Source: Thauera phenylacetica B4P (lineage in GTDB: Bacteria; Pseudomonadota; Gammaproteobacteria; Burkholderiales; Rhodocyclaceae). Taken from it: 41,017 bases of DNA. Both the position numbers and the translations under genes were made by a program. Positions 1-41,017 of the stretch are shown in pieces. Position 1 is the first letter of the stretch, and each line of letters opens with the position of its first letter. The notes below the pieces were generated by a model. It worked only from the letters and a program-made list of their open reading frames with translations. It had not been told where the DNA came from and did no database searches. Location: NCBI RefSeq assembly GCF_000310225.1, contig NZ_AMXF01000015.1, forward strand, positions 1 through 41,017. The letters run 5' to 3'.

Positions 1-305
1 GCGCGTTCCTTGCTGGCGCGGCCTTCGCGCCAGCGCCGCCAGCGCCGCTCCAGGAAGAGCGCGGCCGGGGCCGCGGCGAGGCCGGCGAGCCAGCCGCCCA
101 GGCTGGCGCCGAAGCCGCCCCACAACGAGGTCAGCAGCAGCAGCGTCGCGACCGAGGGCATGGCCACCGCGTAGCGCAGGATGACCTGCCAGCGCGAGGC
201 GAGCTCCTCCGGCACCACCAGGCGCGGGTCGTACATCCCGGCCATGAACCAGGGCACGAAGGAGACCAGCAGGCCGAAGGCGATCCCTTGGAGAAATTCG
301 AACAT
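1..305 (-). CDS. Small membrane protein, C-terminus cut off by the window edge
   Basis: An open frame starts at an ATG at 303-305 and runs leftwards off the window, giving 101 codons with no stop. The product begins MFEFLQGIAFGLLVSFVPW. It has a hydrophobic N-terminal helix (about residues 5-24), a short polar loop containing YDPRLVVPEEL, a second hydrophobic stretch (about 45-85, rich in Leu, Ala and Gly) and a basic tail (RRWRRWREGR). This suggests a two- or three-helix inner-membrane protein. I do not recognise the family and assign no function. The 5' side is REP-rich intergenic DNA with no clear Shine-Dalgarno sequence. That this is a real gene rests on the clean open frame, membrane-like composition and same-strand neighbours. 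Confidence 0.6.
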   Translation of the reverse strand, partial: MFEFLQGIAFGLLVSFVPWFMAGMYDPRLVVPEELASRWQVILRYAVAMPSVATLLLLTSLWGGFGASLGGWLAGLAAAPAALFLERRWRRWREGRASKER

Positions 306-374
306 CGAGGCCTCAAGTTGCGTTGCGGGGCGGGAGCGGGCGGGCCAGCGAACCGCTCAGGCTCGAACGCTGCA

Positions 375-585
375 TTCGCGCCTGCCGGCGCTCCTACACA
401 AACCGCCGCGGCTTCGGCCCATGTAGGAGCTGCGGCAGCCGCGAATGTAGGAGCTGCGGCAGCCACGAATGTAAGAGCGCCGACAGCCGCGAATGTAGGA
501 GCGGCGGCAGCCGCGAATGGGCGGTCGGTCGCAGGATGGGTGTGCAGGTTTCGATCGCTGCATTCGCGGGCAAGCCCGCTCCCAC
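375..585. repeat. Cluster of GTAG-type REP elements, including four head-to-tail 24-bp copies
   Basis: The gene-free stretch 306-651 is mostly REP sequence. An inverted GTAG element (TTCGCGCC...CTCCTAC) lies at 375-397. Four direct copies of a 24-bp unit beginning GTAGGAGC (the third begins GTAAGAGC) start at 423, 447, 471 and 495 and end near 518. A different palindromic unit, GCGGGCAAGCCCGC flanked by TTC and TCCCAC, sits at about 563-585. GTAG-headed REPs are typical of several proteobacteria and are moved by RAYT transposases; none is encoded here. The repeats separate the partial membrane-protein gene from the 3' end of the YbhB-like gene. I see no gene in this interval. Confidence 0.85.
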
Positions 586-651
586 CGGGACCGCATGCAC
601 CGCAGGCCCGCCGCGCCCATTCCCGTCCGCAGTCCCATGCCCGCGTACCGC

Positions 652-1284
652 TTACCTGGCGGCGAGCGCCGGGTTCAGCGAATAGGTGCCCGTGAGCTTC
701 GCCTCGGCGAGCACGCGGCCGGCGATCGCCGCGCGCACGTCCGGACCGGTGAAGCGGCCCTCGACCGCGCAGCGCGCGACGTCGAGCGCGTACAGCGTGA
801 ACACGTAGTGGTGCAGGATCTCGTCGTTCCACGGCGGGCAGGGGCCGTCGTAGCCGTGATAGTCTCCCTTCATCGACTCGTCGCCGGCGAACCAGGCGGT
901 GTAATCGTTCACGCCGTGGCGCGCGCCGAGCGCGGCCTCCGGACCCGGCTTGCCGCCCGGGGTGACCTCGGCGGAGAAATCCCCGGCGTCGATCGCGCGC
1001 AGCTCGGCGGGGAGGTCGACCACCACCCAGTGGAAGAAATCCACTCGCGGCAGGCTGGCGGGCACCGTGCGGCCTTCCTGGTTGACGTCGTCGCCCTTGC
1101 TCGGCACGTCGGGGTCGTGGCAGACGAGCACGAAGGACTTCGTGCCCGCGGGCACCTCGGTCCACGACAGCTGCGGGTTGCGGTTGCCGCCCAGGCAGAC
1201 GTGGCCTTCTTCGGCCGGAATGCAGAAGGCGAATTCGCCCGGGATGCGGGCGCCGTCGGTGAAGCTCTGGCTGGTGAGTTTCAA
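652..1284 (-). CDS. YbhB/YbcL-type phosphatidylethanolamine-binding (Raf kinase inhibitor-like) protein
   Basis: A 210-residue protein of the bacterial PEBP family. Conserved pieces are visible in order: NPQLSWTEVPAGTKSFVL and HDPDVPS (about residues 34-63), FFHWVVVDLP (about 83-92), the anion-pocket motif GYDGPCPP, and HHYVFTLYALD near the C-terminus. Bacterial members have mostly unknown roles; ligand binding or protease inhibition has been suggested. The start chosen is TTG at 1282-1284 because AAGGAGGA lies just upstream and the protein then begins MKLTSQSFTDG, the usual N-terminus of the family. There is no signal peptide, so it is probably cytoplasmic. The gene lies 44 bases downstream of sppA on the same strand and may be co-transcribed with it. 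Confidence 0.88.
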   Translation of the reverse strand: MKLTSQSFTDGARIPGEFAFCIPAEEGHVCLGGNRNPQLSWTEVPAGTKSFVLVCHDPDVPSKGDDVNQEGRTVPASLPRVDFFHWVVVDLPAELRAIDAGDFSAEVTPGGKPGPEAALGARHGVNDYTAWFAGDESMKGDYHGYDGPCPPWNDEILHHYVFTLYALDVARCAVEGRFTGPDVRAAIAGRVLAEAKLTGTYSLNPALAAR

Positions 1285-1328
1285 GGCATCCTCCTTGCGG
1301 TGTGATGTGGGTATGCGAGCGCGCGCTT

Positions 1329-3170
1329 TCAAGGCGCGTCGCACAGGCAGTGCAGGTAGTGGTGGCGCGGATCGTTCCAGCGCAGCAGCTCGCGGGCGCT
1401 GCGCTCCAGGTCCGTGGCTACGGCGACGAGCGGGGCGGCGGAGGCACTGCGGCCGGCCAGGTCGATGCCGAAGTCCTCGCCCGCGCGCAGCAGCCGGCGC
1501 AGCATACGCTGCTCGAAGGACTCGCCCGCCGCCGGCCACACCACGTCGTGCCGGGCGAGGCCGGCGCGCGCGGCCGCGGCGGCGATCGCGTCCTCGAGGC
1601 TGCCGAGCTTGTCCACCAGCCCGAGCCCGCTCGCGGCCTCTCCGGTCCACACGCGGCCGCGGGCGACCGCGTCGACCTCCGCGACCGTCATCTTGCGCGC
1701 CTGCGCGACGACCTCGAGGAAGCGCCGGTAGCCGTGCTCGATGCCGAGCTGCATGGCCTCGGCCGCGGCGGGGTCGAGCGGACGCCGCGGATCGAGCGCG
1801 CCGGCGAGCGGCGCGGTGGCGACGCCATCGACGCCGATGCCGAGCCGGCGCAGCGGCTCGGAGAACTCGGGGAAGAGGCCGAAGATGCCGATCGAGCCGG
1901 TCACCGTGGAGGGCGCCGCCCAGATCTCGTCGGCACCGGTGGCGATCCAGTAGCCGCCCGAGGCCGCCACCGAGCTCATCGACGCGATCACCGGCTTGCC
2001 GGCCTCGCGGGTGAGCTGCAGCTCGCGCCGGATCAGCTCGGACGCCCAGGCGCTGCCGCCCGGGCTGTCGATGCGCAGCACCAGCGCCTTGATGTCCTCG
2101 TCCTCGCGCGCCTCGCGGATCAGGCGGGCGAAGGTGTCGCCGGCGACCACGCCGGCCGGCTCGGCGCCATCGACGATGGTGCCCTGGGCGACGATCACCG
2201 CCACGTTGCCGGCGGCATCCTTGGTATCGTCCGCCGCGAGCGCGAGATAGGCGTCGACCTCGATGGCGCGCACGTCCTTGCCCTCGTGGTCGGTCCCCAC
2301 GGCCTCGACCAGGCGGGCGCGCCACTCGTCGCGGGTGCTGAAGCGGTCCACCAGGCCGGCGGTGAGCGCGGCTTTGGCGGCATCGCCCCCGGCGGCGGCG
2401 AGCGCGCCGCGGATGTCATTCACATGCGCATCGACCGCCGCGGGGGTGAGCTTGCGGCTGGCCGCGATGTCGTCGCGCATGAAGCGCCACAGCCCGTCGA
2501 GGAGGTCGCGGGTGGCCTCGCGGTCCTCGTCGGACATGTCGCTGCGGGTGAAGGGCTCGGAGAAGGACTTGTATTCGCCGACGCGGAACACGTGCACCTT
2601 GACGCCGAGCTTGTCGAGCGCGTCCTTGAAGTAGGAGCCGTAGCGCGCCAGGCCGCGCAGCAGCACGAAGCCGTCGGGCGAGAGGTGGAGCTCGTCGGCC
2701 ACCGATGCGAGGTAGTACTGCGACTGGGTGAAGCGCTCGCCGCGCGCCAGGACCGGCTTGCCCGAGGCCTTGAAGTCGGCGATCGCGGCGCGCAGCTCGG
2801 CGAGCTTGGAGAAGCCGCCGCCGACGAGCTCGTCGGTCTCGATCACCAGCGCGGCGATGCGCGCGTCGTCGCGCGCCGTGCGCACCGCCTCCACCAGGTC
2901 GGCCAGGCGCATCTGTCCCGCCGGCGCCCCCCCGGCGCGCAACAGCGCCAGCGGCGGATCGAGCTCGGCCTGCTCGACGATGGTGCCCACCGGCCGCAGC
3001 ACCAGCGCGGACCCGGCCGGCACCTCGGGCTCGGGGTGGAAGAAGAAGGACAGCAGCACGCCGAGGCCGAAGATCAGCAGGGCGTAGAAGACGCCGCGCA
3101 CGACGAGGTCGAGCGCGCGCACGAACATGCGCAGCACGTTCAATAGGAAGCGGAACAGGCCCCGGATCAT
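1329..3170 (-). CDS. sppA: Signal peptide peptidase SppA, long (67-kDa) type
   Basis: A 613-residue membrane-anchored serine protease of family S49 that degrades signal peptides left in the inner membrane after secretion. It has one N-terminal membrane helix (about residues 25-44), then two tandem S49 domains facing the periplasm. The catalytic dyad residues can be placed by motif: the general-base Lys is K201 in GEYKSFSEPF, and the nucleophile is S404 in SVAASGGYW, as in the E. coli enzyme. RIDSPGGSAWASE precedes the Ser region as expected. The length matches the long two-domain SppA rather than the short SohB-like form. It lies 26 bases downstream of trmB on the same strand. Confidence 0.95.
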   Translation of the reverse strand: MIRGLFRFLLNVLRMFVRALDLVVRGVFYALLIFGLGVLLSFFFHPEPEVPAGSALVLRPVGTIVEQAELDPPLALLRAGGAPAGQMRLADLVEAVRTARDDARIAALVIETDELVGGGFSKLAELRAAIADFKASGKPVLARGERFTQSQYYLASVADELHLSPDGFVLLRGLARYGSYFKDALDKLGVKVHVFRVGEYKSFSEPFTRSDMSDEDREATRDLLDGLWRFMRDDIAASRKLTPAAVDAHVNDIRGALAAAGGDAAKAALTAGLVDRFSTRDEWRARLVEAVGTDHEGKDVRAIEVDAYLALAADDTKDAAGNVAVIVAQGTIVDGAEPAGVVAGDTFARLIREAREDEDIKALVLRIDSPGGSAWASELIRRELQLTREAGKPVIASMSSVAASGGYWIATGADEIWAAPSTVTGSIGIFGLFPEFSEPLRRLGIGVDGVATAPLAGALDPRRPLDPAAAEAMQLGIEHGYRRFLEVVAQARKMTVAEVDAVARGRVWTGEAASGLGLVDKLGSLEDAIAAAAARAGLARHDVVWPAAGESFEQRMLRRLLRAGEDFGIDLAGRSASAAPLVAVATDLERSARELLRWNDPRHHYLHCLCDAP

Positions 3171-3196
3171 GCTGCAGTGTCCTCGTTACGGATGGT

Positions 3197-4006
3197 TCAG
3201 CCCGCGCGGCGGCGGAACACGAGGTCCCATACCCCGTGTCCCAGCTTCAGACCACGGTTTTCGAATTTCGTCAGCAGGCGATGCGCGGGACGCGGCGCGA
3301 AGCCGTCAGCGGTGTTCTGCAGCTGGGGCTCGGCGGAGATGATCTCGAGCATCCAGTGCGCGTAGTCCTCCCAGTCGGTGGCGCAGTGGAAGTAGCCGCC
3401 GGGGGCGAGCTTCTGCGCGACCAGCGCGACGAAGTCGGGCTGCACGATGCGGCGCTTGAAGTGGCGCTTCTTGCGCCAGGGGTCGGGGAAGAACAGATGC
3501 ACACCGGCGAGCGCACCGTCGGCGATCATGTCGCGCATCACCTCGACGGCGTCATGCTGGACGATGCGCAGGTTGGAGAGATCGCCCTCGGCGATCAGCT
3601 TGCACAGCGCGCCTACGCCGGGGGTGTGCACCTCGATGCCGAGGAAGTCGTGGTCGGGCATCGCCGCGGCGATGCGCGCGGTGGTCTCGCCCATGCCGAA
3701 GCCGATCTCGAGGATCTTCGGCGCCTGGCGGCCGAATGCGGCGTCCAGATCGAGCGGCGCGGCGCGGTAGTCGATGCCGACCTTGGGCAGCATGTCGTCG
3801 AGGTAGCGCTGCTGCGCCTCGGACATGCGGCCCTGGCGCAGCACGAAGCTGCGGATGCTGCGGCTGGAGAAGCGGTGCTCGGGGCTGTCGCGGCCGATGA
3901 TCTCGACGCCGGCCACGGGCTCGATGCCGGTGCGCGTCACGCTCTCCTGCACGGCCGCGTCGACCGCCGCGACGCCGCCTGCGGCGTCCTTGCCAATCTC
4001 GCTCAT
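3197..4006 (-). CDS. trmB: tRNA (guanine-N7-)-methyltransferase TrmB
   Basis: A 269-residue class I SAM-dependent methyltransferase that makes m7G at position 46 of the tRNA variable loop. The SAM-binding motif is [12 protein letters not shown], followed by [15 protein letters not shown] and the family signature [31 protein letters not shown] and the C-terminal [12 protein letters not shown]...WDLVF are also typical. The ATG at 4004-4006 was chosen because it overlaps the thiG stop codon in an ATGA arrangement, which implies translational coupling. The N-terminal 40 or so residues are longer and less conserved than the core. A later internal start is possible, but none is clearly better. Confidence 0.95.
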
Positions 4007-4788
4007 GAACCGATCAGCCCCTGGGTCGGCGAGCTCGGGTCGGCCGAGTAGAACTTGCGCGGCATGCGCCCGGCGAGGAAGGCCTCGCGCCCGGCCTCGA
4101 CCGCCTTCCGCATCGCGCTCGCCATCAGCACCGGGCGGCCGGCGGCGGCGATCGCGGTGTTCATCAGCACGCCGTCGCAGCCCAGCTCCATCGCGATCGC
4201 GGCATCCGACGCCGTGCCCACGCCGGCATCGACCAGCACCGGCACCTTGGCGTTGTCGATGATCAGGCGCAGGTTCCACGGGTTGATGATGCCCATCCCG
4301 GAGCCGATCAGCGAGGCGAGCGGCATGATCGCGCAGCAGCCGATGTCCTCGAGCATCTTCGCCTGGATGGGGTCGTCGGCGCAGTAGACCATGACGTCGA
4401 AGCCGTCCTTGACCAGGGTCTCGGCGGCCTTGAGCGTCTCGGGCATGTTGGGGAACAGGTTCTTGGGGTCGCCGAGCACCTCGAGCTTGACCAGCGCGTG
4501 GCCGTCGAGCAGCTCGCGCGCCAGGCGCAGCGTGCGCACCGCGTCGTCGGCGGTGTAGCAGCCGGCGGTGTTCGGGAGGATGGTGAATTTCTCCGGCGGC
4601 AGCACGTCGAGCAGGTTGGGCTCGCCCGGGTTCTGGCCGATGTTGGTGCGGCGGATGGCGACGGTGACGATCGCGGCGCCGCTGGCGTCGATGGCTTCGC
4701 GCGTCTCGGCGAAGTCCTTGTACTTGCCGGTGCCGACGAGCAGTCGGGAGTGATAGGCCTTGCCGGCGATGACCAGGGGGTCGTTCAT
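4003..4788 (-). CDS. thiG: Thiazole synthase ThiG
   Basis: A 261-residue TIM-barrel enzyme that forms the thiazole phosphate moiety of thiamine from 1-deoxyxylulose 5-phosphate, dehydroglycine and the ThiS thiocarboxylate. The Schiff-base lysine is K101 in the motif LVKLEVLGD. Other family hallmarks are [28 protein letters not shown], the phosphate-binding GSGMGIINP, and [26 protein letters not shown] (two segments). The start is ATG at 4786-4788, giving the usual length; the Shine-Dalgarno sequence is weak. The gene follows thiS with a REP-containing gap of about 200 bases and overlaps trmB downstream. No TPP riboswitch is visible near thiS, and the remaining thiamine genes are elsewhere. 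Confidence 0.96.
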
Positions 4789-4845
4789 GTTGGGAGCCTG
4801 TGAGGGTTGATCTGAAAAGGAGGCCGCAGCTGCGGCGACCAGCCC

Positions 4846-4956
4846 CTGTAGGAGCGGCGGCCGCCGCGAAAGGGGCTTCGGCATCCGCGGGGAATTCGGC
4901 GTCCGCGCGATCGCGGTCGGTGGGCGCCTTGTTCGCGGCTGCCGCCGCTCCTACAG
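4846..4956. repeat. Inverted REP pair between thiS and thiG
   Basis: A forward GTAG REP (GTAGGAGCGGCGGCCGCCGCGAA, starting at 4848) faces an inverted copy (TTCGCGGC...CTCCTAC, 4932-4954), separated by about 60 bases. The pair forms a BIME-like unit inside the presumed thiS-thiG transcript, so the mRNA could fold into a long hairpin between the two cistrons. Confidence 0.85.
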
Positions 4957-4989
4957 GGGCGCTACGGCGCGCCGCCGGGCGCCGTGCCG

Positions 4990-5193
4990 TCAGCCGCCAC
5001 CGACGGCGACGACGATCTCGAGGCGGTCGCCGTCGGCGAGTTTGACTTCGGCGTGGCGGGCCTTGGGCACGATCTCGCCGTTGCGCTCGACCGCGAGGCG
5101 CTTGCCGACGAGGCCGCGCGCCTCGAGCAGGGCAAGCACCGAGAGATCGGGCTGCAGCGATTCGGGCTGGCCGTTGAGGATGACCTGGATCAT
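4990..5193 (-). CDS. thiS: Sulfur carrier protein ThiS
   Basis: A 67-residue ubiquitin-fold protein that carries sulfur as a C-terminal thiocarboxylate to ThiG for thiazole formation. The sequence begins [13 protein letters not shown], contains the [17 protein letters not shown] segment usual in ThiS, and ends VVAVGGG. The terminal Gly-Gly required for adenylation and thiocarboxylation is therefore present, preceded by one additional Gly. It is divergent from metX across a 187-base gap and leads a probable thiS-thiG-trmB group on the minus strand. The length is typical of the family. Confidence 0.95.
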
Positions 5194-5240
5194 GGCGTTC
5201 GGGGCTGTGCAGGAGCCGAAAATCTTATCATGCCGGCCGT

Positions 5241-5269
5241 TTGACTTTTCCCTTCCTGGGCGCTAACTT
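5241..5269 (+). promoter_or_regulatory. Predicted sigma-70 promoter of metX
   Basis: TTGACT (5241-5246) and TAACTT (5264-5269) are separated by exactly 17 bases, a good match to the -35/-10 consensus. Transcription would begin near 5275-5277, just before the first stem of the riboswitch at 5280. That spacing supports both calls. Confidence 0.65.
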
Positions 5270-5275
5270 CCAGCC

Positions 5276-5331
5276 ACCTAGCGCCGATTTGATCAACAGC
5301 TTGCGGGCGCTCAACAAATACGGCTAAAGCG
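5276..5331 (+). promoter_or_regulatory. SAM-II (SAM-alpha) riboswitch candidate upstream of metX
   Basis: The leader has the layout of the compact SAM-II pseudoknot. Stem P1 is AGCGCC (5280-5285) pairing with GGCGCT (5306-5311). Its loop starts with GATTT and ends with CTTGC. The 3' tail CAACAAATACGGCTAAAG carries the conserved A-rich linker and GCTAAA, which pairs back into the loop. Order, spacing and invariant-looking segments match SAM-II RNAs I know from alphaproteobacterial met genes. SAM binding should reduce metX expression. The call is from memory of the consensus, not a covariance-model search. Confidence 0.75.
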
Positions 5332-5336
5332 AGGGC

Positions 5337-5370
5337 ACCCAGTCCGCGTTTCTAGCCGGCTGGGTTTTTT
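5337..5370 (+). terminator. Intrinsic terminator (attenuator) between riboswitch and metX start
   Basis: ACCCAG (5337-5342) pairs with CTGGGT (5360-5365), extended inward by CCG (5344-5346) with CGG (5357-5359). The stem is followed by a run of six T (5365-5370). It lies directly after the SAM-II candidate and only ten bases before the likely start codon, so it is best read as an attenuator rather than the end of another transcript. The segment TAGCCG (5353-5358) can instead pair with CGGCTA (5321-5326) of the riboswitch, a possible antiterminator. Confidence 0.7.
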
Positions 5371-5380
5371 GTTTTTCCAG

Positions 5381-6517
5381 ATGACCAAAATGATCGCACC
5401 CCAATCGGTCGGCGTGGTCGTGCCGCAGCGGGCCGAGTTCACCACGCCGCTCGCGCTGCGCAGCGGCGGCACGCTGGACCACTACCACCTGGTCTATGAG
5501 ACCTACGGCACGCTCAACGCCGATCGCAGCAACGCGGTGCTGGTATGCCACGCGCTGTCGGGTTCGCACCACGTCGCCGGCACCTACGCCGACGCGCCGC
5601 ACAACGTGGGCTGGTGGGACAACCTCATCGGCCCGGGCAAGCCGCTCGATACGCGCAAGTTCTTCGTGATCGGGGTGAACAACCTCGGCGGCTGCTACGG
5701 CTCCTCCGGCCCCAACCAGATCAACCCCGCCACCGGCAAGCTGTGGGGCGCGGACTTCCCCTTCGTCACCGTGGAAGACTGGGTTGAATCCCAGGCGCGC
5801 CTGGCCGACCAGCTCGGCATCCGGCGCTTCGCCGCGGTGGTGGGCGGCTCGCTCGGCGGCATGCAGGCGATGTCGTGGGCGCTGCAATATCCCGAGCGCG
5901 TCGGCCACGTCGCGGTGATCGCCGCCGCGCCCAAGCTCACCGCGCAGAACATCGCCTTCAACGAGGTCGCCCGCCAGGCCATCCTCACCGACCCCGAGTT
6001 CCACGGCGGCCACTACTACGCGCACGGCGTGGTGCCGGCGCGCGGCCTCAAGCTGGCGCGCATGGTCGGGCACATCACCTACCTGTCCGACGACTCGATG
6101 GCGGAGAAATTCGGCCGCAGCCTGCGCCACGGCCGCAACACCTACAGCTACGACGTCGAGTTCGAGATCGAGTCCTACCTGCGCTACCAGGGCGACAAGT
6201 TCGCCGGCTACTTCGACGCCAACACCTACCTGCTGACCACCAAGGCGCTCGACTACTTCGACCCCGCCTTCGAGTACGGCGGCCACCTGCCCGCCGCGCT
6301 CGCCCGCGCCACCGCCGACTTCCTGGTGGTGTCCTTCACCACCGACTGGCGCTTCTCGCCAGAGCGTTCGCGCGAGATCGTCTACGCCCTGCTGCACAAC
6401 CGCCGCAACGTCAGCTACGCCGAGATCGACTGCCCGGCCGGCCACGACTCCTTCCTGCTCGACGAGCCGCGCTACCACAAGCTTCTGTCGGCCTGGTTCG
6501 ACCGCATCGAGGTGTGA
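5381..6517 (+). CDS. metX: Homoserine O-acyltransferase MetX
   Basis: A 378-residue alpha/beta-hydrolase-fold enzyme that acylates homoserine (acetyl- or succinyl-CoA donor) as the first committed step of methionine synthesis. The catalytic triad is visible: S157 in [12 protein letters not shown]322 in [11 protein letters not shown] and H355 in [36 protein letters not shown] and [12 protein letters not shown] are family landmarks. The start is uncertain: ATG 5381 is preferred, but TTG 5369 and ATG 5390 are in frame and none has a clear Shine-Dalgarno sequence. One base separates the stop from metW. Donor specificity cannot be decided here; many proteobacterial MetX enzymes paired with MetW use succinyl-CoA. 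Confidence 0.95.
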
Positions 6518-6518
6518 G

Positions 6519-7109
6519 ATGACTGCCTACCGCTACGACTATGAAGTGATCACGCAGTGGATCGAGCCCGGCGAGAAGGTGCTCGACCTCGGCTGCGGCG
6601 ACGGCGAGCTGCTGCGCCACCTGATGGACGTGCGCCAGGTGCAGGGCTACGGCGTCGAGAACGACCCGGACAAGCTGCTCGGCAGCGTCAACAACGGCGT
6701 CAACGTGATCCAGATGGACCTCGAGAAGGGCCTTGTCGGCCTCGAGGACGGCTTCTTCGACCACGTCATCATGAGCCTGTCGCTGCAGGCCATGCACAAC
6801 ACCCAGGGCATCCTGCACGAGATGCTGCGCGTGGGCCGCGAGGCCGTGGTGAGCTTCCCCAACTTCGGCTACTGGCGCCACCGCCAGAGCATCCTCAACG
6901 GCCGCATGCCGGTGTCGGAGAGCCTGCCGCACCAGTGGTTCAACACCCCCAACGTGCGCTTCTTCACCATCGCCGACTTCGACGCGCTGTGCGAGCTGAA
7001 CGGCATCGCGGTGCGCGAGCGCCTCGCCTTCGACGAGGGCAAGCTGATGCTGGACGAGCCGAACTTCCTCGCCAGCGTGGCGGTGTACAGGCTGGGACGC
7101 AACGGCTGA
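6519..7109 (+). CDS. metW: MetW, methyltransferase-fold partner of MetX
   Basis: A 196-residue protein with a SAM-dependent methyltransferase fold. The binding-loop motif is KVLDLGCGDGELLRHL (about residues 19-34), then YGVENDPDKL, and the FPNFGYWRHRQSIL segment that marks MetW. It starts one base after the metX stop, so the two are almost certainly co-translated. MetW is reported to be needed for full MetX function in some proteobacteria, and no methyl acceptor is established. The riboswitch and attenuator upstream of metX would control both genes. Confidence 0.93.
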   Translation: MTAYRYDYEVITQWIEPGEKVLDLGCGDGELLRHLMDVRQVQGYGVENDPDKLLGSVNNGVNVIQMDLEKGLVGLEDGFFDHVIMSLSLQAMHNTQGILHEMLRVGREAVVSFPNFGYWRHRQSILNGRMPVSESLPHQWFNTPNVRFFTIADFDALCELNGIAVRERLAFDEGKLMLDEPNFLASVAVYRLGRNG

Positions 7110-7181
7110 GGCGCGCTGGCGCGGGCCTCCTATACTGAACCGTGACCGCGCCGCGGTCCCGGGCACAGGAGACGCGCAGCG

Positions 7182-8879
7182 ATGCAGGCGAACAGCGAGG
7201 CCGTCCTCGTCGCCACCGGCGCGCTGCCGGCGCTGATCCTGATCGCCGCCGCGCTGACCTTGCCGGTGTGCCTGGCGCTCCTCGCGCTGTACCGGCGGGC
7301 GGTGCTGCGCTCGATGGCGCTCGCCAGTCCGGCCGCGGGGAGTGCCAGCTCGCACCCGCAAGAAACCCCTTCCACTCCCGCGACTCCACCGACCGCCGCG
7401 CTGCGCCTGGAGCCACGCGAGGAGGGCGCGGCGGGCGCCCGTCCCGCACAGGCGAGGATGCGGCGATCGCTGCGCGCGGCGGGCCTCGTCCAGCTGCTCG
7501 CCGGTCTCGCCTATGCCCTCGTGCTCACCACCGCCTGGATGCAATTCGCGTGGCAGGACGGCGGCTTCGTGCTCACCCGCTTCCTGCTGGTGTTCGCCTG
7601 CCACGCCTGGCCGGCCGTGCTCGCCGTCGGGCTGGTGACGGCCGGCACGACGCGGCAGCGCCTGTCGCTGGGGCTGGCCTACGTGCTGCCCATGCTCGTC
7701 CTCGCCGCCTGGGCGCTGTCGCGCAACCCGGCGCTTTCGGCGTTCGACCTCGCGGGCCTCTGGGCGAGCACCAACCTGCCGCCGACCCTGCTGCTGCTCG
7801 CCTTCCTGCATCGGCGTATCCGCGCAGTGGGGCCGCTGGTGCTCGCCTTCATGCTGGTCGCGGTGATCGGCGCCGAGGCGGCGGTCCGTCTGGCGGGGCA
7901 GAGCGAGGCGACGATGCGCATGGCGGTCGGCGCCGGCGGCGCGCTCGGCCTGGACGGCACGCAGACCTTCTGGGCGCTGCTGCTCGTGGGGGCCGCCGTC
8001 GCCACGCTGCTTGGGCGGCTGGTGCTGAAGTGGCTGGGCAGGCGCCACGTCGCACGACGCAGCAGCGACCAGCTCCTGACCCTGGAGGCGATGTGGCTGC
8101 TGTTCGCGGTGGTGCAGTCGGTGGGCTTCGCCTTCGAGGGGCTGGCCTGGCTCGCGGCCGGCCCGCTCGCCTTCCTCGCCTGGAAGCTCACGACCTTGGC
8201 GGGCTTCCGGCTCACCGGGCTCGGGCTCGGGCTCGCGCAAGGACCGGCGCCGGGGCTGCTGCTGCTGCGCGTATTCGCGCTCGGCGCGCGCAGCGAGCGC
8301 CTCTTCGACGCCTTCGGCAAGCGCTGGCTGCGCATCGGCCACATCGACATGATCGCCGGCCCCGACCTCGCCACCACGGCGGTCGAGCCCCACGAGTTCC
8401 TGGACTTCGTCGGTGGACGGCTATCGCGCGCCTTCGTGCGCGACGAGGCCGACCTCGCAAGGCGCCATGCCGCGCGTGCGCTGGGCCCCGATCCGGACGG
8501 CCGCCACCGCGTCAACGAGTTCTTCTGCCACGACGACACCTGGCGTCCGACCATGCTGTGCCTGGCGCGCGCCGCGGATGCGGTGCTGATGGACCTGCGC
8601 GGCTTCTCGCCGCAGAACGAGGGCTGCCGCTACGAGCTGCAACAGCTGCTCGACCACGTGGCGCTGGAGCGCGTGGTGGTGCTGGTCGGGCGCGATACCG
8701 ACCGCGGTTTTCTGGACAGCACGCTCGCCGCGCTGTGGCAGTCGAGCCGGGCGGATTCGCCCAACCGCGACAAGCCGGGGCCGCTGCTGCGCATGGTCGA
8801 GGAACGCGGGGACGACACCGCCGAGCGCCTGGTCGAAGCCTTGCTGGAAGCACCGCCGCGGAAAGCGGCGGTGCCTTGA
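7182..8879 (+). CDS. Unrecognised multi-spanning membrane protein with a cytosolic Rossmann/TIR-like C-terminal domain
   Basis: A 565-residue protein I cannot assign to a named family. An N-terminal helix (about residues 10-37) is followed by a Pro/Ala/Thr-rich polar linker (45-95). About seven more hydrophobic helices follow (roughly 100-123, 128-154, 160-180, 198-210, 215-236, 261-285, 302-336). From about 358 to 520 lies a soluble domain with alternating strands and helices: LLLRVFALG, HIDMIAGPD, ADAVLMDLRGF, then NEGCRYELQQL and ERVVVLVGRD. The pattern of a hydrophobic strand ending in Asp, followed by a small loop and a Glu in a YEL helix, resembles TIR/SLOG-type Rossmann-like folds. The start ATG at 7182 gives a sensible first membrane segment. 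TATACT at 7131-7136 is a possible -10 element. It is convergent with the next small gene, and its last codons form a perfect 9-bp GC stem (8851-8873). Confidence 0.8.
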   Translation: MQANSEAVLVATGALPALILIAAALTLPVCLALLALYRRAVLRSMALASPAAGSASSHPQETPSTPATPPTAALRLEPREEGAAGARPAQARMRRSLRAAGLVQLLAGLAYALVLTTAWMQFAWQDGGFVLTRFLLVFACHAWPAVLAVGLVTAGTTRQRLSLGLAYVLPMLVLAAWALSRNPALSAFDLAGLWASTNLPPTLLLLAFLHRRIRAVGPLVLAFMLVAVIGAEAAVRLAGQSEATMRMAVGAGGALGLDGTQTFWALLLVGAAVATLLGRLVLKWLGRRHVARRSSDQLLTLEAMWLLFAVVQSVGFAFEGLAWLAAGPLAFLAWKLTTLAGFRLTGLGLGLAQGPAPGLLLLRVFALGARSERLFDAFGKRWLRIGHIDMIAGPDLATTAVEPHEFLDFVGGRLSRAFVRDEADLARRHAARALGPDPDGRHRVNEFFCHDDTWRPTMLCLARAADAVLMDLRGFSPQNEGCRYELQQLLDHVALERVVVLVGRDTDRGFLDSTLAALWQSSRADSPNRDKPGPLLRMVEERGDDTAERLVEALLEAPPRKAAVP

Positions 8880-8892
8880 ACGGACGAAAGGA

Positions 8893-9210
8893 TCAGCCGA
8901 CCACGAAGGACGAGACGTCCACCCGCACCGCGGGACGGTCGAGCGCGACCGCGGTGTGGAGCGCGTACTTGCGCGCCCATTCGCCAGCCTGCTCGAAGCG
9001 GCCCTCGCCACCGTACTTGGCGACGTTGAGCACCATGTCGAGCACGAGCACCTTGCCCATCGGGTTGGACGGGGTGCACTCGAGATCCTCGAATTCCCTT
9101 GCGAGCCAGCTGCGGGCCTGCTCCTTGGTGGTCGAGGCGACATCGGCATCGCGCAGCGGGAACTCGTACTCGCGCTCGCCTCCGAAGACCACGGTCACGG
9201 TGTGGGACAT
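8893..9210 (-). CDS. Small conserved-looking hypothetical protein (105 aa)
   Basis: A 105-residue, mildly acidic soluble protein starting MSHTVTVVFGGEREYEFPL and ending RVDVSSFVVG. A GGAGG (complement of 9220-9224) sits nine bases before the ATG at 9208-9210, so translation is well supported. No signal peptide, membrane segment or recognisable catalytic motif is visible. It looks like a beta-rich N-terminus followed by helices (TKEQARSWLAREFEDLE, GEGRFEQAGEWARKYALH). I do not know a function. It is divergent from the AmpG-like operon across 154 bases and convergent with the membrane protein gene. Confidence 0.75.
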   Translation of the reverse strand: MSHTVTVVFGGEREYEFPLRDADVASTTKEQARSWLAREFEDLECTPSNPMGKVLVLDMVLNVAKYGGEGRFEQAGEWARKYALHTAVALDRPAVRVDVSSFVVG

Positions 9211-9364
9211 GAAAAACGACCTCCACGAATCGGGGAATTTGGCTTTCCCGGCATTGTTGAGTCAGAACGAGCCGGACGCAAGCAAAGTATCGAATTGTGT
9301 AAACCGGGGGGCCGCGGATGATCTGCGATAATGCGCGGCCCTGCAACACCCCGGCCGTCCCTCC

Positions 9365-10894
9365 TTGTCCGCCCCTCCCTCCCCTGCCTTCGCGCGTGCC
9401 TGGCGACTGTCCGCCATCCTGGTGCTCGGCTTCGCCTCCGGCCTGCCGCTGGCGCTGACCGGCCAGGCCATGCAGGCCTGGCTGACGGTCGATGGCGTGG
9501 ACCTCGCGACCATCGGCTTCTTCGGCCTGGTCGGCGTGCCCTACACCTTCAAGTTCCTGTGGGCACCACTGATGGACCGCTTCGAGCCGCCCTGGCTGGG
9601 CCGCCGGCGCGGCTGGCTGGCGCTCACCCAGCTCGCGCTGGCGGTGCTGCTGTGGTGGATGGCGAGCCTGTCGCCGACGGCCACGCCGGGCCTGTTCGCC
9701 GCCGCCGCGGTGGCGATCGCCTTCCTGTCGGCCTCGCAGGACGTGGTGGTCGACGCCTACCGCACCGACCTGCTGCCGGAGGCCGAGCGCGGGCTGGGCG
9801 CCTCGGTGCACGTGTTCGCCTACCGCCTGGCGATGATCCTGTCCGGCGGCATCGCGCTGATCTGGGCAGGGCAGTGGGCGTCGTGGCCGCGGGTGTACGA
9901 GACCATGGCGCTGATCATGGCGGCCTGCGCCGTGGTGTCGCTGCTGGCGCTGCCGCGCGTGTCGGCGGCGCTGAAGCCGCTCGATTCCGACCCCAGGCGC
10001 GAGCTGCTCGGCTTCGCCGCGATGCTGGCCGGGGTGGCCGCAGGCTACTGGATCGCCCGCCAGGCGCTGATCCTGATCGGCCTCGATCCGAACGACGCCA
10101 ACCGCTGGATCCAGCTCCTGTTCGTGATGGCGGAGATCGCGCTGGCGCTGCCGCTGGCGGGCTGGGCGGCGCGGCGCGCCGGCTTCGAGACGCTCAACCG
10201 CTCGCTGTCGAGCTACTTCGCGCAGCAGGGCGCCGCCGCCTTCCTGGCGCTGATCATCCTGTACAAGCTCGGCGACGCCTTCGCCGGCAGCCTGACCACG
10301 CCCTTCCTGATCAAGGGCATGGGGTTCTCGCAGGAAGAGGTGGGCATCGCCAACAAGGTGATCGGCATCTGGCTGACCATCCTCGGCGCCTTCATCGGCG
10401 GGCTGATCATGACGCGGCTGGCGCTGTACCGCTCGCTGCTGCTGTTCGGCGTGCTGCAGCTGGTGTCCAACTTCGGCTTCTATCTGCTCGCCAGGCTCGG
10501 CAAGGGTGCGTGGGGCGCGGTGATGGTGCCGGCCTTCGACTGGGGCTTCGTGGCGCTCGATGCGCCGGCCGCGCTCGATCTGCTGCTGCTGACCGTGATC
10601 GCCGGCGAGAACATCACCGGCGGCATGGGCACGGTGGCCTTCGTCGCGCTGCTGATGGGGCTGTGCAACCAGCGCTTCACCGCCACCCACTACGCCTTGC
10701 TGTCGGCCTTCGCCGCGGTGGGGCGGATCTATGTGAGCCCGCTGTCGGGCGTGCTGTCGCAGAGCATCGGCTGGCCAGCCTTCTTCCTGTTCTCGATCGT
10801 CGTCGCCGTGCCGGGCGTGGTGATGGTGTGGTGGCTGCGCGACGCGCTGGCGCGCCTCGGCCGGCCGCAGACCGACGGCGCGGTGGACGACTGA
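9365..10894 (+). CDS. ampG: AmpG-like muropeptide/MFS permease
   Basis: A 509-residue major-facilitator protein with 12 or more hydrophobic helices. The N-terminal segment LGFASGLPLALTGQAMQAWL followed by GVPYTFKFLWAPLMDRF is characteristic of AmpG, the importer of GlcNAc-anhydroMurNAc muropeptides for peptidoglycan recycling. ASQDVVVDAYRTDLL and TTPFLIKGMGFS are further family segments. The start used is TTG at 9365, since no ATG lies in frame after the upstream stop; there is no convincing Shine-Dalgarno sequence. The stop overlaps the next gene in TGATG, so azlC, azlD and the glycosylase probably share its transcript. A more general MFS function cannot be excluded. Confidence 0.88.
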   Translation: MSAPPSPAFARAWRLSAILVLGFASGLPLALTGQAMQAWLTVDGVDLATIGFFGLVGVPYTFKFLWAPLMDRFEPPWLGRRRGWLALTQLALAVLLWWMASLSPTATPGLFAAAAVAIAFLSASQDVVVDAYRTDLLPEAERGLGASVHVFAYRLAMILSGGIALIWAGQWASWPRVYETMALIMAACAVVSLLALPRVSAALKPLDSDPRRELLGFAAMLAGVAAGYWIARQALILIGLDPNDANRWIQLLFVMAEIALALPLAGWAARRAGFETLNRSLSSYFAQQGAAAFLALIILYKLGDAFAGSLTTPFLIKGMGFSQEEVGIANKVIGIWLTILGAFIGGLIMTRLALYRSLLLFGVLQLVSNFGFYLLARLGKGAWGAVMVPAFDWGFVALDAPAALDLLLLTVIAGENITGGMGTVAFVALLMGLCNQRFTATHYALLSAFAAVGRIYVSPLSGVLSQSIGWPAFFLFSIVVAVPGVVMVWWLRDALARLGRPQTDGAVDD

Positions 10895-11657
10895 TGGCGC
10901 CCACCGGCACGAGCGCACGCCGCGAGTTCCTCGCCGGCTGCCGCGACGAGGCGCCGCTGCTGCTCGGCGTGGCGCCCTTCGGCATGATCTACGGCATCGC
11001 CGCGCTCGCCGCCGGGGTGCCGGCCTGGCTCGCGCAGCTGGCCTCGGCCATCGTCTTCGCCGGCGCCGCACAGCTCGTCATCGTGCAGTGCTGGCCGCGG
11101 GCGCGGGCTTCATCCCCATCGCGCTCACCTCCGGCCTGCTCAACCTGCGCCACGTGCTGTACAGCGCCTCGATGGCGGAGTACGTGCGCCACCTGCCGCG
11201 GCGCTGGCGCCTGCTGCTGGCCTACGTGCTCACCGACGAGGCCTACGCGGTGGCGGTGCTGCGCTACCAGCAGCGCCATGCGGGCGAGGCGGACCAGGCT
11301 GAACACACTGACTCCGGCACGCCGGCCGCGGACGCCACGGCCGACCTGCGTCACTGGTACTTCCTCGGCGCCGGCTTCACGCTGTGGGCGGGCTGGCAGC
11401 TGTCGACCGCCGCCGGGCTGCTGTTCGGCGCCACCATCCCGCCGGAGTGGGAACTCGACTTCGCCGTGCCGCTGACCTTCATCGCCCTGCTCACCCTGCT
11501 GCTGCGCGAGCGCGCCGGCCAGGCCGCGGCGCTCGTCGCCGGCCTCGGCGCGCTCGCCTTCGCCGCCCTGCCCTACAAGCTCGGCCTGGTGGCGGCGATC
11601 GTGCTCGGGCTGGCCGCCGGCGCGTGGACGGTACGCCGGCTGGAGCAGGCGCGATGA
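10894..11657 (+). pseudogene. azlC: azlC, branched-chain amino acid exporter large subunit, interrupted by a frameshift
   Basis: The reading frame from ATG 10894 encodes a normal AzlC N-terminus (EFLAGCRDEAPLLLGVAPFGMIYG...AGAAQLVIVQ, about 65 residues), then loses similarity at about 11089. Another frame picks up at once with LAAGAGFIPIALTSGLLNLRHVLYSAS and continues as a good AzlC C-terminal half to the TGA at 11655-11657. One extra base between 11088 and 11089 would restore a single protein of about 254 residues. AzlC and AzlD together form an inner-membrane exporter for branched-chain amino acids or analogues. The frameshift may be a sequencing error or a true inactivation. Downstream azlD overlaps by ATGA and is intact, and codon use stays normal on both sides, which argues for a recent change or an error. 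Confidence 0.82.
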
Positions 11658-11983
11658 GCACGACGACCCTGCTCCTGCTGCTGGTGCTGGTCGGCGTGCT
11701 GACCTACCTGTACCGCTACGCGATGATCGGCCTCTTCGCCAGCCGCAGCCTGCCCGGCTGGCTGCATGCCCTGTGCCGCCACATCGCGCCGGCGAGCTTC
11801 GCCGCGCTGACCGCGAGCGCGCTCTTCGTCGCCGGCGGCGAGGTCGTGTTCGCCTTCGACACCCCGCGCCCCTGGGCGGCGCTGGTCGCGGTGCTGGTGG
11901 CCTGGCGCACGCGCAACGTGCTCGCCACCATCGGCGCCGGCATGGCCGCCCTCTACCTGCTCAAGCTGCTCTTCCCGACATGA
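11654..11983 (+). CDS. azlD: AzlD, small subunit of branched-chain amino acid exporter
   Basis: A 109-residue protein with four hydrophobic helices and the AzlD pattern LTYLYRYAMIGLFASRSLPGW followed by CRHIAPASFAALTASAL and ending GAGMAALYLLKLLF. It is the small partner of AzlC in the inner membrane. It overlaps azlC by ATGA at its start and the uracil-DNA glycosylase gene by ATGA at its end, so it is translationally coupled on both sides. Because azlC is frameshifted here, AzlD may lack a working partner. Confidence 0.9.
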   Translation: MSTTTLLLLLVLVGVLTYLYRYAMIGLFASRSLPGWLHALCRHIAPASFAALTASALFVAGGEVVFAFDTPRPWAALVAVLVAWRTRNVLATIGAGMAALYLLKLLFPT

Positions 11984-12702
11984 CCGCCCGCATCCTGATC
12001 GACGCCGCCCGCGAACTGTCCGCGGCGGTGGACGCGCTACCCTTCGCGCCCCCGGTGACCCACGTCTACAACCCGCTCGACTACGCCTGGGAGGTGCACC
12101 GGCGCTACCTCGAGCGCTATGGCGACGGCCGCCGCCGCGTGGTCTTCGTGGGCATGAACCCCGGCCCCTTCGGCATGGCGCAGATCGGCGTGCCCTTCGG
12201 CGAGATCGCCAGCGCACGCGACTGGCTGGGGCTGGAGGGTCCGGTCGGGCAGCCGCGCGTCGTCAATCCGAAGCGGCCGGTGGAAGGCTTCGCCTGCGCG
12301 CGCTCCGAGGTGAGCGGCCAGCGCCTGTGGGGCCTGTTCCGCGCCCGCTACGGCGCACCCGAGGCCTTCTTCGCCGAGCACTTCGTCGCCAACTACTGCC
12401 CGCTGGTGTTCTTCGAGGGCGGGCGCAACCTCACCCCCGACAAGCTGCCGATGGCCGAGCAGCGCCCGCTGCTGGCCGCCTGCGACGCGCACCTGCGCGC
12501 CCTGGTCGGGGCGCTGCAGCCCGAGTGGGTGATCGGCATCGGCAACTGGGCGGAGAAGCGCGCCAGCGAGGCGCTCGCCGGGATGCCCGGGCTGAAGTTC
12601 GGCCGCGTGCTGCACCCCAGCCCCGCCAGCCCCGCCGCCAACCGCGGCTGGGCCGAGGCAGCCTCGGCACAGCTCGTCGCCCTCGGGATCTGGCCGGCCT
12701 AG
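11980..12702 (+). CDS. SMUG1-type single-strand-selective uracil-DNA glycosylase
   Basis: A 240-residue member of UDG superfamily 3 that removes uracil and some oxidised pyrimidines from DNA to begin base-excision repair. Both active-site motifs are clear. GMNPGPFGMAQIGVPFGE (about residues 58-75) carries the Asn that positions water (N60). HPSPASPAANRGW (212-224) carries the conserved His (H212). VANYCPLVFFEGGRNLTP is also typical of SMUG1. The family is best known from animals and is found sporadically in bacteria. The start ATG 11980 overlaps the azlD stop by ATGA, so expression is tied to the ampG-azlCD operon, with no obvious functional link. Confidence 0.92.
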   Translation: MTARILIDAARELSAAVDALPFAPPVTHVYNPLDYAWEVHRRYLERYGDGRRRVVFVGMNPGPFGMAQIGVPFGEIASARDWLGLEGPVGQPRVVNPKRPVEGFACARSEVSGQRLWGLFRARYGAPEAFFAEHFVANYCPLVFFEGGRNLTPDKLPMAEQRPLLAACDAHLRALVGALQPEWVIGIGNWAEKRASEALAGMPGLKFGRVLHPSPASPAANRGWAEAASAQLVALGIWPA

Positions 12703-12745
12703 GCACCGCTGGGCGGCGAGGGACCGCACGCCGCACCGCCACCCT

Positions 12746-13648
12746 TCAGTTCGTGGATTCCGACACCAGCCCGGCGATCACGCCGCGCAACCAGCGATTG
12801 CCCGGGTCGTGGTGGAAGCGCGCGTGCCAATGCTGCTTGACGGTGTACTCCGGCAGGGGAAAAGGCACCGGCAGGACGCTGAACTCGCCACGCCCACGCA
12901 ACAGCTCGCCCAGGCGCCGCGGCACCGTCATCAACAGGTCGGTGTGTTCGACGATGAAGGCGGCCCCGAGAAAGTTGGGGATGTCCAGGACGATCCGACG
13001 CTCGATGCCCAGGCGGGCGATCTCCTGCTCGATGACATGATGCCCCGTGCCGGTGGCACGGAAGACCGCGTGGTCTTCGGCCTCGAATTGCGCACGCGTG
13101 AGGCCGCCATGGATGCGGGGATGGTCCGCGCTGGCGAGGCAGACATAGTTCTGGCGGAAGAGGGCCTGCTGATAGAAGCCGGCCTCGAGGGCCGGGATGA
13201 AGCCGACGGCGAGGTCGGCTTCACCGGACTCCAGCTCCCGGCCGGTATCGTCGCCCAGGGGAGCGATGTCGATGCGGACGCCGGGCGCGACTGCACGCAG
13301 TGCCCTCCACAGGCGCGGCAGCAGAACCAGGTGGGTGATGTCCGTCATGGCGATGCGGAACCGGCGTATCGAAGTCGCGGGATCGAAGACGCTGCGATGA
13401 CCGAACGCGGCCTCGAGCGCGTCGAGCGCCTTGCGGATCGGCTGCAAGAGCTCCTCCGCCAGGGGCGTGGGCTCCATTCCCCCCGAGGTGCGCACGAACA
13501 AGGGGTCCGAGAAGTGCTCGCGCAGCTTGCCGAGCGCGATGCTGACCGCAGGCTGGCCGAGCTCGAGCGCGTCGGCGGCACGGCTCACGCTGCGCGTCTT
13601 GTGGATCGCCTCGAAAACCTGCAGAAGACGAAGATCGGGCGTGTTCAT
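12746..13648 (-). CDS. LysR-family transcriptional regulator of the gentisate operon
   Basis: A 300-residue LysR-type regulator. The N-terminal winged helix-turn-helix is LRLLQVFEAIHKTRSVSRAADALELGQPAVSIALGKLREHF, split by the usual turn (about residues 6-47). The effector-binding domain covers about 90-300 (FRIAMTDITHLVLLPRLW onward). The overall style, including PLFVRTSGGMEPTPLAEEL, resembles NahR/NodD-like regulators that respond to aromatic acids. The start ATG 13646-13648 gives the canonical MNTPDLRLLQVF; a 15-residue longer form is possible. It is divergent from the gentisate operon across 169 bases, so I infer that it controls that operon with 3-hydroxybenzoate, gentisate or a similar acid as effector. 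Confidence 0.92.
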   Translation of the reverse strand: MNTPDLRLLQVFEAIHKTRSVSRAADALELGQPAVSIALGKLREHFSDPLFVRTSGGMEPTPLAEELLQPIRKALDALEAAFGHRSVFDPATSIRRFRIAMTDITHLVLLPRLWRALRAVAPGVRIDIAPLGDDTGRELESGEADLAVGFIPALEAGFYQQALFRQNYVCLASADHPRIHGGLTRAQFEAEDHAVFRATGTGHHVIEQEIARLGIERRIVLDIPNFLGAAFIVEHTDLLMTVPRRLGELLRGRGEFSVLPVPFPLPEYTVKQHWHARFHHDPGNRWLRGVIAGLVSESTN

Positions 13649-13660
13649 CGTTCGACCATT

Positions 13661-13675
13661 ATTCGAAATTCGAAT
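13661..13675. promoter_or_regulatory. Palindromic LysR-box candidate between regulator and gentisate operon
   Basis: ATTCGAAATTCGAAT is a perfect palindrome around a single central base. It lies 13 bases upstream of the regulator ATG and about 140 bases upstream of the dioxygenase gene. LysR regulators usually bind a T-N11-A palindrome in such divergent regions and repress their own gene. An AT-rich stretch with possible -10 elements lies at 13711-13727. No other strong site was seen in 13649-13817. Confidence 0.55.
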
Positions 13676-13817
13676 CGATAGTATTCCATGCATTGCCTGG
13701 ACCGTAGGTTTATCGATCTATAAATTTCCCTTCATCACAACGTCAGGCCAGGCGCTTTGATCCAGCTCAAAGCATCGTCGCCAGGCCGGTCACGACAACC
13801 CGATGGAGGAGTCAGCA

Positions 13818-14858
13818 ATGCAGGAACTTGGTCGTCTGGATGATCTGCCGCTCGCCTACCGCGAGTCCCTCGACGCACAGAATCTGGTGCCGCTGTGGCC
13901 CAGCCTGCGCTCGGTCCTGCCCCCAGGGATCCCCGCTCGGCGCACCCGGCCGACGATGTGGGCGTACGCGGCGCTACGCCCGCTGCTGATCCAGGCCGGC
14001 GAGCTGACCCCGATCGAGAAGGCGGAGCGCCGCGTGCTGGTGCTCGCCAACCCTGGCCACGGCCTGGAGAAGATGCAGGCGAGCGCGTCGATCTATCTCG
14101 GCATGCAACTGCTCCAGCCGGGCGAATGGGCGCCCGCGCACCGGCATACCCCGAACGCGGTGCGCATGATCGTCGAAGGCGAAGGCGCCTACACGACCGT
14201 CGATGGCGAGAAGTGCCCGATGAGCCGCGGCGACCTGATCCTCACCCCGACCGGCTTGTGGCACGAGCATGGCCACGACGGCGACCAGCCCGTGATCTGG
14301 CTCGACGTGCTCGACCTGCCGCTGGTCTATTACACCGAGACTTCCTATGCGATCGAGGGCAAGGAGCAGGAGATCACCGCCACCCGCCTCGAGCGCGGCT
14401 ATGCCCGCGGCGGCATCGTGCCCTCGCCGGTGTTCTCCCGCGGCAGCGCCCGCCGCTACCCGATGCTGCGCTATCCCTGGGCGGATGCCCGTGCCGCGCT
14501 GCTGAGCCTCGCCGAGGCCAGCCCCGATGTGGAGGCGGTGCAGGTCGCCTACGTGAACCCCGAGACCGGCTCGGACTGCCAGAACATTCTCGGCTTCTCC
14601 GCGCTGATGCTGCGCCCGGGCGAGACGCTGAACCTGCCCGCACGCTCGCCGGCCATGATGTTCCACCTGATCGAGGGGGGAGCCGAAGTGGCGGTCGAGG
14701 ACAAGCAGTTCAGGCTCGCCGCGGCCGACACCTGCTGCGCGCCGGGCTACGAGCCGGTCACCCTGAAGAACCTCTCGCAAGACGCACCCGCATTCCTCTT
14801 CGTCGCAGACGAGAGCCCCCTGCACAAGAAGCTCGGCGTCTACGAAGTCCGCGCCTGA
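13818..14858 (+). CDS. nagI: Gentisate 1,2-dioxygenase
   Basis: A 346-residue bicupin ring-cleavage enzyme that opens gentisate (2,5-dihydroxybenzoate) to maleylpyruvate using Fe(II) and O2. The N-terminal cupin supplies the metal ligands: H108 and H110 in PAHRHTPNAVRMIVEGEGAY, and H149 in GLWHEHGH. A second, degenerate cupin lies at about 250-340 (FSALMLRPGETLNLPAR...MMFHLIEGGAEVAV). RRTRPTMWAYAALRPLL is typical of the family. The ATG at 13818 follows GGAGG (13805-13809) at good distance. It is the first gene of a four-gene operon and lies 30 bases ahead of the hydrolase gene. Confidence 0.95.
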   Translation: MQELGRLDDLPLAYRESLDAQNLVPLWPSLRSVLPPGIPARRTRPTMWAYAALRPLLIQAGELTPIEKAERRVLVLANPGHGLEKMQASASIYLGMQLLQPGEWAPAHRHTPNAVRMIVEGEGAYTTVDGEKCPMSRGDLILTPTGLWHEHGHDGDQPVIWLDVLDLPLVYYTETSYAIEGKEQEITATRLERGYARGGIVPSPVFSRGSARRYPMLRYPWADARAALLSLAEASPDVEAVQVAYVNPETGSDCQNILGFSALMLRPGETLNLPARSPAMMFHLIEGGAEVAVEDKQFRLAAADTCCAPGYEPVTLKNLSQDAPAFLFVADESPLHKKLGVYEVRA

Positions 14859-14888
14859 CCCCACACCCAACGATCCAGGAGAACCTCC

Positions 14889-15599
14889 ATGTCCGCAAGC
14901 AACTACCTGTTCCCGCCTTCACCCGTGTATTCGCTGCCCGTGCGTGGCAAGGAAGGCCGGTATCCAGTCAAGCGCATCTTCTGCGTGGGCCGCAACTATC
15001 ACGCTCACGCCGTCGAGATGGGCCGCCCGGTCGACAAGGCCACGATGAAGCCCTTCTACTTCATGAAGGACGCCTCGACCCTGGTCGAGTCCGGTGCGAC
15101 GGTGCCCTACCCCACCGGATCCTCGAACTACCACTACGAGATGGAACTCGTCGTGGCGATCGGCAAGGAAGGCTTCCGCATCTCCGAAGCCGACGCCGAC
15201 CAGCTGATCTACGCCTATGCCGCCGGCCTCGACATGACCCGCCGCGACCTGCAGCTGGTCGCCCGCGAACAGGGGCGGCCGTGGGACCTCGGCAAGAACT
15301 TCGAGAAGTCGGCGGTGTGCACCGAACTCGTCCCGGCCGCCGGCCTCGGTGTGCTGCAGAAGGGCGCGATCGACCTGAAGGTCAATGGCGAGACCAGGCA
15401 ATCGTCCGACCTCTCCATGCTGATCTGGGACCTGCGTGAGCTCATCGCCGACCTGTCCAAGTTCTACCACCTCCAGCCGGGCGACCTGATCTACACCGGC
15501 ACCCCGGAGGGTGTGGGCGCGGTGGTGAGCGGCGACCGCATCACCGGCACGGTCGAGGGTATCGGCGAAGTCAGCCTGAACATCGGCGCGGCCGAATAA
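14889..15599 (+). CDS. nagK: Fumarylpyruvate hydrolase (FAH family)
   Basis: A 236-residue member of the fumarylacetoacetate hydrolase family. It splits fumarylpyruvate into fumarate and pyruvate, the last step of the gentisate pathway. Family landmarks are [31 protein letters not shown] (metal-binding acidic residues), [26 protein letters not shown] and the C-terminal [16 protein letters not shown] good AGGAGA sequence precedes the ATG at 14889. Similar family members hydrolyse or decarboxylate other substrates, but the setting between gentisate dioxygenase and maleylpyruvate isomerase genes fixes the assignment. Confidence 0.94.
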
Positions 15600-15654
15600 G
15601 CGCAGCCGCGCAAGCGCGGCCTCGCACGCACCCATTCCAATGGAGGAGAGAGAC

Positions 15655-16863
15655 ATGACGAACCAGGCATCCCAGCAAAACCTTCCCGTTCTCGTCGCCG
15701 GCGGCGGCATCGGCGGCCTCGCCGCCGCGCTCGCGCTGGTCAACCGCGGCTTCAAGGTGAAGGTGCTCGAACAGGCACCCGAAATCGGCGAGATCGGCGC
15801 GGGCATCCAGCTCGGCCCCAACGCCTTCCACGCCTTCGACGCGCTCGGCATCGGCGACAAGGCGCGCGCGCGCGCGGTCTATACCGACTATATGGTGATG
15901 CACGACGCGATCGATGAGTACCAGGTCGGCAAGATCCCCACCGACGAGGCCTTCATCAAGCGCTTCGGCAACCCCTACGCGGTCATCCACCGCGCCGACG
16001 TCCACCTGTCCCTGCTCGAAGGCGCGCAGGAAACCGGGCGGGTCGAGTTCCTGACCTCGACCCGCGTCGTGCGCATCGAGCAGGACGAACACAGCGTCAC
16101 CGTCTTCGACCAGCACGGCAACGCGCACAAGGGCGTGGCGCTGATCGGCGCCGACGGCGTCAAGTCGGTCGTTCGCGAGCAGTTCGTCGGCGATCCCGCC
16201 CGCGTCACCGGCCATGTCGTGTATCGCGCCGTGGTGGACAAGGAGGACTTTCCCGAGGACCTGCGCTGGAACGCGGCGAGCATCTGGGTCGGCCCCAACT
16301 GCCACCTGGTGCATTACCCGCTGCGCGGCGGCGAGCAGTACAACGTGGTCGTGACCTTCCATTCGCGCGAGCAGGAGGAATGGGGAGTCACCGAAGGCAG
16401 CAAGGAGGAAGTGCAGAGCTACTTCCAGGGCATCTGCCCGAAGGCCCGGCAGTTGATCGAGCTGCCGAAGTCCTGGAAGCGCTGGGCCACCGCCGACCGC
16501 GAGCCGATCGGGCAATGGACCTTCGGTCGCGTCACCCTCCTCGGCGACGCCGCCCATCCCACCACCCAGTACATGGCCCAGGGCGCATGCATGGCGATGG
16601 AAGACGCCGTCACGCTCGGAGAGGCGCTGCGCGTCAATGACAATGACTTCGTCAAGGCCTTCGACCTCTACCAGCGCTCCCGCGTCGCCCGCACCGCGCG
16701 CATCGTGCTGTCCTCGCGCGAGATGGGCCGCATCTACCACGCCAAGGGCGTCGAGCGCCTCGTGCGCAACGACCTGTGGCGCGGCCGCACGCCCGAGCGT
16801 TTCTATGACGCGATGGAATGGCTGTACGGCTGGAACGTCACCAACTGCCTCGCCCGCGACTGA
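15655..16863 (+). CDS. nagX: 3-hydroxybenzoate 6-monooxygenase (FAD-dependent)
   Basis: A 402-residue flavoprotein of the class A aromatic hydroxylases. It has the N-terminal FAD Rossmann motif GGGIGGLAAALAL (about 16-28), ADGVKSVVR, and the second FAD motif LLGDAAHPTTQYMAQGACMAMEDA. It would convert 3-hydroxybenzoate to gentisate with NADH and O2. Salicylate 1-hydroxylases look similar, but the operon contains a complete gentisate branch and no catechol genes, so 6-hydroxylation of 3-hydroxybenzoate is the best reading. The ATG at 15655 was chosen because GGAGGAGAG lies directly upstream; an in-frame ATG at 15640 overlaps that site. Confidence 0.92.
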   Translation: MTNQASQQNLPVLVAGGGIGGLAAALALVNRGFKVKVLEQAPEIGEIGAGIQLGPNAFHAFDALGIGDKARARAVYTDYMVMHDAIDEYQVGKIPTDEAFIKRFGNPYAVIHRADVHLSLLEGAQETGRVEFLTSTRVVRIEQDEHSVTVFDQHGNAHKGVALIGADGVKSVVREQFVGDPARVTGHVVYRAVVDKEDFPEDLRWNAASIWVGPNCHLVHYPLRGGEQYNVVVTFHSREQEEWGVTEGSKEEVQSYFQGICPKARQLIELPKSWKRWATADREPIGQWTFGRVTLLGDAAHPTTQYMAQGACMAMEDAVTLGEALRVNDNDFVKAFDLYQRSRVARTARIVLSSREMGRIYHAKGVERLVRNDLWRGRTPERFYDAMEWLYGWNVTNCLARD

Positions 16864-16875
16864 GGTACGCACGCG

Positions 16876-17514
16876 ATGAAGCTCCACAACTTCTTCCGCA
16901 GCGGCACCTCGCACCGCCTGCGCATCGCGCTGAACCTGAAGGGGATCGAGTACGAATACGTCGCGGTCGACCTGCGCACCGAGGAGCACCTCGGTGCCGC
17001 CTTCCGGGCACTGAATCCGCAGGCGCTGGTGCCGGCGCTCGTCACCGGCGAGCTCACGCTGACCCAGTCGCCGGCGATCATCGAGTGGCTGGAGGAGCGC
17101 TATCCGAACCCGCCCCTGCTGCCCGCCGGCGCGGATGACCGTGCCAGGGTGCGGGCGCTGGCGGCGATCGTGGGCTGCGACATCCATCCCATCAACAACC
17201 GCCGCATCCTCGAGTATCTGAAGAAGACGCTGCACTGCGACGAGGCGGCCGTGGAGGCGTGGTGCGGCACCTGGATCCAGGCCGGCTTCGACGCGCTCGA
17301 GGAGCTGCTGGCGGCGGACGAGCGGCGCGGCGCCTTCTGCTTCGGCGATGCGCCGACGATCGCCGACGTCTACCTGGTCCCGCAGGTCGAGAGCGCTCGC
17401 CGCTTCAAGGTCGACCTGGAGCCGTATCCCAGGATCGTGGCCATCGACCGCGCCTGCGCCGAGCTCGACGCCTTCCGCCGCGCGGCTCCGGCCGCACAGC
17501 CGGATGCGCGCTGA
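16876..17514 (+). CDS. nagL: Maleylpyruvate isomerase (zeta-class GST)
   Basis: A 212-residue zeta-class glutathione transferase that isomerises maleylpyruvate to fumarylpyruvate with glutathione as cofactor. The N-terminal thioredoxin-like domain has FFRSGTSHRLRIALNLKG with the active-site Ser region. NPQALVPAL and LTQSPAIIEWLEERYPNPPLLP form the glutathione-binding site. The C-terminal helical domain carries GDAPTIADVYLVPQV. The start lies 12 bases after the monooxygenase stop. It is the last gene of the operon. Maleylacetoacetate isomerase is the close alternative, excluded here by context. Confidence 0.93.
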   Translation: MKLHNFFRSGTSHRLRIALNLKGIEYEYVAVDLRTEEHLGAAFRALNPQALVPALVTGELTLTQSPAIIEWLEERYPNPPLLPAGADDRARVRALAAIVGCDIHPINNRRILEYLKKTLHCDEAAVEAWCGTWIQAGFDALEELLAADERRGAFCFGDAPTIADVYLVPQVESARRFKVDLEPYPRIVAIDRACAELDAFRRAAPAAQPDAR

Positions 17515-17562
17515 GGCGCCCCGATCCTGTCGGCCGGACCCGGGGGAGCAGGGAAGCCTCCG

Positions 17563-17588
17563 ACGCGGTCGCTCGCAAGCGACCGCGT
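17563..17588. terminator. Perfect hairpin between convergent genes, possible terminator
   Basis: ACGCGGTCGCT (17563-17573) pairs perfectly with AGCGACCGCGT (17578-17588) around a four-base loop. It lies between the ends of the gentisate operon and the aldo/keto reductase gene. No T-run follows on either strand, so classical intrinsic termination is uncertain. Confidence 0.4.
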
Positions 17589-17634
17589 GCGGCACCGGGG
17601 CCCCGTGCCATTCGCCCCGTCGCGGCGACGGATC

Positions 17635-18468
17635 TCAGTGCCCGAACACGTCCGAATCCAGCATCTCCGGATCGGGGCGGTCGAGCGCGCTGATCGCGGC
17701 AAGCTCCTCGGCACCGAGCTCGAAGCCGAACACGTCGAGGTTCTCGGCAAGGCGCTGCGGGTTGGACGACTTCGGGATCGGCACGTAGCCGAGCTGGGTA
17801 TGCCAGCGCAGGATCACCTGAGCCGGGCTACGACCGTGACGGCGCGCCACGTCGAGGATCGCCGGGTCGCCCAGCATCGCATTGGCGCGTCCGAGCGGGC
17901 TCCAGGACTCGGTGACGATACCGCGCGCCTTGTGCACCTCGATGTGGTCGGCGCGCGCATGCCAGGGGTCGAGGTGGATCTGGTTCACCTGCGGGCACAG
18001 GCCACGGTCGAACAGCTGCTGCAGGTGGGCGGGCTTGAAGTTCGAGGTGCCGATCGCACGCACCAGGCCGGCCTCCTGCAGCTTCACCAGGCCTTCGAAG
18101 GCCTCCACGTAGCGGCCCTGGTCCGGATTGGGCCAATGCACCAGGAAGAGGTCGATGTAGTCCAGGCCGAGGCGCGCCAGGCTGGCCTCGCAGGCCTGGC
18201 GCGCGCCCTCGACGCTGTGCCACTTGCGGTTGAACTTGGTGGTGACGAAGAGCTCGCCGCGCGCGACGCCGGAGCGGCGGATGCCTTCGCCGACGCCGCG
18301 CTCGTTCTCGTAGTTCTCGGCGGTATCGATCAGGCGATAGCCCATGTCGAGCGCGAGCGCGACCGTCCCGGCGGCCTCGGCATCGTTCATCGGCCAGGTG
18401 CCGAGGCCGAGCCGTGGCATCTCGACACCGTTGGACAAGGTGAGCAGGGGAGCGGGCGTGATCTTCAT
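17635..18468 (-). CDS. Aldo/keto reductase (2,5-diketogluconate reductase-like)
   Basis: A 277-residue TIM-barrel NADPH-dependent oxidoreductase. The catalytic tetrad is intact: D48 and Y53 in LIDTAENYENE, K78 in FVTTKFN and H111 in LFLVHWPNP. GTSNFKPAHLQQL and the cofactor-binding IPKSSNPQRLAENLDVFGF are typical of the DkgA/DkgB branch. The substrate is not predictable; reduction of small aldehydes or ketones is likely. ATG 18468 gives the normal N-terminus (LSNGVEMPRLGLGTW). It converges on the gentisate operon and is not obviously part of it. No partner gene is visible. Confidence 0.92.
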   Translation of the reverse strand: MKITPAPLLTLSNGVEMPRLGLGTWPMNDAEAAGTVALALDMGYRLIDTAENYENERGVGEGIRRSGVARGELFVTTKFNRKWHSVEGARQACEASLARLGLDYIDLFLVHWPNPDQGRYVEAFEGLVKLQEAGLVRAIGTSNFKPAHLQQLFDRGLCPQVNQIHLDPWHARADHIEVHKARGIVTESWSPLGRANAMLGDPAILDVARRHGRSPAQVILRWHTQLGYVPIPKSSNPQRLAENLDVFGFELGAEELAAISALDRPDPEMLDSDVFGH

Positions 18469-18674
18469 GGAAATCTCGAGAAAGGGAGTTGGGGGCTACA
18501 GGATTCCACATTCCGGAGTCTTGTGTAAGCACCCTGGGAAGGAGCGCCACACTCCACCGCCAGGGCACGGCTCCGCAGCGGGTCGGACGTACGCCGCGCA
18601 ATGGCACCGATGCGCCAGCCCGGCGGAGCTCTCCGCCGCGTGCCATGTGCCCCCTTGAAATCCTTCCCGAGGGT

Positions 18675-18690
18675 GGTTCCACGTGAAACC
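18675..18690. promoter_or_regulatory. parS-like ParB-binding site
   Basis: GGTTCCACGTGAAACC matches the chromosomal parS consensus TGTTNCACGTGAAACA except for its two outermost bases. The dyad extends outward (GGGTGG...CCACCC, 18671-18694). It is intergenic between the aldo/keto reductase and TerB-like genes, about 17 kb from two perfect sites nearer dnaA. Confidence 0.75.
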
Positions 18691-18713
18691 ACCCTCGCGA
18701 CGCCCTTCCCCGC

Positions 18714-19685
18714 TCAGCGCCGCAGTTCGTCCGTCAGGCGCTTCAGGTCGAGCGTGCGGGCACGCTGCGCAATCTCGGGGGCGTAGCGCTCCTGCATCGC
18801 CTTCGCCTGCTCGAACAGCCCGGCGAAGGCCTGGCGCAGCGCGTCGGTATCGAGCTTGCGGCCGCCCCCGTAGTACTGCACCGCGACCTTGCCGATCGCC
18901 CAGGTGGTGGCGAAGGAGAAGGCCGAGCCGGTGGCCTGGCTGCCGACCGCCCGCCCGGCCCCGCCCAGCACCTTGCCGAGCAGGCCGCCGATCAGCCGGC
19001 GGCCGAACTGCTCGACGTACTGTCCGGTCATGCCCACGCCCGCGGCGGCGAGGAAGTCCTTGATGTGGCCGCGGTCGAGCTCGTAGCCGTGCGCCTGGCC
19101 GATGCGATACACGAGGCGCAGCTGCAAGGGAATGATCGCCATCGAGGCCATCGACTGCGGCAACAGCTCGAGCGCGCCGTTGAGGATCGACGCATTCAGG
19201 ATGGTCCGGTCGAGTTCCGCCCTATCCGGCGCGGCCGCGGACGACGCAGCCGCCGGCTCGACCTCGTCCAGGCCCGGCAGCCCTGCGAGCGGCCCGTCGG
19301 CCGGTGCCTGGCCGAGCGCTTCCGCCTCGCGCACGAAGCTATCCGCAGCCGGCCGGGAGAGCTCCAGCAGGCCCGACAGGCGCTGGAGGAAATCCTTCTC
19401 GCGCTCATCCAGCCCGCCATCTGCCTCGCACACCCCAACCGCCAGCTCGAAGGCGAGCTGGCGCAGGTTTGGGTCGTCCAGCCCGGCCACCGCCGCCGCC
19501 AGCTCGAGCCGGCCCAGCAGCACGTCCTGGTAGAGCGCGATGAAGTCGATCTCCGCCTCGCGACCGAGCGATTCAGCGACCTTGCGCACCTGTTCGCGCT
19601 CCTCCGCCCCCTGGTGGCCGTCGGCGAAGGCCGCGTGCAGGCAGATGGCGACGAGGGAACGGGCTTGCTGGGGGTTCAGGTTCAT
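18714..19685 (-). CDS. TerB-like/DUF697-like two-domain protein of unknown function
   Basis: A 323-residue protein with two recognisable parts. Residues 1-130 form an all-helical TerB-like domain with acidic loops (HAAFADGHQGAEEREQ and VCEADGGLDEREKDFLQRL, resembling paired D-G/D-x-E metal-site loops). After an Ala/Pro/Asp-rich linker, residues about 165-290 resemble DUF697/YcjF-type membrane-associated regions: LPQSMASMAIIPLQLRLVYRIGQAHGYEL, HIKDFLAAAGVGMTGQ, and a Gly/Ala-rich segment GGLLGKVLGGAGRAVG that may dip into the membrane. The C-terminus is amphipathic helix. Roles in stress response or membrane-linked signalling have been proposed for such domains, but no function is assigned. 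It stands alone, upstream of nothing obvious. Confidence 0.82.
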   Translation of the reverse strand: MNLNPQQARSLVAICLHAAFADGHQGAEEREQVRKVAESLGREAEIDFIALYQDVLLGRLELAAAVAGLDDPNLRQLAFELAVGVCEADGGLDEREKDFLQRLSGLLELSRPAADSFVREAEALGQAPADGPLAGLPGLDEVEPAAASSAAAPDRAELDRTILNASILNGALELLPQSMASMAIIPLQLRLVYRIGQAHGYELDRGHIKDFLAAAGVGMTGQYVEQFGRRLIGGLLGKVLGGAGRAVGSQATGSAFSFATTWAIGKVAVQYYGGGRKLDTDALRQAFAGLFEQAKAMQERYAPEIAQRARTLDLKRLTDELRR

Positions 19686-19883
19686 GGAGCGACTCCGCAG
19701 GGGAAAGCTTGCAGTTTGGGGATGGACGGTGGTGCTTCAAGCGCGGCTGACACGCTGTAACGATTCGACCGGCGCTGCGGCGAGACGATCCCCGGTGGCG
19801 CGTGCCCGGCGTGTCGGAGGCTGGCCGCCGCCGGCCGGCGCGGACATAATTACGCATTACTGCATTCCAGGCCTGCACACACC

Positions 19884-20531
19884 ATGTCCCAGTCGATCGA
19901 GCACCTCTTCGCCAACAACAAGACCTGGTCCGAGCGCATGCACTCGGAGGACCCCGAGTTCTTCACCCGCCTGGTCAACCAGCAGTCGCCGGAATACCTC
20001 TGGATCGGCTGCTCCGACAGCCGGGTGCCGGCGAACCAGGTGATCGGGCTCGCACCGGGCGAGGTCTTCGTGCATCGCAACATCGCCAACGTGGTCGTGC
20101 ATACCGACCTCAACGCACTCTCGGTCATCCACTACGCGGTCGAGATCCTGCGCGTAAAGCACATCCTCATCGTCGGCCACTACGGCTGCGGCGGCGTAAA
20201 GGCGGCGATGAACGACAACAAGACCGGCCTCACCGACAACTGGCTGCGCCACATCCAGGACGTGCGCGACCGCCACATCGACCGCCTGGAGCGCTTCACC
20301 GAACCGTCCGAGCGCGCCGACCGCCTGTGCGAGCTCAACGCCATGCACCAGGTGGTGAACGTATGCCAGACCTCGGTGCTGCGCGAGGCCTGGCAGCGCG
20401 GCCAGGGCGTCACCGTGCACGGCTGGTGCTACAGCCTGCAGGACGGACTGGTGCGCGACCTCGGCGTCAGCTCGCGCACCCGCGAGGAGGCGGTGGAGCG
20501 CTACCGCGACGCGGTCGAGCGCATCGGCTGA
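19884..20531 (+). CDS. can: Beta-class carbonic anhydrase
   Basis: A 215-residue zinc enzyme that interconverts CO2 and bicarbonate in the cytoplasm. Zinc ligands are C43, H99 and C102, with the D45/R47 dyad: WIGCSDSRVPA and VGHYGCGGV. The protein aligns along its whole length with E. coli Can from memory (HTDLNALSVIHYAVEIL, CELNAMHQVVNVCQTSVL, HGWCYSLQDGLVRDL). The start ATG 19884 gives MSQSIEHLFANNKTWSERM, the expected N-terminus. It lies 16 bases upstream of the ROK kinase gene and may be co-transcribed with it. Confidence 0.96.
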   Translation: MSQSIEHLFANNKTWSERMHSEDPEFFTRLVNQQSPEYLWIGCSDSRVPANQVIGLAPGEVFVHRNIANVVVHTDLNALSVIHYAVEILRVKHILIVGHYGCGGVKAAMNDNKTGLTDNWLRHIQDVRDRHIDRLERFTEPSERADRLCELNAMHQVVNVCQTSVLREAWQRGQGVTVHGWCYSLQDGLVRDLGVSSRTREEAVERYRDAVERIG

Positions 20532-20547
20532 AGCCGCCCGTCACGGC

Positions 20548-21453
20548 ATGGGGACGCGCATCGGCATCGACCTCGGCGGCACCAAGATCGAGCTGGTGGT
20601 CCTGGATGCCGGCGGCCAGGAGCGCTGGCGGCGCCGGGTGCCGACCCCGCAAGGCGACTACGCCGGCACCCTGCGCGCGATCGCCGCGCTCGTGGAGGAA
20701 GCCGAGCACCGGACCGGCGCGAGCGCCCGCGTCGGCATCGGCACGCCCGGCTCGCCTTCGCCCCGCGACGGCCGCATCCGCAACGCCAACTCCACCTGCC
20801 TGAACGGCCAGCCGCTGCAGCAGGACCTCGAAGCCCTGCTCCGCCGGCCGCTCCGCCTCGCCAACGACGCCAACTGCCTGGCCATGTCCGAGGCCGCGGA
20901 CGGTGCCGGCGCGGGCGCGCGGACCGTGTTCGCGGCCATCCTCGGCACCGGGGTGGGCGGCGGCATCGTCGTCGACGGCAGGCTGCTGGTCGGGGCCAAC
21001 GCGGTGGCAGGCGAGTGGGGCCACAACCCGCTGCCGCTGCCCGCCGCCGACGACCTCCCCCTGCCGGCCTGCTATTGCGGACGCGCCGGCTGCATCGAGA
21101 CCTACCTCTCCGGCCCGGGCCTGGCCGCCGATCATCTGCGCCACGGCGGCGAGCCGGTCGACGCCGCAAGCATCGCCCGTCGCGCCGCTGCCGGCGAGCG
21201 CGCCAGCCAGGCCAGCCTCGAACGCTACGAGGCGCGGCTCGCGCGTGCGCTCGCGGGCGTGATCAACCTGCTCGACCCCGAGGTGATCGTGCTCGGCGGC
21301 GGCCTGTCGCAGGTCGCGCGCCTGTACCAGAATGTGCCCCGGCTGTGGCCCGCGCACGTGTTCTCCGACACCGTCTGCACCCGCCTGCTGCCCGCACGGC
21401 ACGGCGACGCCTCGGGCGTGCGCGGGGCCGCCTGGCTGTGGCCGCCGGAGTGA
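20548..21453 (+). CDS. mak: ROK-family fructokinase (Mak-like)
   Basis: A 301-residue sugar kinase. It starts with the ATP-binding phosphate-1 motif IGIDLGGTKIEL, carries the ROK catalytic segment RLANDANCLAMSEAADG (Asp base in NDAN), the second phosphate loop GTGVGGGIV, and the zinc-binding GEWGHNPL...CYCGRAGCIETYLSGPG with Cys-x-Cys and downstream Cys. ILDP-like NLLDPEVIVLGGG and the C-terminal SGVRGAAWLWPPE closely follow E. coli Mak, which phosphorylates fructose. Other hexoses remain possible. Its 3' end faces the REP array and the convergent priA gene. Confidence 0.93.
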   Translation: MGTRIGIDLGGTKIELVVLDAGGQERWRRRVPTPQGDYAGTLRAIAALVEEAEHRTGASARVGIGTPGSPSPRDGRIRNANSTCLNGQPLQQDLEALLRRPLRLANDANCLAMSEAADGAGAGARTVFAAILGTGVGGGIVVDGRLLVGANAVAGEWGHNPLPLPAADDLPLPACYCGRAGCIETYLSGPGLAADHLRHGGEPVDAASIARRAAAGERASQASLERYEARLARALAGVINLLDPEVIVLGGGLSQVARLYQNVPRLWPAHVFSDTVCTRLLPARHGDASGVRGAAWLWPPE

Positions 21454-21485
21454 GCGCGGCAGCAGAGAATGCGATCGAGCGCATG

Positions 21486-21508
21486 TTCGCGGCTGCCGCC
21501 GCTCCTAC
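21486..21508. repeat. Single inverted GTAG REP before the array
   Basis: TTCGCGGC followed by a GC-rich palindrome and CTCCTAC, the inverted form of the GTAG REP. It is not part of the 121-bp periodicity that begins at 21542 but belongs to the same repeat family. Confidence 0.8.
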
Positions 21509-21541
21509 ATACGCCTACGCGCGAAAACGCCGCGGTCTCCC

Positions 21542-22170
21542 GTAGGAGCGCCGGCAGGCGCGAAGGCTGCCGGCGGAATTCCGCACCCGCGTCGATTGCG
21601 GGGTCGCCCCGTTCGCAGCTGCCGCAGCTCCTACAGGGAGGGCGGGACGCGCGGTGGTTCCCGTAGGAGCGCCGGCAGGCGCGAAGGCTGCCGGCGGAAT
21701 TCCGCACCCGCGTCGATTGCGGGGTCGCCCCGTTCGCAGCTGCCGCAGCTCCTACAGGGAGGGCGGGACGCGCGGTGGTTCCCGTAGGAGCGCCGGAAGG
21801 CGCGAAGGCTGCCGGCGGAATTCCGCACCCGCGTCGATTGCGGGGTCGCCCCGTTCGCAGCTGCCGCAGCTCCTACAGGGAGGGCGGGACGCGCGGTGGT
21901 TCCCGTAGGAGCGCCGGAAGGCGCGAAGGCTGCCGGCGGAATTCCGCACCCGCGTCGATTGCGGGGTCGCCACGTTCGCAGCTGCCGCAGCTCCTACAGG
22001 GAGGGCGGGACGCGCGGTGGTTCCTGTAGGAGCGCCGGAAGGCGCGAAGGCTGCCGGCGGAATTCCGCACCCGCGTCGATTGCGGGGTCGCCCCGTTCGC
22101 AGCTGCCGCAGCTCCACAGGGAGGGCGGGACGCGCGGTGGTTCCTGTAGGAGCGCCGGCAGGCGCGAACA
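21542..22170. repeat. Tandem array of five about 121-bp units, each an inverted REP pair
   Basis: Five head-to-tail units begin at 21542, 21663, 21784, 21905 and 22026, and a partial sixth copy (one REP only) begins at 22146. Each unit has a forward REP (GTAGGAGCGCCGG...GGCGCGAA), a constant spacer beginning GGCTGCCGGCGGAATTCC, an inverted REP (TTCGCAGCTGCCGCAGCTCCTAC) and a short constant tail with GGGAGGGCGGGACGCG. Units are almost identical. Copies 1 and 2 have GGCAGGCG where 3-5 have GGAAGGCG; copy 4 has one A for C in the spacer; copy 5 lost one base in the inverted REP and is 120 bp. The array fills the gap between the convergent mak and priA genes. No gene is present. Confidence 0.95.
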
Positions 22171-22215
22171 GGGCGGCGGGACGCCCGACAGCCTCCCGAA
22201 GCCGTCGCCGAGGCC

Positions 22216-24390
<2,175 letters not shown>

Positions 24391-24503
24391 GGGGCGGCAG
24401 GGGCTGGAAAAAACCGCTTTGGAGTCAAACGCTTGCGCCGATTCGATGAGAGCGGATCGAGGAAACGGGAGGCAAGTGGCTGGCTGGAAATAGGGCTTTC
24501 CGC

Positions 24504-24702
24504 TTGTCCACAAAACCTGTGGATAAGTATGTGGGAAAGCTGGGTGAATCGCGCTCAAACCTGCGCCACGTAAGGGTTTTCGTCACAATGCCTTAACATT
24601 GCGCGAATTTTTTTCCCTTTATTTTCAATGCCTTATGTAAAACCTTGGATAAGGGCCCGTTTTGGGTCGTGCCCACTGGCCGAAACCGCGGAATGTGCAT
24701 AA
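24504..24702. promoter_or_regulatory. DnaA-box cluster with AT-rich stretch between priA and hemE
   Basis: This 393-base gene-free gap (24391-24783) holds a perfect DnaA box in reverse (TGTGGATAA, 24518-24526), facing a near-match TTGTCCACA (24504-24512). A second reverse box fits TTATNCACA (TGTGCATAA, 24694-24702), and a weaker one is CTTGGATAA (24644-24652). Between them is a run that is AT-rich for this genome (24606-24644) and two direct copies of CAATGCCTTA 40 bases apart (24586 and 24626). A 7-bp stem, GACAGGC...GCCTGTC, lies at about 24735-24758. It could be an origin, a DnaA-titration site or a DnaA-controlled promoter. Confidence 0.55.
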
Positions 24703-24783
24703 GTCAAGCCCGGAAAACACGATTTCGCGCTTGACAGGCGGGGGCGGAGGCCTGTCGTACGCCGCACGCCCCCTCCGTAAGCC

Positions 24784-25854
24784 TCAGGCACCGGCGCGGA
24801 TCGCCCGGCTGTGCGCGTGCACCGTGTCGACCAGCACGCTCACGCTCTCCGGCGGGGTGTACTGCGAGATGCCGTGACCTAGGTTGAAGACGTGCCCCGG
24901 ATGGTTGCCGAACGCGTCCAGCACCCGGCGCGTCTCCGTCGCGACCGCCTCGGGCGGGGCGAACAGCACGTTGGGGTCGAGGTTGCCCTGCAGCGCCACC
25001 TTGTCACCCACGAGGCGACGCGCGCGACCGATGTCCATGGTCCAGTCGAGGCCGACGGCGTCGCAGCCGATCGCGGCGATCGACTCCAGCCACAGGCCGC
25101 CGCCCTTGGTGAACACGATGCTGGGCACGCGCTGGCCGTCGCGCTCGCGGATCAGGCCGGCGACGACCTGCTCCAGGTAGCGCAGCGAAAACTCGCGGTA
25201 CGCCGCCTCGGACAGCACGCCACCCCAGGAGTCGAACACCATCACCGCCTGCGCGCCGGCCTCGATCTGCGCGTTGAGGTACTTCACCACCGCCTGCGCG
25301 GTGACCTCGAGGATGTGGTGCATCAGGTCGGGGCGGCTGTAGGCCAGCGACTTGACCTTGCGGTAATCGTCGGAGGAGCCGCCCTCGACCATGTAGCAGG
25401 CCAAGGTCCACGGGCTGCCCGAGAAGCCGATCAGCGGCACGCTGCCGTCGAGCGCGCGGCGGATCTCGGCCACCGCGTCCATCACATACTGCAGCTCGGC
25501 GTGGGGGTCGGGCGCGCTGAGGTTGCGGATCTCCCACTCGTCCCTGAGGGGACGCTCGAAGCGCGGGCCTTCGCCCTCGGCGAAGTACAGGCCCAGGCCC
25601 ATGGCGTCGGGCACGGTGAGGATGTCCGAGAACAGGATCGCGGCGTCAAGATCGTAGCGGGCGAGCGGCTGCAGGGTGACCTCGCAGGCCATCGCCGGGC
25701 TCTTGCACAGCTGCAGGAAGCTGCCGGCGCGCTTGCGCGTCTCGCAATATTCGGGGAGATAACGGCCGGCCTGGCGCATCAGCCAGACGGGGGTGTATTC
25801 GGTCGGCTGGCGCAGCAGGGCGCGCAGGAAGGTGTCGTTCTTCAGGCGGCTCAC
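24784..25854 (-). CDS. hemE: Uroporphyrinogen decarboxylase
   Basis: A 356-residue TIM-barrel enzyme that removes four carboxyl groups from uroporphyrinogen III to give coproporphyrinogen III in heme synthesis. The signature [15 protein letters not shown] is near the N-terminus. [46 protein letters not shown] and GLDWTMDIG follow in the usual order, and GNLDPNVL and [13 protein letters not shown] close the barrel. GTG at 25852-25854 is preferred over ATG 25884, because GAGGA lies upstream of it and the product then begins [17 protein letters not shown], matching the family. It lies 100 bases downstream of trkH on the same strand. Confidence 0.96.
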
Positions 25855-25954
25855 GTCGAGTCCTCTATCGGGGCGTTCATGCACAAGGCGGGATTATCGC
25901 CTGTCCGGGCCCCGAACGGGCTTGTCGTCGGTCAAGCAGCGCTGGCAAGTCCGC

Positions 25955-27430
25955 TCAACGCCGCCAGAACGTGGGGGTGAGCACGACCAGGAAGGTGAAG
26001 ATCTCCAGGCGGCCGAGGATCATCGCGAAGCACAGCACCCACTTGTGGAAGTCCCCCAGCGCCTGGTAGTTCGACGCCGGGCCGACCAGGCCCAGCCCCG
26101 GGCCGGTGTTGTTGAGACAGGCCACGACCGCCGAGAACGCCGTCACCAGCTCCAGTCCGGCGGCCGACAGCACGAGGGTCAGGCTGACGATGCTCACCAT
26201 GTACATGAAGCTGAAGCCGAGCACCGCATGCAGGATGTTCTCGGGCACCGGGTTCCTGCCCATGCGCACCGGCCGCACCGCGTTCGGGTGCAGGGAGCGC
26301 ACGATCTCGCGGAACACCTGCTTGTACAGGATCATCGCGCGCATCATCTTGATGCCGCCGCCGGTGGAGCCCGAGCACGCGACGAAGCTGCCGAGGAAGA
26401 GGATCCAGATCTGCGCGAACATCGGCCACAGCGTGTAGTCGTGGGTGGCGAGCCCGAGCGAGGTCGAGATCGACACGACGTGGAAGGCCACGTAGCGGAG
26501 GGCCTCGCCGACGTCGGTGAAGACACCCTGGGCGAGCAGGTACACGGTGAGCATCGCCGTGGACAGCGCGAGCACGCCGAAATAGAAAGGGATCTCGGGG
26601 TCGCGCCGATAAGGCGCCGCGGATCGCCTCACCAGCGCGAGGTAGTGGGTGGCGTAGTTGAGCCCGGCCAGCAGCGCGAAACCGATCGTGACCAGTTCCA
26701 CCCCCACGCTGTCGAAATGACCGAGCGAGGCGTCGCGGTTCGAGAAGCCGCCCAGGCCGGCGACGGAGAAGGCGTGGATCACCGCATCCCACGGCTCCAG
26801 CCCGACCCACCACAGGCTGAAGCCGCAGGCGACCGTCAGCAGCACGTAGGTCAGCCACAGCCCCTTCGCCGTCTCCGCGATGCGCGGAGTCAGGCTGGAG
26901 TCCTTCATCGGCGTCGGCACCTCGGCCTTGTAGAGCTGGCGTCCGCCGATGCCCAGCAGCGGCAGGATCGCGACCACCAGCACGATCACCCCCATGCCAC
27001 CCACCCAGTGCATGAAGGTTCGCCACAGGTTGATCGAGATCGGCAGGTGCTCGAGCCCGCTCAACACGGTGGCGCCGGTCGCGGTCAGGCCGGACACGGC
27101 CTCGAAGTAGGCGTCGGTGAAGCCGAGGTCGGGGATGTAGGCGAGCAGGGGCAGCGCACCGAAGATCGGCAGCACCACCCAGGTCGCGGCCACCAGCAGG
27201 AAGCCATCATGCACCCGCAGGTCGCGCCGCTTGCTGCGCGTCGCCACCCACAGCAGCAGGCCGGCGACGAAGGTGACGAACAGGCCCTGGTCGTAGGCCA
27301 GGGTCGCGCCGTCGCCCAGCGCGGCCGACACGATGAGCGGAAAGCTCATCAGCAGGCCGAAGATCATGATGATCAGGCCGAGGGCGTTGAGCGCGGGGTA
27401 GTACGCGCGGGCGCGGGCGTCGGACGACAT
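25955..27430 (-). CDS. trkH: Trk potassium uptake system membrane protein TrkH
   Basis: A 491-residue potassium channel-like transporter with about ten to twelve hydrophobic segments, arranged as four repeated M1-P-M2 units. Pore-loop segments are visible as SGLTATGATVL, AFSVAGLGGFSNRD, ACSGSTGGGIKMMR and ACLNNTGPGLGLVGP. HWVGGMGVIVLVVAILPLLGI is typical of TrkH. It would work with the cytosolic regulator TrkA, whose stop codon lies one base before the trkH ATG, so the two are co-translated. No K+-specific regulatory element is seen. Confidence 0.95.
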   Translation of the reverse strand: MSSDARARAYYPALNALGLIIMIFGLLMSFPLIVSAALGDGATLAYDQGLFVTFVAGLLLWVATRSKRRDLRVHDGFLLVAATWVVLPIFGALPLLAYIPDLGFTDAYFEAVSGLTATGATVLSGLEHLPISINLWRTFMHWVGGMGVIVLVVAILPLLGIGGRQLYKAEVPTPMKDSSLTPRIAETAKGLWLTYVLLTVACGFSLWWVGLEPWDAVIHAFSVAGLGGFSNRDASLGHFDSVGVELVTIGFALLAGLNYATHYLALVRRSAAPYRRDPEIPFYFGVLALSTAMLTVYLLAQGVFTDVGEALRYVAFHVVSISTSLGLATHDYTLWPMFAQIWILFLGSFVACSGSTGGGIKMMRAMILYKQVFREIVRSLHPNAVRPVRMGRNPVPENILHAVLGFSFMYMVSIVSLTLVLSAAGLELVTAFSAVVACLNNTGPGLGLVGPASNYQALGDFHKWVLCFAMILGRLEIFTFLVVLTPTFWRR

Positions 27431-27431
27431 G

Positions 27432-28835
27432 TCAGAGGAAGTGGAACCCGACCTGGAACAGCTTCTCCACCTTCTGCACCAGCTTCTTGTTGGTGCAGAA
27501 CACGATCACGTGGTCGTCCTCGCGGATCACCGTGTCGTGGTGCGGGATGATCACCTCGCGGCGGACCACCCTGCCCTCCTCGTTGCGCTCGTCGCGCACC
27601 ACCGCGGCGATGCTCGTGCCGCGGGGCAGCGGAACCTGCTCGATCGGACGGCCGACCACCTTGGAGTCCTTGCTGCTGCCGTGGGCGATGATCTCCAGCG
27701 CCTCGGCGGCACCGCGGCGCAGGCTGTGCACCGCCACCACGTCGCCACGGCGCACGTGGGCCAGCAGCGTGCCGATCGAGGTGTGCGCGGGCGAGATCGC
27801 GATGTCGATCGGCCCGCCCTGCACCAGGTCGACATAGCTCTTGCGGTTGATGAGCGCGAGTGTGCGACGCGCGCCCATGCGCTTGGCGAGCGAGGCGGAC
27901 ATGATGTTGTCCTCCTCGTCGTTGGTCAGCGCGACGAAGAGGTCGGTCTCGTCGATGCCCTCGGTCTCGAGCAGCTTCTCGTCGGTGGAGTCGCCGCGCA
28001 GCACGAGCGCGTTCGACAGCTGCGAGGCGAGCATCTCGGCGCGCGTGCGGTTGAGCTCGAGGATCTTGACGTGGTGGTTCTCCTCGATCGACTGCGCGAG
28101 CCGGAAGCCGATGTTGCCGCCACCCGCGATCATGATCCGCCGCATCGGCCGGTCGGAGCGGCGCAGCTCCCGCATGACCTGGCGGATGTGCACCGTGGCG
28201 GCGAGGCAGAACACCTCGTCGCCCGGCAGGATGATGGTGTCGCCCTCGGGCATGATCGGTTCGCCGTTGCGGTAGATCGCGGCGATGCGCACCTCGACGT
28301 TGGGCAGGTGGAAACGCAGCGCCTTGAGCGGATGGCCGACCAGCGGCCCGCCCTCGAAGGCGCGCACGCAGATCAGGCTGACCACGCCGTCGGCGAACTC
28401 GAGCACCTGCAGCGCCTCGGGGAAGGCGATCAGGCGCTTGATGTAATCGGTGACGACCTGCTCGGGGCAGATGGAGAAGTCGACCGCGAAGTTGTCGTCG
28501 TTGAGCAGCTCGGGATGGTCGACGTAGTCGGTGGAGCGCAGGCGCGCGATCCGCGTCGGCAGGTTGAACAGCGCCTTGGCGATGCGGCAGGCGCACAGGT
28601 TGGTCTGGTCGGACTGGGTGACCGCGATGAGCAGGTCGGCGTCATCCGCCCCGGCCTCGCGCAGCACCCGCGGCGAGGCGCCGTTGCCGCACACGGTGCG
28701 GATCTCGAGGCGCTCGCGCAGCGCGGCGAGATACTCCTCGCTGGTATCGACCAGGGTGATGTCGTTGGCTTCGGAGACGAGGTTCTCGGCCACCGAGGCG
28801 CCGACCTGGCCCGCGCCCAGAATGATGATCTTCAA
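27432..28835 (-). CDS. trkA: Trk potassium uptake regulator TrkA
   Basis: A 467-residue cytosolic gating subunit of the TrkH channel with two RCK halves. The first nucleotide-binding site is MKIIILGAGQVGASVAENL (residues 1-19); the second is MIAGGGNIGFRLAQSIEE (about 235-252). Each is followed by a RCK-C domain (VCVR-like SLICVRAFEGGPLVG, and HTSIGTLLAHVRRGDVVAVH). NAD(H) or ATP binding controls the channel. TTG at 28833-28835 was chosen because the Rossmann motif begins directly after it, as in other TrkA proteins. An upstream extension would be proline-rich and unlike the family. Confidence 0.95.
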   Translation of the reverse strand: MKIIILGAGQVGASVAENLVSEANDITLVDTSEEYLAALRERLEIRTVCGNGASPRVLREAGADDADLLIAVTQSDQTNLCACRIAKALFNLPTRIARLRSTDYVDHPELLNDDNFAVDFSICPEQVVTDYIKRLIAFPEALQVLEFADGVVSLICVRAFEGGPLVGHPLKALRFHLPNVEVRIAAIYRNGEPIMPEGDTIILPGDEVFCLAATVHIRQVMRELRRSDRPMRRIMIAGGGNIGFRLAQSIEENHHVKILELNRTRAEMLASQLSNALVLRGDSTDEKLLETEGIDETDLFVALTNDEEDNIMSASLAKRMGARRTLALINRKSYVDLVQGGPIDIAISPAHTSIGTLLAHVRRGDVVAVHSLRRGAAEALEIIAHGSSKDSKVVGRPIEQVPLPRGTSIAAVVRDERNEEGRVVRREVIIPHHDTVIREDDHVIVFCTNKKLVQKVEKLFQVGFHFL

Positions 28836-28960
28836 CGCTGTATCCGGAAGTGTCCAAGGCGCCGATTCTACGCCCCCCACCCGCCCCGGCAAGCGCCGAC
28901 GTTGCGCCGCAGCAACCCCCGGATGCCCGGGCCCTGGCTAACCGGACCCGGCCGCCCCGC

Positions 28961-30208
28961 TCAGAACTCCTCGTGCCGCCGCCCGGCCTGCAGGCCGAGC
29001 TGCTTGAGCTTGCGGTAGAGGTGGGTGCGCTCCAGGCCGGTCTTCTCCGCCAGGCGCGTCATGTTGCCGCCCTCGAGGCGGAGGTGGTGCTCGAAGTACA
29101 TGCGCTCGAAGGCCTCGCGCGCCTCGCGCAGCGGCTGGTCGAGCGACACCCCGCAGGCGCCGGCGCCGAGATCCGGCGGCAGCAGGCGCCGCACCTCGCC
29201 GGCGCCGATCTCCTCCTCCAGCGTGCCGAGCGCGAGCGACTTCACCGCGGCGCGCAGCTCCGGGTAGCCACCCGGCCACGGCAGGTTGCGCAGCTGGTTG
29301 AGCGCCGCGGTGGAGAAGCGGCGCAGCGGCACCTCGCCGGCCTCGACCAGGTGCAGCAGCATCTGGCTGGCGAGCTCGGGCAGGTCCTCGCGCACGTCGG
29401 CGATCGACGGCGGCGCGAGGCTCACCTCGAAGAGGCGGGCGAGCAGGCCCTCTTCCCAGCCCTCGCCCACCAGCGCCTCCAGGCTGCGGTCGGTGGCCAC
29501 CACCAGGCGCAGGTCGTAGCGCTCGAGGCGGTCGAGCGCGAAGGCGAGGTTCTTCTGCTGCGCGCGCGACAGGCGGGCGAGCTCGCCGACGAACAGCACG
29601 CCGCCCTGGGTCGCCTGCAGCTGGTTGATGTCGAGCGGCGCGGTGACCGCGGCGAGATCGAGCCAGGGCGCGTTGGCCGGCTGCACGCTGCGCGCGACCA
29701 GCTCGGCGAGCGAACCCGCACCGACGCGCAGCAGCAGCACGCGCGAGCTGCCGACGATCTGCTCGAGCCGGCGGCGCAGCTCGCGCAGCGGCACCGAGCG
29801 ATGGAAGGCGGCGAGCGTGGGCGCCGACTGCACGCCGGGCGCCTGCGGGCGCTGCAGGCCGCGCTTGACCGCGGCGAGCAGCTTCTGCAGCGCGATCGGC
29901 TTTTCGAGGTAGTCGATCGCGCCGATGCGCGTGGCCTCGACCGCAGTGTCGATGGTGCCGTGTCCCGACATCATCACCACCGGCATGTTGAGCTGGCCGT
30001 TGGCCGCCCACTCCTTGAGCAGGGTGATGCCGTCGGTGTCGGGCATCCAGATGTCGAGCAGCACCATGTCGGGACGCACCGCGTTGCGGGCGGCGCGCGC
30101 CGCGGTGGCGTTCTCGGCGAGCAGAATGTCGTGGCCCTCGTCGCGGAGGATCTCCGAGAGCAGTTCGCGGATGCCGATTTCGTCGTCAACGATCAGAATC
30201 TTTGCCAT
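28961..30208 (-). CDS. ntrX: NtrX-like response regulator with degenerate AAA+ domain
   Basis: A 415-residue NtrC-family-like regulator. The receiver domain (1-120) is complete: acidic pocket D8/D9, phospho-acceptor D52 in VLLDIWMPDTDG, and K103 in YLEKPI. The middle domain (about 140-330) is recognisably derived from a sigma-54 AAA+ domain (GGVLFVGELARLSRAQQKNL, RLVVATDRSLEALV, LPWPGGYPELRAAVKSL). The Walker A position reads SSRVLLLRVGAGSLAEL without GxxGxGK, and GAFTGA is absent. The C-terminal Fis-type HTH (GGNMTRLAEKTGLERTHLYRKLKQLGL, split at the turn) remains. It therefore probably binds DNA without remodelling sigma-54 polymerase. The start is 9 bases after the ntrY stop. Confidence 0.9.
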   Translation of the reverse strand: MAKILIVDDEIGIRELLSEILRDEGHDILLAENATAARAARNAVRPDMVLLDIWMPDTDGITLLKEWAANGQLNMPVVMMSGHGTIDTAVEATRIGAIDYLEKPIALQKLLAAVKRGLQRPQAPGVQSAPTLAAFHRSVPLRELRRRLEQIVGSSRVLLLRVGAGSLAELVARSVQPANAPWLDLAAVTAPLDINQLQATQGGVLFVGELARLSRAQQKNLAFALDRLERYDLRLVVATDRSLEALVGEGWEEGLLARLFEVSLAPPSIADVREDLPELASQMLLHLVEAGEVPLRRFSTAALNQLRNLPWPGGYPELRAAVKSLALGTLEEEIGAGEVRRLLPPDLGAGACGVSLDQPLREAREAFERMYFEHHLRLEGGNMTRLAEKTGLERTHLYRKLKQLGLQAGRRHEEF

Positions 30209-30217
30209 TTTTCTTCG

Positions 30218-32335
30218 TCATGCTTCCTTGTTTTCGGCCAGCCGCAGGCGGATGCGCACCTCGGCGCCGCCGCCCTCGCGGTTGCTCAGGCGGACCTCGC
30301 CGCCGTGCTCGTCCACGATCTTCTTCACCATCGCCAGGCCCAGGCCCGTGCCACGCGACTTGGTGGTGAAATAGGGCTCGAAGGCACGCGACAGGACCTC
30401 GGCCGGGAAACCCGGGCCGTTGTCGCGGAACAGCAGCAGCGCGTTCTCGCCGTCGCGGCGGGTGATCACCACGATCTCGCCGTCTTCCTGGGCCGACAGA
30501 GCGTCCTGTGCATTTTGCAGCATGTTGTGGATCACCTGCCGGATCTGCGTCGGATCCCCCTGCGCGGGGGGCAAGGTGCTGCCCAGCTCGGTGCGGATGC
30601 GCACCGCGGCGCTCTCGTAGAGGTGAAGCACCTCGCGGATCAGGCCGTTGAGATCGAGCGGCGCGAGCAGGGGCGCCGGCAGGCGAGCGTAGTCGCGGAA
30701 GGCGTTGACGAGGTTCTTCATCGCCTCGACCTGGTTCACGATCGTGGTGGTCGCACGCTCGAGCATCTCGCGCCCGCTGTCGTCCAGGCGGTCGGCGAGC
30801 TTGAAGGCGAGGCGCTCGGCCGAGAGCTGGATCGGCGTGAGCGGGTTCTTGATCTCGTGCGCGAGGCGGCGTGCGACCTCGCCCCAGGCCGCGGTGCGCT
30901 GCGCGGCGATCAGGCTGGAGATGTCGTCGAACACCACCACCAGGCCACCACCGGTGCTCTCCGGCAGGCGCGAGCCATGGATCAGCAGGGTGCGCGGCGG
31001 ACGGTCCTTGACCACCAGCTCCATCTGCTTCTGCCAGTCCCCCGCGTTGGCGGCGAAGCCCTCGTGCAGCAGATGGCCGAGCTCGGTCTGGCGCGGCCAG
31101 GCCTCGAGCGGGATATCCTCGAAGCCGGCAAGGTCGTCCTCCAGGATCTGCAGCGCGCCATGGTTGGCTGCGCGCAGATGGCCGTCGGCCGAGAAGGCGA
31201 GCACGCCGGTCGACAGGTTGGCGAGCACCGACTCGAGGTAGGCGCGCGCCGCCTCGACCTCGGCGCGATTGCGGTCGGCGGCGCCGCGTGCTTCCTGGAG
31301 CTGGCGCGTCATGCGGTTGAAGGACTGCGTCAGCACGCCGAGTTCGTCGTTCGCCGGCAAGGCCTGGCGCGGGCTGAAGTCGCCCTGCGCCACCGCCTGC
31401 GTGCCCTCGGCCAGGATCAGCAACGGCTGCGCCAGCCGGCGCGCGATCAGCACGGCGACCGCAAGTGCGCCCAGCAGCGCGAGCAACAGGGTCAGACTCA
31501 GCGTGACGGTATAGATGCGCTTGAGCCCGCTGCGCCCCAGCGTGAGCTGCTGGTACTCGCGATACGCCTCCTGCACCGCCTCGGCGTTCCGGCTGAAGGA
31601 CTCGGGGACCGGCTGCTGCAGCAGCAGCAGGTTGGCCTCGCCCGCCAGCGTGCGCAGCGGGATCGGGGTGAGCACGCGGATGACCAGCCGTCCATCGGGC
31701 TCGGCGATCACCGAGTGGAAGTGGCGGCTCTGGCGGGCCTGGCGCAGCTCGGCCGCGCCTGGCAGGTCGGGCAACAGCGCCCGCCCCGACTCCGCCGCCG
31801 TCGCGAGGACCTGGCCGCCGGGAGCGAGGATGCTCGCGCTGGCGATCCCGGCCTGTTCGCGCAGGCGGTTGAGGCGGGTGCCTGCGCCCTGCCCCGCCCC
31901 CTCCAGCTCGAGCACCATGTCGTCGGACTTGTCGCGCACCTGGCTGACCAGGTAGTCGAGCGCGTTCTGTCCGAGCGCGATCCCGCCCTCGAGTGCCGAA
32001 TCCACCCGTACGTCGAACCAGGACTCGATGCTGCGCACCACGAACTGCAGCGACACACCGTAGATCACCAACCCAGGCACCACCCCCATCAGCGCGAACA
32101 TGAGCACCAGCCGCATCTTGAGCCGGGAGCCGAACTGCCCCTCGCGATGCTCCCGCACCAGACGGTGCAGCTGCATCCCGACCAGGGCCGCGAGCACCAC
32201 CGCCATGCCGCCGTTGAGCGCAAGCAGCCAGGGGTAGCTGGTGGCGAACAGGGTGGTGTTGGAGCTCGCGGAGGCGAGCAGGAACAGCGAGATCCCGGCC
32301 AGCGCAGCGGCGACGGCGAGCAGGACGCGCTTCAT
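30218..32335 (-). CDS. ntrY: NtrY-like sensor histidine kinase
   Basis: A 705-residue membrane kinase. N-terminal hydrophobic helices lie at about 4-24, 35-55 and 75-95, followed by an extracytoplasmic sensor region (about 100-270), another membrane helix (274-297), HAMP (298-350) and PAS (365-475). The HisKA domain has phospho-His H493 in RRLAHEIKNPLTPIQLS. The HATPase domain has N-box NMLQNAQDAL, DNGPGFP and GTGLGLAMVKKI. This layout matches NtrY, often linked to nitrogen or redox/respiratory control. The ATG at 32333-32335 overlaps the stop of the DUF4390 gene by ATGA. It would phosphorylate the adjacent NtrX-like regulator. Confidence 0.93.
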   Translation of the reverse strand: MKRVLLAVAAALAGISLFLLASASSNTTLFATSYPWLLALNGGMAVVLAALVGMQLHRLVREHREGQFGSRLKMRLVLMFALMGVVPGLVIYGVSLQFVVRSIESWFDVRVDSALEGGIALGQNALDYLVSQVRDKSDDMVLELEGAGQGAGTRLNRLREQAGIASASILAPGGQVLATAAESGRALLPDLPGAAELRQARQSRHFHSVIAEPDGRLVIRVLTPIPLRTLAGEANLLLLQQPVPESFSRNAEAVQEAYREYQQLTLGRSGLKRIYTVTLSLTLLLALLGALAVAVLIARRLAQPLLILAEGTQAVAQGDFSPRQALPANDELGVLTQSFNRMTRQLQEARGAADRNRAEVEAARAYLESVLANLSTGVLAFSADGHLRAANHGALQILEDDLAGFEDIPLEAWPRQTELGHLLHEGFAANAGDWQKQMELVVKDRPPRTLLIHGSRLPESTGGGLVVVFDDISSLIAAQRTAAWGEVARRLAHEIKNPLTPIQLSAERLAFKLADRLDDSGREMLERATTTIVNQVEAMKNLVNAFRDYARLPAPLLAPLDLNGLIREVLHLYESAAVRIRTELGSTLPPAQGDPTQIRQVIHNMLQNAQDALSAQEDGEIVVITRRDGENALLLFRDNGPGFPAEVLSRAFEPYFTTKSRGTGLGLAMVKKIVDEHGGEVRLSNREGGGAEVRIRLRLAENKEA

Positions 32336-32931
32336 CGGAACCCTGGCGCGCCCGGCAGGAAGGTCCAGCGCACCCACTCGGTCTCGACGTTCCAGTCGCT
32401 GCTGCCGATCGCGGTGACCTGGAAGGGCTTCGGCAGCTGGCTGGTGTCGAGCCGGAAGCGCAGCGAGACTTCGTGCGAGACGCCGGCCTGGAGGACGCCG
32501 GTCTCCGCTACCAGCCAGTTGCGCACGCGCTGCATGGTGCGCAGCGCCGCATCGAGTTCGTCGAAATTCTGGTGCAGATTGCCGACCGAGAGCCGGTAGC
32601 TGCGGGTGATGGCGTGGTAGTAGAGGCGATAGTCGAGGCTACGGCGTGCCACCGTCTCATTGAGCCAGTACCAGCGCGGGCGCTCGATGAACACCTCGGT
32701 GGTGAAGTAGAGCGAGACCCCGCGCGTGACGGCGTCGATCAGGCGCGGGTTGAGATCGATCTCGATGTCGGCGTTGAGCACGTAACCGCCGTCCCCCGGC
32801 ACGATCTCCGCGCTACGGATGATGCTCTCGGCCTGAGCGAGCAACGCGAACAGCGCGAACAACGCGCCGACGACGAAGCGGACGGCACGCTCAGGGCCGC
32901 TTGCGGAGGAGCGCGTAATAGAAGCCGTCAT
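32332..32931 (-). CDS. DUF4390-type exported protein
   Basis: A 199-residue protein with a hydrophobic N-terminal segment (AVRFVVGALFALFALLAQA) that looks like a signal peptide with cleavage after AQA. The mature part starts ESIIRSAEIVPGDGGYVLNADIEIDL and has a beta-rich pattern (LYFTTEVFIERPRWYW, SLDYRLYYHAITRSYRLSVG). These are marks of the DUF4390 family, commonly encoded just before ntrY in betaproteobacteria. It is probably periplasmic; function unknown. The start is uncertain: ATG 32931 overlaps rsmB by 41 bases and lacks a clear Shine-Dalgarno sequence. The stop overlaps ntrY. Confidence 0.82.
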   Translation of the reverse strand: MTASITRSSASGPERAVRFVVGALFALFALLAQAESIIRSAEIVPGDGGYVLNADIEIDLNPRLIDAVTRGVSLYFTTEVFIERPRWYWLNETVARRSLDYRLYYHAITRSYRLSVGNLHQNFDELDAALRTMQRVRNWLVAETGVLQAGVSHEVSLRFRLDTSQLPKPFQVTAIGSSDWNVETEWVRWTFLPGAPGFR

Positions 32932-34273
32932 GGTCGGCACAAGGCAGCAGCTGCAGGTCTGGATTTCCGCGGATCGGGAGACGCTCGGCGTCCGCATGAC
33001 GGAGGCAGAAGCGCGCGACCTGGCCGGCGTTTTCCTCGTCGAACACCGAGCAGGTGACGTAGAGCATTGTGCCACCCGGGGCGAGCGTGCGCCAAAGGGC
33101 CTCCAGGATTTCGGCCTGCTGTGCGGCAAAGTTGGCAATGTCGGCATCCCGACGTAGCCACTTGATGTCGGGATGGCGGCGCACCACGCCGGAGGCCGAG
33201 CACGGCACGTCGGCGAGGATGCGGTCGAAGGGACGACCGTCCCACCACGCGGCCAGGCGGCGGCAGTCGGCGACCTTCAGCTCGGCGCGCAGGCCGAGGC
33301 GCGCGAGGTTGCGCTCCACGCGCCCGGCCCGCACGGGGTCGAGTTCCAGCGCGAGCAGGTCTGCGTCGGCGCGCTCCAGGATGTGTGCGGTCTTTCCGCC
33401 GGGAGCGGAGCAGGCATCGAGCACGCGCTCGCCGTCCTGTGCGCCGAGCAGCCGGGCCGCCCACTGCGCTCCGGCGTCCTGCACCGAGAGTCGCCCTTCG
33501 GCATGACCGGGCAGCCGGGCGACCGCCAGCGGACGTGCCAGCACCAGCGCGTCGTTGTCGAGACGACGACATTCCAGCCCGGCGTCGGCAAGCGCGGCCT
33601 CGACCTCGGGCAGCGTGGCGCGGCACGGATTGACCCGCAAGGCCATGGGCGGACGGGTATTGCCGGCGGCGAGCAGCTCCTGCCAGGCCTGCGGATGCGA
33701 GCGGCGCACGCGCTCCACCCACCAGGCCGGAAAGGCATGGCGGGCCTGGGCCTCGGACTCGATCCAGCCCTGCCACTCGGGCTGACGGCGCAAGGCATTG
33801 CGGAGCACGCCATTGACCAGGTTGCGCAGGCCGGGCATCGCCACCGCGGTCGCGCCCACGGCCTGATCGACCACGGTGTGCGCCTGCTCCGGGCGCTGCA
33901 TCAGGCGCTGCAGGGCGAGCAGCAGCAGCGCGCGGATCTCCACCGGCGGCGGGCTATGCAGCAGGTGGGCGAGGATCGCGTCGCCGCGCCCATAGTCGCG
34001 CAGGGTGGACCAGGCCAGGTCGCGCACCGCGCCGCGCGTGCCTTCCGGCCACTCGGGGTGCTCGGCCTGCATGCGCTCGAAGGCCTCGGTCAGGTTGGCG
34101 CCGTCGATCACGCCGGCGACCAGTTCGGTCGCCCGTGCGAGCGCATAGCCGAGGCTGTCGATGGGCTGTTCCGGGGCAGGCCGTGGCGCGGAACGCATGC
34201 CGAGCGCGCGGGAACGCGATGGGCCGGCGGGCCGCGGGGCGGACCGTCGGTCTTTTGGGGGTGCTGGAGTCAA
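32891..34273 (-). CDS. rsmB: 16S rRNA (cytosine-967-C5)-methyltransferase RsmB
   Basis: A 460-residue m5C methyltransferase of small-subunit rRNA. The N-terminal NusB-like helical RNA-binding domain (about 40-170, with DQAVGATAVAMPGLRNLVNGVLRNALRR) precedes the Rossmann catalytic domain. The SAM motif is VLDACSAPGGKTAHIL, and the two catalytic cysteines are C358 in DVPCSASGVVRRHPDIKW and C408 in YVTCSV. It ends with the usual DGFYYALLRK. The start is uncertain. TTG 34273 gives a Pro/Arg-rich N-terminal extension, whereas ATG 34198 (residue 26) is the next option. It lies 33 bases downstream of speE. Confidence 0.94.
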   Translation of the reverse strand: MTPAPPKDRRSAPRPAGPSRSRALGMRSAPRPAPEQPIDSLGYALARATELVAGVIDGANLTEAFERMQAEHPEWPEGTRGAVRDLAWSTLRDYGRGDAILAHLLHSPPPVEIRALLLLALQRLMQRPEQAHTVVDQAVGATAVAMPGLRNLVNGVLRNALRRQPEWQGWIESEAQARHAFPAWWVERVRRSHPQAWQELLAAGNTRPPMALRVNPCRATLPEVEAALADAGLECRRLDNDALVLARPLAVARLPGHAEGRLSVQDAGAQWAARLLGAQDGERVLDACSAPGGKTAHILERADADLLALELDPVRAGRVERNLARLGLRAELKVADCRRLAAWWDGRPFDRILADVPCSASGVVRRHPDIKWLRRDADIANFAAQQAEILEALWRTLAPGGTMLYVTCSVFDEENAGQVARFCLRHADAERLPIRGNPDLQLLPCADHDGFYYALLRKRP

Positions 34274-34306
34274 GATCGGGAGGACTGCGGTAGAGGCGGC
34301 GCCGGC

Positions 34307-35191
34307 TCAGGCCAGCAAGGCGCGCAGATGATTGGGCAGGGCGAACTGCGCACAGTGTACCGCACCATTGAAGTGCTGAAGCTCGCGGATCGACCGCGTG
34401 GCCAGACGGCGGTCCACCTCTTCGGCGCCCAGCGCGGCCGGGTCGAGCGTGTCGGAGGCGCAGGCCATGCCCCACAGGCTGCCGTAGAGCGGGATATAGA
34501 GGAAGTAAGGCCGCAGCTTCGCGAACACCCGGCGCAGGCGGTCGACCAGCTCGCGGACGCGCTCGGGCTGGAACACCGGCGTGCCGATGTGCAGGGTCAG
34601 CGCCCCGCCCTCGGCGAGCAGGGCCTTGCAGGCAGCGAAGAAGTCGGCAGCGTAGAGCGCCTCCGCCGGTCCCACCGGATCGGTGAGGTCGAGCACGATG
34701 AGGTCGTAGCGCTCGCCCGCCGCGGGGCCGTCCTCATGCACATACTTCATGCCGTCGCCGATGCGGACCTCCACGCGCGCGTCGTCCAGGGCACCGTGAT
34801 GCACCGCGTGGAGATGGCGCCGCGAGAGCTCGACCACCTTCGCGTCGAGCTCGGCGATCACGATGCGCTCGATCCCGGGGTACTTGAGCAGCTCGTCCGC
34901 GGAGCCTCCGTCCCCCCCACCGAGGATCAGCGCCCGACGCAGGCCGGGGTGCGCCACGCCGGGAACGTGGATGAGGTTCTCGTGGTAATAGAACTCGTCG
35001 CGCTCCGAGGTCATGAAGCAGCCATCGAGGCGGAAGAGCTTGCCGAAGCGTGGCGTCTCCCAGACCTCGTAGGTCTGCCACTCGGAACGTCCAGCCTCGA
35101 GCAGGCGCGCGCCGCGCAGGAAATAGCCCGCATCCTCGCTGACGAGCTCCGCGAGCACACCCTCAGGCACATCGAGCAGGGGCTCGGACAT
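34307..35191 (-). CDS. speE: Polyamine aminopropyltransferase (spermidine synthase)
   Basis: A 294-residue enzyme that transfers the aminopropyl group of decarboxylated SAM to putrescine. The dcSAM-binding loop is ALILGGGDGGSADELLKY (GGGDGG at 91-96). YDLIVLDLTDPVGPAEALY supplies the catalytic Asp region. The N-terminal beta domain has TPRFGKLFRLDGCFMTSERDEFYYHE, where a Met replaces the Gln seen at this site in many spermidine synthases. The start ATG 35191 lies three bases after the speD stop, so the two are coupled, and SpeD supplies its dcSAM substrate. Exact amine specificity is not provable here. Confidence 0.94.
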   Translation of the reverse strand: MSEPLLDVPEGVLAELVSEDAGYFLRGARLLEAGRSEWQTYEVWETPRFGKLFRLDGCFMTSERDEFYYHENLIHVPGVAHPGLRRALILGGGDGGSADELLKYPGIERIVIAELDAKVVELSRRHLHAVHHGALDDARVEVRIGDGMKYVHEDGPAAGERYDLIVLDLTDPVGPAEALYAADFFAACKALLAEGGALTLHIGTPVFQPERVRELVDRLRRVFAKLRPYFLYIPLYGSLWGMACASDTLDPAALGAEEVDRRLATRSIRELQHFNGAVHCAQFALPNHLRALLA

Positions 35192-35194
35192 CGC

Positions 35195-35581
35195 TCAAGC
35201 CCCCACCGGCAGGCGACCTCGAACGACCTCGTGCGCCACGATCTCCGCCGGCGCGAGCACCTCGATCACGCGCCGGAAAACCTGGCGGGCACGGGCGCTG
35301 TTGTCACGCGAGAAGTTGCACACGTACACGTCCAACGTCGCATCGCCGGTCTCGGGCCAGGTGTGGATCGCGAGGTGCGACTCGGCCAGCACCACTGTCC
35401 CGGTGACGCCCGCCGGCTCTCCTTCGGCATTCTCGAACTGGTAGAAGTAGGCGCCGAGCGGGCTCAGCCCGGCATCGCGACATTCGCCCACGCAGAGTTC
35501 CTCGAGGGCGGCGCGGCGGGTCAGGGTGTCGTGCGCGCCGCGACATCGATAGATGTCGCCGATCAGATGCAGTCCGTTCAT
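35195..35581 (-). CDS. speD: S-adenosylmethionine decarboxylase proenzyme (class 1B)
   Basis: A 128-residue pyruvoyl-dependent proenzyme that cleaves itself and then decarboxylates SAM to supply aminopropyl groups for spermidine. The self-processing site is E67-S68 in [15 protein letters not shown]68 would become the pyruvoyl group and H69/H73 belong to the active site. [14 protein letters not shown], with a catalytic-type Cys, follows. The length fits the short bacterial SpeD/SpeH class rather than the long E. coli form. It leads the speD-speE pair. A possible extended -10 (TGGTAAAAT on the minus strand, 35615-35623) lies upstream. Confidence 0.95.
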
Positions 35582-35697
35582 ATCCCCAGTTTCCCAAGGC
35601 TATTCAACGTTGCTATTTTACCACACCCAGCCGAGTCATATTCCTGCAAAGACAAGACTCCACCCGGATTGCGGCCGAAAACAACGAGCTCCGGCCC

Positions 35698-35713
35698 TGT
35701 TCCACGTGAAACA
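35698..35713. promoter_or_regulatory. parS, perfect ParB-binding site
   Basis: TGTTCCACGTGAAACA matches the chromosomal parS consensus TGTTNCACGTGAAACA exactly. It lies between the speD start and the stop of the TSUP gene, about 5 kb from dnaA. ParB loads here and spreads to organise origin segregation. Confidence 0.92.
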
Positions 35714-35718
35714 TCCGC

Positions 35719-36489
35719 TCAGCGCAGGAAGGTGTCGTAGGCCAGCCGCAGGATCAGCACGGACACCACCGCGAGGAACATCTTGCGCACGAATCCGGTG
35801 CCATGCTTCAGCGCCATGCGCGAACCGAGGATCGAGCCGGTCAGGTTGCACACCGCCATCACCGCCGCGAGCTTCCACATCAGCTCCACATTGCCGACAA
35901 AGAAGCTGATCGCTGCAAGGTTGGTCGCCACGTTCAGGATCTTCGCCGACACCGACGCGCGCAGGAAATCCATTCCGAGCAGGCGGATGAACAGGAAGAT
36001 CAGAAAGCTCCCGGTGCCCGGACCGAAGAAACCGTCATAGAAGCCGATGACAGCGCCCACGCCCAGCGCGATCGCCACCGAACGTCCACCATGCTCCGGC
36101 TCTTTCGAGACGGAGCCCAGGTCCTTGCGCAGGAAGGTGTACACGGCAACGAGGACGAGCAGCGCGAGGATCAGCGGACGCAGGATCGCGGGGTCGAGAT
36201 AAGCGACCGCCTTGGCCCCGTACCAGGACCCGACGAGTGCGGCGACCGCCCCAGGCCCGGCCACTCGCCACGGAATCTCCACCCGACGGCTGTACTGGAT
36301 CGCCGCGCTGGTGGTGCCGACGATGCTCGCCAGCTTGTTCGTGCCGAACAGCGTCGCGGGCGCCGTGTTCGGAAAGGCCGCAAAGAGCGCCGGCAACTGG
36401 ATCAGGCCACCCCCACCCACGATGGAGTCCACGAAGCCGGCAAACAGGGCGGCAAGCCCGAGCGCGAGAAAGAGGAATTCGGTGTCCAT
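35719..36489 (-). CDS. TSUP-family (TauE/SafE) membrane permease
   Basis: A 256-residue inner-membrane protein with about seven or eight hydrophobic helices in two related halves. Each half carries a family motif: GFVDSIVGGGGLIQLPAL near residue 20, and GFYDGFFGPGTGSFLIFLF near 150. The Asn/Lys segment LFGTNKLASIVGTTSAA and its repeat AKILNVATNLAAI match the family. TSUP proteins export or import sulfite, sulfonates or other organic anions; the substrate here is unknown. ATG 36489 is immediately preceded by a perfect parS site. No sulfur genes lie next to it. Confidence 0.9.
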   Translation of the reverse strand: MDTEFLFLALGLAALFAGFVDSIVGGGGLIQLPALFAAFPNTAPATLFGTNKLASIVGTTSAAIQYSRRVEIPWRVAGPGAVAALVGSWYGAKAVAYLDPAILRPLILALLVLVAVYTFLRKDLGSVSKEPEHGGRSVAIALGVGAVIGFYDGFFGPGTGSFLIFLFIRLLGMDFLRASVSAKILNVATNLAAISFFVGNVELMWKLAAVMAVCNLTGSILGSRMALKHGTGFVRKMFLAVVSVLILRLAYDTFLR

Positions 36490-36497
36490 GGGTGGAG

Positions 36498-36513
36498 TGT
36501 TTCACGTGAAACA
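36498..36513. promoter_or_regulatory. parS, perfect symmetric ParB-binding site
   Basis: TGTTTCACGTGAAACA is the fully palindromic chromosomal parS sequence. It lies 8 bases upstream of the TSUP start codon, so ParB bound here could also block or influence that gene. It is 785 bases from the other perfect site. Confidence 0.95.
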
Positions 36514-36569
36514 AAAAAAGCGCGCCGCAGCACGCTCGAGGCATGGCGGCGAAGCGCGCGTTGGTTTGT

Positions 36570-36673
36570 GTAGGAGCGCCGGCAGGCGCGAACGCGGCCC
36601 CGCAGCCCCGCCGCAATCATCGTAGCCGCCCTCCCCCCAGCGCAGCATTCGCACCTGCCGGAGCTCCTGCAGG
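36570..36673. repeat. REP pair between mnmE and the TSUP gene
   Basis: A forward GTAG REP (GTAGGAGCGCCGGCAGGCGCGAA, 36570-36592) faces a decayed inverted copy (TTCGCACCTGCCGG...GAGCTCCTGCAGG, about 36649-36673). The second copy has lost the CTAC end, showing an older member of the family. Confidence 0.75.
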
Positions 36674-36703
36674 AAACCAATGCGCCGCAAGGATTCGCCG
36701 CGG

Positions 36704-38050
36704 CTACTTGCCGATGCAGAAGCGGGAGAAGATGACCCCGAGCAGATCGTCTGCGCTGAACTCGCCGGTGATCGTCGCGAGCTCCTCCTGCGCCAGGCGC
36801 AGCTCCTCGGCGAAGAGTTCGAGCGCGCCGAGCTGGGTGCCCGCAGCCTCCACATGAAGGAGCGCCTCGCGCAGCGCGAGCAGGTGCCGCTCGCGCGCGA
36901 GGATCACGTCCTCGCCGTGCGCATGCCAGCCCGCGATCCGCAGCAGCTCCTGGCGCACCAGCTCCACGCCCTCCCCGCTTCGCGCCGAGACCTGCAGGCG
37001 GACTCGCCCGCCCGCCTCGACGCGCCCGGGGGGCAAGCCGGCGAGGTCGATCTTGTTCGCCACCACGATGCGCTCGACCCCTTGCGGCAGGCGCACGTCG
37101 AGGTCGTCCTCGGCCACCACCCCCGCCTCGACCAGATGCAGGATCACGTCGGCGCGCGCGATCTCGCGCCAGGTGCGCTCGATGCCGATGCGCTCGACCC
37201 GGTCCTCGGTCTCTCGCAGCCCTGCGGTGTCGATGATGTGCAGCGGGATGCCTTCGATCTGGATCGTCTCGCGCAGCGCGTCGCGAGTGGTGCCCGCGAC
37301 GTCGGTGACGATCGCCCGCTCCTCGCCGGCGAGCTGGTTGAGGAGGCTGGACTTGCCGACGTTGGGCGCCCCCACCAGCACCACGTTGAGCCCGCTGCGC
37401 AGCAGCGCACCCTGGCGCGCGCGGTCGAGCACGCCCTCGAGCGCCTCGTGGATGGATTCGAGGCGCGGCATCGCGCGCGCGCTCTCGAGAAAGTCGATCT
37501 CTTCCTCGGGAAAATCCAGCGTCGCCTCGACCAGCATGCGCAGGTCGATCAGCGCGTCGGTGATGCGATGGACTTCCTCGGAGAACTGCCCGGACAGTGA
37601 GCGCACCGCCGAGCGCGCAGCCGCCGCGGTGGAGGCCTCGATCAGGTCGGCCACCCCCTCGGCCTGGGCAAGGTCGAGCTTGCCGTTGAGGAAGGCACGT
37701 CGGGTGAATTCGCCCGGCTCGGCCAGGCGGGCGCCGAGCTGCACGCAGCGCTCGAGCAGCATCTGCATCACCACCGGGCCGCCATGGCCCTGCAGCTCGA
37801 GCACGTCCTCGCCGGTGAAGGAGGCCGGCGCGGCAAAGTAGAGGAGGACGCCCTCGTCGATCGCCTGCTCGTGTTCATCGAGGAAGCGGGTGAAGTGCGC
37901 GATGCGCGGCCGCGGCATGCGGCCGCACAGGGCGAGGGCGAAGGCGCCGAGGCCGGCGCCCGAGACGCGGACGACACCGATGCCGCCGCGGCCCGGTGCC
38001 GTCGCGATCGCGGCGATCGTGTCAGGCGGGCTTGCCGGCCGACTTTCCAC
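36704..38050 (-). CDS. mnmE: tRNA modification GTPase MnmE
   Basis: A 448-residue GTPase that, with MnmG, makes 5-carboxymethylaminomethyl-uridine at the tRNA wobble position. The N-terminal folate-binding domain includes [22 protein letters not shown] and [15 protein letters not shown]. The G domain has G1 [10 protein letters not shown]2/G3 TDVAGTTRD and DTAGLRET, and G4 NKID. The C-terminus ends CIGK, with the essential Cys. The GTG at 38048-38050 overlaps the yidC end by 29 bases and gives the normal N-terminus. It is the last gene of the rpmH-rnpA-yidD-yidC-mnmE block. Confidence 0.96.
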
Positions 38051-39680
38051 TTTCGATCATCCGCGTGATCTGCCACTGCTGGGCGATCGACAGGCAGTTG
38101 TTCACCACCCAGTACAGCACCAGGCCGGACGGGAACCACAGGAACATGAAGGTGAAGATGATCGGCATCGCCATCATGACCTTGGCCTGGATCGGATCCG
38201 GCGGCGTCGGGTTCAGCTTCATCTGGATCAGCATGGACACGCCCATGATGATCGGCAGGATGAAGTACGGGTCCTTGGCCGAGAGGTCCTGGATCCAGCC
38301 CAGCCACGGCGCATGGCGCATCTCGACGCTGCCGAGCAGCACCCAGTACAGCGCGATGAACACCGGGATCTGCACCAGGATGGGCAGGCAGCCGCCGAGC
38401 GGGTTGATCTTCTCGGTGCGGTAGAGATTCATCATCTCCTGCTGCATCTTGGCCTTGTCGTTGCCGTACATCTCCTTCATGCGCTGCAGGCGCGGGCCCA
38501 GCACGCGCATCTTGGCCATCGACTTGTAGCTCGCCGCCGACAGCGGGAAGAAGATCGCCTTGATCGCCACCGTGACCAGGATGATCGCCCAGCCCCAGTT
38601 GCCGGTGAGGCTATGGAACCAGGACAGCACCCAGAACAGCGGCGCCGCGATCACGGTCAGCCAGCCGTAGTCGACCACCAGGTCGAGGCCCGGGGCGATG
38701 CCCTCGAGCTTGTCCTGCTCCTGCGGGCCGGCGTAAAGGCGGGTGGACACCGCGCCCTCGGCGCCCGGGGCGATCGAGGTCACCGGCAGGATCACGCCCG
38801 CGGAGAACAGGTTGTTGCCGAGCGCGCGCGCGAAGTATTCGCGCTGCTCGCCTTCCTTCGGCAGCCAGGCACCCACGAAGTAGTGCTGCACCATCGCCAC
38901 CCAGCCGTCGGCCGCGGTCTTGGGGAACTTGGCGTCGCCGTCGGTGATGTCGGCGAACTGCACCTTCTGGAACTTGTTGGCGTCGGTGTAGAAGGCCGGG
39001 CCGGTGAAGGTGGTGACGCCGAAGGCCTCGACCTGCTCGGCCGGGTTGCCGTCGCGGGTGAGCTGGAAATAGGCGTGCGGCGCGAGCGCCTGGCCGGAGC
39101 CGTTGCGGATCTCGTAGGCCACGTCGATCAGGTAGCTGCCACGCGCGAAGCGCATCACCTTGGTGACCTGCACGCCGTTCTGCCCGGGCGCCTGCAGGCG
39201 CAGCTCCACGGCGTCCTCGCCGTCCTTCAGGCGCAGCTCGCCGGCGGGCAGCTCGAACTGCGTCTTGTGGTTCGGCAGGCCCTCGCCGATCAGGCCCGAC
39301 TGCGCTGCGTACTGGTGCCGCGTGGTGCCGTCGTCGAGCAGGACGAAGTTGCCGCCCGCCTCGCCGCTCGCCTTGTGCTGCTTGAGCTCGAGGCGAACGA
39401 TGTCACCACCCTGTGCCGAGACCTCGGCGCGCAGCAGATCGGTCTCGACCACGGTGCGCGGCGCGGCGGCAACTTGCGCCGCCTGCTCGCCCGGCACCAC
39501 CGGCTGGCCGGGCGTCGCGCTCAGCGTGGGCGTGGGCACTGCACCGTCGACCGGCGCCGTGTTGCCCGCGGCGGCCTGCTGCTGGGCGGCGGGCGGCTGG
39601 TTCTGCTTGATCCAGCCATCCCACAGCATGACCAGCGAGAAGGAGAAAATCAGAAAGAGGATGAGGCGGCGTTGATCCAT
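38022..39680 (-). CDS. yidC: Membrane protein insertase YidC
   Basis: A 552-residue Oxa1-family insertase for inner-membrane proteins, acting alone or with SecYEG. It has an N-terminal membrane helix ([23 protein letters not shown]) and a large periplasmic beta domain (about 60-340). The conserved five-helix core covers about 355-540: [27 protein letters not shown], the cytosolic loop with [34 protein letters not shown] and [16 protein letters not shown]. The length fits Gram-negative YidC. It lies 20 bases downstream of yidD. Confidence 0.97.
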
Positions 39681-39700
39681 CGGAATCGTTCTGTCTCAGG

Positions 39701-39910
39701 TCAGGGAACGGGATCATACCCGCCCGAATTGAAGGGATGACAGCGCCCCACCCGTTTCGCGGCCATCCAGCCGCCACGCAGCGCGCCGTGGCGCTGTATC
39801 GCCTCGATCGCGTACTCGGAACAGGTGGGGTGGAAGCGGCAATTGCGGCCAAGCATCGGGCTGATCGCGTAGCGGTAGAAACGCAGCAGGGCGATCAACA
39901 CGGTCTTCAT
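39701..39910 (-). CDS. yidD: Membrane protein insertion efficiency factor YidD
   Basis: A 69-residue small protein of the YidD family, thought to help YidC-dependent insertion at the inner membrane. The N-terminal amphipathic/hydrophobic helix [21 protein letters not shown] is followed by [19 protein letters not shown], with the paired conserved Cys, and the C-terminal [14 protein letters not shown]. Its ATG overlaps the rnpA stop in ATGA. Confidence 0.97.
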
Positions 39911-40269
39911 TGCCGGGGCAGCCTTTGCAGAAGGGAGAGCAGGTCGAGGTTGAGCTCCGCGCGCGTGGCCTTGGCCACCGGCGCGTTCAGGCGCACGACG
40001 AGGTCCATCGCGGGAAGTTCGGCACGCTGACGGCGGAAGATCTCGCGCGCGATCCGCTTGACCAGGTTGCGCACGTTGGCGCGCTTGGCCAGCTTCTTCG
40101 CCACGACCACGCCGAGGCGGGCCGTGTCGAGACCGTTGGGCCGGTAATGCACGATGTAGAACCGCCCGCGCAGCGCCCGCCGAAAAGCAAAAACGGATGA
40201 ATACTCATCCGTTTTGTGCAATCTGTGAGCGCTGCGGAAACCCTGATCAGCGCCCGTGGGCGAAACCAC
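39907..40269 (-). CDS. rnpA: Ribonuclease P protein component
   Basis: A 120-residue basic protein that binds the RNase P RNA and helps process tRNA 5' leaders. The central cleft motifs are visible: [45 protein letters not shown] (the RNR region) and [11 protein letters not shown] at 40267-40269 was chosen because it starts one base after the rpmH stop and gives the typical length. The frame remains open further upstream through rpmH in another phase, but that extension is not family-like. The stop overlaps yidD. Confidence 0.94.
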
Positions 40270-40270
40270 C

Positions 40271-40405
40271 TCAGACGGCGAGGCGGTGACGACCCTTGGC
40301 ACGGCGTGCGCGGATGACCGCACGGCCGCCACGGGTCTTCATGCGGACCAGGAAACCATGGGTGCGCTTGCGGCGGACAACGGAGGGCTGATAAGTGCGT
40401 TTCAT
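40271..40405 (-). CDS. rpmH: 50S ribosomal protein L34
   Basis: A 44-residue, very basic ribosomal protein starting [18 protein letters not shown] and ending [10 protein letters not shown], an almost invariant sequence. It is the first gene of the minus-strand block and is followed one base later by rnpA. A strong promoter lies 32 bases upstream. Confidence 0.98.
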
Positions 40406-40436
40406 GTCGGACTGCCAGTGTTAGGTCAAACGCGAG

Positions 40437-40465
40437 AGTTAAATGGATAATCCTATGTTTGTCAA
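40437..40465 (-). promoter_or_regulatory. Predicted sigma-70 promoter of rpmH
   Basis: On the minus strand TTGACA (complement of 40460-40465) and TTAACT (complement of 40437-40442) are separated by 17 bases, close to consensus. It points into rpmH and probably drives the whole rpmH-rnpA-yidD-yidC-mnmE run. Confidence 0.75.
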
Positions 40466-40485
40466 TAGGAATTTTTGACCGAGCC

Positions 40486-40516
40486 TGTGGATAAGTCTCC
40501 CGTGGCGGTTTAGAAT
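40486..40516 (+). promoter_or_regulatory. DnaA box overlapping a likely dnaA promoter
   Basis: A perfect DnaA box in reverse (TGTGGATAA, 40486-40494) overlaps the weak -35 position (TGGATA, 40488-40493) of a promoter whose -10 would be TAGAAT (40511-40516), 17 bases further on. This fits DnaA autorepression. The rest of the 327-base gap (40406-40732) is GC-rich and shows no other exact box; a 7-of-9 match lies at 40443-40451. Confidence 0.55.
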
Positions 40517-40732
40517 GCTGACTTTTCGTGCCACGCTCTCCAGGTGCCACTGCCCTGGACGAGACGCGCACAGTGCGCCGCTCGAGCGCACCGCCGGCAC
40601 ACTCCCCGACTCGCATCGCAACCCGGCGCCTGCCCATGGGCGCCGCGCATCCTGAATTCTGCCGCAGACCGAACCGCCGCACGCTTGCCCTCCATCCTGC
40701 CCCACGACACTCCACGCCCCCAAGCCCACGCC

Positions 40733-41017
40733 GTGACTCAAGATTTCTGGTCCTTCTGCCTGTCGCGCCTTGAACAGGAGCTGCCCCAGCAGCAGTTCAA
40801 CACCTGGATCAAGACCCTGCGGGCCGAACCCGGCGAAGGCGGCTGGGCGCTCGTCGCGCCCAACCGCTTCGTGCTGCAGTGGGTGCGCGAGCGCTACCTG
40901 CGCCGCGTCGAGGAGCTCGGCGAGGAATTCACCGGCGCCCCGCTCGCCATCGAGCTGCAGCTGCCGCCCGCCGGCGCCGCGCGTCCGGCGCGCGCCGCAG
41001 CCCCGACGGATGCGGCG
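40733..41017 (+). CDS. dnaA: Chromosomal replication initiator DnaA (N-terminus only)
   Basis: The first 95 codons of dnaA run off the right edge. Domain I is present: FWSFCLSRLEQELPQQQFNTWI, then LVAPNRFVLQWVRERYLRRVEEL, the helical region that binds DnaB and regulators. The Ala/Pro-rich linker (domain II) begins at about residue 75. The AAA+ and DNA-binding domains lie outside the window. GTG 40733 is the best start by family N-terminus. It is divergent from rpmH, the classical arrangement. Confidence 0.95.
   Translation, partial: MTQDFWSFCLSRLEQELPQQQFNTWIKTLRAEPGEGGWALVAPNRFVLQWVRERYLRRVEELGEEFTGAPLAIELQLPPAGAARPARAAAPTDAA

Follow-up and report, generated by a model that had tools for sequence, protein, structure and literature searches.

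The SAM-II riboswitch (Rfam RF00521) was described by Corbino et al. in 2005 as the metA element (PMC1273637). In the portions of that paper available to us, it is made up of a P1 helix, a P2 pseudoknot and a GATTTG / CTTGC / GCTAAA core, with a promoter close upstream, a terminator downstream in many representatives and methionine genes as neighbors; Bordetella bronchiseptica is named in the alignment legend. The extension of P2 is 5 bp in 60% of SAM-II, according to the sections consulted of a later study, and the crystallized metX SAM-II has a two-pair extension (PMC6061858). Two further names concern similar places in the genome. Leyn et al. reported in 2014 an RNA element, metXZ, before metXW or metZ in betaproteobacteria, with a pseudoknot, an alternative helix and a terminator (PMC4239095). 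In the text consulted, metXZ is not called SAM-II, and SAM_alpha is reported only in Rhizobiales and Rhodobacterales. The Rfam family RF02424 (Bp2_287, "Burkholderia sRNA") comes from the work of Khoo et al. in 2012, in which methionine neighbors were noted and a cis-acting element was proposed, SAM-II being unnamed in the text consulted (PMC3521395). As stated in the accessible part of a 2022 study on Sinorhizobium meliloti, how SAM-II affects gene expression had not been investigated until then; its metZ SAM-II, with a predicted terminator and a small RNA, RZ, that rises at high SAM, provides a precedent (PMC9373788).

We analyzed the metXW leader in the window, i.e., the whole stretch of 41,017 nucleotides from Thauera phenylacetica B4P. 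In our reading, to which we assign a probability of roughly 0.87, it is a SAM-II-type riboswitch acting as a transcription attenuator of metXW. A preliminary description of this DNA had regarded a betaproteobacterial SAM-II with a terminator as new, but such elements are already in print, as far as the consulted parts of three papers go (PMC1273637, PMC2258182, PMC4239095). The leader is thus of an ordinary, known kind, and the useful part of the present work lies in joining three labels and in correcting the occurrence of SAM-II.

Anatomy and conservation of the metXW leader

The leader, of about 105 bases, sits between the divergent thiS and metX-metW (Table 1). MetX of the window and MetX of Thauera aminoaromatica share 97% identity. 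The promoter with a 17-base spacer claimed in the preliminary description is present, and its -35 element recurs: among 74 metX leaders, 73 have TTGAC no more than 60 bases before the aptamer. TANNTT follows exactly 17 bases after TTGAC in 46 of these 73, and a further 19 have CTAATC, CTACTC or TTAATC at -10, i.e., a one-base shift. The attenuator claim also held, with a terminator and its T run in the window and a terminator in 74 of the 75 core-bearing metX leaders, window included; the one exception is L087, in which the T run is interrupted. The metX ATG at 5381 lies ten bases past the T run, as had been claimed, although the 3' arm had been placed slightly too far upstream. A generic promoter and terminator scan of the leader reported neither this promoter nor the terminator at 5337-5365, the latter because the scan allows loops of up to 8 bases and the loop here has 13. 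Between the terminator and the metX ATG (5366-5380), the sequence is T-rich, with no visible Shine-Dalgarno-like sequence, and the nearest Thauera loci are similar in this respect.

Table 1. Features of the metXW leader and its flanking genes (positions in the window)
Feature	Position	Strand	Basis or remark
thiS	4990-5193	-	divergent from metX
-35 hexamer TTGACT	5241-5246	+	sequence
-10 hexamer TAACTT	5264-5269	+	sequence; 17-base spacer from -35
Predicted transcription start	near 5276	+	from promoter position
SAM-II-type aptamer (52 bases)	5280-5331	+	RF00521 match and R1 match
P1 5' strand AGCGCC	5280-5285	+	pairing kept in 57 aligned leaders
L1 GATTTG	5286-5291	+	invariant in 57/57 leaders
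P2 5' strand GCTTGC	5299-5304	+	invariant in 57/57 leaders
P1 3' strand GGCGCT	5306-5311	+	pairing kept in 57 aligned leaders
Antiterminator 5' strand CGGCTAAAGCG	5321-5331	+	minimum-energy fold; duplex with terminator loop
P2 3' strand GCTAAAGC	5323-5330	+	common to aptamer and antiterminator
Terminator 5' arm ACCCAGTC	5337-5344	+	pairing kept in leaders
Antiterminator 3' strand CGTTTCTAGCCG	5347-5358	+	minimum-energy fold; nearly all within terminator loop
Terminator 3' arm GGCTGGGT	5358-5365	+	followed by T run to 5370
metX, homoserine O-succinyl/acetyltransferase	5381-6517	+	NCBIfam NF047916, 672.8 bits (cut-off 560)
metW	6519-7109	+	TIGR02081, 239.6 bits (cut-off 189.5)

In 74 of 80 named loci, the 230 bases ahead of metX contain the aptamer core, a recurrence that, judging by these sequences, is beyond chance. 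The six metX loci with no recognizable aptamer in that interval (L092, L093, L095, L102, L103 and L112) are all metagenome assembled. For the analysis of pairing, we aligned 57 distinct metX leaders, leaving out L087, whose T run was unrecognized, L107, which has an insertion, and duplicates. All six P1 pairs form in the window, and across the alignment 99.7% of P1 cells are paired; the loss of P1 pairing that the preliminary description had named as a refutation was not seen. Two-sided changes occur in 9 P1 cells, all in the outer pair, compared with a mean of 1.1 in shuffled alignments, none of 500 of which reached 9. The terminator is paired in 96.6% of cells, with two-sided changes in 4 of 8 pairs, a number reached by 1 of 500 shuffles; as the sequences are related, these shuffle counts are not probabilities. 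GATTTG, GCTTGC and GCTAAAG are invariant in all 57 leaders, the first of which we take to be the third strand of the SAM pocket in SAM-II, and the P2 strings UUGC and GC(U)AA are present in 57/57. Five of the six P2 pairs never vary and the sixth fails in one leader, so P2 is too invariant to lend covariation support. In the metX leader L107, a long hairpin insertion separates the 3' strands of P1 and P2, and the core strings are intact.

The same element precedes metZ and metH in other loci. The MetZ label is based on an O-succinylhomoserine sulfhydrylase profile (717 bits, cut-off 522), and the MetH label on the N-terminal part of methionine synthase, which scored below the whole-protein cut-off because the end of the locus cuts the gene.

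Relation to SAM-II, metXZ and RF02424

RF00521 matched the plus strand at 5271-5344 with 26.1 bits (E = 3.3e-4 over 241 bases and 1.6e-3 over the genome). The covariance model thus found the proposed SAM-II-type aptamer in its place before metXW, but under the gathering score of 36. The orthologous metX leader L008, whose MetX is 81% identical, reached 41.7 bits and is among the matches above the cut-off in 15 of 101 genomes; only such matches were used in that search, since E <= 1 was too loose, with matches in 7 of 14 control genomes. We then derived a model, R1, from the metX aptamers of this group, 41 distinct sequences in all. R1 matched, at the same place, all 30 loci that RF00521 had yielded in 150 genomes of the phylum (27 of these loci belong to other classes), with E-values from 1.6e-21 to 0.71, 29 of which were below 0.01. 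The window aptamer scores 80.6 bits with R1, whose building sequences include the window. By these comparisons, the SAM-II homology of the metX leader aptamer is reciprocal, from RF00521 to R1 and back. Together, the score of L008, the matching of RF00521 loci by R1 and the invariant core suggest that the low RF00521 score of the window reflects the limit of the cut-off and not a lack of kinship. A search for a second aptamer copy in the same genome found none: the next-best RF00521 match had E = 6.9, and R1 gave a single match at E <= 0.001.

The window leader shares with SAM-II P1, the P2 pseudoknot, the core strings, the close promoter, the terminator and the methionine genes as described in the available text of Corbino et al. 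(PMC1273637), with metX followed by metW downstream. It differs by its score below the cut-off and by P2, which has only 2 pairs beyond the UU/AA step in the window, the usual long SAM-II extension being absent. The extension has 2 pairs in 43 of 65 distinct betaproteobacterial leaders; among 18 distinct loci of other classes, 12 have at least 5 pairs (5 or 6), or 12 of 17 without L175. The loci labeled alpha in this work are recorded as belonging to the same phylum only and are presumably alphaproteobacterial. A two-pair extension is also a trait of SAM-V in the consulted part of its description (PMC6061858). SAM-V is translational, whereas the likely output of the window leader is its terminator. 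No SAM-V match was obtained at E <= 10 within 5180-5420, where the sole Rfam matches were RF00521 and RF02424.

The window leader has the place, the genes and the pairings of metXZ as given in the accessible text of Leyn et al. (PMC4239095), whose described features were found here, and it is very probably this orphan element. The pairing of 'region 5 with regions 1 and 2' in that text fits GCCGATTTG (5283-5291) with CAAATaCGGC (5315-5324), if we read the region names correctly, and region 3, which is given without a partner there, would be the P2 5' strand (PMC4239095). Each pair of this alternative helix is kept in at least 46 of the 57 aligned leaders. RF02424 appears to be the same DNA element upstream of metZ or metX, modeled on the opposite strand. 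Its match on the window is weak and on the minus strand (5285-5357, 15.2 bits). We examined 12 loci (L215-L226) out of 38 RF02424 matches in 300 genomes, and all 12 have the aptamer on the opposite strand, with a partial match in L217. As aligned to the three matches above the cut-off, the family begins with bases complementary to a terminator and T run. Two of these three have a MetZ-like protein after the aptamer, on its strand, and none was found for L215. The sequences indicate that RF02424 is the betaproteobacterial SAM-II leader read on the wrong strand.

At E <= 0.001, R1, whose E-values are rough, predicts the aptamer for 225 of 300 genomes of Burkholderiales, spread over 109 of 135 genera. 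In 300 genomes drawn in the same way, RF00521 found 136 at E <= 0.001 and 51 above the cut-off. Among 28 strong R1 loci (29 were taken, and L207, unmatched, was left out), metZ lies downstream in 13, metX in 6, metH in 1 and metW in 1, 21 in total; the other 7 have none of these four genes. Betaproteobacteria seem rather likely to own a SAM-II subtype, a view that we hold with some reserve. It would be defined by a two-pair P2 extension, GCUAAAGCG as a common switching strand and a complement in the terminator loop; it would occur in about three-quarters of the sampled Burkholderiales genomes, be mostly missed at the Rfam cut-off and carry three unlinked labels, RF00521, metXZ and, on the wrong strand, RF02424. 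In the open-access texts searched, with subscription papers and supplements outside the search, no paper links metXZ or RF02424 with SAM-II. As far as this search shows, the assignment of metXZ to SAM-II, the strand error of RF02424 and the count of 225 genomes in 300 are new. The orphan metXZ element would gain a probable ligand and mechanism, a curated small-RNA family would become a riboswitch leader on the wrong strand, and the Rfam cut-off would undercount SAM-II in Burkholderiales. With its clear predicted switch, the 105-base unit may be a convenient template for SAM-II expression studies.

Competing folds and the proposed switch

The preliminary description had pointed to the complementarity of CGGCTA and TAGCCG. 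Both are present in the window, where they turned out to be the outer part of a longer antiterminator: in the minimum-energy fold, they belong to a helix of 11 pairs, with a further helix of 4 pairs inside it. The 5' strand of this antiterminator includes the P2 3' strand, and its 3' strand lies in the terminator loop. We imposed the aptamer on the folds by forcing P1 and withholding the P2 strands. The probability of the window terminator rose from 0.11 to 0.92 upon this constraint, and that of the antiterminator was 0.87 without it, which supports the proposed competition between aptamer and antiterminator for the P2 3' strand. Fewer than 1% of shuffles equal the duplex of the antiterminator with the terminator loop. 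Given its composition, the free fold of the leader as a whole is unremarkable (z = -1.12).

We extended the fold tests to 100 distinct leaders out of 112 with a terminator, requiring at least 5 P1 pairs. Imposing the aptamer moved the terminator probability from below to above 0.5 in 28 of them (26 of 66 for metX leaders alone); in the remaining 72, the terminator was favored already without the aptamer, and these may switch kinetically. When transcripts were truncated ahead of most of the terminator 3' arm, taking the best of six cut points, the antiterminator had a mean pair probability of at least 0.4 in 85 of 100 leaders (median, 0.69) and of 0.98 in the window. Leaders with shuffled loops, 20 per leader, gave an average of 0.40 under the same treatment, so part of this signal is unspecific; in 62 of 100 leaders, at most 10% of the 20 shuffles did as well as the real loop. 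The antiterminator is unconvincing in Zoogloea L061, where a fraction of 0.35 of loop shuffles did as well, and in Tepidiphilus L098, where all did.

The terminator loop carries a complement of the P2 strand at a shuffle fraction of at most 0.05 in 42 of 80 distinct leaders, versus 1 of 80 when a control strand from the same leaders is used. Among 11 strictly chosen leaders whose loops have no 6-mer in common, 4 reach 0.05 and none does with the control strand. The cognate loop is hardly better than those of other leaders (-11.1 versus -10.5 kcal/mol). The exact CGGCTA/TAGCCG pair did not persist in relatives, being kept in only 9 of 75 metX leaders; CGGCT/AGCCG occurs in 40 and CGGC/GCCG in 64. 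Covariation of the antiterminator pairing, proposed in the preliminary description as a check on this pair, was sought in the aligned leaders and not seen; the CGGCTA strand, belonging to the aptamer as well, has little freedom to vary. The principle of a loop-borne complement is conserved better than any particular pairing. We rejected the idea that this topology is peculiar to betaproteobacteria, as it occurs in other classes too: among 82 betaproteobacterial leaders, 71 have most of the partner in the loop or 3' arm, and of 20 distinct loci of other classes, 11 have it there and 7 mostly in the 5' arm. The script found no terminator in two more loci from other classes, and both this count and the P2 count left out L174-L177, three of which come from the same order or class and one of which, L175, belongs to another class but has a beta-looking motif; L175 was restored in the P2 count of 18.

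From these features we infer SAM as the ligand, the direction of control, its timing during transcription and an exclusion by geometry. RNA polymerase would start near 5276, and the first part transcribed would be the 52-base aptamer. Once SAM is bound, P1 would form together with the P2 pseudoknot, locking GCUAAAGC in P2, and the terminator at 5337-5365 would form and turn metX off. Without SAM, P2, with its two pairs past the UU/AA step, would open, and the freed CGGCUAAAGCG would pair with its complement in the terminator loop (5347-5358). Antiterminator and terminator helices together would make an over-tight pseudoknot; the terminator would be blocked and metXW transcribed.

The aptamer might instead bind another ligand, or SAM too weakly, the short P2 reflecting that ligand. 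The two-pair extension of most betaproteobacterial leaders, against at least 5 pairs in most loci of other classes, and the score below the Rfam cut-off would fit this reading. The crystallized metX SAM-II shares the two-pair extension, however, in the consulted text (PMC6061858). The three core strings are also invariant in 57/57 leaders, and methionine genes prevail downstream: they follow 21 of the 28 strong R1 matches, and metX, metW, metZ or metH follows 40 of 72 motif matches in 56 loci, the rest having been compared with these four only. The core was present in 39 of those 40. The remaining 32 matches, of which many are tandem copies preceding small ORFs, were excluded from counts, and L169 was unmatched by the motif. 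We therefore regard a different ligand as improbable.

Nearly as improbable, if marginally less so, is a constitutive terminator that merely tones down metX or releases a small RNA, next to an aptamer with no control. It would account for the 72 leaders in which the terminator is favored without the aptamer, and a homologue of RF02424 is listed among expressed small RNAs in the part consulted of one study (PMC10987360). Against it, imposing the aptamer flips the window terminator (0.11 to 0.92), and 42 leaders of 80 have a complement of the P2 strand in the terminator loop, versus 1 for the control strand. As the terminator precedes an amino acid biosynthesis gene, we also considered leader-peptide attenuation through methionine codons and rejected it as barely conceivable after an ATG scan of 74 metX leaders. 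No ATG is present from the P1 start to the terminator end in 65 of them, and the other 9 have no methionine-run frame before a stop (ATG starts only), save one MM-stop. Riboswitch attenuation remains our preferred reading of the leader.

Tandem and variant aptamers in other genomes

Tandem SAM-II has been described before, as the accessible text of one paper indicates (PMC9481103). Other loci of the genus Thauera (L005 1510-1925, L011, L013, L014, L015, L016, L151 and L152) have a SAM-II aptamer and terminator followed by a variant aptamer, GGCATTAACGACAACTTGC...GGCTAAAGCG; this tandem cassette is absent from the present genome. Where recovered (L005, L015, L016 and L151), a 55-residue ORF comes after the variant aptamer, and the one that was scanned had no Pfam match. 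L012, L023 and L141 have tandem SAM-II leaders before small ORFs starting with MFDC or MYDC, the second copy of L023 being partly seen; the first 90 residues of these ORFs gave no Pfam match. Tandem aptamers were also seen in L132 (451-620), L221 and L222, the second with no obvious terminator, and the pair in L132 precedes metZ.
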